61,158 nt of DNA, taken from assembly GCA_023701385.1 (NCBI GenBank), contig JAMPXC010000016.1, positions 1-61,158 on the forward strand, given 5' to 3'. Both the position numbers and the translations under genes were made by a program. The notes beneath the pieces were generated by a model. The model saw nothing but the letters and a program-made list of their open reading frames with translations, did not search any database and had not been told where the DNA came from. The DNA is from Pseudobdellovibrio sp. Lineage in GTDB: Bacteria; Bdellovibrionota; Bdellovibrionia; Bdellovibrionales; Bdellovibrionaceae. Below are positions 1 to 61,158 of the stretch, piece after piece (position 1 is the first letter of the stretch; the number at the start of each line of letters is the position of its first letter).

Positions 1-158
1 TAACAGAAATGTTCGGTTACTCAACTGACTTACGTTCAGCGACTAAAGGTAAAGGTGAGTTCACTATGGAATTCGCTAAATACTCTCCAGCGCCTCGTAA
101 CGTTCAAGATGACTTAATCAAAAAGTACGCTGCAAAACGTGCTGCTGAGAATAAGTAG
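1..158 (+). CDS. fusA: Elongation factor G, C-terminal end (partial)
   Basis: This is the last 51 codons of a gene that begins before the window; the reading frame starts at base 3 and stops with TAG at 156-158. The peptide contains the run [11 protein letters not shown] followed by [14 protein letters not shown], the conserved end of domain V of the translational GTPase EF-G, which drives ribosomal translocation. It closes with a short Lys/Ala-rich tail. The gene is followed by a multi-hairpin segment and a strong terminator, so it is the last gene of its transcript. Whether rpsL, rpsG or tuf precede it cannot be seen. Confidence 0.93.
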
Positions 159-170
159 TTATGACCGCTG

Positions 171-226
171 CGCTAGCTGTCCTTCCTGGACAGCCTTTCT
201 GACGGCATCCATGCCGTCAGAGCTAG
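171..226 (+). other. Two-hairpin structured segment after fusA
   Basis: Two strong hairpins lie side by side. The first has arms GCTGTCC (176-182) and GGACAGC (188-194). The second has arms CTGACGGCA (199-207) and TGCCGTCAG (212-220). Short outer arms CTAG (173-176 and 223-226) can close them into a branched fold. There is no T-run directly after, so this is not a simple terminator; the real one lies just downstream. It may protect the 3' end of the fusA mRNA or be an intergenic repeat. Function is unknown. Confidence 0.5.
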
Positions 227-240
227 ATGTGCAAAAAACA

Positions 241-276
241 AAAAAGCCTAGGTTTAGCACCTAGGCTTTTTTTTTG
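241..276 (+). terminator. Bidirectional intrinsic terminator
   Basis: A near-perfect stem (arms at 241-253 and 259-271, loop of 5) has a GC core GCCTAGG, an A-run on the left and a T-run on the right. It can stop transcription from fusA on the + strand and from the convergent exported-protein gene on the - strand. Confidence 0.9.
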
Positions 277-306
277 AAAAAAACGTACTGCTTGAAATGA
301 AACGGA

Positions 307-753
307 TTATTTTTGCTTAGATTTGATTCCGTCCATTACAGACTTACAAGCTTTAATACCCGCTTCGCCTTTAGTTGTTTCGCCAGTTTCGATATTTAAA
401 CAACCTTTTTCAGAAACTTTTGAACCAATTTGATCGATAAGACCACAAGCCAAAAGCACACCGAATCCGCCCGTGTCGTTTTTATTGCCGTCGTCTAAAA
501 GCGCTTGAATCGCTTTTTCGCCACCAACTAAAACGTCGTAAGTCGTTTTACGCATATCTTGTAATTCTTTTTTCTCGTCAGCCGTGATCGTCGACATATC
601 TTGGCCTACAGCTTTACCAACTTCTTCTAAAGTACCGCATTGAATAGCATAGGTTTCTTGAATTTGCGCATCGGAAAGCACTTCTTCTTGTTGTGCGAAG
701 GCTATTGAACCAGACATTAAAATAGCCGCTAGAACTAATTTTGATAACTTCAT
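307..753 (-). CDS. Small exported protein of unknown function
   Basis: This is a 148-residue protein with a clear Sec signal peptide: a lysine start, a hydrophobic core around residues 5-17, and a cleavage-like A-F-A-Q site near residue 20. The mature part is mainly helical and charged, with three cysteines (two in the centre, one near the end) that could form periplasmic disulfides, and a lysine-rich C-terminus. I recognise no family. A strong GGAGG site lies 5 bases upstream of the ATG. It is a single gene that converges on fusA and shares its terminator. The likely location is the periplasm. Confidence 0.8.
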   Translation of the reverse strand: MKLSKLVLAAILMSGSIAFAQQEEVLSDAQIQETYAIQCGTLEEVGKAVGQDMSTITADEKKELQDMRKTTYDVLVGGEKAIQALLDDGNKNDTGGFGVLLACGLIDQIGSKVSEKGCLNIETGETTKGEAGIKACKSVMDGIKSKQK

Positions 754-909
754 TATTCCTCCAAAAAACGTGGGTTGGGTTTAAGGTCAAAGACTTAACC
801 AGCAATTCTTAATCCGTAATTGGGGGCAATATAGAAGGTTATGCAACCATTGAGCGTTTAGAAAATTGACAGTGGGCCTTAGAGTGACCCACTCCTATAA
901 AAACTTTTG

Positions 910-1755
910 TTAATTACAACGTTCAATCGTAAGCGTTTTAGAAGCCGTACCGTACATGGTTTCAACACTTCCGCACGTTGAGGTGAAGGCCACTGAAACA
1001 GGTTGTCCTGTTGAACAGGCGCCCGTCCAAGTTCCTGAAGTCGGACAAGAACAAGCGCCCGAAGTCCACGTCACATTATTTGGCGAAACATTACAAACTT
1101 CGTTTGTTAAGTTGTTTGTAACTTGCAGCACACCTCCGTTAATAACGCGATTTGTTCTTGTCGTTCCTGAAATCGTAATATCAGATGTCGTTGCTGTTGT
1201 AATATCAGCGATCGCATTACCTGAGCCCGATGTGTACACACGACGAATACCTGTATTAGTAAAAGTAAATGTGCCTGAACTTGCACGAGTTAATGTTTGC
1301 CCTGTTGATAAAGCCGAAGCTGCAAATGATCCGTTATTACCCATTAAACTTGCGGCAAAGGCGGGAACCTGAGTAACACTGTCGCCCACAGCAGGAATTG
1401 TACAAGTACCAGAACCTGTTCCAGCATAAGTTAATGTGATTGTACCTGATACGCTGACTAATCCATCCACGATAGTACAACCGTTAAAATCTTTAACCGC
1501 TGTGGCTGAAGCTGTTGCTCCGCACGCCCCGAAGCTTACACCACTACAGGCGGCCTCTAAAAAACTTGAACGTGCAAATGTGCCGTTATTGTTTCCGCTC
1601 GATTCATCGACAGAAACCATTGATTCACCGATTTGCTGAGCCATCAAATCCGAAGATGAACCCGTTAACGCTGTATCATCGTCAGAGTCACTGCAACTTG
1701 AAAGTCCGAAAACTAAAATAAGTGCGCATAACGGCGCAGAAAATAATTTTAACAT
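910..1755 (-). CDS. Predicted lipoprotein rich in Ser/Thr/Gly
   Basis: This 281-residue protein has a type II signal peptide with lipobox L-S-S-C, the lipidated cysteine being about residue 21, followed by an acidic stretch SDSDDD. The Asp after the cysteine region could affect sorting between inner and outer membrane. The rest is rich in Ser, Thr, Gly and Ala with regularly spaced cysteines, some of them in CSCP- and CNV-type contexts, which suggests a disulfide-bonded beta structure facing the periplasm or cell surface. I see no enzyme motif. A GAGGTG ribosome site precedes the ATG. It is a single gene with no obvious partner. Confidence 0.8.
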   Translation of the reverse strand: MLKLFSAPLCALILVFGLSSCSDSDDDTALTGSSSDLMAQQIGESMVSVDESSGNNNGTFARSSFLEAACSGVSFGACGATASATAVKDFNGCTIVDGLVSVSGTITLTYAGTGSGTCTIPAVGDSVTQVPAFAASLMGNNGSFAASALSTGQTLTRASSGTFTFTNTGIRRVYTSGSGNAIADITTATTSDITISGTTRTNRVINGGVLQVTNNLTNEVCNVSPNNVTWTSGACSCPTSGTWTGACSTGQPVSVAFTSTCGSVETMYGTASKTLTIERCN

Positions 1756-1925
1756 TTTTTCACCTCTTTTTAAAACTTAGAAATTTAGAATCTTTGAATA
1801 ATTCAATTGTCAGACCAAGATGAAATGGCCCGCAGACGATTTCACAGATTAAAGATATCCCAAAAAGCCCAATGCCCTGTGAAAATTGATATACAAGCCG
1901 TTTAACTTTGTCCTAAAATTAAAAA

Positions 1926-2429
1926 ATGATGCGTGGCTTTGCTGTTCTGTTTATTTTTTTTCTTTCAATGAATTGCTTTGCCGCATTGTCACCGCGTATG
2001 TACTCAGTGATTCTTCAAGGAGCAGGAACGGCTCGCCTGACAAGTGCCCCTTCTAAAAATTCGATTTATTCAAGTAAGGCCGATTTTAATTTAATGTATT
2101 TCGGGCGAGTCGGAAGTGGCGGCCCCACTTTAGGTTTTCATTATTTAGCTGAATCACGTAACGATGTTGAATATCAAACCGGAAAATCCTACGGCCTGTC
2201 TCTGGGTTATTATTGGAACTCAGGTTGGCTCATCTTAGGTCATTACGATTTTTTTGCCGAACTTGGTCCCTTAACTGATGGCCACGGACCACAAATCGAT
2301 TTTGGTTATCTTGAACATCTTGGTGGGCATTTTCACATCGGCCTTCAGGTTTCTTACAGATCCATGAACTATGACACGGCCAGAATTCAAGAGACCTATC
2401 CAAGCCTTACTCTAATGCACCTATTTTAG
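1926..2429 (+). CDS. Small predicted outer-membrane barrel protein
   Basis: This 167-residue protein has a signal peptide (hydrophobic residues about 5-19, A-A-like cleavage near 20). The mature part alternates aromatic and small residues, with many Gly/Tyr/Phe/His pairs, and ends in phenylalanine (LMHLF), as many outer-membrane beta-barrels do. Its size would fit an 8-strand barrel. The family is not recognised. The start is uncertain because ATG ATG occur in tandem and no clear Shine-Dalgarno sequence is present. It lies divergent from the lipoprotein gene across a 170-base gap in which I see nothing else. Confidence 0.7.
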   Translation: MMRGFAVLFIFFLSMNCFAALSPRMYSVILQGAGTARLTSAPSKNSIYSSKADFNLMYFGRVGSGGPTLGFHYLAESRNDVEYQTGKSYGLSLGYYWNSGWLILGHYDFFAELGPLTDGHGPQIDFGYLEHLGGHFHIGLQVSYRSMNYDTARIQETYPSLTLMHLF

Positions 2430-2543
2430 CGACATTGCATATTGTTTAAGCATGAAATATCAATTCCCGGTCAATGGTCGAGAAGCTCTTAGCTTTTACC
2501 CCAGAAAAGATGCTAAGATGACGTCTTCTATGGTGTTAACTAC

Positions 2544-3581
2544 ATGGTTTTAATTCTGATCGCCTTCGTGCTGATCCTGTCTATTTCGTTTATCTGTTCA
2601 TTATGTGAAGCTGTTTTGCTTTCCTTATCACCGGCCTTCGTTGAAGTCGCTGTTGAACAACGCCCTAAATCAGCCAAAGTTTTAAAACATGTAATCGACA
2701 ATATGGATCGCTCAATTTCTGCGATTCTTACTTTAAATACAATTTCACACACTTTAGGTTCTGCCTGGATCGCTTTTGAAGTGCATAATACTTTCGGCGA
2801 TACTTACGTAACTTTATTTTCTGTGTTTTTAACTTTTATGATTTTAGTTTTTGCTGAAATCGTTCCGAAAACGATCGGCAAGAATAATCCAAAATCGTTA
2901 TCGTTTTTTTGTGCGTATTGCGTACAGATGATGACAATCGCCGTTTACCCTTTTGTGAAAATGTCAGACATGATTTCACGCATCTTAGCTTCAAGCACTG
3001 AAGAACCAGATGTGACTCGTGACGAGATGATCAAACACGCTGAAATCGGCGTTGAAGAAGGAACATTAAAAGCGAAAGAATCTACGATCATTAAAAACTT
3101 AATGAAGTTAGATAATGTTTTTGTCTCTGACATCATGACGCCGCGATCAGTGTTCATGGCTCTTGAAGGCGACTTGACAGTTCACGAAGTTTCGAAAAAA
3201 TTTAAACCGATTCGCTTTTCTCGTATTCCGGTTTATCAAGATTCTTTAGATCATATTATCGGCGTTACTCACCGTTATAAAATTTTAGAAGCTTTATCAG
3301 CTGACCAACATCACAAAAAAATCAGCGAGTTGTTAATGCCGATTTCAAATGTGGCCGAGCGCATGACGGTATCGCAAGTTTTAGATTTCTTTATTAAAGA
3401 AAAATCCCACTTGGCTATTGTAAACGACGAGTACGGTGTCACAACCGGCCTTGTAACCCTTGAAGACGCTGTAGAAACCCTGTTAGGCGTAGAAATCATG
3501 GATGAGTTCGACAACATCGAAGACATGCGCAAGTACGCCATGGAACAATGGCAACAACGCAAAAAACAACATCGCAAGTAA
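2544..3581 (+). CDS. CNNM-domain/CBS-domain membrane protein (hemolysin C/CorC-like)
   Basis: This is a 345-residue integral membrane protein. Residues 1-150 form the CNNM (DUF21) region with about four hydrophobic segments and the typical F-A-E-I-V-P-K-T motif near residues 107-115. A pair of CBS domains follows (about 190-320), with the characteristic D-I-M-T-P-R start and D-E-Y-G-V-T-T-G-L-V-T-L-E-D end. Members of the family are linked to Mg2+ or Na+/Mg2+ transport and the CBS pair senses adenine nucleotides. The C-terminal CorC/HlyC domain of longer homologues is absent; the protein ends in a short basic tail. No good ribosome site precedes the chosen ATG, but it begins exactly at the first membrane segment. 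Confidence 0.9.
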   Translation: MVLILIAFVLILSISFICSLCEAVLLSLSPAFVEVAVEQRPKSAKVLKHVIDNMDRSISAILTLNTISHTLGSAWIAFEVHNTFGDTYVTLFSVFLTFMILVFAEIVPKTIGKNNPKSLSFFCAYCVQMMTIAVYPFVKMSDMISRILASSTEEPDVTRDEMIKHAEIGVEEGTLKAKESTIIKNLMKLDNVFVSDIMTPRSVFMALEGDLTVHEVSKKFKPIRFSRIPVYQDSLDHIIGVTHRYKILEALSADQHHKKISELLMPISNVAERMTVSQVLDFFIKEKSHLAIVNDEYGVTTGLVTLEDAVETLLGVEIMDEFDNIEDMRKYAMEQWQQRKKQHRK

Positions 3582-3620
3582 TGCCCTCAAAATAGACTAT
3601 TGTTTAAATTGATTTAGAAC

Positions 3621-3845
3621 CTACGGTGATACTTTGGCCTCAGCACTTAGGTCCTGAGATGCCTTAATTTCGCTGTGGTTAGGCGCTACTGGAGAGAACT
3701 GCACTACCGTGAGCATTACGACAAAGATTAAAGTCAGGCCCGCTAAGATAGCGAAAAGACGTATGGTTTGAAAGTCTGAGGATTTTCCCCGACTGATCAA
3801 CTGCTCTTTCAATTGTTCAAACCATAAGCTTAATTGCTTTTTCAT
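3621..3845 (-). CDS. Small single-pass membrane protein
   Basis: This 74-residue protein has a basic N-terminal cytoplasmic part (about residues 1-26), one strong membrane segment (about 28-48) and a short periplasmic tail rich in Ser, Ala and Pro. I recognise no family. It converges with the CNNM gene and diverges from pyrE, so it appears to be a single gene. A weak GGTG site lies before the ATG. Confidence 0.6.
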   Translation of the reverse strand: MKKQLSLWFEQLKEQLISRGKSSDFQTIRLFAILAGLTLIFVVMLTVVQFSPVAPNHSEIKASQDLSAEAKVSP

Positions 3846-3931
3846 TTTAGCACCATGACTTCCAACTTCCTCAATTAAAGCATAATCTAAGCCAAACTTT
3901 TTCGAACAATTTAGTGTCTAAAGGAAACTGC

Positions 3932-4453
3932 ATGACTCATTCAGAACTCGCTAAAAAAATCTTCGACGTCGCTCATTTAACCGGTGAATTCAAACTTCGC
4001 TCAGGACAAATCTCTAATGAATACTTTGATAAGTATCGTTTCGAATCTCAGCCAGAACTTTTACGTGAAATCGCTCGTCAAATGGCACAACTTGTTCCAA
4101 AAGACACCGAAGTTTTAGCCGGACTTGAAATGGGCGGAATCCCTGTAGCCACAGCGATTTCACTTGAAACAGGAATTCCGGTTACCTTCGTTAGAAAAAA
4201 AGCTAAAGACTACGGAACATGTTTATTTGCTGAAGGTGCTGTGATTGAAAATAAAAAAGTTTGCATCATCGAAGATGTGATCACCTCAGGTGGCCAAGTT
4301 ATTTTAAGCACCGCTGATCTTCGTTCGGTCAAAGCCAACATCAATACTGTATTATGCGTTATTAACCGCGGTGGCGACGAAGCTGTTGCAAAATTAAATG
4401 CGATCGATCTGCAAGTTAAAAGCTTGTTCATAAGAACAGATTTTCCGGGGTAG
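3932..4453 (+). CDS. pyrE: Orotate phosphoribosyltransferase
   Basis: This enzyme transfers phosphoribose from PRPP to orotate to give OMP, the fifth step of pyrimidine synthesis in the cytosol. It is 173 residues long, typical of the short bacterial/archaeal type. The PRPP-binding loop C-I-I-E-D-V-I-T-S-G-G is clear in the C-terminal half, and the K-K-A-K-D-Y-G-T flexible loop precedes it. A GTG 18 bases upstream also gives an open frame, but the ATG at 3932 is preceded by AAAGGAA at good spacing and is preferred. The next gene starts 57 bases downstream and may be co-transcribed. Confidence 0.92.
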   Translation: MTHSELAKKIFDVAHLTGEFKLRSGQISNEYFDKYRFESQPELLREIARQMAQLVPKDTEVLAGLEMGGIPVATAISLETGIPVTFVRKKAKDYGTCLFAEGAVIENKKVCIIEDVITSGGQVILSTADLRSVKANINTVLCVINRGGDEAVAKLNAIDLQVKSLFIRTDFPG

Positions 4454-4510
4454 GAAATAGGTAGTCCGTTACTTTTTGAAACACAGCGCAACATCTTCAT
4501 AGGAGTTATT

Positions 4511-6334
4511 ATGAATACAAATGAAATTCTTCCTCGCTGGGATAATACAACTGAATACCCGTCTTTTTCTTCTCAAGAATTCTCTGCAGATCTTGAAATT
4601 TTAAAAACACAAACAGCTAAAATTGAAGCGAACTTAAAAAGCTTTTCTGGATCATTAGCTAAACCTGAAGAAACGCTTTCAGCGCAGGTCTTAGAAGGTC
4701 TGCAAGAAACTCTAAATATTTACTCGCAAGCGCAGATTTTATTATACAACTTATCGTCTTACGCTTCATTTGAGTTTTCTTTGGACTCTAAAAACGTAGA
4801 CGCTGAAAAAATGTATTCTTATCTTTATAAAGATGTGAATTCACAAGTTCAAATTGCGATTACACCGCTGAATTTATTTTTATCTAAAACATCAGAAGAA
4901 AATTTTAAAAACTTTTTCAAAGCTGAAAAAATTAAAGACTACGCTTTTCACTTTTCAAGATTGCGGCTTAAAAAAGACACTTTATTAACAGAAAAAGAAG
5001 AAGCGATCATGTCGACTTTAAATAAAGATGGCCACACATCTTGGGGTAATCTTTATTCTTCAATCTCAAGCAGTGCTCGCGTGAAAATCAACCACCCGTC
5101 TACTCCCGAACCAACAAGTATCGCGGTGGCCTTTGGTAACACACAAGGTAGCGACGAACCACTTCGTAAAGCTAGCTGGGAAGGCATTCAAAATACTTGG
5201 CGCGAACATCAACAATCAGCTGCAGCGATTTTAAATGCTTTAGCTGGCTGGAGACACGACGTTAATAAACTTCGTTCAAACGATAAGAAGAAGTTAGATT
5301 ATTTAGATGAACCTCTTCACAGTAACCGTATCAAAGCTGAAACTTTACAAGCGATGATTGATGCCGTTGCTGACTATCGCCCGATCGTGCAAAAAACAGC
5401 GAAGGCGATGGCTAAACACTATGGTAAAAAACAATTAGACCCATGGGATTTAGTAGCTCCGGCTCCGATTAAATCTGAAACTGGCTTAACTTTTAAAGAA
5501 TCATTTCGCCAAGTAAAAGATGCATTTACACATATGGACCCAACGATGGGTGAATTTGCGCAATTGATGTTAGATAAAAACTGGATCGATGCAAGTGTGC
5601 GTCCGAACAAACGTAACGGCGCGTATTGCGGTGGTTTTTCTAAATCAAGATCACCACGTGTCTTTTTAACTTTCGCTGGCTCTTCACAGAATACGTCAAC
5701 ATTAGCGCATGAACTTGGCCACGCTTATCACAACTGGGTTATGCGTGATATGTCTAAAATTAGTACGATGTACACAATGTCATTAGCCGAAACAGCAAGT
5801 ATCTTTGCTGAACAAACTTTATTCGATTACCAAATCGCTACGGCAAAAACTAAAGACGACTTACTAGATGTTTACTGGTCAATCGCTGAAGGCGCTGTCA
5901 GTTTATTATTAAATATTCCGACACGTTTTGAATTTGAAAAAAATTTCTATGACAAACGTAAAAACGGTTTTGTAACACCAGATGAATTAACTGGGTTAAT
6001 GTCTGACGCTTACAAAAACTGGTACGGCGATAGTCTTTCGCAACCGGATCCGATGTTCTGGGCTTCAAAGCTCCACTTCTCGATTGCAAATATGAGTTTC
6101 TATAACTTTCCGTACACGTTTGGGTATTTATTCTCTTTAAGTCTTTACGCTCGTAAAGACGAATGGGGCAAAGATTTCAGCGCTAAGTACACGGCGATCT
6201 TACGTGACACAGGCCTTATGACCGCCGAAGACTTAATCCAGAAACATTTAGGTGAAGATATCACTGATAAAAAATTCTGGATTAAAGCCCTCGACACTGT
6301 GGCTGGTAAGCTAGAAAGCTTTAATAAATTGTAA
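4511..6334 (+). CDS. M3-family oligoendopeptidase (PepF-like)
   Basis: This is a 607-residue zinc metallopeptidase of family M3 that degrades oligopeptides in the cytosol. The zinc site is the HELGH motif (His400, Glu401, His404), followed by A-Y-H-N-W and the downstream Glu in the A-E-T-A-S-I-F-A-E region, the usual third ligand. Length and layout fit the PepF/oligoendopeptidase F branch. No signal peptide is present. AGGAG lies before the ATG. In a predator this enzyme would suit turnover of prey-derived peptides, but that is inference. The stop codon sits in an 18-base direct repeat described separately. Confidence 0.92.
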   Translation: MNTNEILPRWDNTTEYPSFSSQEFSADLEILKTQTAKIEANLKSFSGSLAKPEETLSAQVLEGLQETLNIYSQAQILLYNLSSYASFEFSLDSKNVDAEKMYSYLYKDVNSQVQIAITPLNLFLSKTSEENFKNFFKAEKIKDYAFHFSRLRLKKDTLLTEKEEAIMSTLNKDGHTSWGNLYSSISSSARVKINHPSTPEPTSIAVAFGNTQGSDEPLRKASWEGIQNTWREHQQSAAAILNALAGWRHDVNKLRSNDKKKLDYLDEPLHSNRIKAETLQAMIDAVADYRPIVQKTAKAMAKHYGKKQLDPWDLVAPAPIKSETGLTFKESFRQVKDAFTHMDPTMGEFAQLMLDKNWIDASVRPNKRNGAYCGGFSKSRSPRVFLTFAGSSQNTSTLAHELGHAYHNWVMRDMSKISTMYTMSLAETASIFAEQTLFDYQIATAKTKDDLLDVYWSIAEGAVSLLLNIPTRFEFEKNFYDKRKNGFVTPDELTGLMSDAYKNWYGDSLSQPDPMFWASKLHFSIANMSFYNFPYTFGYLFSLSLYARKDEWGKDFSAKYTAILRDTGLMTAEDLIQKHLGEDITDKKFWIKALDTVAGKLESFNKL

Positions 6335-6368
6335 GTCTTCGACGCTAAGAAAATTGTAAGTCTTCGAC
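6326..6368 (+). repeat. 18-bp direct repeat at the end of the M3 peptidase gene
   Basis: AAATTGTAAGTCTTCGAC occurs at 6326-6343 and again at 6351-6368, a 25-base period. The first copy includes the stop codon of the peptidase gene. The second copy can pair with itself (TAAGTC-ttc-GACTTA, 6357-6371) and abuts the stop of the convergent M24 gene. It looks like a local tandem duplication between two convergent genes. Confidence 0.8.
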
Positions 6369-7151
6369 TTAACAATAAGCTCTAAGCTCTTCGATTTCAT
6401 CCACTTCTTTTGCTACACTGGAGATGACTTCACAGCCATCTTCAGTGACTAGCACCACATCTTCGATTCTAACTCCGATATTATTATATTTATCTTTACG
6501 ATTCTTTAAATAAAGCCCAGGTTCTACTGTAAACAACATTCCAGCTTCGAGCTTTACCGCTGTTTCATCTTCGTTAAAGTACGGGCAGGCATCATGCACT
6601 AAACGGCCAATCCAGTGCGACGTCTTATGTGGGAACACTTCGCTGAATTCATCTTTACTGATCACTTTATGACAAAGCAGACCTTCTAAAAGAATTTCTT
6701 TTGATAAGGCATGCAAGCCCGTTAGCGTTTCACCAGGGCGAGTGGCTTTAATCACTTCTTTCTGCGCTGTTAAAACAATCTCGTAAATTGTTTTTTGCTC
6801 TTTCGTAAATTTCTTTCCTGCTGGCCAAGTGCGGGTGATATCTGAGGCAAAGCCTTTGTACTTTATTCCCATATCTATCAGAACTAATTCGCCTTCTTTA
6901 ATTTTTTTCTGTGTAGGTTGAGCGTGAATAATTGTCGTGCGCGAACCAGCACCCACTAACATCGGATACGCCCAACTTCCCGCTTCGGTGGTTTCGTACA
7001 CGCGCGAAATTTTTTGTGCGAGTTCTTTTTCTGTCAGCCCCACAACCGCTCCAGTCATGGATAACGTGTGAAGCTGCGATGAGATGCCGCACGCTGTGCG
7101 CATGGCTTTTACCGCTTCTTTATCTTTGATCAAACTAGACTTTTGCCGCAT
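6369..7151 (-). CDS. M24-family aminopeptidase (Xaa-Pro peptidase catalytic domain only)
   Basis: This 260-residue pita-bread-fold metallopeptidase has all five dinuclear metal ligands visible: Asp93, Asp104, His179, Glu210 and Glu230, with the second active-site histidine at 186 (S-H-W-x5-V-H-D). That context is closer to Xaa-Pro aminopeptidase (PepP) than to methionine aminopeptidase. The N-terminal creatinase domain of PepP is missing, so it is a compact form. It should cleave N-terminal residues before proline in the cytosol. GGAGG lies 5 bases before the ATG. It is divergent from the XRE regulator and convergent with the M3 peptidase, which places two peptidases side by side. Confidence 0.88.
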   Translation of the reverse strand: MRQKSSLIKDKEAVKAMRTACGISSQLHTLSMTGAVVGLTEKELAQKISRVYETTEAGSWAYPMLVGAGSRTTIIHAQPTQKKIKEGELVLIDMGIKYKGFASDITRTWPAGKKFTKEQKTIYEIVLTAQKEVIKATRPGETLTGLHALSKEILLEGLLCHKVISKDEFSEVFPHKTSHWIGRLVHDACPYFNEDETAVKLEAGMLFTVEPGLYLKNRKDKYNNIGVRIEDVVLVTEDGCEVISSVAKEVDEIEELRAYC

Positions 7152-7272
7152 TTTTTCCTCCGACCTATACTTTTATCTTAACAACACCGAACTTTTTTCT
7201 ATATATTTGAATAAAAGGTACCTAATTACGGTACTTTTGACCTGGAAAAGGCGACAAAGCAGGAAACAACGA

Positions 7273-7995
7273 ATGACGAACAACAACGTGGTTGCAACAT
7301 TAAAGAAGGTTTTAAAGGTGAAAAAAATCACCTATAAAACGCTGGCGGATGAGCTCGCAATGAGTGAATCCGGAGTTAAAAAACTTTTAACCGGTAAAGA
7401 TATTTCGTTAACCCGCATGGAACAAATCGCAAGATTATTAGGCCTCTCCCTGGCTGATTTGTTTCAACTGGCTGACGAAGCTGAAGTTAAGAATGTGCGT
7501 CTAAGTCCAAAACAAGAAAGTGCACTTTTTGAAAACAACCTGCTCTTTCGTATTTACTGGTTTTTAGCGGTCGAAGAAAAACCATTAGACGTTATTAAAA
7601 AATTAGAAAAGATTTCTGCTGATCAATTGCAGAAAAATCTTTTAAAGTTAGAAACTTTAGATCTGATTAAAATCGGAAAAAACCAAAGAATCGTTTCTGT
7701 CCATAAAGGTTTATTCCGCTGGGCCAGCGACGGGCCTCTAGTTAAAAAGCTAAATCATGAGTGGTCAGAAAATACTTTAAAAAAGGTCTTAAACCAAAAG
7801 AACAGTAATGACTCTCTTCACCGTTTGTCGTACTTACGCTTAAGTGAAAAATCAAAGAATCAGTTCTACGACCGTTTAAATGAACTGGTGAACGAGTTTG
7901 CTCGCCTCTCCCAACGAGAAAAAAACCGCTTTGCTGACCGTGATTTAACCCCGATCAGTTCGCTGATTGCAGTGGCTAATTCTGGATTTATCTAG
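7273..7995 (+). CDS. XRE-family transcriptional regulator
   Basis: This 240-residue protein has an N-terminal helix-turn-helix of the Cro/C1 (XRE) type at about residues 10-65, including the typical T-Y-K-T-L-A-D-E-L-x-M-S-E-S-G-V-K-K-L-L pattern read in two parts. The C-terminal region resembles a winged-helix domain followed by a helical tail. An in-frame start lies much further upstream, overlapping the M24 gene, but AGGAA before the ATG at 7273 and the domain start favour this choice. It is divergent from the M24 peptidase gene, which is a possible target together with its own promoter. The effector is unknown. Confidence 0.82.
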   Translation: MTNNNVVATLKKVLKVKKITYKTLADELAMSESGVKKLLTGKDISLTRMEQIARLLGLSLADLFQLADEAEVKNVRLSPKQESALFENNLLFRIYWFLAVEEKPLDVIKKLEKISADQLQKNLLKLETLDLIKIGKNQRIVSVHKGLFRWASDGPLVKKLNHEWSENTLKKVLNQKNSNDSLHRLSYLRLSEKSKNQFYDRLNELVNEFARLSQREKNRFADRDLTPISSLIAVANSGFI

Positions 7996-9244
7996 GTTTA
8001 AGCTCGGATAAAATCTGACCCACTAGATAAAGTGAGCCGGTCACAAGAACCATATCGTTTTTCTTGACCGTGAGTGAATTTAATAACTCAATGACGTTAT
8101 CATTTTCACTTTCAGCTTTGGTGCGGTATTCATCTGGGTAATCCATAAGCCCGCGGCCTTTAAAAGGTGTCATTGTTAAATAAACTTTTGAGCGCGGAAG
8201 CGAAAACAACATCCGCAGCATTTCGTCGGCAGCTTTATCCTGACCGATACCGACAACTAAATGTAATTCATTCCAATCGTACGACTGAAGAAGCTGCACT
8301 AAACTTTGCACACCTTGAATATTATGATCTCCCGATAAATAAACCGGAGCTTCCATATGAGGCCATTTGATCTTTTGCATGCGCCCAGCCCACGGAATTT
8401 TTTCTAAACTATGCAAGTGATCTTGCGGTTCATAACCTAGTTCTTCAAACATCGTTAACGCCGTCATGATGTTTTCGCAAGCTCTGTGCCCTGGAATATT
8501 CACCATAGTTTTTCCCCACGGCGTTTGCAAAAACCAATGCGGTTCAAAGTCCTTATCAGCATGAATTGTTCCTGGCACGGCGGCGATCGCTTGCGAATTC
8601 GTCGCACTTAACACTTCAGAAAATAAGGCAAACACTTCGGCCGGCAACGGATGGTGTACGACTTTAGAGCCGTGTTTAATAATGCCAAATTTGTTTTTAG
8701 CGATTTCTAAAACAGTGTTGCCTAAAATATTTTGGTGATCCATCGCTAACGCCGTAATAATCGAATAACGATTCGGAAACACGTTAGTGGCATCATAGGT
8801 TCCGCCCAAACCCACTTCAAAAATCACATGGTCTAAATCATTCTTAGCAAAAAAATATTCAGCAGCCATTAAAGTTAAACTTTCAAAGTGTGTTAGCTCA
8901 TACTGCTGAATAACGTCGCGGTTATCCCAATAAAGCTGCACAAAATCTTTTTCAGAAATTGACTCGCCATTCACACGAATACGCTCTGTCGTCGTGATTA
9001 AATGTGGAGACGTATAAAGCCCTACTTTTTTTCCAGCAGATAATAAAAGCGTCTGCAAAGCGGCGCAGGTTGTCCCTTTACCGTTTGTTCCAGCCACTGT
9101 AATAATTTTTTCAGGAGATAAATTCAAAAACCAAGCCTTATGCTGCAAAGCTTGTTTTAGTTTTTCTAAACCAGGCATTGTCTTAGGCATAATGTTTAAT
9201 GCCTCTAAAGCTGTAACTACGTTTTGGTAAGTTAATGCATTCAT
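7988..9244 (-). CDS. folC: Dihydrofolate synthase / folylpolyglutamate synthase
   Basis: This 418-residue Mur-ligase-fold enzyme adds glutamate to dihydropteroate and then to folates. The P-loop V-A-G-T-N-G-K-G-T-T is near residue 52, and the D-H-Q-N-I-L-G-N-T segment that orients ATP and folate is also present. It is the last gene of the folB-folKP-folC operon: its ATG overlaps the stop of folKP by four bases (9241-9244), which points to translational coupling. Its end overlaps the end of the convergent regulator by 8 bases. Confidence 0.95.
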   Translation of the reverse strand: MNALTYQNVVTALEALNIMPKTMPGLEKLKQALQHKAWFLNLSPEKIITVAGTNGKGTTCAALQTLLLSAGKKVGLYTSPHLITTTERIRVNGESISEKDFVQLYWDNRDVIQQYELTHFESLTLMAAEYFFAKNDLDHVIFEVGLGGTYDATNVFPNRYSIITALAMDHQNILGNTVLEIAKNKFGIIKHGSKVVHHPLPAEVFALFSEVLSATNSQAIAAVPGTIHADKDFEPHWFLQTPWGKTMVNIPGHRACENIMTALTMFEELGYEPQDHLHSLEKIPWAGRMQKIKWPHMEAPVYLSGDHNIQGVQSLVQLLQSYDWNELHLVVGIGQDKAADEMLRMLFSLPRSKVYLTMTPFKGRGLMDYPDEYRTKAESENDNVIELLNSLTVKKNDMVLVTGSLYLVGQILSELKPR

Positions 9245-10530
9245 AATAAAGTCCGCTCTGTTAAAGCCTGCTTATTCTGTGCCACGTTGTGCACACGCAA
9301 ATACTGCGCATAGGCTTGATTGATGGCTTCCGTCACTAAAGCTGTTTCTGGATCACGCTCTGCGGCTGGTTTATCAGTTAATAGACTTAAAAACGATTTA
9401 CGCGAATAACCTAAGTAAATCTCTTCGCGAATACCGCCAAAACCTTCTAGATAATTTAAAATATCAACGCTCTGTTGGGGCGTTTTGCCAAAACCAATAC
9501 CTGGGTCAAAGATCATTCGCTCTGTCGAGATATTCTCCTGCGCAAAAATTTCTTTTTGTTTTACCCACCAGTCAGTCAAATAACTCCATAAGTCTTCGCC
9601 TTCTGGAATCGTTTCGCTTTTTACCGGTGGGACTGAGAACGAATGCATACAAATCGCTTTAGCATCTGTAAGCTTTAATAACTCACGCATCTTAGGCTGA
9701 CGAAAACCTTCAACATCATTTACATAATCAATACGATAGTTATTTAACACACGCGCCATTACTTCGGGTTTACGTGAATCAATCGAAATTTCAAAATCAC
9801 GTGCATAATCTTTTTTATACTTATTAAAGGTCTCTAATGTTGAAGCTAGGCGCTGATATTCAATTTCAGGATCGACAATCAAAGCCCCAGGGCGAGTTGA
9901 TTCCGCGCCGATATCGATGATTTCAGCACCATCATCTAAAAGCTTTCCTAGTTGCTTCAACGGAGATAACAAAACCCCATCACCCGAAAAAGAATCTTCG
10001 GTGATATTTAAAATCCCCGCCATCTTAGGCCACACATAAGTTTTAGAAACTTCAGTATGAAATGGGTGCGGCTTACGATGCATCCAATCCGGAACACTAA
10101 AAGGAAAATCAGGACGCAGCTCAAGTAATGGCAACAAAGCAAATGGACGATTTAAAATTTGCGCATGTGGAATATTTAACGATTCATTTTGCAGAGTAAA
10201 ATCCTGCACCCACAAAATATCGATATCAATTTTTCTTGGAGCCCAACGATCACTACCCGCTCGCCCTAATTTATGTTCAATCGCTTTAATATTTTGTAAT
10301 AATTTAAACGGTTCAAAATTTGAAACTTCTAATTCAACTGCTGAATTTAAGTATTTTTTATTCCAGGTAGAAGGGGCACTTTCAGGTAACAAAGCATCTG
10401 ACTCATAGATGCTAGCTACATTGATCACTGTAATTTGCGAGAGTTTTTTGATTTCGCTTAAAGCTAAACGAAGATGTTTAACAGGTTCAATGTTTGATCC
10501 AAGACCTAGAACTACACAGCGCTTTGACAT
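9241..10530 (-). CDS. folKP: Bifunctional HPPK / dihydropteroate synthase
   Basis: Two folate enzymes are joined in one 429-residue chain. Residues 1-150 are hydroxymethyl-dihydropterin pyrophosphokinase (start V-L-G-L-G-S-N, motif A-P-R-K-I-D-I-D-I-L). Residues about 165-415 are dihydropteroate synthase (G-I-L-N-I-T-E-D-S-F-S-G-D-G, E-S-T-R-P-G, and the C-terminal R-K-S-F-L motif). Together they activate the pterin and couple it to p-aminobenzoate, the sulfonamide-sensitive step. Fusions in this order are known in eukaryotes and in some bacteria such as Francisella and Chlamydia. The start overlaps folB by 19 bases. Confidence 0.95.
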   Translation of the reverse strand: MSKRCVVLGLGSNIEPVKHLRLALSEIKKLSQITVINVASIYESDALLPESAPSTWNKKYLNSAVELEVSNFEPFKLLQNIKAIEHKLGRAGSDRWAPRKIDIDILWVQDFTLQNESLNIPHAQILNRPFALLPLLELRPDFPFSVPDWMHRKPHPFHTEVSKTYVWPKMAGILNITEDSFSGDGVLLSPLKQLGKLLDDGAEIIDIGAESTRPGALIVDPEIEYQRLASTLETFNKYKKDYARDFEISIDSRKPEVMARVLNNYRIDYVNDVEGFRQPKMRELLKLTDAKAICMHSFSVPPVKSETIPEGEDLWSYLTDWWVKQKEIFAQENISTERMIFDPGIGFGKTPQQSVDILNYLEGFGGIREEIYLGYSRKSFLSLLTDKPAAERDPETALVTEAINQAYAQYLRVHNVAQNKQALTERTLL

Positions 10531-10886
10531 GTGAATTTGACCCCAGCTTGCAGTGACGGCACCGGCGGACGCATTTTCGTAGCTTCAGTGACAAGTTCAC
10601 CGGTAAAGCCATGTTTTCTTACCCAGTCAGTTAAATGCTGATGTGTAATGAAACAAACGTTCTCGATCAAATTAAATGAACGTGCTGTGGCTACTTGTTT
10701 AATGTGACTTACAAGAGCTGCGTAGTTGATCGCATCATCTAAGTTATCCGTCGCGCAACCTTTAACCGGTTTATCAAAATGCAAAGTAATATCAAAGTGT
10801 ACAGGTTGAAGTTGGGCCTGTTCTTCTTTAGTCACGCCCAGGCTCATGAAAACTTCGTAAGAATTAATTTTTAAAGTTTGTTTCAT
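10512..10886 (-). CDS. folB: Dihydroneopterin aldolase
   Basis: This 124-residue enzyme of the T-fold family cleaves dihydroneopterin to 6-hydroxymethyl-dihydropterin, the substrate of the HPPK half of the next gene. Visible signals are the N-terminal V-F-M-S-L-G-V-T segment, the A-I-N-Y-A-A-L pattern with its conserved tyrosine, and the N-L-I-E-N-V helix carrying the substrate-binding glutamate. GGAGC precedes the ATG. It is the first gene of the folate operon. With folKP and folC it covers the route from dihydroneopterin to polyglutamylated folate. Confidence 0.9.
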   Translation of the reverse strand: MKQTLKINSYEVFMSLGVTKEEQAQLQPVHFDITLHFDKPVKGCATDNLDDAINYAALVSHIKQVATARSFNLIENVCFITHQHLTDWVRKHGFTGELVTEATKMRPPVPSLQAGVKFTCQSAV

Positions 10887-10910
10887 GCTTCGCTCCGCAA
10901 ATAATTAAAA

Positions 10911-11744
10911 CTATTTCTTAATTCCAATCACGTAGGCAATCCAGCTTAAACAAGCTTCACCTTCGGTTACGCGGTCAAATTTACCGTTACCTGAACCATC
11001 GCGCTTAGAACCTTCCCAATAGATAGCCACATCGTCAAAACCTGCTTCAAGCATGATTTCTTTGATTTCAGGAATCGACCACATACGCCACTCATAAGTA
11101 AATACGTTCTTATAAAGTTTACCCTTATATCGAAAATGAATTCCAAAGTTGGCGTAGTTAGTTGCAGGATCAAAATCTTTTTGTTCCCAGTAATAGGTAA
11201 ATCCACTTCTAATAGGAATACGATCCTGCGAAGCGTCCGTACAAGCTGTGCCACCAAACATATCAACGATAAATAAACCTTTGCTATGCACAGATGAATA
11301 TACATTTTTAAAGTATGTCGTTAATGTTTTGCGATCTCTAAAAATGTAATAAGAAAAATTTGTCGCAGCAGCAATGTGTGCTTTAGGTAAACCCTTTTCA
11401 AGCACATTCTTTTTAATCAAGGCCACTCGTCTTTGTTGCTCAGGTTTAAGCTTAGCGATGTAATTTGCACGGCCATAGTTCATTGGCTCGTCATCAAGAT
11501 CTAAACCACAAGACGTATTGTCTTTATGAAGTTTAACCCACTCACAGCTAATAGCGCCGCCAGCACAGAAATCTTCACGTAAAGTAAGACCTTTTTTAGG
11601 AGCGCCAAAAAATTCTTTGTAGCGATCACGATAAAACTGCACGTCCCCTTCAGGAGACTGTACAGCGTTTAAGTAAAGATCGTATTTATCGAATGGCAGT
11701 TTACGTTGTCGTTTAGTCTTAGATGCTTTTTTCTTACTTGCCAT
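10911..11744 (-). CDS. Class I SAM-dependent methyltransferase, substrate unknown
   Basis: This 277-residue protein begins with a basic segment (M-A-S-K-K-K-A-S-K-T-K-R-Q-R-K) and then shows a Rossmann methyltransferase fold: an acidic/glycine motif I (E-D-F-C-A-G-G-A) near residue 58, and G-L-D-L-D-D for the ribose-binding acidic residue. It resembles proteins annotated only as class I methyltransferase. The ATG at 11744 is preceded by AGGA, which overlaps the stop of the dehydrogenase beta gene 8 bases upstream, so the two are probably co-transcribed. The substrate cannot be told from sequence. Confidence 0.8.
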   Translation of the reverse strand: MASKKKASKTKRQRKLPFDKYDLYLNAVQSPEGDVQFYRDRYKEFFGAPKKGLTLREDFCAGGAISCEWVKLHKDNTSCGLDLDDEPMNYGRANYIAKLKPEQQRRVALIKKNVLEKGLPKAHIAAATNFSYYIFRDRKTLTTYFKNVYSSVHSKGLFIVDMFGGTACTDASQDRIPIRSGFTYYWEQKDFDPATNYANFGIHFRYKGKLYKNVFTYEWRMWSIPEIKEIMLEAGFDDVAIYWEGSKRDGSGNGKFDRVTEGEACLSWIAYVIGIKK

Positions 11745-11752
11745 AAACAATC

Positions 11753-12808
11753 CTACGGAATCTCGCCGCAAATTTCTTTAATCGCCTCTGCGATTTCATG
11801 TTTCTGTGGAACGCTTGCATCTTCTAAGTTCGGATGTAAACCGATACCTGGAACATGTTTACCGGCGATCACGCGCGGACGGGCTTGCAATTCATAAAAT
11901 AATTCCTGAGTTACACGGTAAGAAAGATGTTCACCGAAGTTTGTCACTTCTGTGTCTTCATTCACACATAAGAATCTTCCCGTTTTTTGAACCGAAGATT
12001 TAATCATTTGCCAGTCGTAGGGGTAAATAGAACGTAAGTCGATCACTTCTACTGAATAACCTTCAGCAGCCAATTGATCAGCCACTTCGTTACAAAGTAA
12101 TAAATGACGGCCGTAAGACACAACCGTAATTTGGTTACCTTCACGTGTGATCTTACCTTTTCCGAACGGCACTAAGTATTCTTGAATTTTCGGCCAGTTT
12201 GCTTTCCAAGCTGAGCGATCACCAATCGGTGCATCGATCATGTTTTTTAATTCTTTTTCGTCGGCTGGTTCACCAGGAATTAATTCTTCACCACGAACGC
12301 GCATTAAGGCTTTGGGCTTTAAGAACATCGTTGGGTTCGGATCTAAGATACAAGATAATAATAAGCCGTAAGCATCTAACGGATTAGATGGCATAACCAC
12401 TTTCCATCCTGCTAAGCGAGAAGCCCAAGCATCGAATGAATGAGAGTGATAAACTGAACCACGAATACCAGCACCTACTGGAGTCATCACAGTCATTGGT
12501 AAATTGTACTGGCCATTAGTGCACCATAAAGTGTTACCCGCGATTTTTAATAAATCGATTGTATTAAAAATATAATCAGCGAACTGAATTTCAGCAACAC
12601 AACGATCACCCGTCATCGCAATACCCATGGCCATACCGATAATACCGCGCTCATCTAACGGAGAATTCCACGCTGTTTTAATACCTTGAGTTGCTGTGAA
12701 TACGCCACCTAACGGAGCGCCCACGTCTTGTCCGAAAACATCTTTAAGATCGTAGTTTGTTTCAGCGTAATGTAGAGCCATACGAATGGCTTGAGCCATA
12801 TTTGCCAT
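11753..12808 (-). CDS. 2-oxoacid dehydrogenase E1 component, beta subunit
   Basis: This 351-residue protein belongs to the transketolase-like beta family (pyruvate or branched-chain 2-oxoacid dehydrogenase E1 beta). The N-terminal M-A-x-A-I-R-M-A-L pattern, the D-V-G-x-x-G-G-V-F region, the E-I-Q-F-A-D-Y segment and the C-terminal V-E-V-I-D-L-R-S-I-Y-P motif are all present. With the alpha subunit it forms the TPP-dependent heterotetramer that decarboxylates a 2-oxoacid and passes the acyl group to E2. The start is set by TAATG, which overlaps the alpha stop by one base, with GGAG at good spacing. Whether pyruvate or branched-chain acids are used is not decided. Confidence 0.9.
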   Translation of the reverse strand: MANMAQAIRMALHYAETNYDLKDVFGQDVGAPLGGVFTATQGIKTAWNSPLDERGIIGMAMGIAMTGDRCVAEIQFADYIFNTIDLLKIAGNTLWCTNGQYNLPMTVMTPVGAGIRGSVYHSHSFDAWASRLAGWKVVMPSNPLDAYGLLLSCILDPNPTMFLKPKALMRVRGEELIPGEPADEKELKNMIDAPIGDRSAWKANWPKIQEYLVPFGKGKITREGNQITVVSYGRHLLLCNEVADQLAAEGYSVEVIDLRSIYPYDWQMIKSSVQKTGRFLCVNEDTEVTNFGEHLSYRVTQELFYELQARPRVIAGKHVPGIGLHPNLEDASVPQKHEIAEAIKEICGEIP

Positions 12809-13911
12809 TAGAATTTTCTCCAATCTGCGTTTTCGCTGCCAACGTAAGTGTGTTCCCAGATACTTTCTGGAGTTGGTACGCCTTCAGCACGTGCCGTTTC
12901 AGTGGCGCGCACGCCTTCCGCTTCAAAAGTCGCCCAGATTTCTTTAGCTTCAGATTCTTTTAATAATCCGGCTTTTAAAAGTTTCATTTCAAATTCTTTA
13001 ACCGGATCAACTTCATTTTGAATTGGATTTGCACCCGATGCTGATGAGTGACCGTATAAACGTGAAACCATCGCTTCAACAAAAGCAGGCTTTCCCGTTT
13101 TACGGATGTATTCCATGTCTTCTTTTAAAGTTAAGTAAACTTCTACAGGGTCATTACCGTTGATCACTTGTGATTTAATATTAAAGGCACGTGCGCGATC
13201 AGCGATAAATGTTTCGCCATGCTGGCCATCATAACAAGTTGAAATACCCCATTTGTTATTTTGCACCGTGATTAACATCGGAAGCTCTTGGCCTTTGCGC
13301 GAAGCTAAAATTAAAGACGATGCGAAATCACCTTCAGCAGTTCCCGCATCACCGCCTGTTACGATAGTGATTGCTTTTTTACCTGTACGCTTTTGCACGT
13401 GAGCTGTCCCACAAGCAATGGGGTACTGCACCTCTAACGGTGAAGTTACAGGTGCAATATTCCATTGAGGAATGACGAAGTGGTTTGAGAAGTTTCTTCC
13501 ACCAGTGTTCGGGTCAGTTGCACGGTTCATCATTAAACGAATTGAATCCGTCATGTCTAAACCCATCGCAATTAACGTTGGCGAACAACGGTAGTGTAAA
13601 TGTAAATAATCATACTCAGGGCCTTGGCCTTTTTTAGCCAACATTCCTAATGGAACTCCCCAAGCTTCTTCACCAGGTCCACCGATCCAGAAGAAAGATT
13701 CTCCGGCACGGTAGATTTTAATTAAGCGCTCTTCAAGAACTCGCGACTTCACCATGTGTGAATGCATCGTTAATAAAAGTTCTTTGCTTAATCCGCCAAA
13801 ATTAATTTTCGCGGGAGCTTTTGCTTTTTCTGTAGTTTTAGTTTTTTTGATCAGCAAAGCTTTGTTTGCTGAAGCAGACTTTTTTGAAGAAGAAACTGAC
13901 GTTTTTTTCAT
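12808..13911 (-). CDS. 2-oxoacid dehydrogenase E1 component, alpha subunit
   Basis: This 367-residue TPP-binding subunit carries the TPP/Mg motif G-D-A-G-T-A-E-G-D at residues 187-195, ending in N-N at 218-219, and the H-Y-R active-site region near 106-108. An N-terminal Lys/Ser/Ala-rich extension of about 36 residues comes before the fold. A TTG start 18 bases upstream is possible, but the ATG at 13911 is simpler; neither has a clear ribosome site. It is followed directly by the beta subunit. No E2 or E3 gene is adjacent. The 264-base gap to htpX (13912-14175) should hold divergent promoters; I see only small hairpins there. Confidence 0.9.
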   Translation of the reverse strand: MKKTSVSSSKKSASANKALLIKKTKTTEKAKAPAKINFGGLSKELLLTMHSHMVKSRVLEERLIKIYRAGESFFWIGGPGEEAWGVPLGMLAKKGQGPEYDYLHLHYRCSPTLIAMGLDMTDSIRLMMNRATDPNTGGRNFSNHFVIPQWNIAPVTSPLEVQYPIACGTAHVQKRTGKKAITIVTGGDAGTAEGDFASSLILASRKGQELPMLITVQNNKWGISTCYDGQHGETFIADRARAFNIKSQVINGNDPVEVYLTLKEDMEYIRKTGKPAFVEAMVSRLYGHSSASGANPIQNEVDPVKEFEMKLLKAGLLKESEAKEIWATFEAEGVRATETARAEGVPTPESIWEHTYVGSENADWRKF

Positions 13912-14175
13912 GCGAAAAAAATATAACAAAAAGGCTTACTTTATTCCACATTTAAAAGCGTCTTAAAGCGGTTCGGCACCAATTTGGAACCATGTCATTT
14001 TGATCAGCCTAAGGCTAACCCGTAATGCATTGCTTGCTCAGTCCGTTTGCAATTGCGCAGGACCCGACTTGACTCTAAACTATACGAACTCACCTTTATG
14101 GTAAGTTTGTCATACTGAAGGTGTGCCAATTGTTTAACAGTCGCGGTTTAATTTATACGCGCAGGAGAATCGAAA

Positions 14176-15057
14176 ATGAACTTTTTAAAGCGTTTTGGGA
14201 TGCTAATTTTAGTTAACGCCCTAATCATGATCACTATTAACATTATTCTTAATGTTCTAGGTGTTCAGCCCTACTTACAATCATACGGAATTAACTACGG
14301 CTCTTTAATGGCTTTCTGTTTGGTTTGGGGTTTTGGTGGTGCTTTTATTTCGTTAATGTTGTCGAAATTCATGGCAAAAATGATGATGGGTGTTGAAATC
14401 ATCGACCCAGATTCACGTGAACCTGAAGCCCAATGGTTAGTTCAAACGGTTTACCGTTTGGCCCGCAATGCAAATTTATCAAAAATGCCTGAAGTCGGCG
14501 TTTTTGAAAGTGAAGAAATGAATGCGTTCGCCACGGGCCCAAGCCGCTCTAGCTCTCTAGTTGCAGTTTCTACAGGGTTAATGCGCAAAATGAACAAAGA
14601 CGAAGTTGAAGGTGTGCTTGCCCACGAGATCGCCCACGTTGCCAACGGTGACATGGTGACAATGACTCTTGTTCAAGGTGTGGTGAATGCGTTCGGTATG
14701 TTCTTAGCCCGCGTGATTGGTCATATCTTATCTACGCAAGTTAAAGAAGAAAGCGCTCACGTTGTAAGAATGATCTCAACAATCATTTTAGATATTTTAT
14801 TTAACATCTTAGGTATGTTTGTTGTGGCTGCATTCTCTCGCTACCGTGAATACCGCGCCGATGCTGGCGGAGCTGCTTTAGGTGGCCGCGATAAAATGAT
14901 CCGCGCGTTACAACGTTTACAACATGAAACAGCGCCGGTTCCTGCTGAGCAACCTTTAGCGACTTTCCAAATTTCTGATCGTAGATCAAAATTGTTATCG
15001 CTATTAAGCACACACCCACGCTTAGAAGACCGTATCGCTAGATTACAAGCTGGCTAA
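14176..15057 (+). CDS. htpX: Membrane zinc protease HtpX
   Basis: This 293-residue M48 protease of the inner membrane takes part in quality control of membrane proteins with FtsH. Two N-terminal membrane segments (about 8-28 and 42-62) are followed by the zinc motif HEIAH (His150, Glu151, His154). Two further hydrophobic stretches follow, and then the third ligand, Glu, in the S-R-Y-R-E-Y-R-A-D region near residue 223. AGGAG lies 7 bases before the ATG. It is monocistronic and ends at a strong bidirectional terminator. Confidence 0.96.
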   Translation: MNFLKRFGMLILVNALIMITINIILNVLGVQPYLQSYGINYGSLMAFCLVWGFGGAFISLMLSKFMAKMMMGVEIIDPDSREPEAQWLVQTVYRLARNANLSKMPEVGVFESEEMNAFATGPSRSSSLVAVSTGLMRKMNKDEVEGVLAHEIAHVANGDMVTMTLVQGVVNAFGMFLARVIGHILSTQVKEESAHVVRMISTIILDILFNILGMFVVAAFSRYREYRADAGGAALGGRDKMIRALQRLQHETAPVPAEQPLATFQISDRRSKLLSLLSTHPRLEDRIARLQAG

Positions 15058-15096
15058 TCGGTGCCAGGCCTTTTTTGCTACAGTTATATTTGATTT

Positions 15097-15128
15097 AAAA
15101 GGAGAGTGAAAACTCTCCTTTTTTTATT
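15097..15128 (+). terminator. Bidirectional terminator, left member of a 32-bp inverted pair
   Basis: GGAGAG and CTCTCC arms are flanked by A- and T-runs. It can end htpX on the + strand and the flavoprotein gene on the - strand. The reverse complement of these 32 bases recurs without mismatch at 15750-15781. Confidence 0.92.
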
Positions 15129-15142
15129 CTTACAATTTCTGA

Positions 15143-15724
15143 TTAATTTTGTTTAAGCCCTAAAACTTCAACTTTATCTAACCAGCTTTTACGAAAGGAT
15201 TCTTTCGAAAGTCTGATCGGACCGATCGACGTCATTTTCACAGGTTTTACACCACAGAATTCTAATGTTAATTTTTTCACCGCGCGGTCTGAGGGCGAAC
15301 TATAAATTAAATAATAGTACCACGGCGGTTGATCCATCGTTGAAATAATGCGTGCGGTTTTTCCGGTTAATAACTTATCCCACCACACTGAGTTTTCGCG
15401 TTTTTTGAACGCAAAACCTGGCAATAACACACGATCGAAAAAACCCTTAAGTACCGCAGGAACAGCACCCCACCACACTGGATAAATCACCACGATATGA
15501 TCAGCCCAAGTGATTTTCTTTTGGGCGTCTAAAAGACACGGCTCTAAATCCGTGCGCTGACGGTAACCGTGCTGAAGGTTTAATTTAAAATCTAAATCAC
15601 CGACGAAAATTTCTTCAACGTGTGCGCCGGCTTTCAATGCGCCTTGTTTGTAAGCGGCATGAAGCGCGTGGTTGAAACTTTGTTTATCCGGATGGCCTTG
15701 AAGAATAAGAATCTTTTTTTTCAT
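15143..15724 (-). CDS. NAD(P)H quinone reductase-like flavoprotein
   Basis: This 193-residue protein has a flavodoxin-like fold of the Kef-ancillary/MdaB/NQO family. The FMN/FAD phosphate site is seen in L-I-L-Q-G-H-P-D at the N-terminus, and the family motif Y-P-V-W-W-G-A-V-P-A-V-L-K-G-F-F-D-R-V sits near residues 85-103. These enzymes reduce quinones or electrophiles with two electrons in the cytosol. An upstream in-frame start would add 16 hydrophobic residues, but would run into the terminator hairpin; the ATG at 15724 fits the fold. The gene stands between two identical terminators in opposite orientation. Confidence 0.88.
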   Translation of the reverse strand: MKKKILILQGHPDKQSFNHALHAAYKQGALKAGAHVEEIFVGDLDFKLNLQHGYRQRTDLEPCLLDAQKKITWADHIVVIYPVWWGAVPAVLKGFFDRVLLPGFAFKKRENSVWWDKLLTGKTARIISTMDQPPWYYYLIYSSPSDRAVKKLTLEFCGVKPVKMTSIGPIRLSKESFRKSWLDKVEVLGLKQN

Positions 15725-15749
15725 AACGAAGAAAGTATGACATACAGAA

Positions 15750-15781
15750 AATAAAAAAAGGAGAGTTTTCACTCTCCTTTT
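15750..15781 (-). terminator. Terminator of the tail-specific protease gene, right member of the inverted pair
   Basis: GGAGAG-loop-CTCTCC stem, followed by a T-run on the - strand, placed 25 bases after the stop of the S41 protease gene. It is the exact inverted copy of 15097-15128. Confidence 0.9.
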
Positions 15782-15805
15782 TCAAATCTTAATGTTTAAG
15801 ACTAA

Positions 15806-17833
15806 TTATTTGTTTTCTAACTTAGTTAGGTCTTTTACTTTTCCTTCTTCAAGGATAATTAAGTCACCTAACACGTTCGCCGCTTCTTGAATCTCTGGGC
15901 GTTTTAAGTATTCTTTTTCTTTTTCAGCTTTATTAGCATATTTGTTAGCTTTTTTAACTTTGGCTTTTTCTTTTTCGTTTTTATCTTTTTCTTTTACGAT
16001 CTCAGCCACTTTAATTGTCTTACCAAGTTTTTTAGTTTTTTCTAATTCCTCAGTAATTTTTTTGAATTCATCGTTTTTAGAAATACGCTCTTCAGAACGT
16101 ACTTTTAAAGTTTTGATCCAATCGGGCTTAATGAAATCCCAACGGCCTTCACCTTTTTCAACCACCGCATCTTTAGATACGAAAGCATCGATTTTCTTAG
16201 GAGGTAAAGAGTAATCCATTGATTTTTCACCAATGTCATCCACATGGAACGGAGATGGGAATACGATATCGCCATCAACACCTTTATGTTGTGTTGAATA
16301 ACCACCAGGAATGAAGAACATACCGATAGTTACTTTTAAAGCTCCTAATTCGCCCGGAATTGGAAGAACCGTTTGGATTGAGCCTTTACCGTAAGTATGG
16401 TCACCACCAACGATCACAGCGCGGTTATAATCTTTTAAGGCACCTGATAAAATTTCAGAAGCCGAGGCTGATACACGTGAAGTAAGAACTACTACCGGAC
16501 CATCCCAGTCAACTTTATCATCAACGTCTGCTAATGGCGTTTCAGCACCACGGCGTGAAGATTGTTTTACGATATTACCCGTTTTAATGAACATACCACC
16601 GATTTTGACAGCGTCATCCAGTGATCCGCCACCATTGTTTGATAAGTCGATCACGATACCGTCAACTTTTTTAGTTCTGGCATCAGCTAACACTTTTCTC
16701 ATGTCAGCAGAAGATGTTTTACCACCTTTACCGCTATCAGCGTAGAAAGATGGAAAGTTAATGATACCGATTTTTTTCGTTTCACCGTTGATTACTTTAT
16801 CTTGGTAGTAAATGGTGATCGCATTATCTTCTAACGCAATAACTTCACGAGTTAATTCTACGTCGAATTTTTTATTACCAGAACCTTCTTTACGTAAAAT
16901 AGTTAATTTTACTTTTGTGCCTTTAGGGCCACGGATAAGTTTAACGACATCTTTTAATTCCATGTCGACAACGTTTTCCATTTTAGCACCTTTGCTTACA
17001 GCAACGATTTTATCTTTGGGCTCTAATTGGCCAGATTTCGCAGCGGCTCCACCTGTTACTAAAGCTTCGATTGTTGTAAAACCGTCTTCTTGAGAAAGAG
17101 TAGCGCCGATACCTTCAAGTTTTAACTTCATGTCGATGTTAAAATCTTCGTAGTAGTCTTTGCTAAAGAAAGACGAGTGCGGGTCTAACGCTAATGCGAA
17201 AGAGTTTAAGTAGTTCGCTACTAAGTCATCGTATTTGATTTCTTTTAGACGTTTTAAATTTCTTTCGTAGTTTTTGATAACGCGAGTTTTCGCTTCATCA
17301 ATTTTAATGTCTGTTGCTAAGTAGTTCGCAATTTGAAATTGGATATATTTCGATAAGAACTCTTCAGCATCTTTTTGTGTTTTTGGAAAATCTTTTTTAT
17401 CTGGATCGTAAACAAATTCAGTGTCTTTATTAAATTTAAAATCTTTTCCTAAATAAGATTTAACGAACTCAACACGCTCACCGGCACGTTTAACAACTGT
17501 GTCCTGGATTGAACCGATAAATTTACAATCTTTCTTTTTTAAATTTTCAAAAAGATTTTTCATTGATGTTTTGATCGAATCAACATCAGCTTGTAGTAAA
17601 TAAATTTTTGCCGGATCTTGGCGTTTGATGTATTGCTCAATAACGCGTTTTTGCAATTCAGCATCTTCGCTTTTATAAGTTAAGTGATTTGCTAAATACG
17701 CTGATTGAATCGGATCTACCCAGTTACAATCCAGAGATTTATTAAAATCAAAGATTTGCGCATGTGCTTCTGGTTGTGAAAACGAAAATGCCAGAGCCGC
17801 TGCGGCTGCCAATATATACTTGTGTGATTTCAT
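15806..17833 (-). CDS. prc: Tail-specific (C-terminal processing) protease, S41 family
   Basis: This 675-residue periplasmic serine protease cuts proteins at non-polar C-termini and tunes cell-wall hydrolases. It has a signal peptide (residues 1-26, ending A-H-A-Q), an N-terminal helical region, a PDZ domain (about 235-330) and the S41 core. The Ser/Lys dyad is visible as S-A-S-A-S-E (Ser near 457) and Y-G-K-G-S-I-Q (Lys near 482). A charged lysine-rich C-terminal domain follows, as in Prc/Tsp. Length matches Prc (about 680) rather than the shorter CtpA. An AAGGAAG sequence lies rather far upstream of the ATG. Confidence 0.93.
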   Translation of the reverse strand: MKSHKYILAAAAALAFSFSQPEAHAQIFDFNKSLDCNWVDPIQSAYLANHLTYKSEDAELQKRVIEQYIKRQDPAKIYLLQADVDSIKTSMKNLFENLKKKDCKFIGSIQDTVVKRAGERVEFVKSYLGKDFKFNKDTEFVYDPDKKDFPKTQKDAEEFLSKYIQFQIANYLATDIKIDEAKTRVIKNYERNLKRLKEIKYDDLVANYLNSFALALDPHSSFFSKDYYEDFNIDMKLKLEGIGATLSQEDGFTTIEALVTGGAAAKSGQLEPKDKIVAVSKGAKMENVVDMELKDVVKLIRGPKGTKVKLTILRKEGSGNKKFDVELTREVIALEDNAITIYYQDKVINGETKKIGIINFPSFYADSGKGGKTSSADMRKVLADARTKKVDGIVIDLSNNGGGSLDDAVKIGGMFIKTGNIVKQSSRRGAETPLADVDDKVDWDGPVVVLTSRVSASASEILSGALKDYNRAVIVGGDHTYGKGSIQTVLPIPGELGALKVTIGMFFIPGGYSTQHKGVDGDIVFPSPFHVDDIGEKSMDYSLPPKKIDAFVSKDAVVEKGEGRWDFIKPDWIKTLKVRSEERISKNDEFKKITEELEKTKKLGKTIKVAEIVKEKDKNEKEKAKVKKANKYANKAEKEKEYLKRPEIQEAANVLGDLIILEEGKVKDLTKLENK

Positions 17834-18009
17834 AGGTAAGTGCTTCCTTAACTGTTTAGTACAATATACTAACGGTTATTATAGACCTACTCTTGATAAA
17901 GATGCAGACAATATTAGCAGTTATGCCCTTCGTCTGAACGATCAAACAAGTATTATGTTAAGCTGTGATTGGATGTGTGTCTTAATGTGGATCAGTTTAT
18001 TTATTTCAA

Positions 18010-18912
18010 CTATTTTCGTTTAGCTAATTGGTCAAATAGATCTAATTGCTCAAGACCGTCATTTACAAGAGGCGTCGTTAAGCCGTGTTGCGAAATCTCG
18101 TGCTTCACGAAATCACCACCGTGAGTTTCAATCATGAAAAATGACATCTCAGGATACTGCGACTTTAGTCGAGTCATCTCTTCAACAATCAACTGAATAT
18201 TCTTTGGATCATCGTCGCTCATACCAAAACGGTGATGCGGGCTATAACCATAAACTTCAATCGCACGCTCAACAGAAGCACGAATGGCTTTTTGTTTTAG
18301 CTCAGCTGTCGACATTTTAAATTCATGATCACCAAAACCTTGGCGAATATGCTTGTTGCTGCAAGCAAATAAACTTAAATAATTTGGTTCTAAGGGCAAG
18401 TGTCCGTTTTTTACGAATTCATAAATTCCCGCACGAAGCGTTTCAGCAGAGTGTCCGCGCGCAGTGATCACCGAAATCGGGCGCTGATTAAAAACTGCAT
18501 GATAGAAACAATCCCACGAAGGACCTTTCCACTGCCCGTCCGGATGACCTAAAGCGACCATCACATCTTGCACGAAACTTTGCTTTTTACCTAGCTGACG
18601 CTCTACTTCTTCGATCTGCACATCGCGAAAGTGCCTGAATGTTCCAACAGCATCATCAAATGAAATATCATAGTGTTCGTAGGGACCATTTTTTCCGATT
18701 GAAGAATGGTGCAAAGCCCACTCAGCAGACGATAAGTGTAATTCTTCTTTCGTTTCTTTATGAAACAAAACTAGAGGTGTCGTTAAAAAAGCGATGTTGT
18801 CGTCGAAGTCAAAAAAGTAAAAACTACGACCGCCGCGATGGAAATTTCTATCCGGCTCTTTCGATCTAGTTTGTCCCAGCTCAAGCTGGCCTTTTTTTAC
18901 TTCATCAGACAT
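18010..18912 (-). CDS. HAD-like phosphatase-fold protein, function unknown
   Basis: This is a 300-residue protein. Three HAD-superfamily signatures appear in order: F-F-D-F-D-D-N-I-A-F (motif I, nucleophile Asp near residue 35), S-V-I-T-A-R-G-H-S (motif II) and G-M-S-D-D-D-P-K-N (motif IV acidic cluster). The spacing of more than 100 residues between motifs I and II leaves room for a large cap domain containing several His/Trp residues. No signal peptide is present. It starts 1 base after the topA stop, so it is probably co-transcribed with topA. The substrate is unknown; it is not a close match to any named HAD enzyme I can recall. Confidence 0.75.
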   Translation of the reverse strand: MSDEVKKGQLELGQTRSKEPDRNFHRGGRSFYFFDFDDNIAFLTTPLVLFHKETKEELHLSSAEWALHHSSIGKNGPYEHYDISFDDAVGTFRHFRDVQIEEVERQLGKKQSFVQDVMVALGHPDGQWKGPSWDCFYHAVFNQRPISVITARGHSAETLRAGIYEFVKNGHLPLEPNYLSLFACSNKHIRQGFGDHEFKMSTAELKQKAIRASVERAIEVYGYSPHHRFGMSDDDPKNIQLIVEEMTRLKSQYPEMSFFMIETHGGDFVKHEISQHGLTTPLVNDGLEQLDLFDQLAKRK

Positions 18913-18913
18913 G

Positions 18914-21601
18914 CTATTTCTTCTTTTTAGTAATCGTTTTTTTAGCTGGTGCTGCTTCTGCTTTTTCGGCAGGTTTAGCGGCTTTTTTAACGGTCTTTGT
19001 CGCTTTTTTCGCGCCCTTTTTACCTTTAGTTCCAGCTTCGGCTAATTTCTCATTCATTAGCTCAAAAGCCTTCTCTTTAGTGATCGTATCAGCCGTTACA
19101 CCTTCTGGTAAGCCAACATTTGTTTTACCAGCTTTAAGGTATGGACCATAAGGACCATTAAACAAACTCACTTCGATATCGAACTGCGGATGTTTACCAA
19201 ATTCTTTTAAAGCCGCCGCTTTACCGCGACCTTTTTTAGGAATCGCAAATAGCGCTAAAGCTTTTTCTAAATTCATTGTGAAAACTGATTCTGTTTTTGG
19301 AATTGAACGGTAATCACCATCACATACAACGTAAGGACCAAAACGGCCAACGCCTGCTTTGATATCTTTGCCGTTACCAGGATTTGTTCCTAATGATTTA
19401 GGTAATGCTAAAATTTCTAAAGCCATCTCATAATTAACAGCTGTCGGATCCATTCCCGGAGGTAAAGTTGAACGTTTGATTTCTTCATCATCGTTCTCAC
19501 CTAACTGAACATAAGCACCATAACGGCCATTTAACACGTAAATTTTCTTACCCGTTTTAGGATCAGTACCCAGAGAATCAGCACCTTTAATTTTTTGCTC
19601 AATTAATTTTTCAATCGTATCTGAAGTTACATCAGCCGGAGCTTCAGCATCTGGAATTGAAGCACTGAAAGACTCTTCGCCTCTTTGTGTTTTGACGTAC
19701 GCACCGTATTTACCCACGTGAAATTCGTACTTATCTAATCCATCAAGTTTAATTGTACGCGCTTCTTCAGGATTGATATTACCTTCTTCTTCGGCCACTA
19801 ACGAGCGTAATCCTTTTTTACCGTGATAAACGCTAGCTAAGTAACTTTCCCAATCTAACTCACCGTCTGCGATATTATCTAACGAAGCTTCCATCTCAGA
19901 TGTGAAACCTAAATCCACATACTGAGTTAAGTGGTTCGCTAAAAGTTTTGATACAACCATCGCTGTAAATGTTGGAATTAAAGCATTTCCCATTTTTTTC
20001 ACGTAACCACGATCAATAATTGTTCCAATAACAGAAGCGTAAGTTGATGGGCGACCGATACCTTCTTTTTCCATTGTTTGAACTAAAGAAGCCTCGGTAA
20101 AGCGCGCTGGTGGTTTTGTTTCGTGCGCTGTTGGTTCCATCTTCTGTGGCTTCACAGAATCATTTTGTTTTAATTGCGGTAAGCGCACTTCGCGTGATTC
20201 TAAATCCGCTTCTGGATCATCAGAACCTTCTACGTAAGCACGTAAGAAACCTGGAAACTCAATCGTTGTGCCTGTGGCATTAAAGATCGTGTTGTCTGCA
20301 GAAAGTTTTGCCGAAACTTGCTTTTGACGAGAGTCTGTCATTTGCGAAGCCATTGTACGTTTCCAGATTAATTCATAAAGTTTAGCTTGCGGGCCAGATA
20401 AGCCCGTATCGTCAGGATCTTGAAAGTGTGTTCCTGCTGGACGAATACACTCATGGGCCTCTTGCGCGCCTTTTACTTTTTTATTGTCGTAAAGTCTTGG
20501 TTGCGCCGGCAAATACTCTTTACCGTATTTTTCACTGATCGCTGTGCGCGCCGCTTGAATCGCTTCTTGTGATAACGACGTCGAGTCAGTACGCATGTAA
20601 GTGATAAAACCTTGCTCGTAAAGTTTTTGCGCCACTTGCATTGTTTCGCGCGAGCTCATTCCTAATTTACGATTGGCTTCTTGTTGTAAAGTCGAAGTGA
20701 TAAACGGTGCATAAGGTTTTCTGTGAACAGGTTTTTCTTCAACCTCTGTCACTTTCCAAGACGCCGCTTGAACTTTTGCAGCTAAGCTTTGCGCTGTCTT
20801 AGAATCTAAAACTAATAAATCTTTTCCGGCGTTCAGTTGGCCGGTCAAACCATCGAAGTCTTTACCCGTTGCTACGCGCTTTTGATCTACCGTTAATAGT
20901 TTGGCTTCAAAACTTTCGCCACCTTTATCAAGGTACGCTGTTAAACCGTAGTAATTAGATTTTTTAAAACGGATGCGTTCTTTTTCGCGCTCAACGATCA
21001 AACGAACCGCCACTGACTGCACGCGGCCTGCAGATAAACCGTAAGCTACTTTTTTCCAAAGTAGCGGAGAAATTGTATAACCCACTAAACGATCTAAGAT
21101 ACGGCGTGCTTCTTGGGCACGAACTAAATTGTAATCGATCTCTCTCGTTTGGCTTAAAGATTTTTGAATCGCTTCTTTTGTGATCTCATGAAACACCATG
21201 CGTTTAGTTGGAACGCGCGGTTTTAAAACTTCCTGTAAGTGCCAGCTGATTGATTCTCCCTCGCGGTCTTCATCGGTTGCGAGATACAGCACATCGGCTT
21301 CTTCAAGTTTGTCTTTTAAATTTTTGATAACTTTTGTTTTATCTTTTGGAATGCAATACAAAGGCTCGAAATTTTTATCAACGTTTACACCCAGCTGAGC
21401 CCATTTTTCTTTTTTAACTTTTTCAGGAATATCTTTTGAAGATTGCGGAAGATCACGCACGTGGCCCATGCAAGATTCAACGATAAAATCTTTACCTAAA
21501 AATTTACGAATTGTTTTGGCTTTGGTGGGTGACTCGACAATCACTAACTTTGTTCCGGAACCTAATGAGTCACTCGCCGATGATGCAGCTTTTTTAGCCA
21601 T
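18914..21601 (-). CDS. topA: DNA topoisomerase I
   Basis: This 895-residue type IA topoisomerase relaxes negative supercoils. The TOPRIM domain starts at V-I-V-E-S-P-T-K-A-K-T-I near residue 20, and the catalytic tyrosine lies in F-I-T-Y-M-R-T-D-S (about 335). The C-terminal part has four repeats with the G-x-Y/F-G-x-Y-V/L pattern (about 630-850), the zinc-free topoisomerase C-terminal repeat; no Cys4 zinc ribbons are seen. It ends in about 40 residues rich in Lys and Ala, similar to histone H1 tails and to the tails on other proteins in this window. It is followed at once by the HAD-like gene. Confidence 0.97.
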   Translation of the reverse strand: MAKKAASSASDSLGSGTKLVIVESPTKAKTIRKFLGKDFIVESCMGHVRDLPQSSKDIPEKVKKEKWAQLGVNVDKNFEPLYCIPKDKTKVIKNLKDKLEEADVLYLATDEDREGESISWHLQEVLKPRVPTKRMVFHEITKEAIQKSLSQTREIDYNLVRAQEARRILDRLVGYTISPLLWKKVAYGLSAGRVQSVAVRLIVEREKERIRFKKSNYYGLTAYLDKGGESFEAKLLTVDQKRVATGKDFDGLTGQLNAGKDLLVLDSKTAQSLAAKVQAASWKVTEVEEKPVHRKPYAPFITSTLQQEANRKLGMSSRETMQVAQKLYEQGFITYMRTDSTSLSQEAIQAARTAISEKYGKEYLPAQPRLYDNKKVKGAQEAHECIRPAGTHFQDPDDTGLSGPQAKLYELIWKRTMASQMTDSRQKQVSAKLSADNTIFNATGTTIEFPGFLRAYVEGSDDPEADLESREVRLPQLKQNDSVKPQKMEPTAHETKPPARFTEASLVQTMEKEGIGRPSTYASVIGTIIDRGYVKKMGNALIPTFTAMVVSKLLANHLTQYVDLGFTSEMEASLDNIADGELDWESYLASVYHGKKGLRSLVAEEEGNINPEEARTIKLDGLDKYEFHVGKYGAYVKTQRGEESFSASIPDAEAPADVTSDTIEKLIEQKIKGADSLGTDPKTGKKIYVLNGRYGAYVQLGENDDEEIKRSTLPPGMDPTAVNYEMALEILALPKSLGTNPGNGKDIKAGVGRFGPYVVCDGDYRSIPKTESVFTMNLEKALALFAIPKKGRGKAAALKEFGKHPQFDIEVSLFNGPYGPYLKAGKTNVGLPEGVTADTITKEKAFELMNEKLAEAGTKGKKGAKKATKTVKKAAKPAEKAEAAPAKKTITKKKK

Positions 21602-21696
21602 TGTGTGTTGTATCCTTTATGATAGAGTGTCTATATTATATGTAGTGACCGCGTAGAAAAAACAACCTCTTTTTCCTAACGAGCTAAAGGCAGAAC

Positions 21697-22473
21697 ATGA
21701 AACCCATTTCAGAATTCACGACAAAAATCCAGTTTCTGTTAACCGACATCGATGACACGATCACGACGAATGGCCAGCTCACAGCGGAATCTTACGCCGC
21801 CTTAGCAAAATTGAAGCAGCACGGTATCAAAGTTATTCCCGTCACAGGACGCCCTGCTGGATGGTGCGATATGATCGCCCGCTTCTGGCCTGTGGATGCC
21901 GTGATTGGCGAAAACGGCGGGCTATATTACCGATATCACGAAAGAAAAATGCTACGCTGGAATTTTGCTGATGAAAAAACATTGGCAGAAAATCAAAAAA
22001 AACTGCAAGTGATCCGTGCTGAAATTAAACAGAAAGTTCCTAAAGCTGCAATTTCAGCAGACCAATTCTGCCGCATTTACGATTTAGCTGTCGATTTTTG
22101 TGAAGACATCCCAAGACTTTCAGACGACGAAATCAAAGCCATAGTGGCGATTTTTAAAGCGCATGGCGCAACGGCTAAAGTCAGTTCAATTCACGTCAAC
22201 GGATGGTTTGGTGCCTTTAACAAAGTCACAACGGCTAAACTTTTATTACAAAAAGAATTCGGATTAAACGAAGCACAAATTCTTGAACAGTGCGCTTACG
22301 TTGGTGATTCGCCCAATGACGAGCCGTTATTTGAGAATTTCAGACACACTTTTGGTGTAGCGAATGTACGTGATTTCACCTCACAAATGAAACATTTGCC
22401 AGCCTTTGTTGCGCCTTCTGAATCAGGCCGTGGCTTTTGCGAAATCGTAGAAAAAATTATTTCTAATAAATAA
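21697..22473 (+). CDS. HAD-IIB family hydrolase
   Basis: This 258-residue Cof-type/sucrose-phosphatase-like HAD phosphatase has motif I as T-D-I-D-D-T-I-T-T-N (nucleophile Asp near 17), motif II as V-T-G-R-P-A-G-W, the N-G-G segment typical of type IIB, and motif IV as V-G-D-S-P-N-D. It probably dephosphorylates a sugar phosphate in the cytosol. It is divergent from topA. Its 3' end overlaps the end of the convergent outer-membrane protein gene by 11 bases, so no terminator lies between them. Confidence 0.88.
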   Translation: MKPISEFTTKIQFLLTDIDDTITTNGQLTAESYAALAKLKQHGIKVIPVTGRPAGWCDMIARFWPVDAVIGENGGLYYRYHERKMLRWNFADEKTLAENQKKLQVIRAEIKQKVPKAAISADQFCRIYDLAVDFCEDIPRLSDDEIKAIVAIFKAHGATAKVSSIHVNGWFGAFNKVTTAKLLLQKEFGLNEAQILEQCAYVGDSPNDEPLFENFRHTFGVANVRDFTSQMKHLPAFVAPSESGRGFCEIVEKIISNK

Positions 22474-23713
22474 CTTTAAGGCCGACTGTAGCTTTCCAGT
22501 CATCAAGAAGTTTAAATTCGCTATCTTGTTCTCCGCGAAAAGCCGAGTACTGGCCAAACACGTTCATCCAATCAAGCACTGATTTATCGAATTCAAATTG
22601 TTCAACACCCGAATTGTCCATAAGCGATGTTAAAGAACGAAAGAATAAACTTAAGTCTTTAATTTCAAAGGGATCCGTTTTACGTAAAGAGAAATACACA
22701 TAATTTTGCGATAACAACTCTAAACCAGATTTTTGAAAACGTTTGATGTTATCTACCAAGTAAGGTGAAAGCTGTGATGATGCTAAAAGTGCACAATCAA
22801 ACTTTTTTTGATCGTAGCCGGCTGAATTATAAATATACTCTAATCTAGCATCAAAGTTATCTTCGTAGCGAAATCCGGCAACTGCTAAAGTCGACATCGC
22901 ACCATCTTGATCACTCGGAAGCATTCGCTGAAAAACACCGTCAGTCTGCGGCTCGTAAAATAAATTATTCACACTGTGTTTAGCATCAGCATAGATACTC
23001 ATACCTTCGGTGAATTCGTATTGAAAATATTCACCTATAAAAAAATCAGCGTTATCTGGAATACCAAAAGCTAAGCCTAAGAAGTTTCTTGTGCCCGTCC
23101 AAGCGGTTTCAAACTTTCCGGCAAATTGAGGTTTAAACTTTTCTTCGGCGATCCAGTGAGCTTCGTTATTTGAAACAGGCTCTACCATAAAAACAAAGTT
23201 GTAATCAGATTTGGCATTCCAGTTCAAACGCAGTAAGGCTTTACCTTTTTCTTTATACACCAAACTTCTTTGATCGGTATTAAAATGAAAGAACGGATTT
23301 GATGGATTTAAAATTTCAGCCGGGCCCCATTGGTAAACCTGAAGGCCAACAGTTGTAAAAATACGATCAGTGATATATTGCTCATAAAAAGCATCCGTTA
23401 GATTTAAGTCAGTGTCGTTTTTAGATTCATTTTTTAGAGTTGTTTCGGTTTTATAATTTTGTTGGTACGACACTAACCTTGGACGAAAAATAATTTTCGC
23501 ATCGTTAATTAACCACTTAAATTCAGCTCGCTGATCTAAAAAAACGCTGGTTTCAGGAATATTTAAAACTTCATTGCCGATATTAATAATCGAGTCGGCG
23601 TAATCACGCTGTTCACCAAATAAATACGCTTCATAACTAAAACCGAACTCCACGTTTTGCGCCAACGCTGATAACGGAAGTAAAAGTGATAAAACCAAAA
23701 GCCATTTACACAT
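22463..23713 (-). CDS. Predicted outer-membrane beta-barrel protein of an ABC/LolA operon
   Basis: This 416-residue protein has a signal peptide (residues 1-18, A-L-A-Q site). The mature part has alternating strands with many aromatic residues and ends in valine-isoleucine-tyrosine, a terminal aromatic as in outer-membrane barrels. The segment V-Y-Q-W-G-P-A-E-I-L-N-P-S-N-P resembles the Q-x-x-W-G-E-x-x-x-N-P pattern of DUF1302-type barrels; this is a resemblance noted by eye. It is the last gene of a five-gene operon and overlaps the preceding permease gene by 8 bases. It could be the outer-membrane exit or acceptor for the exported cargo. Confidence 0.75.
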   Translation of the reverse strand: MCKWLLVLSLLLPLSALAQNVEFGFSYEAYLFGEQRDYADSIINIGNEVLNIPETSVFLDQRAEFKWLINDAKIIFRPRLVSYQQNYKTETTLKNESKNDTDLNLTDAFYEQYITDRIFTTVGLQVYQWGPAEILNPSNPFFHFNTDQRSLVYKEKGKALLRLNWNAKSDYNFVFMVEPVSNNEAHWIAEEKFKPQFAGKFETAWTGTRNFLGLAFGIPDNADFFIGEYFQYEFTEGMSIYADAKHSVNNLFYEPQTDGVFQRMLPSDQDGAMSTLAVAGFRYEDNFDARLEYIYNSAGYDQKKFDCALLASSQLSPYLVDNIKRFQKSGLELLSQNYVYFSLRKTDPFEIKDLSLFFRSLTSLMDNSGVEQFEFDKSVLDWMNVFGQYSAFRGEQDSEFKLLDDWKATVGLKVIY

Positions 23714-25019
23714 AAGTTAAGTTATCGATGATTTTGCTGCGAATAATTTGCCGTGTCGCAAAGTATGTCGCAATTGTTCCTACTGAAAGTAATAAAAGAA
23801 AGGCGGCAATATACGCTTCAGAATAAAAAGCGATTCTAAAAGCCACAGGCTCAGATAAAATTCCGCCTTTGTATAAAATCTTAACTGAATTAAATCCCAC
23901 AGTTAGAATAGCAGCCATCACAGCCCCCACCCCGGTTCCCATAATAGATAAAAATAAACTTTCTAAGAAAAACATTTTAACCACTTGCTGTGGTAAAAAA
24001 CCGATACTGCGCATAGTTCCGATTTCGCGTGTTCGCTCTTTTACTAGCTTTACCATGGTGTTTAAAACTGACAACGTCGAAACAATCACAATCACGATCA
24101 CCACGAAATTTCTAAAGATCGAAAGAAAATCCATAGTCTTTGTATACATCTCACCTAAGCGGTGATCTTGCCAACGTTGAGCTTGTAGATAATTTTTATC
24201 TTTTAAAATCGTGTTATTGATATAATCCACAATCGAAGCAACCGACCTACCGGGAACTTCTAAAGTGATAAAGCTGACTTTATCGGTGTTCATTAAAGTC
24301 TGCGCTGCTTCAAGCGACGTTTGAATATAACGATCATCAACATCTTTATAACCAGCATCCATCAGCGCCACAGCCGCAAGATCCACCGCATTTAGCTGAC
24401 CGTCGACTGTAGTTGTGGAAATCTGTAAATCTTTAGTTAAACACTCAAAAGGCTTATCCACTTCGGCATAGCCACCGTAAAAAGTTAAAGTGTTTGGATC
24501 TTTCACCCAAGTGCACGCCAGTTTTCGTGCCAGGCCTTGCCCTAGAGCTCCTACAAACGGTGTCTCTTGACGATCTAGCGGAGCTCCATAAGTCACATTC
24601 CATGACCAGTTTTTTCCACGCAGTTTTTCACCGTCGACTAAATCATAGCCACGGCCTAATAAAATCTGCGATTGCACACCGTTAGTAATCATACCTTGGA
24701 AATTTAAGTTACGAACGACATGAGGAGCTTTTACCGGATCAGCTTTTACTTGTTGTAAAATATAATCCTGATCTTCTTTCGTGATCCAAAAATTCCAAGG
24801 GTTAGTAACACCCTCTTTTGAATACTGATCTTTATGTTCGATAATAATGTCGCCCAGCATCTGACGATGTTGAAAGTTATCAATATACATCGCTTTTACA
24901 TCGTCGATGTAACCGTCAAACAACACCAAAGAAACAAATGAAGCAGATAAGCTTAATAACGCCGAAATCGAATGGCGCCAGTTCTTTAAAGTGTTACGAA
25001 AAGCGATCTTAATTAACAT
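23706..25019 (-). CDS. FtsX/LolE-type ABC permease (second of two)
   Basis: This 437-residue membrane protein has one N-terminal membrane segment (about 18-38), a large periplasmic domain (about 40-285) and three C-terminal segments, the MacB/FtsX/LolCE arrangement. The FtsX-domain signature V-K-E-R-T-R-E-I-G-T-M-R-S-I-G-F is clear, the site that couples to the ATPase. It follows the LolA-like gene by 5 bases and overlaps the barrel gene. With the first permease it would form a heterodimer. The periplasmic domain contains conserved-looking cysteines, two of them in the C-T-W and F-E-C-L contexts. Confidence 0.88.
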   Translation of the reverse strand: MLIKIAFRNTLKNWRHSISALLSLSASFVSLVLFDGYIDDVKAMYIDNFQHRQMLGDIIIEHKDQYSKEGVTNPWNFWITKEDQDYILQQVKADPVKAPHVVRNLNFQGMITNGVQSQILLGRGYDLVDGEKLRGKNWSWNVTYGAPLDRQETPFVGALGQGLARKLACTWVKDPNTLTFYGGYAEVDKPFECLTKDLQISTTTVDGQLNAVDLAAVALMDAGYKDVDDRYIQTSLEAAQTLMNTDKVSFITLEVPGRSVASIVDYINNTILKDKNYLQAQRWQDHRLGEMYTKTMDFLSIFRNFVVIVIVIVSTLSVLNTMVKLVKERTREIGTMRSIGFLPQQVVKMFFLESLFLSIMGTGVGAVMAAILTVGFNSVKILYKGGILSEPVAFRIAFYSEAYIAAFLLLLSVGTIATYFATRQIIRSKIIDNLTYV

Positions 25020-25024
25020 TTCGA

Positions 25025-25747
25025 CTATCTCGTTAAATTATTCACATTAAAAATAGAATTTGAAACCTGAGTCACTTTAGGAGCTTTGTAAGTGATCGTG
25101 CTTTTATTATTTTGAAATTTAGCATCGGCAATAGCTAGTTCACTGATAAAAGGAAATGTTTCACCAGCAGCAGTTAATGTATTACCGTATTTTAATAAAC
25201 CCACTTTAAATGGTTTACCTTGTAATGTTAAAAACTCAGCTTTCATCGCTAATTTCGTTTTATCGCTGATCCAATAACGAATTTTATCGTAAGTTAAGTT
25301 TTTCGATTTCGCCGTTAACATTAAGACATGCATTTTTTCGCCGTTTAAGTTTTCTGTCTTTTCAATCACCGCTGAATAATCACGCGCGTAGTGGGTTGAC
25401 GCGATATCGCCGTTCGCCGCTTGGCCTGTTAACTTTTGACGAGCTGAAATTGAAACTGGCTTTTTTAAAGACGGTTTAAAAAACCACATATTGCGGTCGT
25501 TAAAGATATAAACTTCACCTTTGTTCTTTGCAGGCTTTGTCGCTTCCACATAAGCATCATCGCCTTTAGCTTTAATATTAAATTCACGCGTGCTACTTTC
25601 TCCATTTTCTTCGGTTTCAATGACCGCATTCCACTGCACGCCATCTTTAACACTTCCACGGGCACGGTCTGAAGCTTTTAATAAGTCTGAGGCAAGATCT
25701 GCTTTTGCATAGAAAGGAATCGCCAATAAAAGAATTAAGAATTTCAC
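25025..25747 (-). CDS. LolA-like outer-membrane lipoprotein-sorting protein
   Basis: This 240-residue periplasmic protein has a signal peptide (about residues 1-16, Y-A-K-A-D). The body fits the LolA/LppX-like fold (COG2834): W-N-A-V-I-E-T, then a strand with K-G-D-D-A-Y-V-E, M-W-F-F-K-P and a W-I-S-D-K-T-K-L segment. The family carries lipids or lipoproteins in a hydrophobic groove between the membranes. Its start overlaps the first permease stop by four bases (25744-25747). A position between two permease genes suggests a dedicated carrier that takes cargo from the ABC complex to the outer membrane. Confidence 0.82.
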   Translation of the reverse strand: MKFLILLLAIPFYAKADLASDLLKASDRARGSVKDGVQWNAVIETEENGESSTREFNIKAKGDDAYVEATKPAKNKGEVYIFNDRNMWFFKPSLKKPVSISARQKLTGQAANGDIASTHYARDYSAVIEKTENLNGEKMHVLMLTAKSKNLTYDKIRYWISDKTKLAMKAEFLTLQGKPFKVGLLKYGNTLTAAGETFPFISELAIADAKFQNNKSTITYKAPKVTQVSNSIFNVNNLTR

Positions 25748-27063
25748 GCATCATCTCCATCTTCGGCGTCATCACCGAAAGTTGAACTGTCATTAAGTAA
25801 AGCAATTAACTTTGTACGTAATTTGTTTTTAATCACAAAAAACGACGATAAAACTGAAATCGTAAATAAAAGAATAAACACAAAGCTTGCGATATACAGA
25901 TTCCATTTTAAAACGAACTGAATTTTAGCACTCGCCCCAGGCGGGAAGAATCGAATATTAGCTGCATTTACCGCGCTTGAGACCAAAAACGAAATCACAA
26001 CACCGATGCCCATACTCATGACTGATAACAAGATACTTTCGCGCACAAAAAGCTTAACGACATCTAAGCTTTTAAAACCTACCGCACGTAATGTTCCGAT
26101 TTCACGTGTACGTTCAATAATACCCATCGTTAACGAATTAATAATTGTTAAGCTCACGGCGGTGCAAATTAAGAATAAAAAGAATCCACCCATCACGTAC
26201 AGAAATCCCATTGTTCCCTGATGAAGAGCATTGATCTCTGGCGCATCAAAGCGGTAAACATCCGTTGAATAACCTAAAGTTGAAAGTTTATCTTTAAGCT
26301 GCATAATAAATTTATCAATGGATACATCTGGCTTTAAATAGATCGAAATTGATTCGACAGCATCTGTAGCTAATAGCTCTTGAACTTTTTTAATCGGAAT
26401 AAGAACCACTGTATCTTCTAAGAACTGCATACCTGTCGTGTGCTCAGCACCAAGCTCGGCATTGATCGCATTTAAATCACCGTCCAATGAGCGCGCGGCA
26501 ATTTGAATCGTGTCATTATCTTTTAATGGGTATTTAAACGAAAGAATCTCGGCAATCTTTGGCGTAATCGAAACCGTTTCAGGGTTACGCACAAAAAGAT
26601 CCGCATTCTCACGCTGTGATGGCAGAACCCAATCCTTCGCCCACTCTAATAACATCGGCTGCGTTAAAGATTTTTGATAGGCCACCGGATCAAATCCATA
26701 GATTACAACTGGATGTGATTTTGTGCCGTTTGAAAAAAGGCCGGGAACAGAAATCTGCTGGCCTGTGTATTCAATTTGCGGTTCAAGATCAGCCATTACT
26801 TTTTTAACTTGTTCTTGCTCTTCAACACTGAACACGTATTTTTTAGGTTTAATCTGATACTGTTCAATTGCATCTTTTTTGTAGATACTGACATGACCTT
26901 TTTGGGCTGAGTAAACCGAAGTTGTATCTAGGGCCATTTTAGAACGGTAAATATAAGCACCTAAAAGATTAAGCCCGACAAAGCCCACAGTAATTGCCGC
27001 ACCCGTTGATAACGAGCGGCGTTTATTACGTAATAAATTTCTGTAGGCAAATTTCCAAATCAT
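25744..27063 (-). CDS. FtsX/LolC-type ABC permease (first of two)
   Basis: This 439-residue membrane protein has the same plan as its neighbour: an N-terminal segment (about 15-38), a periplasmic domain, three C-terminal segments, and the signature I-I-E-R-T-R-E-I-G-T-L-R-A-V-G-F. An acidic tail follows (D-D-A-E-D-G-D-D-A). The two permeases share the family but differ widely, so this is not a recent duplication. Its start overlaps the ATPase stop by four bases (27060-27063), and its stop overlaps the LolA-like start. Confidence 0.88.
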   Translation of the reverse strand: MIWKFAYRNLLRNKRRSLSTGAAITVGFVGLNLLGAYIYRSKMALDTTSVYSAQKGHVSIYKKDAIEQYQIKPKKYVFSVEEQEQVKKVMADLEPQIEYTGQQISVPGLFSNGTKSHPVVIYGFDPVAYQKSLTQPMLLEWAKDWVLPSQRENADLFVRNPETVSITPKIAEILSFKYPLKDNDTIQIAARSLDGDLNAINAELGAEHTTGMQFLEDTVVLIPIKKVQELLATDAVESISIYLKPDVSIDKFIMQLKDKLSTLGYSTDVYRFDAPEINALHQGTMGFLYVMGGFFLFLICTAVSLTIINSLTMGIIERTREIGTLRAVGFKSLDVVKLFVRESILLSVMSMGIGVVISFLVSSAVNAANIRFFPPGASAKIQFVLKWNLYIASFVFILLFTISVLSSFFVIKNKLRTKLIALLNDSSTFGDDAEDGDDA

Positions 27064-27776
27064 TGTTCGATCTGACCGTCTTTGATTTTTACAATTTTTT
27101 GCACACGGCTCATTAATTTTTCATCATGCGTGCAGAAAAAGAATGTCACATGTCTTGTGCGGTTTAACTCTAACATCAAATCAATAATTAAATTCGCTGT
27201 TTTTGAATCTAAGTTCGCTGTGGGCTCATCAGCTAAAATTAAAGCCGGTGAAGTCACAAGTGCTCGTGCAATCGCCACACGCTGACGTTGACCACCCGAT
27301 AACTGATCAGGTCTATGATGCATAAATTCAGCTAAGCCGACATCTTTTAAAGCCGCTTCAACTTTAGCTTTTCTTTCTTCAGCTTTAATATCTTTTCTGA
27401 TCGTTAACGGAAGCTCAACATTTTCATAAACATTTAATACCGGAACTAAATTGAACGACTGAAAGATAAAGCCAATTTTTTCGTTACGCAGAGCGCTTTT
27501 TTGATTTTCATTTAAATCTCTGACGTTCATGCCATCAATTAAGATATCGCCTCGATCAACACCATCTAAACAACCAATAAGATTCAGTAAAGTTGTTTTA
27601 CCCGATCCTGAAGCTCCAATAAGGGCGGTAAATTCACCTTTGGTCACAACCAAAGAAAGATTTTTAATCGCATCGACGTGGGTTTCACCCAGCTTATAAC
27701 TCTTTGATATATTTCTGATTTCTACGACTGATGACATAGAGGTATTGTCCGCTCTGTCTACATCTTTGACAACCAT
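27060..27776 (-). CDS. LolD/MacB-type ABC transporter ATP-binding protein
   Basis: This 238-residue nucleotide-binding subunit has Walker A G-A-S-G-S-G-K-T-T, the Q-loop in F-I-F-Q-S-F-N-L-V-P, the signature L-S-G-G-Q-R-Q-R, Walker B A-L-I-L-A-D-E-P-T and the H-loop T-H-D. The sequence type is that of LolD, MacB and FtsE, which drive extraction or mechanical work rather than classic import. An alternative ATG at 27737 would remove 13 residues; neither start has a clear ribosome site. It is the first gene of the operon, so the promoter should lie in 27777-27993. Confidence 0.9.
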   Translation of the reverse strand: MVVKDVDRADNTSMSSVVEIRNISKSYKLGETHVDAIKNLSLVVTKGEFTALIGASGSGKTTLLNLIGCLDGVDRGDILIDGMNVRDLNENQKSALRNEKIGFIFQSFNLVPVLNVYENVELPLTIRKDIKAEERKAKVEAALKDVGLAEFMHHRPDQLSGGQRQRVAIARALVTSPALILADEPTANLDSKTANLIIDLMLELNRTRHVTFFFCTHDEKLMSRVQKIVKIKDGQIEQ

Positions 27777-27841
27777 TTATTGTTTTCATCTAGTTCGTGT
27801 TTTCTCACCCAAACAGGCCTAAATAGAGTATCTTCTGACCC

Positions 27842-27988
27842 ATGATTGAATTTAGAAAAAGATTGTTTTTATTTTATGTTGGCTTATTTACGGTCATCTA
27901 CTTAGGTAAGCAGCTTGCTGCAGAGCAAAGTGCTATTATGGCCAAAGCCACTATCGGCCTTCAGTCATTAGTCACGTACATAAACTAG
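27842..27988 (+). CDS. Possible 48-residue single-pass membrane protein
   Basis: An ATG-to-TAG frame of 49 codons encodes a basic start (E-F-R-K-R), a hydrophobic segment of about 15 residues (L-F-L-F-Y-V-G-L-F-T-V-I-Y-L-G) and a short polar tail. It fills the 217-base gap between the ABC operon and the fatty-acid-hydroxylase gene, on the opposite strand to both. No convincing Shine-Dalgarno sequence is present, so expression is uncertain, but the composition looks protein-like. If it is not a gene, this gap holds only the ABC operon promoter. Confidence 0.4.
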   Translation: MIEFRKRLFLFYVGLFTVIYLGKQLAAEQSAIMAKATIGLQSLVTYIN

Positions 27989-27993
27989 TCTTT

Positions 27994-28734
27994 TTATTTC
28001 TTACGTTTGTCTTTGGCGTTTAAGGTTTTAAACCACAGATCCCAGCCATTAAAATACAGACCAAAATTAGAACTTGAAACTTGATGGTGAATATTATGGT
28101 GCGTTGGTGTCGTGATCCAGCGCCCCCACCAGCTATTCTGCACTTTTTCAGAAAACACTTCGTAACCTAAATGCCCCGCTAAATTAGCCATATCAGTCAA
28201 AATCAAAATCACGGCTAACATCGGCACACTCACACTCGTTACAAGAAAAAACGGAAAGAAATAAAGCATATTCGCAAATGCTTCAATCGGATGAAACGAA
28301 TATGTCGCCCAGGGTGTTGGGTTTAAGGATCTGTGGTGAACGACATGCACGTTACGATATAACCAACGGTTCTGGTGCATGATCTTATGCAGAAAATAAA
28401 AGAACGGATCATAGATCATCACATAAATTAACAACGCCACCAGATCTTTCCATAACGGCTGCTCAGCTACGATATGCACAATACCTTGTTCGTTTAATTT
28501 ATAGATTAAGAAAAAACACACAGCCTGAATCACCAGCGTGTAGGCTGAATACTTCATTTCTAATTTAACTTGTGGCTTAGCACGCTCTTGCACTTGGATT
28601 TTTTTAAACATGCTTAGCCACGACGGTTTAAGCATCCAAAAAACATAGTACGCCGATCCCATGATCGAACTATATTTAATAGCTCCAAAAGCTAAGATGG
28701 CTAAAAAAGCCAACAAGTCATTAGAGCTGATCAT
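27994..28734 (-). CDS. Fatty acid hydroxylase / sterol desaturase family membrane protein (copy 2)
   Basis: This 246-residue integral membrane diiron protein has the His boxes H-K-I-M-H, H-V-V-H-H and H-N-I-H-H, as in the PF04116 superfamily, set among four or five hydrophobic segments. The family hydroxylates or desaturates lipid tails or sterol-like substrates using O2. Its start overlaps the end of the phospholipase D-like gene by 14 bases, so the two are coupled. A related but clearly different member is encoded at 30715-31425. The substrate is unknown, but the context of a ketoacyl synthase points to an acyl or long-chain lipid. Confidence 0.88.
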   Translation of the reverse strand: MISSNDLLAFLAILAFGAIKYSSIMGSAYYVFWMLKPSWLSMFKKIQVQERAKPQVKLEMKYSAYTLVIQAVCFFLIYKLNEQGIVHIVAEQPLWKDLVALLIYVMIYDPFFYFLHKIMHQNRWLYRNVHVVHHRSLNPTPWATYSFHPIEAFANMLYFFPFFLVTSVSVPMLAVILILTDMANLAGHLGYEVFSEKVQNSWWGRWITTPTHHNIHHQVSSSNFGLYFNGWDLWFKTLNAKDKRKK

Positions 28735-30610
28735 AAAACATTCTCAGAGGTAATAATGTTGAACTATTAATTGGTAAATTCAATTCTACTGATTTATCTA
28801 ATCGCGCTGCGCTTTCAACTGAAATATCTTTTTCAAAGGCTTGCGTGGCTTGTTTAGCTAAACGAGCATGATCAAATAGAGCGATCGACTCGCCTTCCAT
28901 TTTTTCAGAGCGCGGGTGATAGTTATAACTTCCAATCAAGAATAAACGCTGGTCAACAATCATAAACTTAGAATGAAGTGTGCTGCCTTTACGTAAATAA
29001 ACTTCAGCTCCAATATCAGCTAATTTTTTTGCCGAACGCGTAATCGGTAATGCCACGACTGGTTCATCTACGCTATCCATAGAATTAGTTAAAACACGTA
29101 CACGTACGCCACGATCAACCGCAGCTTTGATTTCGCTTAAGAGCGCCGGAAACACGATCACATAGGCATTTTCAATATCCACAGTTTTTTCCGCACCACG
29201 AATAGCCTTCATCGTTGCCAATAGAATTTCGTGCTGGTCATTCACATTACTTGGTTGGTGTTCGATAATCATCGCACGACCATCAACTTTGCTAGAAACC
29301 TGCTGTTTAACTTTTACGATTTTCTTTAACTCTAGCTTCTGGTCATCAATTTGTTTATTCCATAAAATCGTAAATAACCTTTGTGTTTGTTCTGTAGTTT
29401 CACCTTCAATAGCTACGTCAGTATCACGCCATAAATTTTTAGCTTCACCCGCTTTATGACTGTAGGTATCGCCGGGGTTCATTCCACCCAGGATCGTTAA
29501 TGATTCATCGACAATTAAAATCTTACGGTGCTGCCCCATAAACGTGGCGTTCGGGTTATACCAACGAACAACTGAAACACCATTTTCCTGCATACGCTGA
29601 ACGTTTTCTTTGTAGCCTACACGGTGACTCACTTGACCATCTACGATCAAGCGCACTTTCACACCTTCTTTGGCTTTATCAATTAGCAGATCTGCTAGCT
29701 CCCGACCGGTTTTATCATCTAACACAGCCCAAGTAAGCATGTTGATCGACTCTTTGGCGTTAGCCATAGCCGAATCACGCAAAGCAAATGAGTCCGGGCC
29801 ATCAATTAACAATCTTGCGTTTTGTGTTGGGTAAAATTGCGCATTCGCTGCATCTGATAATTCAGCAAAATAATGACTGTCAGATAAACGAGTTTGTTTT
29901 TGAGCATCTTGTTCAAAACTATTTAATTTGAATTCTAATTTTTTTGAAAGATCAGTCCATGACTCTTGAGAAAACTTTCTTAATGAACGAGCCGAAGTGA
30001 TCGTGGCATCAATCGTTGATAATAACATTAGTTTTTCATCAGGTGTAATGGCTTTAACTAATGAACCCAAATGAGCATCTTTTTTAAGAGTTTCAACCAG
30101 CGTTGAAATAAACGGAACTAATTTTCCCTCGCCGTGAAGAGTGATTAAGACATTTAAAATTTCATTTTCAACAACTGTTAAATCGGTCTCAGCTAAATCA
30201 ACAATCACACTTTGACCATTCGCATTTTTAATAATACCTAACTGGGCACTTGGATTAATTAAATGGCCTTTTGAAGCCCAGATCGCGACAAGTTCTTTAA
30301 TTCTGAACCCAACATCACTGCTTACATCCGAAAAAACACTGTCTAATAAATCAAGATCAAAAATTTTAACGACTGATGGGTGCAATAACTGAATATCTAA
30401 CACTTCGTGAGAACCGCTCACCTTAGCTACAAGCTCTTGAAATTTAAGCTTTAACTCATGAGCGATATCTTCAAACATTTGCCCCACATAACCAACGCCA
30501 AAGAAGGGAGTCTCGGGTGCCTTTTCTGCTGAAAAGCCCTTATGAGGCGCTAAAATCGAAATAGTAAGGACACTGGCTAAGGCAACAGAGAGCGGTTTGT
30601 TCTTTTTCAT
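28721..30610 (-). CDS. Exported phospholipase D-like protein with two HKD motifs
   Basis: This 629-residue protein has an N-terminal signal-like segment (about residues 8-27, ending F-S-A-E) and a helical region of about 230 residues with no recognised domain. A PLD pair follows: H-R-K-I-L-I-V-D-x6-G-G-M-N near 360 and H-S-K-F-M-I-V-D-x6-G-S-Y-N near 545. Both HxKx4D motifs are complete, so catalysis is expected: phosphatidyl transfer (cardiolipin synthase-like) or phospholipid cleavage. The signal suggests action in the periplasm. The 104-base gap upstream may hold a promoter of its own. It is coupled to the downstream hydroxylase gene. Confidence 0.87.
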   Translation of the reverse strand: MKKNKPLSVALASVLTISILAPHKGFSAEKAPETPFFGVGYVGQMFEDIAHELKLKFQELVAKVSGSHEVLDIQLLHPSVVKIFDLDLLDSVFSDVSSDVGFRIKELVAIWASKGHLINPSAQLGIIKNANGQSVIVDLAETDLTVVENEILNVLITLHGEGKLVPFISTLVETLKKDAHLGSLVKAITPDEKLMLLSTIDATITSARSLRKFSQESWTDLSKKLEFKLNSFEQDAQKQTRLSDSHYFAELSDAANAQFYPTQNARLLIDGPDSFALRDSAMANAKESINMLTWAVLDDKTGRELADLLIDKAKEGVKVRLIVDGQVSHRVGYKENVQRMQENGVSVVRWYNPNATFMGQHRKILIVDESLTILGGMNPGDTYSHKAGEAKNLWRDTDVAIEGETTEQTQRLFTILWNKQIDDQKLELKKIVKVKQQVSSKVDGRAMIIEHQPSNVNDQHEILLATMKAIRGAEKTVDIENAYVIVFPALLSEIKAAVDRGVRVRVLTNSMDSVDEPVVALPITRSAKKLADIGAEVYLRKGSTLHSKFMIVDQRLFLIGSYNYHPRSEKMEGESIALFDHARLAKQATQAFEKDISVESAARLDKSVELNLPINSSTLLPLRMFYDQL

Positions 30611-30714
30611 AAGAATATCAAAGCTGCTATCCGTGTTCCAAAGTGGGTTTTGACACGTTAGTTTAGGCGCTAAAATACTGTATAAGAGTTTAACAGGTGC
30701 CCTGTTTTGCGGGG

Positions 30715-31425
30715 CTAATCTTTGGCTACGGTCTTAAAAAGCTGGTCGAACCACGGCAAGAAAAAGCCATAATTTGAATGCGGAATCTTATGGTGCAGGC
30801 TATGGCGTTTTGAAAAACTTAAAAGGCTACTTTGACCAGCCTGCGGAAAAAAATCAACATTCGAATGCCCCAAAACATTCATCGAAATACTCATCGCTGG
30901 TAGAACCATTATCGAATAAAACTGAAAGTCATGAAAAAGCATTACCACTGGCATTACGGCTCCTAAGATTACCCCTTCAGTCCAATGAAAACTGTACGCT
31001 GAAAATGGTGACGGCACAAAAGAGTAATGATGATCGACATGGTATTTGTAGAGCGATTTTAAATGAAACAAGCGATGAAATGTGTAGAAGTAAATTTCAT
31101 TCCAGAAAAACAAAACTACGACTTCGATTAAAAAAGTTGTCCACGTAAATTCAAAATTATATTTATAAATTCCACGTTTCAAGCCTTCACATAACAGAAT
31201 AGCTAAAAGTGAAAACATAAAAATCGATAAGAACGAACTTTTAATTTCAGTCTTGATTTGGCCAGGGCGAAAATCTTTATTTTGCACCTTAGGCCACAGT
31301 TTTTTTACGCAAAATAAGTAATACGAAATACTGCAAAAAGAAAAATACAGAACAGAAAAGCTAATAAAGCTTACCAAGAAAAATTGCCAGTGGTTAAGAC
31401 TTAAAACTAACTGCTCTAGATTCAT
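30715..31425 (-). CDS. Fatty acid hydroxylase / sterol desaturase family membrane protein (copy 1)
   Basis: This 236-residue membrane protein has the three His boxes H-R-L-F-H, H-V-D-H-H and H-S-L-H-H, complete for a diiron site, and about four membrane segments. It lies 3 bases after the stop of the upstream gene of unknown function, and so belongs to the same transcript as the synthase-oxidase fusion. It is only distantly similar to the second copy at 27994-28734, so two separate hydroxylation or desaturation steps are possible. The substrate is unknown. Confidence 0.88.
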   Translation of the reverse strand: MNLEQLVLSLNHWQFFLVSFISFSVLYFSFCSISYYLFCVKKLWPKVQNKDFRPGQIKTEIKSSFLSIFMFSLLAILLCEGLKRGIYKYNFEFTWTTFLIEVVVLFFWNEIYFYTFHRLFHLKSLYKYHVDHHYSFVPSPFSAYSFHWTEGVILGAVMPVVMLFHDFQFYSIMVLPAMSISMNVLGHSNVDFFPQAGQSSLLSFSKRHSLHHKIPHSNYGFFLPWFDQLFKTVAKD

Positions 31426-31428
31426 GAC

Positions 31429-32325
31429 TTAGGCGCTTTTCATTTTTTCGCGCTGTTCAAGCTTCTTCATCACTAAAAACCAATGCCCCATCTCAGTCGA
31501 TAGGCCATGCAAAACTAAGCGAAAACCTGCACTTAAAGTGATTAAAGAAACCAGCGGATGTTTGTTATTCACTAACACTAAATGTTGATGTGAATTTAAA
31601 ATCGTAGCCGCATACACACCAATTGTCTCATCTAATTGCAACGAATTCGTGGCGCGCCAGAAATCATTATCTGTTAAGAAAAACTGATAAACCGGAGTGT
31701 ATAGCTCAATCGCCGTTTCTAAATCGATAAAGTTAAAGAACCCATCTTTCGGCATTTCGATATCAAATTCACCTTCGGTTAGCATTGAAAAATCAGGCTT
31801 TTCCAAAGGTTTAATCTTAAGGCCCTTTTCACGCAGCTCTTTATTTAAATTAATAACGAAGTTAAAAAGATTTAAATCATGAGTTAAGAATAAATTATTT
31901 TTCAAATCTTCTAAATTTTTAGGGCGCAGGGGATTCATCGGTACTTTTACGCCAGGAACATTTCCACCCACAAAAGCTAAAATCTCAGAGCCCAACCAGA
32001 AGTGACGTAAGATCAGATAATTCGCTTCTTTTTTTACGAAATACTTTAAGCCCCAGTAAATAAGTTGATGCAGTAGTCGCGAAGCGCGCCAATCAATCGG
32101 CGACAACGCTTTAATAACCTGAAAAATAACAATCAAAACTTTTGAAAACACACGCGCAAACGGTAGAACAAATTGACGTGAATTTGAACTAGAGTTCGTT
32201 AACCACAATGTTTTAGCTGAAGGACGAATTGGTGTACTTTGATCTAGATACAGCGCATGCCACGGACTTGGATCATCCGGATCATGCTGCATATTTGCGA
32301 ACATGTCTTCTGGTTTCAGCATCAT
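31429..32325 (-). CDS. Helical protein of unknown function in the lipid operon
   Basis: This is a 298-residue protein without a signal peptide. A hydrophobic stretch (about residues 60-80) and a long amphipathic middle suggest membrane association. Acid/His combinations occur in K-K-E-A-N-Y-L-I-L-R-H-F-W and, near the C-terminus, H-G-L-S-T-E-M-G-H-W, which could bind metal, but this is speculative. It may belong to a family known only by a DUF number that travels with ketoacyl synthase genes. The ATG at 32325 overlaps the stop of the fusion gene by four bases with GGGAGC upstream; a GTG 15 bases earlier is less likely. Confidence 0.7.
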   Translation of the reverse strand: MMLKPEDMFANMQHDPDDPSPWHALYLDQSTPIRPSAKTLWLTNSSSNSRQFVLPFARVFSKVLIVIFQVIKALSPIDWRASRLLHQLIYWGLKYFVKKEANYLILRHFWLGSEILAFVGGNVPGVKVPMNPLRPKNLEDLKNNLFLTHDLNLFNFVINLNKELREKGLKIKPLEKPDFSMLTEGEFDIEMPKDGFFNFIDLETAIELYTPVYQFFLTDNDFWRATNSLQLDETIGVYAATILNSHQHLVLVNNKHPLVSLITLSAGFRLVLHGLSTEMGHWFLVMKKLEQREKMKSA

Positions 32326-34145
32326 AGAACTTGCTCCCACTGTGCATGATAAAGCTCGGCCACTTTTTTCGCTGTAGCAAGAATGTCATCGCAAGCTTTT
32401 GGCTCTAACGTTAAGGCTAATTCAACAGCATTGGCCCAACGCTCTAAGTGCTTCACGTCGTTTTCGCCGTGATACTCTAAGAACTTAAATACGTTCATTT
32501 GCAGATTTAGGCTCTTTTTTAAGAATGGCAACATCGTCGGAATAATCTTCTGACCCGTTCCTTCGATAATAAAAATACCCCCTAATAAGCCCAATGGGTT
32601 TTCTGAGTTTGCACGCTCATACATGTACTTATTCAGCGCTTCACCACCAGGGTTGCGCTTCAGATCATCGATATCTTTTTTACCACCCGAATTTTGGTAA
32701 TCGGCGTATAAAACTTTGAAATCGAACTGTTCTTCACCGGCATGTTCTTCGATCAGCTCTTGAATACCTTCAAACTTATTTGAAAGATTTGAAATTGCCG
32801 TGCGCATCCATTTAGAACCTTCACGCACTTGCGGAATCCAGTTTTCCATCCACTGCTGGTAATTTTCTACAGTAAATTCATTGTTAAAAATTTTATGGGC
32901 AAATTCAGTGCGGTAAACACTTGAACGGTAATTGTGCCAAACACTGCCTAGTTCTAATAATAAATTTTCAACTAGTTTGCGTTCTGGTTTAGGTCTTGAA
33001 ATTTGTGGAGCTTTGCCGTTTTCTAAAACTTCAAATAACATAAAAGAAACCGTAAAGCGGCCTGATTCAGGAATAAAACAAAGAATCTTTTCGCCAGCTT
33101 TTGGTTTTTTCGTTTTCATAAACTCATCAAGCATAATGAAAATCGAAGCAGCGCCCGTATTCCCTTTTGTTGTTAAATTAGAAAACCATTTTTCAGACGG
33201 GATTCTTAATCCCGCTTTATCCATTAAGGTATTCACTACACCAGAGAATCTTTCTGAAGAGTAATGGCATAAGAAATGATCTACGTGATTTGGATCAATT
33301 TCATTTTTTAAAACTAAGTTAATAAATTCACTGATACCTACGTCGAACAAGTTAGGTAATAAACGAATATCTTGACGAAGTAAGAATGAACCTGCTTTTT
33401 CGGCTTCCTGTAATGACGAATAATCTAAATAACTTTTTTTAGATTCATTCCACGGAGAACCGATCTGCATACATGTCGGATAATCACCACTGAAAGATTT
33501 TAAATGAATCCAATCAAGCTTTAGCGAAACACCCGTTTCACGTGGTTTATTTTCAAATAGTACCGCACCCGATCCATCAGACAACATCCAACGTAAAAAG
33601 TGTGAATCGAAATCTAAATTCTCTTCGATTTGCTGAAAGCGCGAAGCTTTAAATAAACGTGACGGAAATTCAGTCGCCAACGCCACCGAACGATTAAACT
33701 CACCGAGCTCAACCACCGAAGCTGCCGCTTTCATCGCAGCCACACCCGAAGCACAGATGCCGTTAAAGCTCATCGTTTGCATCGGTGCCGCACGTAACTG
33801 CCCTTGCACAAGATTGGCAAAACCAGGTGCTGCTAAATCAGCCCCGACTGTTCCCGTGGCTAAAAACGGAATGTCATTCATTTTAACGCCGGTATTTTCT
33901 AAAGTATTTTCGATGGCTTTAATTGCCATATCTGAAGATGAAAACTGAGTACGGCCTTCTTTGTCGATCCCGTAGTGACGAGATTTAATCCCGTTTTCGG
34001 CTAAGATTCTGCGTTTGATACGACTTGATTGTGTATTGATCGAACCAATGTAGGCATCCATCTCGTCATTGTTGACGGCTGGCCCTGGTAAAAAAGATCC
34101 TGTTGAATTCAAATAAACATTTTTAAAATACGCAGGCATTCGCAC
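32322..34145 (-). CDS. Ketoacyl-ACP synthase III fused to a heme-oxygenase-like diiron domain
   Basis: This 607-residue chain has two parts. Residues 1-375 are a KAS III/FabH-type thiolase fold with the catalytic triad intact: Cys131 in N-G-I-C-A-S-G, His294 in L-C-H-Y-S-S, and Asn329 in G-N-T-G-A-A-S. Residues about 390-607 look like an iron-containing redox enzyme of the heme-oxygenase-like (HDO/PqqC-TenA) fold, with I-E-E-H-A-G-E-E near 465-472 and an H-x3-D-x2-H helix near 559-567. The first half should condense acyl groups; the second could oxidise, decarboxylate or desaturate the product. It is the first gene of the lipid operon. Confidence 0.85.
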   Translation of the reverse strand: MRMPAYFKNVYLNSTGSFLPGPAVNNDEMDAYIGSINTQSSRIKRRILAENGIKSRHYGIDKEGRTQFSSSDMAIKAIENTLENTGVKMNDIPFLATGTVGADLAAPGFANLVQGQLRAAPMQTMSFNGICASGVAAMKAAASVVELGEFNRSVALATEFPSRLFKASRFQQIEENLDFDSHFLRWMLSDGSGAVLFENKPRETGVSLKLDWIHLKSFSGDYPTCMQIGSPWNESKKSYLDYSSLQEAEKAGSFLLRQDIRLLPNLFDVGISEFINLVLKNEIDPNHVDHFLCHYSSERFSGVVNTLMDKAGLRIPSEKWFSNLTTKGNTGAASIFIMLDEFMKTKKPKAGEKILCFIPESGRFTVSFMLFEVLENGKAPQISRPKPERKLVENLLLELGSVWHNYRSSVYRTEFAHKIFNNEFTVENYQQWMENWIPQVREGSKWMRTAISNLSNKFEGIQELIEEHAGEEQFDFKVLYADYQNSGGKKDIDDLKRNPGGEALNKYMYERANSENPLGLLGGIFIIEGTGQKIIPTMLPFLKKSLNLQMNVFKFLEYHGENDVKHLERWANAVELALTLEPKACDDILATAKKVAELYHAQWEQVL

Positions 34146-34184
34146 TCCTTGGACGGACTAATACACTGCTAATATTTTAAACTA

Positions 34185-34796
34185 TTAATTCACTTTACCA
34201 ATATATTTCAGGTGTTCTGGCCTTTTGTCATCCCATACAAAATGATGGATGGAACCGTTGTGAAATTGTGTCAAATCCCATTCGACGCCCTGATGAAATG
34301 CGAACGTTAATGCACGCATAACCATACCGTGGGCAAACACCGCGATATTTTGATTCATGTTGTTTTGCGCAATATCCAAAACCGCTTCACGAACACGGAC
34401 CATCATCTGTCTTTTTGATTCCCCGTTCGGGTATCTAAAGTCTAGGTCACGCTCTTCATAGGAACGCCAGCGTTCGATATGTCCTGCGCCAAATTTTTCG
34501 GTCATTTCTTCGTAAGTTAAACCTTCGGCTTCACCGATGTTGGTTTCTTGCAAACGATCATCTTTTTGAATTGGAAGTTTGATATCTTGAATCGCGATCA
34601 GCGCTGTTTCGTAAGCGCGAGTCAGCGAACTTGAAACGACTAAATCAATTTTTAATTCAGTCATACGCGGGCACAAGCCAAGAGCTTGTTCTCTCCCCAA
34701 GTCATTGAGGGGAATATCAGTACGGCCTTGGAATCGTTTAGCACGATTCCAATCCGTCTCACCATGTCGAATAAGAAACAAATTTTTAGTTTTCAT
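34185..34796 (-). CDS. Histidine phosphatase family protein
   Basis: This 203-residue cytosolic phosphatase of the phosphoglycerate-mutase-like branch has the phosphorylated histidine in L-I-R-H-G-E-T-D-W-N near residue 11, the second catalytic His in F-A-H-G-M-V-M-R near 150, and the usual Q-G-R-x-D-I-P-L-N motif. It could be a broad-range phosphatase or an alpha-ribazole-phosphatase-like enzyme. The substrate cannot be told. It lies 39 bases upstream of the fusion gene on the same strand and downstream of the small basic protein gene, so transcription could continue into the lipid operon. Confidence 0.88.
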   Translation of the reverse strand: MKTKNLFLIRHGETDWNRAKRFQGRTDIPLNDLGREQALGLCPRMTELKIDLVVSSSLTRAYETALIAIQDIKLPIQKDDRLQETNIGEAEGLTYEEMTEKFGAGHIERWRSYEERDLDFRYPNGESKRQMMVRVREAVLDIAQNNMNQNIAVFAHGMVMRALTFAFHQGVEWDLTQFHNGSIHHFVWDDKRPEHLKYIGKVN

Positions 34797-34833
34797 AGCG
34801 TCCTGCTAACCTTTCTCGACAAGTTAAAAGAAA

Positions 34834-34944
34834 TTACTTCTTTCTAGCTTTGATCATGCGTTTTTTCTTAGTAATTCTTTTCATTTTGTGACGAGCTGAT
34901 TTATTTTTAGTGTTCTTTTTTTTGCCACCGATTTTTAATGCCAT
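34834..34944 (-). CDS. Very basic 36-residue protein, possibly ribosome-associated
   Basis: This short frame encodes 36 residues, of which about half are Lys or Arg, starting M-A-L-K-I-G-G-K-K-K and ending M-I-K-A-R-K-K. The ribosome site AAAGGAA, 7 bases before the ATG, is one of the best in the window, which argues for real and strong translation. The composition recalls tiny ribosomal proteins such as bTHX and the AURKAIP1/COX24-like proteins, but the match is not good enough to name. It lies between tex and the histidine phosphatase gene on the same strand. Confidence 0.75.
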   Translation of the reverse strand: MALKIGGKKKNTKNKSARHKMKRITKKKRMIKARKK

Positions 34945-35006
34945 GGTTTTTTCCTTTGTTTCTTTTGGGCCGGATAATTCCAGCCCTTATACATTCTTAT
35001 TTAAAA

Positions 35007-37409
35007 TTATTTTTTGTTCGTTAACAATGCTGCAAATGGATTATTTGTGAATCCACCGTTGCGAGGACCTTGATCACGGTTTTGACCGCCACCACCAAAG
35101 CCACTGCCTTGAGGTCTTGGACCACGGTCGCCTTGAGGTCTTGGACCACGCTCACCCTGAGGACGGTTTCCACCTTGTGGACGCGCGCCTTGAGCATTTC
35201 CTTCTTTCATATCACGGAAAGATTTGTGCTCAGGAGCTGCTTCAAGCTTCATTGTTAAAGCGACTTGGTTTTTCGCTAAATCAATTTTTAAAACTTTAAC
35301 AGTCACTTGGTCACCTGGGTTAACAACTTTACGTGGATCTTCAACGAACTTGTGAGCAAGTTCAGAGATATGCACTAAACCATCTTGGTGAACACCGATA
35401 TCTACGAATGCACCGAAGTTAGTTACGTTAGTTACGATACCTGGGCAGATCATACCTTCTTTTAAGTCTTTAACTTCAAAGATATCTTCTTTGAATTGAA
35501 ATACTTTATACGGATCACGAGGGTCACGGCCTGGTTTTTCTAACTCTTTGTAGATGTCATCAAATGTGAACTCACCAACGATTTTCGCCCATTTAGTACG
35601 AGAAGCCACAAGTTGTTTTGCACCTTCACCAACAAGCTCGTTGATATTTACATTTAAATCCGCAGCCATATCACGAACAGCGCCGTAACGCTCTGGGTGG
35701 ATACCTGTAGAATCTAAGAATACTTTACCATTTAAAATTCTTAAGAAACCCGCAGCTTGTTCGAAAACTTTAGCAGTGAATCTTGGAACTTTATTTAATT
35801 CAGAACGATCAGTGAATAAACCGTTTTTCTTTCTGTGCTCAACGATAGCTTGCGCTAAACCAGGACCGATACCAGAAACGTGCGATAATAACGAACTGGA
35901 TGCCGTATTCACATCAACACCTACGTTATTCACGCAAGACTCAACCACTGCCTCTAGGCCTTTTTTAAGTTGCGATTGGTTCACATCATGTTGGTACTGA
36001 CCAACACCGATTGATTTTGGATCGATTTTAACTAATTCAGCTAACGGATCTTGTAAACGACGAGCGATCGAGATCGCGCCTTTTACAGTCACATCTAAAT
36101 CTGGGAATTCAGCACGGGCCACTTCAGAAGCCGAATAAACAGAGGCACCTGATTCATTCACCATAACAACTGGAATTTCAGCTTTACCGATGTCTTTTAA
36201 AACTTTCTTCAAGAAAATTTCTGTCTCACGACCGGCAGTACCGTTACCAACCGCAATCGCTTCGATTTTGATTTGCTTAGTGACTTCGTTAACAAGTGTT
36301 TTCGCCATTTGTTCAGCGTTATCACCTAACGTGTACATCACTGTGTGAGAAACGTAGTTACCACCTTTATCAACTAAAGCCACTTTACAACCTGTACGTA
36401 AACCAGGGTCAACGCCAAGTACGCAACGTGGTCCAAACGGTGAACCTAATAAAACTCTACGCACGTTTTCAGAGAAAACTTTAATCGCATGTTCATCAGA
36501 TTTTTCTTTTAATTTCGCGTGCACTTCATTTTTAACTGAAGGAACAACGTAAACGTTCATAGCTAAACGAGCTGATTCTTTTAAGTAAGTACCAATCGCG
36601 TTTTCAGGAGTTGTCGTCGCGAATTTTTCGTACATCATTAATAAGATGTCGTCTTCAGCGGTGATCTCTACCGTTAATTCTTCTTCTTCCCAACCACGTT
36701 TCATAGCCATATAACGATGAGAAGCTTTTTCTTCTAATAAATTCTTAACTGAATCGCTGTAGTCTTTAGTGTACATTTCATATTTTGAATTTGGCTTAAG
36801 GCCTTTAGCTGCTTTCGCGCCAACTTTACCTTTTTCAAAATAATTCTGAACAACTTTTTCACGTAACGAAGCTTCATTGGCGATTTTCTCAACGATAATA
36901 TCCTGAGCACCTTTTAAAGCGTCATCGTAAGTTACAATTTTAGCATCTGGATTTAAGAAAGATTTCGCTTTCACTTCCATAGTTGTAGCGTCTTTTGCTA
37001 CACCATGGCCCATGTCCCAGATCCAGTTAGCTAACGGCTCCAAACCAGCATCGCGCGCCACTGTTGCTTTTGTTTTTTTCTTTTTCTTGAATGGTTTGTA
37101 GATCTCTTCAAGTTCGTTAAGATCCCAAGAAAGACCGATACGTTTTTCTAATTCCGGCGTTAAGTTTTTTTGTTCGCCGATTTCTTTAACTAAGAATGCT
37201 TTACGCTTAACGATTTCTTGGTAAGTTTCATTCGCCTCGATAACTGCGCGAATTTGCACTTCATCTAAGTTACCTGTTTTTTCTTTACGGTAACGAGCGA
37301 TGAACGGAACTGTTCCGCCCTCAGCTGTTAATTCTAAAACTGCAGCTGCAGATTTTAAAGGAACAGCAGGAACAAAACGAGTTAAATACTGACCTAACAT
37401 TTGATCCAT
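35007..37409 (-). CDS. tex: Tex-family RNA-binding transcription accessory protein
   Basis: This 800-residue cytosolic protein has the full Tex plan: an N-terminal helical region with P-F-I-A-R-Y-R-K-E, a YqgF-type RNase-H-like domain (G-V-D-P-G-L-R-T-G-C), helix-hairpin-helix motifs (S-H-V-S-G-I-G-P-G-L-A) and an S1 domain near 650-720 (G-I-V-T-N-V-T-N-F-G-A-F-V-D-I-G). It binds nucleic acid and affects transcription and RNA decay. A tail of about 70 residues made of Arg, Gly, Pro and Gln repeats (R-P-Q-G and R-G-P type) extends past the S1 domain, longer than in most homologues. It follows infA by 59 bases. Confidence 0.95.
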   Translation of the reverse strand: MDQMLGQYLTRFVPAVPLKSAAAVLELTAEGGTVPFIARYRKEKTGNLDEVQIRAVIEANETYQEIVKRKAFLVKEIGEQKNLTPELEKRIGLSWDLNELEEIYKPFKKKKKTKATVARDAGLEPLANWIWDMGHGVAKDATTMEVKAKSFLNPDAKIVTYDDALKGAQDIIVEKIANEASLREKVVQNYFEKGKVGAKAAKGLKPNSKYEMYTKDYSDSVKNLLEEKASHRYMAMKRGWEEEELTVEITAEDDILLMMYEKFATTTPENAIGTYLKESARLAMNVYVVPSVKNEVHAKLKEKSDEHAIKVFSENVRRVLLGSPFGPRCVLGVDPGLRTGCKVALVDKGGNYVSHTVMYTLGDNAEQMAKTLVNEVTKQIKIEAIAVGNGTAGRETEIFLKKVLKDIGKAEIPVVMVNESGASVYSASEVARAEFPDLDVTVKGAISIARRLQDPLAELVKIDPKSIGVGQYQHDVNQSQLKKGLEAVVESCVNNVGVDVNTASSSLLSHVSGIGPGLAQAIVEHRKKNGLFTDRSELNKVPRFTAKVFEQAAGFLRILNGKVFLDSTGIHPERYGAVRDMAADLNVNINELVGEGAKQLVASRTKWAKIVGEFTFDDIYKELEKPGRDPRDPYKVFQFKEDIFEVKDLKEGMICPGIVTNVTNFGAFVDIGVHQDGLVHISELAHKFVEDPRKVVNPGDQVTVKVLKIDLAKNQVALTMKLEAAPEHKSFRDMKEGNAQGARPQGGNRPQGERGPRPQGDRGPRPQGSGFGGGGQNRDQGPRNGGFTNNPFAALLTNKK

Positions 37410-37468
37410 AAAAAACCTCTGTGACTATTTATTCTGTAATTTTGTGAGAATTTTATTCTTTGTTTGAA

Positions 37469-37690
37469 TTATTTGTGACGGTACATGATTAAGCCGTGAG
37501 TTGGATCGTACGGAGAAACCCCGACGCTTACACGGTCACCAACGACAATGCGAATGTTGAATCTACGCATTTTTCCGCAAAGTTTGGCGTTAACTACTAC
37601 TTTATTGGTCTCAAGCTCAACCTTGTAAAGGCCACCAGCCAGAGCATCCACTACTTTTCCATCCAATTGTACTAAATCATCTTTTGCCAT
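37469..37690 (-). CDS. infA: Translation initiation factor IF-1
   Basis: This 73-residue OB-fold protein blocks the ribosomal A site during initiation. It shows the typical V-x-L-x-G-K-V start, G-K-M-R-x-x-x-I-R-I and G-D-R-V-S-V-G-V-S-P-Y-D patterns. It lies between an H1-like protein gene (12 bases upstream) and tex, not next to secY or rpmJ as in many bacteria. The ATG is preceded by AGGAG. Confidence 0.95.
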   Translation of the reverse strand: MAKDDLVQLDGKVVDALAGGLYKVELETNKVVVNAKLCGKMRRFNIRIVVGDRVSVGVSPYDPTHGLIMYRHK

Positions 37691-37702
37691 GCAGGAGATA
37701 TC

Positions 37703-38287
37703 TTAAGAGGCCTTATAGTTACTAATCAACATCTTTATTCCGTTTTCAAACAGAACTTCGAGACGATTATTTTCATTGCTTAAAACAAAACCCCACCCTA
37801 AGACTTTGTGTTGAAGTGGCTTAAGAGCGTCAAAACTATCTGTCATTTTGTAAGCGGCCGCTTTGTCTTTTCCGTGCCGTTTAAATAACTCCTGCCATTT
37901 TGCTTTTTCGTCAGCAGCATTTCCACGTTCAATTTTGATTGGTTTAATTTTAGCGTTTTTTTCCGCAGCAACTTTTGCAGCGTTGATATTAGCCATTTCT
38001 TCTTTGGCTTTTTCGATTAATAAATCGCCCTGATCTTTAGGATTTGAAACTTCTGATGCTTTTTCAGATCCTTTTTTTGTCATTAAGGCTGGTTTAGACA
38101 CAGGAACGGCTTTGGCTGCAGCTTTTGCAGGCTTAGCAGGAGCTGCTGCTTTCGCAGGAGCGGCTTTCGTAACTTTTGCTGCAGGTTTAGCCGGAGGAGC
38201 CTTCTTTGCTGGGGCTGCCGTTTTTTTTGCTGCTACTTTTGCTACAGGTTTTGCTGCCTTTTTTGGTGCAGTTGCTTTTTTAGCCAT
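37703..38287 (-). CDS. Histone H1-like Lys/Ala/Pro-rich protein with a conserved C-terminal domain
   Basis: This is a 194-residue protein. Residues 1-70 are a low-complexity run of A-K-P-A-K and A-K-K repeats like those of eukaryotic H1 and bacterial H1-like proteins (HctA/AlgP type), suited to DNA or RNA binding. Residues about 110-194 are ordered: K-W-Q-E-L-F-K-R-H-G-K-D-K, then V-L-G-W-G-F-V-L-S and R-L-E-V-L-F-E-N-G, which look like a small SH3/Tudor-type barrel. The fold guess is by eye. It is the first gene of a probable operon with infA and tex, and so is likely to be well expressed. Confidence 0.75.
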   Translation of the reverse strand: MAKKATAPKKAAKPVAKVAAKKTAAPAKKAPPAKPAAKVTKAAPAKAAAPAKPAKAAAKAVPVSKPALMTKKGSEKASEVSNPKDQGDLLIEKAKEEMANINAAKVAAEKNAKIKPIKIERGNAADEKAKWQELFKRHGKDKAAAYKMTDSFDALKPLQHKVLGWGFVLSNENNRLEVLFENGIKMLISNYKAS

Positions 38288-38408
38288 TACTCAATCTCCA
38301 TAAAAAATAATGTCTTATTTATTTAATCAACTCTTTATGTATATCTTGCGCCATGTCTCGGACAAGTAAAATGCTGTCTTTTCTGTTGCGAAGCATTACT
38401 CTAGGGAC

Positions 38409-39473
38409 ATGAACTCACAGGTAAACCAAATGTCGGTCGAAGCCTCGGCCATTACCGCTTCTTGTCCTTCACTTAAACTAGTGCAATCGCAATCAAATAC
38501 ATTTACCCAGGTGGCCCCGCCATCTACGGCAACTGCGACTAGCTTGGTTTTCGCCGGAACGGACGAGCTTTTACAGCAAGCCTTAAAACAAAATGCTTTA
38601 GGCTACGTCATTCCAGAAAAACTTCTACCTCAGGTTCAAAATGCCTTTGATAAAAGTAAATCTCTTTGGACAACGACGAATATTCATATGTCGATGGCCG
38701 AGGTGTTAAAACTTTTTAACGGCTACAAACCCATGAATACCGGAATTCACCCGCAAGCGGCGATTGATCCGTCAGCCCGTTTAGGAAAAAACGTAACTGT
38801 TGAAGCCTTTGCTGTGATCGGAAAAAACGTTGCTGTCGGCGATAACTGTATTATTGGAGCCCAATCCGTTTTAGAAAATGGCTCTTCAGTTGGTGACGGT
38901 AGTCATTTATCTGCGCAAGTTTTTTTAGGCTTTAACTGCCATATTGGCAAAAACTGTATCGTAGGCCCGCAAAACGTATTTGGCTCTGATGGCTTCGGAT
39001 TCGTAACTGATAAACAAGGCAATCACCATAAAATTCCACAGATCGGAAGCGTGATTATTGAAGATAATTGCGAATTCGGTGCTTTATGTGCGATCGACCG
39101 CGCAGCCTTAACAGAAACTCGCATTCGCAAAGGTTCAAAATTTGATAACTTCGTTCACATCGCTCACAACTGTGAAATCGGAGAAAACGCTCTGATCACT
39201 GCAGGCTTTATCGTAGCGGGTTCGACTAAAATCGGAAAACAATTTATTGCAGCTGGTGGCGCCGGAGTTTTAGGCCATTTAACAGTGGCCGATAATGTGG
39301 TTCTTACGGCGCGCACGGGTGTTATCAGCTCTATCGATAAGCCAGGCGTCTACGGTGGCTACCCTCACCTGGAACAAAAAGAAAATTTAAAGATTATGAT
39401 GTCACAGCAAAGTCTGCCTAGAATACGCAGATCTGTGGCCAAGATCCTAAAACATTTAGGATTAGAAGAATAA
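38409..39473 (+). CDS. lpxD: UDP-3-O-acylglucosamine N-acyltransferase
   Basis: This 354-residue left-handed beta-helix enzyme adds the second 3-hydroxyacyl chain in lipid A synthesis, at the cytosolic face of the inner membrane. The hexapeptide repeats run from about residue 115 to 300. The catalytic histidine lies in [11 protein letters not shown], and the N-terminal uridine-binding domain precedes them. The C-terminal helical part ([14 protein letters not shown]) fits the family. Usually lpxD sits with fabZ and lpxA; here it stands alone. AGGGAC is very close to the ATG; a second ATG is at 38430. Confidence 0.93.
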
Positions 39474-39494
39474 CAACAGGCAGGAGGTATACAC

Positions 39495-39866
39495 ATGCCA
39501 TACGAAATTTATAAAATTCTTCACTTAACAGGAATCTTTTTACTGACCTCAGGGTTGGTTGGAATGTTAGTTCTCGCATGGACCGGACACCAAATCGCCG
39601 GCAAAGTGAAAACCTTCGCGTTTGTTACTCACGGTGTGGGTATGTTGTTCATGTTAGTGAGTGGCTTCGGCTTACTGGCGCGCATGGGCTTCATGCACGA
39701 TCAAGGTTTACCATTCTGGATTTACGTAAAACTAACAGTCTGGTTAATCATGGGCGGCATCATCGCTTTAGTTAAAAGAAAAGGCGCCATCGGTTGGCCG
39801 CTTTACTTCTTGATGATGGCGATCTTCATCGTTGCCGCTTACTTTGGTGTTTATAAGCCTTCTTAG
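39495..39866 (+). CDS. Small four-helix membrane protein
   Basis: This 123-residue protein has four hydrophobic segments (about 5-25, 42-62, 74-92 and 100-118) and conserved-looking His and Gly residues near the start (K-I-L-H-L-T-G-I-F). The plan resembles SirB-type or heme-handling small membrane proteins, but I cannot name it with confidence. A full AGGAGGT ribosome site precedes the ATG, 21 bases after the lpxD stop, so the two genes are probably one operon. A two-hairpin repeat and terminator follow. Confidence 0.8.
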   Translation: MPYEIYKILHLTGIFLLTSGLVGMLVLAWTGHQIAGKVKTFAFVTHGVGMLFMLVSGFGLLARMGFMHDQGLPFWIYVKLTVWLIMGGIIALVKRKGAIGWPLYFLMMAIFIVAAYFGVYKPS

Positions 39867-39887
39867 GCTTTGGGCGCTCTTTGGGTG

Positions 39888-39939
39888 ATCAGCCTCCGGC
39901 TGACCTTATTCTAAAGGGCCGACTTTTGTCGGCCTTTTT
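39888..39939 (+). repeat. Two-hairpin intergenic repeat, copy A, with terminator
   Basis: The first hairpin (CAGCC-tcc-GGCTG) is followed by the linker ACCTTATTCTAAA and a second hairpin GGCCGAC (39917-39923) / GTCGGCC (39928-39934) with a T-run. The second half is a good terminator for the lpxD operon. A copy with the same linker and with matching arm changes lies inverted at 42566-42614. Confidence 0.8.
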
Positions 39940-39989
39940 GCTTCGGATGAAGCTTATGGATTAAGGAACTTTTGATATTGAATTAAATA

Positions 39990-40022
39990 AAAAAGGCAGA
40001 GTTTTTTCTCTGCCTTTTTTAT
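39990..40022 (+). terminator. Bidirectional terminator
   Basis: Stem GGCAGAG (39995-40001) and CTCTGCC (40008-40014), with an A-run before and a T-run after. It serves the + strand lpxD operon as a second stop and the - strand metalloprotease gene. Confidence 0.9.
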
Positions 40023-40051
40023 TTTCTGACTAATTTTTTAGTCTTACGCGC

Positions 40052-41050
40052 TTAGTTTGGTAGGTTTGGGAGTTTGATGATTTTCCACCATTGTTCTTCG
40101 AATTGGCGTAGGCTTAAAGATTGTGGGTCGTATATCCAGGTATCGATGCTTTTATTCATGCGGAATTTAATTGATAACTGAGCCGAGTTATTGCGAATTT
40201 CGGTGTCGCTTTTTACTTTGCAACGGTTCGATACATTTCCTGTAATCTGAACATCTAATGTTGTTTCGCTATCTTTAATTTTTTCCCAATGAAGATTGTG
40301 AAAAATAGAACCTTTTGGAGTTTTTGTATTTAACTTAATATCAGGCAAAGGTAATAACGGAATTGGAATTTTAAAAGCCACGCATTCAATCTCAGCTCTA
40401 TACTGACGGCTGATATCAATAATATCATTACCCACATATAATAGAACGTCAGGAAATGCTCCCGAAGCATCTTGATTTAATACCGTCATAGAAATATCTG
40501 ATCTCCATGGTACTAACGGTGTAGAGATCAGATTCGATTGTAATAATAAAGAAACACGCACACCAATCAAATCTAACTCTTCGTGTGAGTAGTTACCGTA
40601 ATGGTGACCAAACTCATGCACCAATACCGCTACAGCTTCAGGAATACTCATCGCCTCATAACTGCCGTTTTGATTCTTATTATATAATAGATCAACGTTA
40701 ATCATGATCGCACTGCCTGGCAAACTTCCCGTTTTAGCCACACGCACATTCCCATCAATAATAAATCTTCCTGGATTAGCTCTTTCAGAAGAAAAAGATA
40801 ATTGCGTTGAATTTTTATCCGATGGCAATCCGTTATAGATTTTTTGTAAGATAAATTGTTGCGCTGGATTTAACTTACAAGTGTCAGACACTAAGCAAAG
40901 CTTAATATAGCTTTCTAATTTTTCGTAAGCGTAGATCACATTTTTTTCGGCTAAGCCTCCGCCGTTATTTACGCGGTCACCACCGGCAAATACAGATTGA
41001 GTTGCAAGCACTACGAAAAGAACTAAAAGCTTAGTTAAAGTCGTTTTCAT
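40052..41050 (-). CDS. Predicted secreted zinc metalloprotease (HExxH protein)
   Basis: This 332-residue protein has a signal peptide (1-22, V-F-A-G). A zinc-binding HExxH motif is present as H-E-F-G-H at 145-149, then H-Y-G-N-Y-S-H, so further histidines fall at 150 and 156. This is one residue longer than the metzincin HExxHxxGxxH pattern, and no Met-turn was identified. The N-terminal G-G-D-R-V-N-N-G-G-G segment is glycine-rich. The C-terminal half is of unknown fold. It overlaps the TIGR02147 regulator gene by four bases (ATGA), so the two are translationally coupled. The target protein is unknown; activity is inferred from the motif only. Confidence 0.72.
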   Translation of the reverse strand: MKTTLTKLLVLFVVLATQSVFAGGDRVNNGGGLAEKNVIYAYEKLESYIKLCLVSDTCKLNPAQQFILQKIYNGLPSDKNSTQLSFSSERANPGRFIIDGNVRVAKTGSLPGSAIMINVDLLYNKNQNGSYEAMSIPEAVAVLVHEFGHHYGNYSHEELDLIGVRVSLLLQSNLISTPLVPWRSDISMTVLNQDASGAFPDVLLYVGNDIIDISRQYRAEIECVAFKIPIPLLPLPDIKLNTKTPKGSIFHNLHWEKIKDSETTLDVQITGNVSNRCKVKSDTEIRNNSAQLSIKFRMNKSIDTWIYDPQSLSLRQFEEQWWKIIKLPNLPN

Positions 41051-41820
41051 TTTTTATCTCCCTTGGTCGATTGAAGTTTCGTTAGCGGAAACATTTGAAA
41101 AGAAACCGTATAAACTTCAGAGACCGGCCCCTCTTCTAACATCGCTTCGATTTTATTTCGAGTCTTAATCATTAATTCAGTCGCACGTGGCAAATTTTCA
41201 GGGTTAATAGCTAGCGTCGTAGAGACAAATTGGCGCCGAGTAACCGGTTCATCATGCAGACATTTTTCGGCTAACCAAAGATTTTCAGCATGATACTTAC
41301 GAATAGCCATCGACGGAATGTTATTAGTCGTTACAATCGGTTTAGACGTTCTCACCAGTTTACTTTCTTGTTTTTTAACAAGTTTTAGCCTGAGTAAACG
41401 CTCTAGCGTCACAGACGCTTCTTCAGTAGTTGTTCCTAAGCGTTTCGCAATCCAACTGGGCTTTCCCGCCTGATTCGAAGGGATTTTAGCTAAATTTAAA
41501 ATCGCTAAATGCTTCCAGTCACCAATCAGACGAAATGTATCTTCGTCCACTAAGGTATGCTCATCGACTTCTAAATCTTTTTGATAGTTCTGTTTGTACT
41601 CAAGCCATATTTGCTCAAGTTCCATAGGAGACAACATCAGTTTAACAGATACTTTTTCTAAATTTGTTTTAGACAGACTGCGTTTGTCGGCTAATACATC
41701 TGATAATGTCGTCACACCAATACCTAAATCACGAGCGAACGCTCGTAACGAATAGGCTGAGTTACGCGTCTGGCGCTTAGTTAACTCCTGCATCAGAAAG
41801 TTCTTAATTGTCATTTTCAT
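41047..41820 (-). CDS. TIGR02147-type transcriptional regulator
   Basis: This 257-residue protein has an N-terminal helix-turn-helix (Y-S-L-R-A-F-A-R-D-L-G-I, then T-T-L-S-D-V-L) and the S-P-M-E-L-E-Q-I segment of the TIGR02147/DUF4423 family, which is abundant in Bdellovibrio-like bacteria and Fibrobacter. The C-terminal part includes a winged-helix-like stretch (A-K-R-L-G-T-T-T-E-E-A) and an effector region. A longer frame upstream exists, but the domain begins at the ATG at 41820. It is divergent from a strongly translated exported protein, with a perfect palindrome in between, and is coupled to the metalloprotease gene. Confidence 0.85.
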   Translation of the reverse strand: MKMTIKNFLMQELTKRQTRNSAYSLRAFARDLGIGVTTLSDVLADKRSLSKTNLEKVSVKLMLSPMELEQIWLEYKQNYQKDLEVDEHTLVDEDTFRLIGDWKHLAILNLAKIPSNQAGKPSWIAKRLGTTTEEASVTLERLLRLKLVKKQESKLVRTSKPIVTTNNIPSMAIRKYHAENLWLAEKCLHDEPVTRRQFVSTTLAINPENLPRATELMIKTRNKIEAMLEEGPVSEVYTVSFQMFPLTKLQSTKGDKK

Positions 41821-41861
41821 AACTAGAGTTATAGACCTAGCGTGTAAAAAACGCAAGCTAA

Positions 41862-41880
41862 TCGGGACATACTGTCCCGA
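41862..41880. promoter_or_regulatory. Perfect palindrome, candidate operator
   Basis: TCGGGACA-tac-TGTCCCGA is an 8-base inverted repeat with a 3-base spacer, 41 bases upstream of the regulator ATG and about 108 upstream of the divergent exported gene. The symmetry and position suit a dimeric regulator such as the adjacent TIGR02147 protein. Binding is inference. Confidence 0.55.
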
Positions 41881-41988
41881 CTTAAAGGATCGGAACAGTA
41901 AGGCACCTACCCCCTCTAGACGGCAAAGAAAAAAGTAATTATCTCTAGTTTCAACAAAAACAAACACTAAACCTTAAGGAGGTTTTTT

Positions 41989-42489
41989 ATGAAACAAGTA
42001 TTAGTAGCAATGGCAATGGTTTTCGGATTAGGTCTTACATCTCAAGCAAAAGCAGATATTCCTGCATGGGCATGTAACATGACTTTTAAAGGTCAAGCAT
42101 CAGGCCTTAAAGTTATCGTTGGTAAATACCACTTAGCTGCAAAAGGTGACTTACGTTGCGTTAGCGCATCGGGTGTAACTGAATCTTACCCAATCACTTT
42201 AAAAGCGAAGTCTCACTTCATCGGACCAAAAGTTGCTTTAGGTAAAGTAACATTCGTTGGCGCTGCAGCTAACATCGCTTTATTCACGAACAACCCTCAA
42301 GATTTATTAGGTAACTACTTATTAGCTCAAGGCCAAGCTTCTGTTATCCGTGGCGTAGGCGTTTTAGCAGCAGTTCACACTGATATCCCAGCTATCACAG
42401 TAAACTTATCATTACAGTTTACAAAAGGTTTCGGCGTAAACTTAGGTTTCGACAAACTTAAAATCGAATTAGATCAAGACCGTATGTAA
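41989..42489 (+). CDS. Exported protein of unknown function, probably highly expressed
   Basis: This 166-residue protein has a signal peptide (1-22, A-K-A-D). The mature part is small and beta-rich: W-A-C-N-M-T-F-K-G near the start, with a second cysteine in L-R-C-V-S likely to pair with the first, and many Gly/Ala/Val residues. It ends in a charged segment. A full AAGGAGG site precedes the ATG, codon use is strongly biased (many TTA/GGT/GCT-type codons), and a strong terminator follows, all of which suggest high expression. No family is recognised. It is divergent from the TIGR02147 regulator. Confidence 0.8.
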   Translation: MKQVLVAMAMVFGLGLTSQAKADIPAWACNMTFKGQASGLKVIVGKYHLAAKGDLRCVSASGVTESYPITLKAKSHFIGPKVALGKVTFVGAAANIALFTNNPQDLLGNYLLAQGQASVIRGVGVLAAVHTDIPAITVNLSLQFTKGFGVNLGFDKLKIELDQDRM

Positions 42490-42521
42490 TCAATGGTTTT
42501 TACATACCGTGACTGAGTACA

Positions 42522-42550
42522 GGGCCGCCCCTCGCGGCCCTTTTTTATTT
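42522..42550 (+). terminator. Intrinsic terminator of the exported-protein gene
   Basis: Stem GGGCCGC (42522-42528) and GCGGCCC (42534-42540), loop of 5, followed by TTTTTTATTT. Confidence 0.92.
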
Positions 42551-42565
42551 AGGTTCGAAGCTACA

Positions 42566-42614
42566 AGGCCGGTGTCGACCGGCCCTTCAGAATAAGGTCT
42601 GCCGAAGGCAGATC
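42566..42614 (-). repeat. Two-hairpin intergenic repeat, copy B (inverted)
   Basis: Read on the - strand this segment gives CTGCC-ttc-GGCAG, then ACCTTATTCTGAA, then GGGCCGGT/ACCGGCC arms. The order, spacing and linker match copy A at 39888-39939, while the hairpin arms differ by paired changes that keep the stems. Confidence 0.75.
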
Positions 42615-42635
42615 AAAAACAGAAGACCCTACAAA

Positions 42636-42965
42636 TTAGAATGTCGAATAACAGTTAGACTTATAAAGGGTCTGGTTGTCATCTTGTACGAAGTACTGAC
42701 AGATCCACTCCGAGTAAATTAATTCAACACGCGTTAATGGCACCACAATCGCATCTTCACCCACATTTTTAATGTAGTGAGTTGGCGCAACATAAACATC
42801 TAATAAGCCTGCATGACTACATAACTGCGCCACACCTTCATTACGATGAGCTGCTAAAGTGTTAATCGCCTTATTGTAAGGCTCTTTAGTTTGCCATTTT
42901 GCACAGAAATTAGCTGATGATACTGACGCAGCTAAAAGCACAGCTGCAAACATAAATTTTTTCAT
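42636..42965 (-). CDS. Small exported protein with several cysteines
   Basis: This 109-residue protein has a signal peptide (1-18, V-S-S-A-N). The mature part of about 90 residues has five cysteines (N-F-C-A-K-W, L-C-S-H, W-I-C-Q-Y, and near the end S-N-C-Y), which suggests disulfides in the periplasm. No family is recognised. A longer in-frame start exists, but GAGG precedes the ATG at 42965 and the signal peptide begins there. It ends close to the convergent gene; its own terminator is not obvious. Confidence 0.72.
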   Translation of the reverse strand: MKKFMFAAVLLAASVSSANFCAKWQTKEPYNKAINTLAAHRNEGVAQLCSHAGLLDVYVAPTHYIKNVGEDAIVVPLTRVELIYSEWICQYFVQDDNQTLYKSNCYSTF

Positions 42966-43086
42966 AAGAAAAACCTCTTTCAAATTTTTAGGAAGTCTAA
43001 ATTTGAAAAAAGCTTTTCGACAATGAATTCGCCCGTAAATTTTAAAATGCAAACATGTTAAAAACGAAATGAAAACAAGTTGATAT

Positions 43087-43120
43087 AAAAAAGGCAGAGC
43101 TTTTAACCCTGCCTTTTTTT
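43087..43120 (-). terminator. Bidirectional terminator
   Basis: Stem GGCAG (43093-43097) and CTGCC (43109-43113), with flanking A- and T-runs; it belongs to the same sequence type as 39990-40022. It lies just after the stop of the rlmL-like gene on the - strand, where it should act as its terminator. Confidence 0.85.
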
Positions 43121-43142
43121 CTAACTCAATGTAATTTAGCGA

Positions 43143-44345
43143 TTATTGTTCAGTCGCAGCAACTTTCGGTGTGCGTTTAGAACCAGAGTACATTTCATAT
43201 TTTAATAAACGGCATTCGATATTACCGTTCATTAAGTAAAACTTACGCGTTGATTTTAATTTCATCTCAGCTAACAGGTCTTTGCTGCCCGATAAAACCC
43301 AAGCATCCCAACCTTGAAAGCGGTTTTTTAGCGTAAAACCTAAATCACGGTAAACGTCTTTTAAATTGTCTTCGTCGCCGATACGAGCGCCGTACGGAGG
43401 ATTACAAACCACAGTCCCTTTAACTTCAGTTCCTGCTTTACCTTCTTCTGTTGGCGCTGCCACTGGCGGAGCCGCTACAGCGATTGAAGTTGGTTTAAAG
43501 TCGATAAATTTTTGAAGACCTGCGTTTCTAGCATTGTCTTTTGCAAACTGCAGAACCTTTTTATCATGGTCATAACCATAAAATTTGAAATCTAAAGAAT
43601 CTTTTTCCTGAGCTTCAGCCTCATTGATTACTTTTAACCAAACATCTTCATTGTAATCGCTCAAGTTCATAAATCCAAAATGCTGGCGGTGAATACCTGG
43701 AGCCATATTCGTTGCCATCATCGCAGCTTCAATCAAGATCGTTCCAGAACCACAGAATAAATCCACTAATGGAGATTTACGATCCCACTCAGTTAAGCCT
43801 AATAAGCCCGCTGCTAAGTTTTCTTTTAGTGGGGCCTCACCAGTCATCGTGCGGTACCCGCGCATGAATAACGAGTTACCAGAAGTGTCTAAAGCCATGT
43901 GGTATTTATTTTTGTAACCTTTAATGTGAATACGCATTGAAGGGTTATCTTTAGCTACATCTGGGCGTTTACCGAATTTATCGCGGAACTGGTCTACGAT
44001 AGCATCTTTAGTTTTCATCGCTAAAAAACGTTGGTCTGGAATCGAACAGTCTTTAACAACGGCATCGATCGTTAAAGTTTGATCTGGAGAAATATATTTC
44101 GTGAAATCATGTTTACGAACGTGATTGTAAATATCATCACCGTTGTAAGCGTTAAAATCTAATAATGGTTTTAAGATACGGCTTGCGTAACGAGAATGAA
44201 GATTCGCTTTGTAACAGCCTTCCCAGTTAGATTCGAATAAAACACCACCGATAGTTTTATCGCCAGTTTTTAATCCCATATCTTTTAATTCTTGTTCTAC
44301 TAGATCGACCATACCGATTGGGCATGAAGCAAAAAAACGTGCCAT
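43143..44345 (-). CDS. rlmL: 23S rRNA guanine-N2 methyltransferase (RlmL N-terminal-half type)
   Basis: This 400-residue protein has a THUMP RNA-binding domain (about 45-160) followed by a Rossmann methyltransferase of the UPF0020 type with motif I D-L-F-C-G-S-G-T near 195 and the catalytic N-P-P-Y near 315. It methylates the N2 of a guanine in 23S rRNA (G2445 in E. coli). The E. coli protein is a double-length fusion with RlmK; this one holds only the RlmL part. An unusual Ala/Pro/Gly-rich insertion (A-A-P-P-V-A-A-P-T-E-E) lies just before N-P-P-Y. The gene is monocistronic. Confidence 0.9.
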   Translation of the reverse strand: MARFFASCPIGMVDLVEQELKDMGLKTGDKTIGGVLFESNWEGCYKANLHSRYASRILKPLLDFNAYNGDDIYNHVRKHDFTKYISPDQTLTIDAVVKDCSIPDQRFLAMKTKDAIVDQFRDKFGKRPDVAKDNPSMRIHIKGYKNKYHMALDTSGNSLFMRGYRTMTGEAPLKENLAAGLLGLTEWDRKSPLVDLFCGSGTILIEAAMMATNMAPGIHRQHFGFMNLSDYNEDVWLKVINEAEAQEKDSLDFKFYGYDHDKKVLQFAKDNARNAGLQKFIDFKPTSIAVAAPPVAAPTEEGKAGTEVKGTVVCNPPYGARIGDEDNLKDVYRDLGFTLKNRFQGWDAWVLSGSKDLLAEMKLKSTRKFYLMNGNIECRLLKYEMYSGSKRTPKVAATEQ

Positions 44346-44485
44346 TTGTACTTGTACTTTAGAGCTTACGACGCTGGAACAGCTTAGCGCCTTAGACCCA
44401 AGGATTTCCTTTTATCCTTCACGAACTTCAACTTCCCTCGTGTGAGCATTGCGCCCCCAACATGTTAAAGCCCTTATTAAAAATT

Positions 44486-44509
44486 AAAGGCGCCTATAAC
44501 AGCGCCTTT
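44486..44509 (-). terminator. Terminator of the ETF-quinone oxidoreductase gene
   Basis: Arms AAAGGCGC (44486-44493) and GCGCCTTT (44502-44509), 32 bases after the stop on the - strand, followed there by an AT-rich run. The rest of the 195-base gap (44346-44540) shows only a weaker hairpin at AAGGAT/ATCCTT. Confidence 0.75.
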
Positions 44510-44540
44510 GTTCCACACGAGTTATATATCGTTTTACCGA

Positions 44541-46274
44541 CTACGTCTCTGTGTATTTCGGACCGCCCCCGCCTTCGGGAACTGTCCAATCAATATTCTT
44601 TGTAGGACATTTAATATCACAAGTCTTACAGTGGATACAGTTGGTATAATTGATTTGTAAATCATACTTACCGGCCTCAACCTGCGACGGTAACATCTCA
44701 TATACGCTAGCTGGGCAGAATTGTACGCAAGGCGACTTATATTTCGGCTCACAGACATTACGGCAGATGCTGGCATCCCCTAAGATTAAATGATTTGGAG
44801 AATCCTCATCATGGCTTGTGCCCGTCAGATAAACGCTTCCTAATTTATCAAACATCAATACGCCGTCAGTTTTAGGTAGCTTATTCTCAGGCGTTGTTGT
44901 TAAGGCATCGTCTGTACCCCATACTTCTTTGACCGAAGCTGTTGTTTCAGCGTCCTCATGACATTTCATATTATCAACTAACCCACGGCCACCTGTAATC
45001 TCTTGTAATGCGATTAATGGTAAGGACTTCACAAAGCCCATTGATAAAGTTTGGTGAAAGTTTCTTACGCGGTATAATTCTGATTTAACATATGAAGCAT
45101 GAACTTTATCTTCATAAGCCTTTAAAACTTCGTGAGATGAGTCTTGTTTTTGAATCGCGACGAAAGCCGCTTCAGCTGCTGCCATACCCGATTTCATAGC
45201 AAGATGAATACCTTTTAATTTTTGCACGTCGACCATAGAAGCCGAGTCACCACACACCATCCAGCCATCACCGTAAAGTTTCGGCATCGAGAACCAACCA
45301 CCGGCAGGAAGTGTCTTACCGCCGTAAGCCACAACTTTTCCGCCTTTAATCATATTCGCAATAAACGGATGAGTTTTTAATTTTTGTAATTCTTTGTGTG
45401 GATCAAGTAATGGATCATTCGTATCTAAGTACGCCACTAATCCTAAGATGATTTTATCTCCTGGGATTGTGTAGATGAAAGTACCACCGATAGATTTCTT
45501 AAGCGGATAACCCATCGTGTGAATAACTTGTCCCGCTTCAACAGTGCCTGCAGGCATTTGAATAACTTCTTTAACACCTTCTTCAAACACCTCTGGATTT
45601 TTACCGGCGCGAAGATCTAATTTTTTAGAAACTTGTTTAAATAAACTTCCACGAGTTCCTTCAGCAAAAATAGTTGTTTTCGCTTTTAAGATTAAACCAG
45701 GTTCAAAGTTAGCTTTAGGATTACCTTCTTTATCGCGGCCTTTATCACCTGTGCGAACCCCAACGATACGATCACCTTCATATAGCGCTTCAACAGCTGC
45801 GAAACCTGGAAAGATATTGATACCTTTAGATTCACATTGTTGCGCTAACCAACGGTTAAACTTAGAAAGCGATACAATGTAATTTCCTGTATTATGAAAC
45901 GGCGGTGGAACGATTGGTAATTTAAATGCCGATGAATCACCTAAGTAATAAACCGCATCTTTTTTAACTTCTGAATCTAACGGACAACCAAGTTCTAAGT
46001 AATTCGGAATTAATTCTTTAAGTGCTGTAGGTTTTAATACCGCGCCTGAAAAACTGTGCGCACCAACTTCACTGGCTTTTTCAAGAACAACAATCATTTG
46101 TTCAGGAATTGGCTCAGCGTTGATTTTGCCTTCAGCGATAGCTTGATTATGTTTTTCGATATCAGATGCAATTTTGTAAGCGCAAGATAATCCGGCGGCA
46201 CCACCACCAACGATAAGTACATCGACTTCCATTGTGTCGCGAGTTACGCCTTCTGGTAAATGATCATGAACCAT
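44541..46274 (-). CDS. Electron transfer flavoprotein-ubiquinone oxidoreductase
   Basis: This 577-residue membrane-associated flavoprotein passes electrons from ETF (beta-oxidation and amino acid breakdown) to quinone. The FAD site is V-L-I-V-G-G-G-A-A-G-L-S near residue 20, and G-D-S-A-S-M-V-D marks the second FAD motif. The C-terminal 4Fe-4S domain shows C-I-H-C-K-T-C-D-I-K-C-P with a further upstream cysteine set (C-R-N-V-C, C-V-Q-F-C-P). Length fits the family. It implies that acyl-CoA or amino acid dehydrogenases feed respiration in this organism. A small membrane protein gene precedes it by 3 bases. Confidence 0.95.
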   Translation of the reverse strand: MVHDHLPEGVTRDTMEVDVLIVGGGAAGLSCAYKIASDIEKHNQAIAEGKINAEPIPEQMIVVLEKASEVGAHSFSGAVLKPTALKELIPNYLELGCPLDSEVKKDAVYYLGDSSAFKLPIVPPPFHNTGNYIVSLSKFNRWLAQQCESKGINIFPGFAAVEALYEGDRIVGVRTGDKGRDKEGNPKANFEPGLILKAKTTIFAEGTRGSLFKQVSKKLDLRAGKNPEVFEEGVKEVIQMPAGTVEAGQVIHTMGYPLKKSIGGTFIYTIPGDKIILGLVAYLDTNDPLLDPHKELQKLKTHPFIANMIKGGKVVAYGGKTLPAGGWFSMPKLYGDGWMVCGDSASMVDVQKLKGIHLAMKSGMAAAEAAFVAIQKQDSSHEVLKAYEDKVHASYVKSELYRVRNFHQTLSMGFVKSLPLIALQEITGGRGLVDNMKCHEDAETTASVKEVWGTDDALTTTPENKLPKTDGVLMFDKLGSVYLTGTSHDEDSPNHLILGDASICRNVCEPKYKSPCVQFCPASVYEMLPSQVEAGKYDLQINYTNCIHCKTCDIKCPTKNIDWTVPEGGGGPKYTET

Positions 46275-46277
46275 GAC

Positions 46278-46541
46278 TTAAAACCCCTCTTCAGATTCTT
46301 GAGATTTTTTCTTTTTCGAGTCTGACGTTTGCATGTCAACTAAAACTTTTAACTCTTCTTCATCTAAAGCGCCCTTGTATTTTTTCTCGCGATAGATTTC
46401 TAATAATTGCATATCTGACTCAGCCGCTTGCGCCGCTTGATGAATTGTCATCACCAAACCAAAGACAAACAAAGACAAACAAACAAGTAGAACCACACGC
46501 ATTAAAGGCTTTTTCTTCGAGATAGAAGTCGATTTTTTCAT
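46278..46541 (-). CDS. Small single-pass membrane protein upstream of ETF-QO
   Basis: This 87-residue protein has a basic N-terminus (K-K-S-T-S-I-S-K-K-K), one membrane segment (about 14-32), and a charged, helical C-terminal half ending S-Q-E-S-E-E-G-F. The N-in orientation puts the charged part in the periplasm. No family is recognised. The stop lies 3 bases before the ETF-QO start, so the two genes are very likely co-transcribed. Confidence 0.65.
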   Translation of the reverse strand: MKKSTSISKKKPLMRVVLLVCLSLFVFGLVMTIHQAAQAAESDMQLLEIYREKKYKGALDEEELKVLVDMQTSDSKKKKSQESEEGF

Positions 46542-46585
46542 GTCTTGAATTTTATAGAGTTCTAAATGAAAAGGAAATAATAAAA

Positions 46586-47413
46586 TTATTTAAGACGTCT
46601 ATGATCGCTCATAGGGATCTGACGACGCACCGAACGCACAAGATCTAAACTTATTTCTATGTCTAAACAGCCCACACCTTCGGCTTTACACTCAACAACT
46701 GTGCCCCAGGGGTCTACAGTCATCGTATGCCCATAAGTAAAGCGTGAAGCGGTTTTCCCAGCCTGTGTGGTTTTATGCTCACCCACTTGGCCCGGAGCCA
46801 GAACATAGGCTTGTGACTCAATCGCACGTGCCCGCAAAAGCGTCTCCCAGTGCGCCTGCCCGGTTTTTACCAAGAAAGCTGCCGGAACTAAAATCACATC
46901 CACTTTATTACGTGCTAATTGCTGATATAACTCTGAAAATCTAAGATCATAACAAATCGAAGATCCAAATCTGATGCCCTCAATTTCAAACCCTGTCACT
47001 TCATCACCGTGAGTAAAAAAGTCTGATTCACGAATAGGTTTTTGCCCTTCAAGTTGAATATCAAAAAGATGAATTTTTTTATAAATAATCTTCGGTGCCT
47101 CATTCGGGCTTAATAAAACCGAAGCATTCCACACACGACCATTATCTTCCATGGCCGTTGTAAAATGCACATCAACATCTTGCGTATTACACAATGTCTG
47201 TAGGCGCTGAATTTCAGGTGAATCTATCTTCAAAGCCTGAAGAGCCTCACCCTCGATGATTCGAAAATATAAACTGTTCTCTGGCAAAACAAATAAACGT
47301 GTACGTTTATTTACAATTTGCTTAGCTAAATGCTCTTCAATCAAAGTTAAAATTTGCTCTAAGTTTTTAGAGATATTGTCTGAAGAATTTAACTGCAGCA
47401 GAGTGATTTTCAT
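46586..47413 (-). CDS. Carbon-nitrogen hydrolase (nitrilase superfamily, Nit-like)
   Basis: This 275-residue cytosolic amidase-type enzyme shows the Glu-Lys-Cys triad: Glu in F-V-L-P-E-N near 45, Lys in I-Y-K-K-I-H-L-F near 113, and Cys in G-S-S-I-C-Y-D-L-R-F-S near 152. The pattern is closest to the Nit1/omega-amidase branch, which repairs deaminated glutathione or cleaves omega-amides. The start at 47413 begins right after the stop of the upstream small gene; a TTG 15 bases earlier would overlap it. No clear ribosome site is seen. Confidence 0.9.
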   Translation of the reverse strand: MKITLLQLNSSDNISKNLEQILTLIEEHLAKQIVNKRTRLFVLPENSLYFRIIEGEALQALKIDSPEIQRLQTLCNTQDVDVHFTTAMEDNGRVWNASVLLSPNEAPKIIYKKIHLFDIQLEGQKPIRESDFFTHGDEVTGFEIEGIRFGSSICYDLRFSELYQQLARNKVDVILVPAAFLVKTGQAHWETLLRARAIESQAYVLAPGQVGEHKTTQAGKTASRFTYGHTMTVDPWGTVVECKAEGVGCLDIEISLDLVRSVRRQIPMSDHRRLK

Positions 47414-47414
47414 C

Positions 47415-47726
47415 TTAATTAATTTCAATAACGTTAGCTAAAGTCGCTTCGTGACACTTAAAACCGCCACCTTCGACATTCTTTTTAACATTATTAAGAA
47501 CTGATTCGCAGCTCGAATAAAAAGTCGCAGAGCTAACAACTTGCGAATAGCCTTCTTTAGAGTAGACAGTTTTGCACTTACCATCGTTTGACGAGAAGAC
47601 ACGAATCCAACGAACCTCGCGTTGGCGCTCGCAAACAACGAACATGTTATCTTTATCTGCGGCTAAAAGCTCAACAGAAGCTACCCATAAGCTGAAAAAT
47701 ATAAATAAATGACGCATATGGATCAT
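47415..47726 (-). CDS. Small exported protein of unknown function
   Basis: This 103-residue protein has a signal peptide (about 1-22, L-L-A-A-D). The mature part holds four cysteines (V-V-C-E, G-K-C-K-T, S-S-C-E, K-C-H-E), suited to two disulfides. Two ATGs, at 47726 and 47717, are possible; the second shortens only the signal start. The stop precedes the nitrilase-like gene by one base, so they share a transcript. No family is recognised. Confidence 0.65.
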   Translation of the reverse strand: MIHMRHLFIFFSLWVASVELLAADKDNMFVVCERQREVRWIRVFSSNDGKCKTVYSKEGYSQVVSSATFYSSCESVLNNVKKNVEGGGFKCHEATLANVIEIN

Positions 47727-47754
47727 TTTCGATTTAAATTTTTAATTGGTCACT

Positions 47755-47840
47755 ATAGAGAAGGGTCCGACTGGACAATTACCGAATCTTGGTCAGATCA
47801 AGTCTGGGAAGGAGCTTCCCAGACTGTCGGTATTTTTTTG
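47755..47840 (+). ncRNA. Candidate structured small RNA ending in a U-run
   Basis: No + strand gene lies upstream, yet this segment folds well and ends in a terminator. A small hairpin GTCC-gact-GGAC (47765-47776) comes first. Arms TACCGA (47780-47785) and TCGGTA (47827-47832) then enclose two hairpins: CTTG...CAAG (47788-47802), which shares one or two bases with the next, and a long perfect one with arms GTCTGGGAA and TTCCCAGAC near 47802-47824. Seven Ts follow at 47833. A TATAGA box at 47754 could be the -10. It lies between the L24 gene and the small exported gene, both on the other strand. Confidence 0.42.
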
Positions 47841-47855
47841 GAAAACGAAAGCTAA

Positions 47856-48128
47856 TTACTTAGCTTTTGCTGAAGCTTTTTTAGTCGCTTTTTTTTCAGT
47901 TTTAGCGGCTTTAGCTTTTGCTTCTACAAGTTTCACGTTTGAAAAATCGATGAAACCTTCTTTTTTAAGAAGACCGTCTTTTTTATCATAGTGAGTTTGT
48001 ACTTTAACGCCTTCAACTTTGATTTTCATAGCTGTAGGGCTAACTTCTAATACAGTGCCTTTTTTGCCTTTATCAGCACCTGCGATAACTTGTACTTTGT
48101 CGCCTTTTTTGATTTTTAATTTTAACAT
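47856..48128 (-). CDS. rplX: 50S ribosomal protein L24
   Basis: This 90-residue protein has a KOW motif (K-K-G-D-K-V-Q-V-I-A-G-A-D-K-G-K-K-G-T-V) at the N-terminus, as in L24, which starts assembly of the large subunit. The last 25 residues are a Lys/Ala-rich tail not seen in most L24 proteins. The gene is paired with rpmB (12 bases upstream) instead of lying between rplN and rplE in the spc operon, where L24 is normally found. Confidence 0.92.
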   Translation of the reverse strand: MLKLKIKKGDKVQVIAGADKGKKGTVLEVSPTAMKIKVEGVKVQTHYDKKDGLLKKEGFIDFSNVKLVEAKAKAAKTEKKATKKASAKAK

Positions 48129-48140
48129 ATATAAGTCCTA

Positions 48141-48434
48141 TTACGCTTTTTTAGCTTTGTTCATTTTACGACGGATACGAGCTTTAACGTCTAAAGCGCG
48201 TTGAGATAGAACAGAGTCATCTTGATTTAAGATGTACTTGTCGAAACCACCAGTGTGTTCCATATCTCTAATAGTGCTAGTTGCCATATAAAGGCGCACC
48301 ATCTGGTTTAAAGTCTTGCTAAATATGCGTTTTCTTTGCACATTTGGCATAGCCGTCGATTTAGTCTTGATATTCGAGTGGCTCACTAAATTTTTAACTA
48401 CTGGCGATTTGCCTGATAATTCACAACGGCTCAT
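48141..48434 (-). CDS. rpmB: 50S ribosomal protein L28
   Basis: This 97-residue protein has the L28 start M-S-R-C-E-L-S-G-K-S-P-V-V-K-N-L-V-S-H-S-N, the K-R-I-F-S-K-T-L-N region and a basic C-terminus. Only one cysteine is present, so it is a zinc-free form. AGGAG precedes the ATG. It forms an operon with rplX and is divergent from rpsR across a gap of about 100 bases that should hold both promoters. Confidence 0.92.
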   Translation of the reverse strand: MSRCELSGKSPVVKNLVSHSNIKTKSTAMPNVQRKRIFSKTLNQMVRLYMATSTIRDMEHTGGFDKYILNQDDSVLSQRALDVKARIRRKMNKAKKA

Positions 48435-48532
48435 TTATAACTCCTAATTTATTACTATCGAGTACAAAAAAGTACTTCCAAAACCGAGCTTTCTGGTATA
48501 TTCAGTTATTCTTCAATTGGCAAGAGGTTTAA

Positions 48533-48829
48533 ATGGAAAAAGAAAATAACGGAAAAGAAAACCGTAAAACAGTTCGCAACAAATACCGCTCAGAATACAC
48601 TGGCGACCACGTTTTTGACTATAAAGATCCAGCTTCTTTAAGCCGCTTTATCGCTGACGCTGGTAAAATCACTCCAGCTCGTATTTCTAAATTATCACTT
48701 TCTCAACAAAAGAAAGTAGCTGGAGCGATTAAAAAGGCACGTACTTTAGGCTTATTACCTAACGGTACAGATGCTTACGATACAAGTTCACGTCCAGAAC
48801 TTATCAGCGCAGTTCCTTTTGAGTACTAA
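48533..48829 (+). CDS. rpsR: 30S ribosomal protein S18
   Basis: This 98-residue protein carries the S18 core: F-D-Y-K-D-P-A-S-L-S-R-F-I-A-D-A-G-K-I-T-P-A-R, then Q-Q-K-K-V-A-G-A-I-K-K-A-R-T-L-G-L-L-P. The N-terminus has a charged extension of about 27 residues and the C-terminus about 20 residues beyond the core. No rpsF or rplI lies beside it, unlike the usual rpsF-rpsR-rplI order. AAGAGG precedes the ATG and a strong terminator follows. Confidence 0.9.
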   Translation: MEKENNGKENRKTVRNKYRSEYTGDHVFDYKDPASLSRFIADAGKITPARISKLSLSQQKKVAGAIKKARTLGLLPNGTDAYDTSSRPELISAVPFEY

Positions 48830-48874
48830 TCTGATATATTAATAAGACGTTACAACTTGTTGTTGTGATCCCTT

Positions 48875-48902
48875 ACGGCGCCTAAAAAGCGCCGTTTTTT
48901 TT
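48875..48902 (+). terminator. Intrinsic terminator of rpsR
   Basis: Arms ACGGCGC (48875-48881) and GCGCCGT (48889-48895), followed by a run of eight Ts. Confidence 0.92.
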
Positions 48903-48922
48903 CGTCTCGTCAGAGACAAGCA

Positions 48923-49363
48923 CTACTTTGCCTTACGGGCATCTAAGATATTCGTCACAAAATACACTAAGATCATTGCTACGAATAAGATATTTGAGAA
49001 GCTGTGAAGCTGACGGCCTGTCATTATTCCGAAGATAGAAATCTCTTCTAAATTTTTATCCCAATTAAATACACGATATAGAAAAATCGGCATCGCCGAG
49101 AGCAAGAAGAATAACCCACTCGCAGCTACTCTTGTTAATCTTGAAGACGTTTCTGCCGCACTTTTTCTTTCGCGATACAGATTAAACAACGGAATCGCTA
49201 AGAATCCTGCTCCCGCAACCAATCCCGCAACCTTTCTATCCTGAATAAATTTAAATATAAAAATTACACAGGGAATCCATAGCAACAGCACAATAAATTC
49301 TAAGGTAAAAACCTTCGAAAGAGTGTTTAACCATCCTATTTTTTGGAACTTTTCCGAAATCAT
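48923..49363 (-). CDS. Small four-helix membrane protein of unknown function
   Basis: This 146-residue protein has four hydrophobic segments (about 17-37, 43-62, 83-101 and 117-139), joined by short basic loops such as Y-R-E-R-K-S. No motif is recognised. GGAGG lies 5 bases before the ATG, a very good ribosome site. It converges with rpsR and is divergent from the next small gene. Confidence 0.72.
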   Translation of the reverse strand: MISEKFQKIGWLNTLSKVFTLEFIVLLLWIPCVIFIFKFIQDRKVAGLVAGAGFLAIPLFNLYRERKSAAETSSRLTRVAASGLFFLLSAMPIFLYRVFNWDKNLEEISIFGIMTGRQLHSFSNILFVAMILVYFVTNILDARKAK

Positions 49364-49461
49364 GGAGTCCTCCTAATCTGAACTCAAATATATCGTAAAT
49401 CCGCCTGTTCGAAGTTGTCACCTCATCTTGCAATAAGCCTAAAGCAACAAGGAGAAACCAC

Positions 49462-49674
49462 ATGTTTAATTTATTATCGGCAAATACACAGTTAATGAGC
49501 TTACAATTAGGATTACGCGAATTCGGCTTACATCCAGTTGAATGGCGTATCATCAAAAAAACAGAATCACGCTTCGTTATTCAAAGTACAACTGAAGACA
49601 ATCTTTATTTCGTTGGCGAAGTTAAAAACGACAACTCGAAACAATGGCGCTACATCCAACTGGCAGGCTTATAA
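49462..49674 (+). CDS. Small cytosolic protein of unknown function
   Basis: This 70-residue protein has no signal peptide. It contains an amphipathic N-terminal helix, then alternating strand-like segments (W-R-I-I-K-K-T, R-F-V-I-Q-S, L-Y-F-V-G-E-V, W-R-Y-I-Q-L), which would fit a small alpha/beta fold. AAGGAG precedes the ATG. The stop lies 3 bases from the stop of the convergent gene. No family is recognised. Confidence 0.7.
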   Translation: MFNLLSANTQLMSLQLGLREFGLHPVEWRIIKKTESRFVIQSTTEDNLYFVGEVKNDNSKQWRYIQLAGL

Positions 49675-49677
49675 TGT

Positions 49678-50376
49678 CTATTGATAAAGATCACAACGAA
49701 GTGAAAAAAGACTCCGCTCATACACGTCACTCTCTTTCAGAGTACCCGTTGGGTTGGATACTGATTGCAAAGCTCGAGGACGAGGGATTTCTGCTCTCTT
49801 CTCTAAAGGTAAATTCTCAGGCCAACGATCTGGAAACTCACGATATACAGACGCACGAAAACTTTTATACTCTTCAAGGCTCGTCAACTGCACTAAACCG
49901 TTTTTAGAGCGGCAAAAGCCGTAGACGTCGCCTTCTGTCAGTGTACCTAAACGCTGACCAATGCCTTCAGGAGGTTTATCTCCCCAGGCAACAAGAGCCA
50001 TAACTTTTACTCCTGTAGCTAATATCTGAGTTAAATTTTCGTATTCAAGTTTTAATTTCGGGTAACATTTCGGAGAAACTACGCGTGTGGCATCAGCTAC
50101 CCGCTTAAGGGCCTTGAAGTAATCTTCGCAACTTCCCTGATTGTTTCCCTCTTTACACTGGTCAAGAGCATAAAACAGCGTCGCAAACTGCCTACCCTTT
50201 TTAGTCTTATAGGCGGTAATAACTCCTCGTGCTTCGCGCGCAAAGTTGGTAATTTCAACTTCGCACCCGTCTGACAACGGGTTTTGCGAAACAATAAACA
50301 CCAGTGCTCCAGCTAACACAAGAAACACTAATAAAGACCGTGGCATTTTCGCTATCGCTTCGTCTAACTTCGACAT
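49678..50376 (-). CDS. Membrane-anchored protein of unknown function
   Basis: This 232-residue protein has a cytoplasmic start (1-13), one membrane anchor (about 14-30) and an external domain of about 200 residues with several cysteines (G-C-E-V, Q-C-K-E, S-C-E-D, K-C-Y-P, F-C-R-S, R-C-D-L), a count suggesting three disulfides in the periplasm. It has no recognised enzyme motif. It ends opposite the previous small gene and is divergent from the Hpt protein gene. Confidence 0.72.
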   Translation of the reverse strand: MSKLDEAIAKMPRSLLVFLVLAGALVFIVSQNPLSDGCEVEITNFAREARGVITAYKTKKGRQFATLFYALDQCKEGNNQGSCEDYFKALKRVADATRVVSPKCYPKLKLEYENLTQILATGVKVMALVAWGDKPPEGIGQRLGTLTEGDVYGFCRSKNGLVQLTSLEEYKSFRASVYREFPDRWPENLPLEKRAEIPRPRALQSVSNPTGTLKESDVYERSLFSLRCDLYQ

Positions 50377-50457
50377 ACTTTGATATTGTGACTAAACTTT
50401 TATTTGCGGTAAAGCCCAGATGTTGGTTAAGCTTTAATTAAATAGAAGAAGGTCGTT

Positions 50458-50811
50458 ATGAATCAGCCAAAAAGTATAAATGCAGATGTGATTGAAAATC
50501 TCAAAGCACTTGGAGGCATGGATTTATTAGCCGAACTTCATACCGTCTATATCAGAACATCTGAAGTCTTAATTAAAGAAATTCACGCCGCTATCGCAGG
50601 AAATGATTCTCGCACCCTACAAGAAAAAGCTCATAGCTTAAAATCAAGCTCCGGCAATATGGGCGCCTTACAGCTTTCACAAATTTGTTTACAGTTAGAA
50701 AAAATGGGCGAAACACAAAAAATCTCTGAAGCTAAAACTTTGGCGCCATCACTTGATAGCGAATTTAAAACAGTTAGCCTTGAATTAGCTGAAATCGTTA
50801 AAACAAAATAG
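50458..50811 (+). CDS. Hpt (histidine phosphotransfer) domain protein
   Basis: This 117-residue four-helix bundle has the phospho-accepting histidine at 59 in A-H-S-L-K-S-S-S-G-N-M-G-A, the classic Hpt motif. Such proteins carry phosphate between receiver domains in multi-step two-component relays in the cytosol. No kinase or receiver is encoded nearby, so the partner is elsewhere in the genome. AGAAGG precedes the ATG. It is a single gene. Confidence 0.9.
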   Translation: MNQPKSINADVIENLKALGGMDLLAELHTVYIRTSEVLIKEIHAAIAGNDSRTLQEKAHSLKSSSGNMGALQLSQICLQLEKMGETQKISEAKTLAPSLDSEFKTVSLELAEIVKTK

Positions 50812-50957
50812 TTTCTTCAAACAAACTTCTGAACGTTTTTTATTTCTGATAATAAATTAAGATCAATTTTTTGCTGCAGGACCATCGATTAGTTTTTACT
50901 GCTAAATAGGCTGCTAAGGTTTTATTCACTGCGATCGTTCCTTATTCTCGCAGGACT

Positions 50958-52031
50958 ATGCAAAAAAGAAATAAAACAAAAAAAAATCTAGTCGTTTCTT
51001 TATTATTACTTTTAACTTTGTCGTCTTTCTCTTGCAAAGAAGACTCAACCGCAACACCTGGATCCAACAATCAGACATCCAACTCAACTCCAGAAGAAGA
51101 ACCAACAACACCGACAACTTCGGGCACACCGACAGTTTCACAAACTCCAGCTCCAACACCTACACCGACTCCAGTTCCTACGCCCACACCTGCGCCAGAA
51201 CTGGTCATACAAATGTATGGCGTAACCGTGGATTCTGTAGCGAATATCAACGATGTGGTTAATTCACTAAAAACTCTTTCAAAAAAACCAACGACACGTA
51301 TCGTATTTGATGAAGGCATGGCAGCATCTTATTACGCAACCCCAGCGCAAAAAATTCATAGCGTAAGTTACGTGATGGGAGAACTGTTAGATTCTTTCTA
51401 CGTAAAAAGTGTAACTCCGGCACAGTACTTAGCCCGCACACAAGAGTATTATAATGCCCTGAACTCTTATGTTGATATTTGGGAAATCGGAAACGAAATC
51501 AACGGCGAATGGCTGGGTAATACAACAGATGTCGTACAAAAAATGACAAGCGCTTATGACTTTATCAAATCAAAAGGAAAAACCACGGCATTAACATTAT
51601 ATTACAATGAAGATTGCTGGATGTATCCAAGTGAAGAGATGTTTACCTGGGCTAATAAAAACGTTCCTACGCGTATGAAGGCTGGCCTAGATTACGTTTT
51701 AGTCAGCTACTATGAAGATGATTGCAATGGTTTACGCCCGAACTGGGAAAATGTTTTTGCCAAACTTGCACAGATGTTTCCAAATTCAAAAATCGGTTTT
51801 GGTGAAATTGGAACTACACAGTCTCAAGCGGCTAAAACAGATATGATCGAACGTTATTACGGCATGAGTATTAACCAAGATCGTTTTATTGGTGGTTATT
51901 TTTGGTGGTACTTTGTTCAAGACATGGTTCCTTCAACAAAGCCAATGTGGCAGGTCTTAAATAACAATCTTAAAACAGGAGCTGATCAAGATCCCGGACA
52001 AGATAAGGATCAAAACTTAAGAATGAATTAA
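50958..52031 (+). CDS. Lipoprotein with a glycoside-hydrolase-like barrel
   Basis: This 357-residue protein has a lipoprotein signal with S-F-S-C (lipidated Cys about 26), then a Thr/Pro/Ser-rich linker (about 30-80, P-T-P-T-P type repeats) that would hold the domain away from the membrane. The domain (about 83-345) looks like a clan GH-A TIM barrel: W-E-I-G-N-E-I-N-G-E-W offers the acid/base Glu near residue 180, and G-F-G-E-I-G-T-T offers the nucleophile Glu near 280. Many Tyr and Trp residues could line a sugar cleft. The substrate is unknown. AGGAC precedes the ATG, and a double-hairpin terminator follows. Confidence 0.78.
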   Translation: MQKRNKTKKNLVVSLLLLLTLSSFSCKEDSTATPGSNNQTSNSTPEEEPTTPTTSGTPTVSQTPAPTPTPTPVPTPTPAPELVIQMYGVTVDSVANINDVVNSLKTLSKKPTTRIVFDEGMAASYYATPAQKIHSVSYVMGELLDSFYVKSVTPAQYLARTQEYYNALNSYVDIWEIGNEINGEWLGNTTDVVQKMTSAYDFIKSKGKTTALTLYYNEDCWMYPSEEMFTWANKNVPTRMKAGLDYVLVSYYEDDCNGLRPNWENVFAKLAQMFPNSKIGFGEIGTTQSQAAKTDMIERYYGMSINQDRFIGGYFWWYFVQDMVPSTKPMWQVLNNNLKTGADQDPGQDKDQNLRMN

Positions 52032-52039
52032 ACCCTCAT

Positions 52040-52113
52040 TCAGTTACCCTCGTAACTGAAATTGTACCCCGTAGAGTCGTTGTCTTTGTTTTAAGGCAGC
52101 GACTCTTTTTTTG
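52040..52113 (+). terminator. Double-hairpin terminator region
   Basis: A perfect hairpin TTCAGTTAC-cctc-GTAACTGAA (52040-52061) is followed by a second stem AGAGTCG (52074-52080) / CGACTCT (52101-52107) with a T-run. The second stem ends the lipoprotein gene. Confidence 0.8.
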
Positions 52114-52998
52114 TTACGTTTTTAAAACTTCGCGTTTACGTAGATGAAACTTTTCCTGATTTGCTAAAATATGTAAACGCACATCATGCATCGACATAGT
52201 TTTTTCTGCATCGGCTTCTGAAATATTGGTTGAACTTACGTTATGTCCATCAACAACATATACGGCATTAGTACCGATCACTTTAATCACACCATCTTTC
52301 ACAACAATCGCTGTATCTTCATCAATACCGATTCCCATAATTCCAGGATTTAAAGCCACAGCTCCCAACAATCTGCCGATTCGCCCGCGCTGGGCAAAGT
52401 GTTGATCAATAATAATATCTTCAATAAACCCAAGCCCTGGTGACATCATCCAGTTTCCAACTTTGTGTGATTCCATATTATCACCTCCGACTAACATAGT
52501 TTTTCCCATGATAGCGGCTCCAGCCGAAGTTCCCGCAATCACGCCACCTGACTTATAAATCTTCATCACCTCATCCATCACAGGTGTTCCGCCAATTTTA
52601 GTTGTGATTTTTAATTGATCGCCACCTGTAAAAAAAACTGAGTGCGCATTTTTAAACTTGGCAATATTATCAGGTTCTGAAGCTTCGTGATGTTGTACAA
52701 TATTAAAATGCTCTAAATTCTTTATTCCTAACGAATGAAAAATTTTTTTATACTCCTGCCAAACTTCATCAGCGACTTGACTGGCTAAAGTGGCAATAAC
52801 TAATTTTGCACGCCCCGTTTTTTCGGCAATCTCTTTTAAGATAGCCATTTCTTTTTCTTTGTCTTCTCTGCCACCAATAATGATTAACGTGCCTTTATTT
52901 AAACGTTTAGGCGTTCTGGTGTTACTGTTCGACTTTGTGTTTATAGCACTTTTAACAGTGCTTTTTTTAGTTAAGGGTTGTTTCCGAGCGGTAGCCAT
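52114..52998 (-). CDS. cphB: Cyanophycinase
   Basis: This 294-residue serine peptidase of family S51 cuts cyanophycin (multi-L-arginyl-poly-Asp) into beta-Asp-Arg dipeptides. The nucleophile Ser sits in A-G-T-S-A-G-A-A near 150, and the start of the core is G-T-L-I-I-I-G-G-R-E-D. The downstream I-D-Q-H-F-A-Q-R-G-R and G-I-G-I-D-E-D-T-A segments are family hallmarks. About 35 basic, Ser/Thr/Lys-rich residues precede the core. Start choice is open between ATG 52998 and GTG 53007. The gene overlaps the dipeptidase gene upstream by about 32 bases, so it is the third gene of the cyanophycin operon. Confidence 0.93.
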   Translation of the reverse strand: MATARKQPLTKKSTVKSAINTKSNSNTRTPKRLNKGTLIIIGGREDKEKEMAILKEIAEKTGRAKLVIATLASQVADEVWQEYKKIFHSLGIKNLEHFNIVQHHEASEPDNIAKFKNAHSVFFTGGDQLKITTKIGGTPVMDEVMKIYKSGGVIAGTSAGAAIMGKTMLVGGDNMESHKVGNWMMSPGLGFIEDIIIDQHFAQRGRIGRLLGAVALNPGIMGIGIDEDTAIVVKDGVIKVIGTNAVYVVDGHNVSSTNISEADAEKTMSMHDVRLHILANQEKFHLRKREVLKT

Positions 52999-54124
52999 AC
53001 CAATCACTCTTTCTTCTCATTGTAAAAGGTTGATCCACAAACTGAAATCTTTCGTCTTTCATAAAAAACTTTCCGTTTGCAATAACATCACAAATTTCTA
53101 AATCTTTTTTATCAACAGTGACTAAGTCAGCATCGCAGCCCGCAAAGATAGTTCCTTTAGTATTTAACTTTAGGGCCTTTGCAGGAACTGTTGTGATATG
53201 CGGAAGCAGTTGTTCAAATTTGCATTCACTGTTGATGCAGCACTTTTGAATTTCGCGCCACAGCTCTGTTGGTGTTGCAACACCAGCATCCGTCGAAAAA
53301 GAAAGTTGTTCTGGCAGCCCGCCCTCATCAAGATAAAACCTATACCAAGTGTGCAGATCATTTTCATGAATATCAAAATCAAGAAAACTTCCTTTTTTCG
53401 CAAACTCAATTCCTTCAACCACTAGAGCGCGGGATCGATCCATATGAGTAAAATAAAGTGATTCGTAAAAAATAGAATGTCGTTCAAATATGTCACGAGC
53501 TGTTTGCAGTTTTCGCTCCGCCGGGCCTACGTGCACACGCGTGACACCTGCTTTTCGCGTTAATGTTCCGGCCACATAAGAATCAACTACCACACGCGCT
53601 AACTGATCCGCCGTAGGTTCAGCAGCTCTATGATCTGCGATAGCTACTTCACCCGCACCAATAATCTCTTCTACGTATAGAATATCTGTCGAAAGATTCT
53701 GCGTTAATGTTTTGGATGGAAGCTCGTATCCTCCCGAGTAAGCATAGGCACTTAAGCCCGCTTCACGAAAGGCTCTTACCGAAGCAAATAGGTTGCTCAT
53801 CGTTTTAGTATACGTATCTACCCCGATACAACCAACAATACTTGTGATGCCACCACGGATACACTCTTCAATCGCAACACGCGGAGGCTGCGAAAGAAAA
53901 CCAGCTTCACCACTTCCACCAGCCATATGAGCTTGTGAATCGATAAAGCCCGGAACTATATACCTGTCTTTACAATCTAGAATTTCTACTTCCAAATGGG
54001 AGTGCAACAAGCTGCTTTCCGAAATTTTTCCGGTCTTTAAAATTTTCCCACCCCCGACTAAAACATCGCAAGTTTGAAACTGATTATTAATAAACGCTGA
54101 TCCATTTTTAAAAAGAATGAGCAT
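52967..54124 (-). CDS. iadA: Isoaspartyl dipeptidase-like amidohydrolase with altered metal ligands
   Basis: This 385-residue M38 amidohydrolase is similar to IadA, which hydrolyses beta-aspartyl dipeptides such as the beta-Asp-Arg product of CphB. The glycine-rich G-G-S-G-E-A-G-F, the A-I-A-D-H-R segment, His198, His227 and Asp279 match the E. coli enzyme. Two metal ligands differ: the usual H-x-H pair reads Q64-A-H66, and the bridging carbamylated lysine is replaced by Glu159. The codon for residue 64 is CAA, one base from His. It overlaps cphA by 17 bases and cphB by about 32, so all three genes are translationally coupled. Confidence 0.88.
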   Translation of the reverse strand: MLILFKNGSAFINNQFQTCDVLVGGGKILKTGKISESSLLHSHLEVEILDCKDRYIVPGFIDSQAHMAGGSGEAGFLSQPPRVAIEECIRGGITSIVGCIGVDTYTKTMSNLFASVRAFREAGLSAYAYSGGYELPSKTLTQNLSTDILYVEEIIGAGEVAIADHRAAEPTADQLARVVVDSYVAGTLTRKAGVTRVHVGPAERKLQTARDIFERHSIFYESLYFTHMDRSRALVVEGIEFAKKGSFLDFDIHENDLHTWYRFYLDEGGLPEQLSFSTDAGVATPTELWREIQKCCINSECKFEQLLPHITTVPAKALKLNTKGTIFAGCDADLVTVDKKDLEICDVIANGKFFMKDERFQFVDQPFTMRRKSDWYGYRSETTLN

Positions 54125-56825
54125 TGGTTCGCTTCTCCGGTTGAGCTGTTATTGTGGGTTTATAATAACTGCCAAGAATATCTTCGGTTCTGGTATAAAC
54201 ATCAGGAATAAAATCTACAGGCTGAGGGTCATAATCCAGAATGGTCGGAAGAATTTCAGCAAGAGTATCATAAAAAATGACTAAAATTTCTCCCGCTTTA
54301 AGCTGATCAATCACTTTGTAAACCGAAGCCGACGTCTGCGAAATAATTGAGGCTTGGCTATAAGTCCCTGATTCAGCCAAAGCTTCCAAACAAAGTTGCG
54401 GTACTTCTAAATACTGGCGGCCGCGAAGATCTAAATCATCACGAAAATAAATTTCTTCACAAAAATTTGAGGCATGAATAGCACATTTTTTAATGAGCTC
54501 ATTCGGTCGATCACCCGGAAGACTCATAATTACTTTTTTCCGGTAACCTTTTAATTCATTCAAATAATGTCCTACCGAATGAAAGGCCTCAGCATTGTGA
54601 CCATAATCTAAAATTACATAGCTATCGCGCACTTTATAAACATTAAAGCGTCCAAGATTTTCTTCCGTCGATTTGAACCCTTTAAGTCCGTCTCTCAGCT
54701 GCTCCATAGAAATTTTAGAAGAAATACAGGCTGCTGAAGCCGCCAGAACATTCGCTACATTAAATAAAGCTTTTCCGCCTAGAGTTATGGGAATTTCTTT
54801 TAGTCTTAAAATATGCTGCGGACGTAATCCATCGTAATAAACAAGCCAATCATTTTCGATACAGCAACCCCGCCCACCTTTTTCGATATGTGAAATAAAA
54901 TGAGCGTTGTTTTTTTCCATAGCAAACAAAAAGATATTCAGCATTTGTTCAACTACCCGAGGGCGTTCTCTGATCGCTAAGACTCTTTCATCATCGGCAT
55001 TTAAAACAAGTGTTCCGCCAAATTTCACTCGCTCTGCGGTCAAAGCTTTAATCCAAACTAAGTCGTCCATATCTTCGATGCCGTCTTGGCCAATATGATC
55101 TTCACTGACATTGGTCACGACAGAGACATCAGACCAATCATAACCCAAACCACCTCGTAAAATTCCGCCACGGGCAACTTCAAGCACAGCAAATTCTACT
55201 AAAGGGTCAGCTAACACAGCCTGCGCTGATCTTGGCCCTGTCGTATCACCTTTATAAATTTTTTCTTTACCAATCCAAATGCCGTCAGTTGTGGTAAGCC
55301 CTACATGTTTGTGATTAAGTGAAACAATTTTGTGAATTAAGCGAACTGTTGTCGTCTTACCATTAGTTCCCGTAACCGTCACAATCGGAATCCGTCCGGT
55401 TTCAGGAGATGGAATAACTTTTTCTAGAATCATTTCAGCAACCGGGCGGCCTTTTCCTTCAGAAGGGGCAATATGCATGCGAATGCCTGGCCCTGCATTA
55501 ACTTCAATAATTTTTGCGCCGGCGCTTGCCGGTAACGTGATATCTTTATGGATCAAATCGATACCACAAATATCAAGACCAACAATTCGTGCGGCTCTTT
55601 CACACAAAGCCGCTACTTCGGGATGCACGATATCCGTCACATCACTTGCCGTACCACCGCTAGAAAGATTTGCGTTCTCGCGAAGTATGACAACACGGCC
55701 TTTTTCGATCACATCAGTTAATGAAATATTTATTTTTTTTAAATGGTTTTCAATAATGTGATCTACTTCGATTTTTGATAAAATATTATCGTGGCCTGAG
55801 CCACGTGCTGGATTGCTATTAAGAATATCAATTAATTGGCTTAATGTTTTTTCACCATCACCGACAACTGATGGCGGTTTTCTTTCGGCCGCAGCAATCA
55901 ATTTACCATTCAGAACTAAAATTCGGTAATCACTGCCCGCACACATCTCTTCAACAATGACGGCTTCTGACATTCCTTGGGCAAAATGAAAAGCTTCTAG
56001 AACCTCGTCCAAAGAATTTAAATTTAAACAAACACCGCGACCATGGTTGCCATCCAAAGGTTTAACTACGTAAGGCGGAGTTAGATCATGTAAGTTGGTT
56101 ACAATTTCTTCTTCTTTCGTGGCAATGAATCCCAACGGCACTGGTAAAAAATTTTGCTCTAGAATTTGTTTTGTTAAATCTTTATCTTGGGCTAAGTCAG
56201 CCGAAATCAAATTGGTTTTCTCAGTAACTGCAGTTTGAAGTCTTTTACTTTTACAACCATAACCAATTTGCAGCAAGGAACCATCACCGATAAAACGATA
56301 AGGGATGTTTCTTTTACAAACAGCATCGAGCAAAGCCGCCGAAGTCGTTCCCAAAGCTGTGCGACTTGTTTCATTACGAATGCGGTCAATATACTCACTC
56401 AGGACAATTTCTTTTTTTTCTAATAAATTGAGCGCAATTTGAACGGCCGAACGAAGACACTCCTGCATTCCACTTTCATTTTTAAATCTCGTAATAATCT
56501 CATAGCTTCCGCTACGTCCTGCGTATCTCGTTTTTCCGTAAGTCACGCCAATACCGCTTAGAGTACTTAGCTCCAAAGCCATGTGTTCAATGATGTGAGC
56601 CAGATACGTGCCGTTTTGTAAACGCTGAACAAATCCCCCATCATAGCCTTTAGAGCACGTGTGCTCTGCTAAGCCAGGAAATATATTAACTAATTTTTGG
56701 GCAAAGTATGGTACTGAAGTGCTCGCCACTTCGCTCCATCTTTCAAGATCCAAAGTCATTACGATTGTTGGGCGCGAATGAAACACGCTCGGCCCATGAT
56801 TGGTTCTCATATGTTGAATCTTCAA
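54108..56825 (-). CDS. cphA: Cyanophycin synthetase
   Basis: This 905-residue enzyme builds cyanophycin from aspartate and arginine with ATP. The N-terminal domain shows G-T-Y-L-A-H-I-I-E-H-M-A-L-E-L. An ATP-grasp domain (about 165-480) holds V-V-K-P-L-D-G-N-H-G-R-G-V and adds Asp. A Mur-ligase domain (from about 485) holds the P-loop V-T-G-T-N-G-K-T-T-T and adds Arg. Length fits the family. The start is a TTG with GGGAGG 6 bases before it; the next ATG, 15 bases on, is too far from that site. It is the first gene of the operon and divergent from the antiporter. Confidence 0.97.
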   Translation of the reverse strand: MKIQHMRTNHGPSVFHSRPTIVMTLDLERWSEVASTSVPYFAQKLVNIFPGLAEHTCSKGYDGGFVQRLQNGTYLAHIIEHMALELSTLSGIGVTYGKTRYAGRSGSYEIITRFKNESGMQECLRSAVQIALNLLEKKEIVLSEYIDRIRNETSRTALGTTSAALLDAVCKRNIPYRFIGDGSLLQIGYGCKSKRLQTAVTEKTNLISADLAQDKDLTKQILEQNFLPVPLGFIATKEEEIVTNLHDLTPPYVVKPLDGNHGRGVCLNLNSLDEVLEAFHFAQGMSEAVIVEEMCAGSDYRILVLNGKLIAAAERKPPSVVGDGEKTLSQLIDILNSNPARGSGHDNILSKIEVDHIIENHLKKINISLTDVIEKGRVVILRENANLSSGGTASDVTDIVHPEVAALCERAARIVGLDICGIDLIHKDITLPASAGAKIIEVNAGPGIRMHIAPSEGKGRPVAEMILEKVIPSPETGRIPIVTVTGTNGKTTTVRLIHKIVSLNHKHVGLTTTDGIWIGKEKIYKGDTTGPRSAQAVLADPLVEFAVLEVARGGILRGGLGYDWSDVSVVTNVSEDHIGQDGIEDMDDLVWIKALTAERVKFGGTLVLNADDERVLAIRERPRVVEQMLNIFLFAMEKNNAHFISHIEKGGRGCCIENDWLVYYDGLRPQHILRLKEIPITLGGKALFNVANVLAASAACISSKISMEQLRDGLKGFKSTEENLGRFNVYKVRDSYVILDYGHNAEAFHSVGHYLNELKGYRKKVIMSLPGDRPNELIKKCAIHASNFCEEIYFRDDLDLRGRQYLEVPQLCLEALAESGTYSQASIISQTSASVYKVIDQLKAGEILVIFYDTLAEILPTILDYDPQPVDFIPDVYTRTEDILGSYYKPTITAQPEKRTNAHSF

Positions 56826-57057
56826 AGAATCCTCCCAGGATACTTACTGATATTTTTTGCCCCAAAACACCCACTGCTGGCGCCTAACACCCCAAATGGG
56901 GCTTTAGACAATTTTTAACTTTCAAATGCGTCACTCCGCATAGAGATAGCAATTTGAGTTCCAAATGAATTTGCTATTTGCTCTGCAAAATATTGCATTT
57001 TTTTTGATAATTTCATTTTTTCGTGCTTACGACTCAAAAGTAGTTCAACATTTAAAA

Positions 57058-58872
57058 ATGGCTATTGAACAAAATTCGAATGATCTTATTCACGTTGTTA
57101 TATTACTGGGCGCAGCTGTAGTTGCCGTTCCACTTTTTCGCAAACTAGGACTCGGCTCAGTACTTGGATATCTTTTTGCTGGTTTAGTTATTGGACCTTT
57201 CGGATTTGGTTTGTTTTCAGACCCGCAATCTATTCTTCATGTTGCAGAATTAGGTGTCGTAATGTTCTTATTTGTGATTGGCCTTGAAATGCGTCCTTCG
57301 CATTTATGGAGTTTACGTGGCCAAATTTTTGGTTTGGGCTCATTACAAATCGCCACCTGCTCAGTCGCTCTAACAGCTATCGGTCTTGCTTTTGGTTACT
57401 CACTGACTGTTTCGTTTATCAGCGCCATTGGTTTTGTCCTTTCTTCAACTGCCATTGTTATGCAGCTTCTGGGCGAACGCGGTGACGTAGGTCTTCCGCA
57501 CGGTCAAAAAACAGTTTCCATTTTATTATTTGAAGATTTGTTAATCGTTCCACTTCTAGCCTTAGTCGCTATTCTTTCACCCATTGGCCGTACAGATGGA
57601 ATTCAATGGCGCACGATTGGCATTGCACTTGGAGTTGTAGTTTTTGTCGTTGCAGCAGGCCGTTGGCTTTTAAACCCATTTTTTCATATTCTGGCAAACT
57701 CACGAGCGCGCGAAGTTTTAACAGCGGCTGCTTTGTTCGTGGTTTTGGGTACAGCTTTACTTATGCAAGTGAGCGGCTTATCTATGGCCCTAGGTGCCTT
57801 CTTAGCCGGAGTTCTTTTAGCCGAATCAACATTTCGCCATCAAATCGAAGCTGACATCGAACCTTTCCGCGGAATTTTATTGGGGTTATTTTTTATTGGC
57901 GTAGGAATGTCATTAGACATAAAAATCATTACTCAAAATGCGCCGGCAATTCTGGCAGGTGTTGTTCTGCTTATGCTTGGCAAATCAATTTGCATTTATG
58001 CTGTCGCAAGATTTATGGGATCTTCTCATCGCGAAGCCGTTGATCGTGCGTCCTTAATGGCGCAAGGTGGAGAATTTGCCGTTGTGTTATATTCTGCCGC
58101 TCAGCAAGCCCACGTTATCCCCGGAGAAGTTAATGCCAGCATGACAGCGATCGTTGTTCTTTCGATGGCGCTAACTCCATTAGCTTCTTTAGTTGCAAAA
58201 AAACTTTTATGTTCAGAAGAGCCGTCATTAGATGGCGTCGAAGAAGCTCGCGATCTTTCAAGTTGCGGTTTAGTTATCGGCTTTGGCCGTTTTGGCCAAG
58301 TAGTCAGTCAACTTTTACTGGCCCGCGATTTAGATATTACGATTATCGATAGCAATCCTGAAAGAATTCGCAACGCGAGTAAATTCGGTTTTAAAATTTA
58401 TTATGGGGATGGCTCAAGATTAGATGTTCTTCGGGCTTCGGGCGCCGAAAAAGTTTGTTTTATTGCTGTTTGTATCGATAACAAAAAAACAGCTAATAAA
58501 ATCTTACAATTAGTTAAAACGGAGTTTCCTCAGGCTAAAATTTTAGTGCGTTCTTATGATCGTATCCACGCACGCGAATTAGTTTTAGATGGCGTAGATT
58601 ATCAAATGCGTGAAACTTTCGAATCAGCGATCGTCTTTGGACAAGAAGCTTTGCGCACAGCGGAAGTACCTGAAGATGATATCATAGCAATTGCTGAAGA
58701 TATTCGCCGCAGAGATGCTGAGCGTTTTGCTCTAGAAACGAGTGGCGCAAGCAATAATGATGTAGCTGTTAGAAATTTATATTATGGAATTCCTAAACCA
58801 GCGCCTCTAATCGAACCAAAACGACAAACAAAGATTTTAAACGCGGAAGGACAAAACTTAAATCAATCGTAA
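57058..58872 (+). CDS. CPA2-type cation:proton antiporter (KefB/KefC-like)
   Basis: This 604-residue inner-membrane protein has 12-13 membrane segments (about 5-385) starting V-A-V-P-L-F-R-K-L-G-L-G-S-V-L-G-Y, as in Kef proteins, and containing the L-F-E-D-L motif and the M-A-Q-G-G-E-F-A-V-V-L region. A cytosolic RCK/TrkA-N domain follows (about 405-530) with the nucleotide-binding G-F-G-R-F-G-Q-V. It should exchange K+ or Na+ for H+. An earlier ATG at 56965 adds 31 hydrophobic residues; neither start has a good ribosome site, and 57058 matches the family start. It is divergent from cphA. Confidence 0.92.
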   Translation: MAIEQNSNDLIHVVILLGAAVVAVPLFRKLGLGSVLGYLFAGLVIGPFGFGLFSDPQSILHVAELGVVMFLFVIGLEMRPSHLWSLRGQIFGLGSLQIATCSVALTAIGLAFGYSLTVSFISAIGFVLSSTAIVMQLLGERGDVGLPHGQKTVSILLFEDLLIVPLLALVAILSPIGRTDGIQWRTIGIALGVVVFVVAAGRWLLNPFFHILANSRAREVLTAAALFVVLGTALLMQVSGLSMALGAFLAGVLLAESTFRHQIEADIEPFRGILLGLFFIGVGMSLDIKIITQNAPAILAGVVLLMLGKSICIYAVARFMGSSHREAVDRASLMAQGGEFAVVLYSAAQQAHVIPGEVNASMTAIVVLSMALTPLASLVAKKLLCSEEPSLDGVEEARDLSSCGLVIGFGRFGQVVSQLLLARDLDITIIDSNPERIRNASKFGFKIYYGDGSRLDVLRASGAEKVCFIAVCIDNKKTANKILQLVKTEFPQAKILVRSYDRIHARELVLDGVDYQMRETFESAIVFGQEALRTAEVPEDDIIAIAEDIRRRDAERFALETSGASNNDVAVRNLYYGIPKPAPLIEPKRQTKILNAEGQNLNQS

Positions 58873-58931
58873 TTGCCTTTTTATAGCGGAAAAAGGGTGA
58901 ACCCGCATCTTTTTTTACTTACACTATAAGC

Positions 58932-60818
58932 ATGTCTCAAAAAGTCAGCTTGGCCGATTTAATTTCACTCGGCACACATCAAAGTAAAAAATGGGATTGG
59001 AACTGGTACATCTTATTTGTGACGTGGTTTTTCACCACAAATACCAAGACCACTCTGGATCAAAAACTTGATTATCTAAATCATCTTCTTGAAAACAACG
59101 CTCAATTTAGAGAAGTATTTATCAAAAAGTGGACGATATTTATCGAACAGGTTCAGTTCGATTCATTATGGGTTCATACATTTAGTGGCGAATCCGATTC
59201 GTTTATCCAAGAATTGATTTGGGCTTTAAATCAAAAAATTATTTCTGCGCCCCCTCAAGGTTGCGAAATTTCTCATCTTGTGGATGAGGTTTTACAATTA
59301 GATGTTCAGTTGGATAATTACCGTCATTTTGATTCAGCTAACTTTATTAAAATTTTATCTTATTTTCCCGACGAAAAGATTTCGTATTTAGTGAATGAAG
59401 TTCAAGCATCGTTAGTTCGTTCGATTTATATTCTTTCAAGCAAAAACATGTCAGATATTTATTCGTCAATTTTTAAAATGCCATCATCAGAAAAGTTTAG
59501 TTCGGACTTTGTTAAAGTTCTTAAAGTAATTAGTTTGCAAGAAATCAGCGACATGCAGACGTTAAAAGCTTTAAATGCCAGCAATATGACGATGATCAAT
59601 AGCACCATTGAAAACTTTCGTGAAACTGGTGTAAGTCTTAACGCCCTCTTTAGAATTAAAAAGATTAAGTCCCGTTTGCAAAGAATCGTGCATCTGACAA
59701 AAATGTATGAAGATTATAATTTTAAATCGTTAGCCGCTATTTTAGCTGAAAGAAAAAACTTCTATTCTCTGAAGTTTCAATTTTTTCATTACAGTAGTCA
59801 GCTTATTGAAATAGTGTCTTTAACCAGCGCAGAAACCGGCGATCACTACGTGGGCCGTTCTCGCCAGGCCATTGCTAAGCTTTTTACCAGCGCGTGCGGT
59901 GGCGGCTTTATTACGGGCTTTACGGTACTGATTAAAACACTTTCGTCATACATGCACTTAGCTCCGTTTTTATCCGGCGTTCTGAATGGACTAAATTATT
60001 CCCTCTGTTTTATTATCATTTATCTATTAGGTTTTACTTTAGCCACGAAGCAACCAGCAGCTATTGCCGCTCACTTAACTTACCAGTGGGAAAAACTAAC
60101 TAAATCAGAAATCTTAGATGAAATCGACTCGGTCTTTAAATCGCAGTTTTGGGCGGTACTAGGTAACGTAGGAATTGTGATCCCAACAGTCCTGCTATTT
60201 TCATACTTATCAGAGTTAGCCTTTCATCAAAACTTTATGAGCCCTGAAAAAGCGCAAGCCCAAATCGTCTCGATGTCGATTTTAAGCTTTACGCCTTTTT
60301 ATGCATTTCTCACAGGTTACTTTTTGTGGTTTTCAACGTTCGTTTCTGGAGCTGCCGATAACTTTTTTAAAGTCTATAAATTTGATGAAGTTATTTTAAA
60401 CTCTCCGAAGATTCTTTCGTTCTTATCGCCAGCAAATAAAAGAAAGTGGGCAAACTTTTTAAAAAATAATTTCGGAGCTCTTTGCGGCAACACGGTTCTA
60501 GGTTTTATTCTGGGTATAGTCCCTGTCTTCGGTGACTTCTTAGGATTACCTATTGATGTCCGCCACGTCACATTATCATCGGGCAATATAGCCGCTGCAG
60601 TTTATACTCTTGGTATAGATGTCTTCTACAAGCCAGAAATTTACTTAGCAATCTTAGGTGTATTTACGACAGGTTTATTAAATCTTTCAGTTTCATTTAT
60701 GATTTCTCTACGAGTCGCAGAAAGTTCAAATGCCTTGTCTGAAAAATCATTAGACCAAAACTATTCGAAGAGTTTATTGAATTTGTATATTTTAAAAAAA
60801 ATAGGATTAAGAAAGTAA
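58932..60818 (+). CDS. Membrane protein of the Gcr/COG4389 site-specific recombinase family
   Basis: This 628-residue protein has a soluble, helical N-terminal half (about 1-300) and a C-terminal half with seven or so hydrophobic segments. The family region begins at E-T-G-D-H-Y-V-G-R-S-R-Q-A-I, followed by the S-A-C-G-G-G-F-I-T-G-F-T segment, and later has P-V-F-G-D-F-L-G-L-P-I-D-V-R-H-V-T-L-S-S-G in two adjoining parts. The family name comes from the gonococcal gcr gene, but a polytopic membrane protein is an unlikely recombinase; the true role is unknown. It lies 59 bases after the antiporter gene. Confidence 0.8.
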   Translation: MSQKVSLADLISLGTHQSKKWDWNWYILFVTWFFTTNTKTTLDQKLDYLNHLLENNAQFREVFIKKWTIFIEQVQFDSLWVHTFSGESDSFIQELIWALNQKIISAPPQGCEISHLVDEVLQLDVQLDNYRHFDSANFIKILSYFPDEKISYLVNEVQASLVRSIYILSSKNMSDIYSSIFKMPSSEKFSSDFVKVLKVISLQEISDMQTLKALNASNMTMINSTIENFRETGVSLNALFRIKKIKSRLQRIVHLTKMYEDYNFKSLAAILAERKNFYSLKFQFFHYSSQLIEIVSLTSAETGDHYVGRSRQAIAKLFTSACGGGFITGFTVLIKTLSSYMHLAPFLSGVLNGLNYSLCFIIIYLLGFTLATKQPAAIAAHLTYQWEKLTKSEILDEIDSVFKSQFWAVLGNVGIVIPTVLLFSYLSELAFHQNFMSPEKAQAQIVSMSILSFTPFYAFLTGYFLWFSTFVSGAADNFFKVYKFDEVILNSPKILSFLSPANKRKWANFLKNNFGALCGNTVLGFILGIVPVFGDFLGLPIDVRHVTLSSGNIAAAVYTLGIDVFYKPEIYLAILGVFTTGLLNLSVSFMISLRVAESSNALSEKSLDQNYSKSLLNLYILKKIGLRK

Positions 60819-60849
60819 GATTTAATTCTAATTGATTATCAACCCCAAC

Positions 60850-60892
60850 AACGAGTAATTAGGAGTTAATTACTCGTTATTCATATTTTTTT
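60850..60892 (+). terminator. Long hairpin terminator after the COG4389 gene
   Basis: A perfect 12-base stem, AACGAGTAATTA (60850-60861) and TAATTACTCGTT (60867-60878), has a 5-base loop and a T-rich run at 60885-60892. The rest of the 200-base gap to the tRNA holds a second small hairpin, AATTTTC/GAAAATT near 61001-61018, just 3' of the tRNA on the - strand. Confidence 0.82.
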
Positions 60893-61018
60893 CCTGAAAC
60901 TAACTAGGAATTCCAGCTCCTGTTGCGAAATAAAAAAATAACAAAGACATGTTATTAAAAGTCGTTATTTAATTTTTGTGATTATTTAAAACAGTGATCA
61001 ATTTTCCAGAGAGAAAAT

Positions 61019-61095
<77 letters not shown>

Positions 61096-61158
61096 ACTGT
61101 CTGTAGAGGAACAAATTAATCCTTATCGACTTCAATTGTCAAATATTTCGCTGGAAAA

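Follow-up and report, generated by a model that had tools for sequence, protein, structure and literature searches.

Five genes lie in a row on the minus strand of contig JAMPXC010000016.1 from Pseudobdellovibrio sp., at positions 27994-34145 of the 61,158-nucleotide stretch analysed here (the window), and the question they raise is whether they encode a single pathway and, if so, which of them belong to it. The initial annotation had read them as one pathway that builds an oxidised lipid and attaches it to, or remodels, phospholipids at the envelope. The genes considered, together with the operon downstream, are the following.

32322..34145, minus strand: KS-HDO fusion; StlD/DarB-like ketosynthase (KS) at aa 10-373 and haem-oxygenase-like oxidase (HDO) domain at about aa 390-605.
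31429..32340, minus strand: DUF6999 protein (PF22523); constant partner of KS-HDO, with an all-helical model.
30715..31425, minus strand: FAH1; membrane FA_hydroxylase (PF04116) with the eight-His pattern; frequent partner of the core.
28721..30610, minus strand: PLD/cardiolipin-synthase-like protein, predicted to be exported; in the gene row, outside the conserved set.
27994..28734, minus strand: FAH2; second FA_hydroxylase, immediately after FAH1 in two congeners.
22463..27776, minus strand: LolCDE-like operon; ATPase, FtsX permease, LolA-like protein, FtsX permease and a secreted protein that matches no Pfam family.

The list of open reading frames confirms the five genes, their common strand, coordinates and spacing as first described, with the DUF6999 gene started at the ATG at 32325, which is probably its true start: successive genes are separated by a 4-base overlap, a 3-base gap, a 104-base gap and a 14-base overlap. 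The KS-HDO gene probably starts at the ATG at 34139, which is preceded by AAGGAG, rather than at the GTG at 34145. Promoter and terminator predictions were about as numerous as those in shuffled sequence and are uninformative.

We scanned genome contigs with DUF6999, which gave 117 relatives, and kept the best 80 of these, so that this set holds the closest relatives and more distant members are hardly sampled. These best 80 of 117 loci represent Bdellovibrionales, Beta- and Gammaproteobacteria, Bacteroidota and Paenibacillaceae. Each of the 80 has KS and HDO matches immediately upstream of DUF6999, as does one Pseudoalteromonas plasmid locus; within the 80, the KS-HDO frame is broken in L061 and L073, and in L033 and L043 the contig ends inside the gene. 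Among Bdellovibrionota genomes that were not picked by closeness, DUF6999 is found in 6 of 369 (the source genome and five others), so the gene set is accessory, and a sample of 60 Paenibacillales contains one genome with DUF6999 besides the genome around which the sample was drawn. KS-HDO adjoins DUF6999 in every such genome, including three further Bdellovibrionota and one further member of the Paenibacillales. The core is conserved across phyla to a degree that far exceeds chance. When 74 loci are compared in pairs, the identities of KS, HDO and DUF6999 correlate with one another (r 0.90-0.97), which is the pattern expected of jointly inherited genes. The G+C content of the gene block (0.39) is close to that of the remainder of the window (0.40), and recent transfer is not indicated.

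On the Pseudoalteromonas plasmid pTHAF3_a (L015, 8222-10840) KS and HDO are encoded by separate adjacent genes, followed by a divergent DUF6999 (28% identity). The fact that the two are separate but still adjacent indicates that both activities belong to one process. When plasmids were searched with KS-HDO, this locus was the sole match over most of the length, the other listed matches being to the KS alone.

FA_hydroxylase matches above the cut-off were obtained for two of the open reading frames (PF04116; E=2e-20 and 6e-26), and the eight-His pattern is intact in both FAH1 and FAH2. The occurrence of this family near the core is variable, most Gram-negatives having one or two such genes: in the proteobacterial-type group it is found at 29 of 32 loci, in the Bacteroidota/Paenibacillaceae group at 14 of 42, and in Bdellovibrionota at all six core loci, each with at least one copy. 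Searches across the whole of nine genomes from core-bearing Paenibacillaceae recovered no FA_hydroxylase in eight and a weak match in one, and we therefore rejected this family as an essential part. Since KS-HDO and DUF6999 are constant while FA_hydroxylase varies, the minimal unit consists of KS-HDO plus DUF6999. A cluster of membrane desaturases is represented in 21 beta- and gammaproteobacterial loci; the gene lies between FA_hydroxylase and KS-HDO in L070 (6761-7657) and in the 20 others. The gene-neighbourhood survey proposed in the initial annotation thus finds co-occurrence of KS-HDO, DUF6999 and FA_hydroxylase, in the best 80 of 117 loci, in congeners and in the further genomes.

The PLD gene behaves differently. 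Its product has two HxKxxxxD motifs (aa 361 and 546) and an N-terminus that, judged by eye, resembles a signal peptide. Membership of the PLD in a five-gene pathway attaching an oxidised lipid to phospholipids would agree with the shared strand, with the 14-base overlap between the PLD and FAH2 genes, and with the 104-base gap upstream of the PLD gene, whose minus strand shows no terminator-like site. However, the flanking sequence retrieved, of up to 10 kb, encodes no PLD homologue at any of the best 80 of 117 loci, and in two congeners KS-HDO, DUF6999, FAH1 and FAH2 are contiguous, with the PLD missing from the operon. Relatives of the PLD with about 40% identity, in congeners G006, G010 and G011 (all without DUF6999), stand alone amid unrelated genes. 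We therefore rejected the PLD as a pathway member and consider the five-gene reading very unlikely; the PLD probably joined the operon within this lineage. Because the PLD is not a pathway member, attachment to phospholipid, or its remodelling, is left unsupported. In two congeners the cluster lies directly downstream of flhF-flhG-fliA-like flagellar genes (L103, 5779-11140; L102, 7061-12131).

The cluster occupies a variable slot (window 21697-34796), between a phosphoglycerate-mutase-like gene and a HAD-hydrolase gene, which holds other genes in congeners; that of G008 (L148) contains a member of the PLD family. In four of the six congeners examined, one or two unrelated genes separate the phosphoglycerate-mutase-like gene from the HAD-hydrolase and topoisomerase genes; in the source genome it is filled by 11.7 kb comprising the cluster and the LolCDE/LolA-like operon. 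This joint occupation would fit a larger unit in which the operon downstream exports the product, as would the presence of the operon in each of the three core-bearing congeners, and polyene clusters are known to contain LolA-like proteins and exporters, the Azoarcus dar cluster also containing ABC genes (PMC3949708). On the other hand, the operon lies at a separate genomic place in G004 and G008, G005 and G012, in whose incomplete assemblies DUF6999 was not found, likewise have either the operon or its LolA-like gene, and G234 carries the core with no match to the LolA-like protein. Since the ABC operon is located elsewhere in G004, G005 and G008, and the LolA-like gene is found also in G012, the link with the core is weak, and we regard export by this operon as unlikely. 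The operon is kept as a block at its other genomic places in G004, G005 and G008.

What the core might synthesize is indicated by the domains of the fusion protein. The synthase-oxidase fusion proposed in the initial annotation is upheld, as NF005293 (StlD/DarB-like KS) and PF14518 (Haem_oxygenas_2) match a single chain, at aa 10-373 (E=5e-110) and aa 433-600, respectively. The closest PDB sequence match of the KS is StlD (E 1e-74), and the Cys-His-Asn catalytic triad C131, H294 and N329 is invariant in 71 KS-HDO proteins. The scores against the NCBIfam models NF005293 (368 bits, cut-off 450) and NF053539 (DarB; 311 bits, cut-off 550) are both below cut-off, so the specificity of this KS may differ. 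StlD/DarB ketosynthases combine a beta-ketoacyl thioester with an unsaturated one to form cyclohexanediones, and in dialkylresorcinol pathways the DarB product is aromatised by DarA. Neither DarA nor a carrier protein was recognised among the recurrent neighbour clusters that were read or annotated, which are a minority of all clusters. Two acyl chains are joined by related KSs (PMC4578411), and the genes of dialkylresorcinol pathways are listed in PMC3949708.

The HDO domain, as modelled (pLDDT 92.6), has a haem-oxygenase-like seven-helix fold, with matches to 3dde (Z 25.7), CADD (23.9), HrmI (21) and UndA (19.9). In HDOs the ligands are typically three His and three carboxylates (PMC13108848). 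The same count of candidate ligands is present here, since H468, E472, D475, E528, H559 and H566 are invariant in the 71 KS-HDO proteins, with residue 563 being D or N. Between the proteobacterial-type and the Bacteroidota/Paenibacillaceae groups of loci the identity of the HDO domain is 34% vs 52% for DUF6999, indicating that the HDO domain diverged most. Its nearest solved structure, 3dde (Sden_3740 of Shewanella denitrificans), is a protein whose function is not known and which may be a stand-alone version.

The same genes might also yield a product other than a resorcinol, namely an OleA/PpyS-like beta-keto acid or ketone that the HDO domain would cleave or decarboxylate to an alkene, a ketone or a shortened acid, in the way that UndA acts on fatty acids, and it is consistent with this that the fold matches of the HDO domain include UndA, a fatty-acid-oxidising HDO. 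The KS, however, is nearest to StlD/DarB and not to OleA, and the catalytic Glu of PpyS and OleA (E117 in OleA) lies 24-26 residues before the Cys, counted for OleA from the commonly given Cys position, where KS-HDO has AAP, with P107 and G108 invariant (a position taken by offset, not by alignment with OleA). In PpyS this residue is E105, acting with Cys129, and the head-to-head chemistry of both enzymes is known (PMC4578411). We consider such a product possible, though rather improbable.

The second core protein matches PF22523 with E=2e-122 (408 bits, gathering cut-off 27), and its model is all-helical (pLDDT 85). Residues H86, R107, H108, H149, D150, E207, D219, D221, E233, H256, H273 and E278, numbered from the start at 32325, are invariant in 43 sequences, which hints at a site for metal binding or acid-base catalysis. 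No PDB entry matched by sequence, and a fold search gave no useful match (best Foldseek E 0.41, best Z 4.2), which does not prove a new fold. A search of open-access journal papers found none that mentions DUF6999, and no description of the KS-HDO/DUF6999 pair. A DUF6999 match is also present in the genome of Caulobacter vibrioides.

Beside the observed fold, residue conservation and gene linkage stands a predicted chemistry, in which the fused HDO would take over an oxidative step. We propose, with about even confidence, that the genes form a biosynthetic set, mobile by horizontal transfer, whose product is an oxidised two-chain lipid: the KS would condense, the HDO oxidise, DUF6999 convert and the hydroxylases tailor. 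Judging from its family, the KS would load an acyl thioester on C131 and join it to another acyl thioester, probably of the 3-oxoacyl type, to give a two-chain beta-diketo or cyclohexanedione product. The fused HDO would then oxidise this product with O2, for example by aromatising, hydroxylating or decarboxylating it, and would thereby replace DarA, which in dialkylresorcinol pathways is an aromatase in its own right. DUF6999, the constant associate, may handle the product or convert it further, completing an obligatory step. The FA_hydroxylases, in some bacteria also the desaturase, are optional by their distribution and would oxidise the chains within the membrane. The earlier suggestion that several O2-dependent iron sites cooperate, apparently with a lipid as substrate, survives with these as probable sites, but without its PLD part. 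It also stands that the five-gene set matches no described pathway, none having been found in the literature searched.

A product of KS-HDO and DUF6999 that serves as a signalling molecule, rather than as a membrane lipid, appears improbable: the hydroxylases are dispensable, and dialkylresorcinols and photopyrones, made by related KSs, act as signals (PMC4578411), but in the window and the two congeners no regulator gene was seen next to the core, other than that for the flagellar sigma factor, which lies upstream in both congeners. The oxidised two-chain lipid is our preferred product. Tentatively, it may represent an undescribed lipid natural product or class of membrane lipid, common to Bdellovibrionota, Pseudomonadota, Bacteroidota and Paenibacillaceae, in which a KS oxidises its own product via a fused diiron domain and DUF6999 has a new metalloenzyme fold. 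The gene set is compact, can be cloned as two genes and spans four phyla, its probable product being a new oxidised lipid; DUF6999 gains its first context through the pairing with KS-HDO, and the HDO is proposed to act on a substrate made on the same polypeptide.

Several known systems resemble parts of this locus. FAH1 and FAH2 carry the eight-His membrane diiron signature of the FA_hydroxylase family PF04116. With the HDO superfamily (CADD, UndA, HrmI, FlcD) the domain described here shares its fold (Z 19-26), and its three invariant His and three invariant carboxylates are candidate ligands of the same number, but it is fused to a ketosynthase and has an apparent H-x6-D where CADD has E-x6-H. 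The words 'fusion' and 'ketosynthase' are absent from a 2026 review of HDOs (PMC13108848). The KS domain is nearest to StlD in the PDB and to NF005293 and retains the catalytic C-H-N, but unlike StlD/DarB ketosynthases it is fused to an HDO domain, has no carrier protein or DarA recognised among the neighbour clusters read or annotated and scores under the family cut-offs. The Azoarcus dar/arc (arcuflavin/flexirubin) clusters likewise combine a related KS with ABC and LolA-like genes (PMC3949708), whereas their polyene genes and aromatase DarA were not recognised among the annotated neighbours of KS-HDO.
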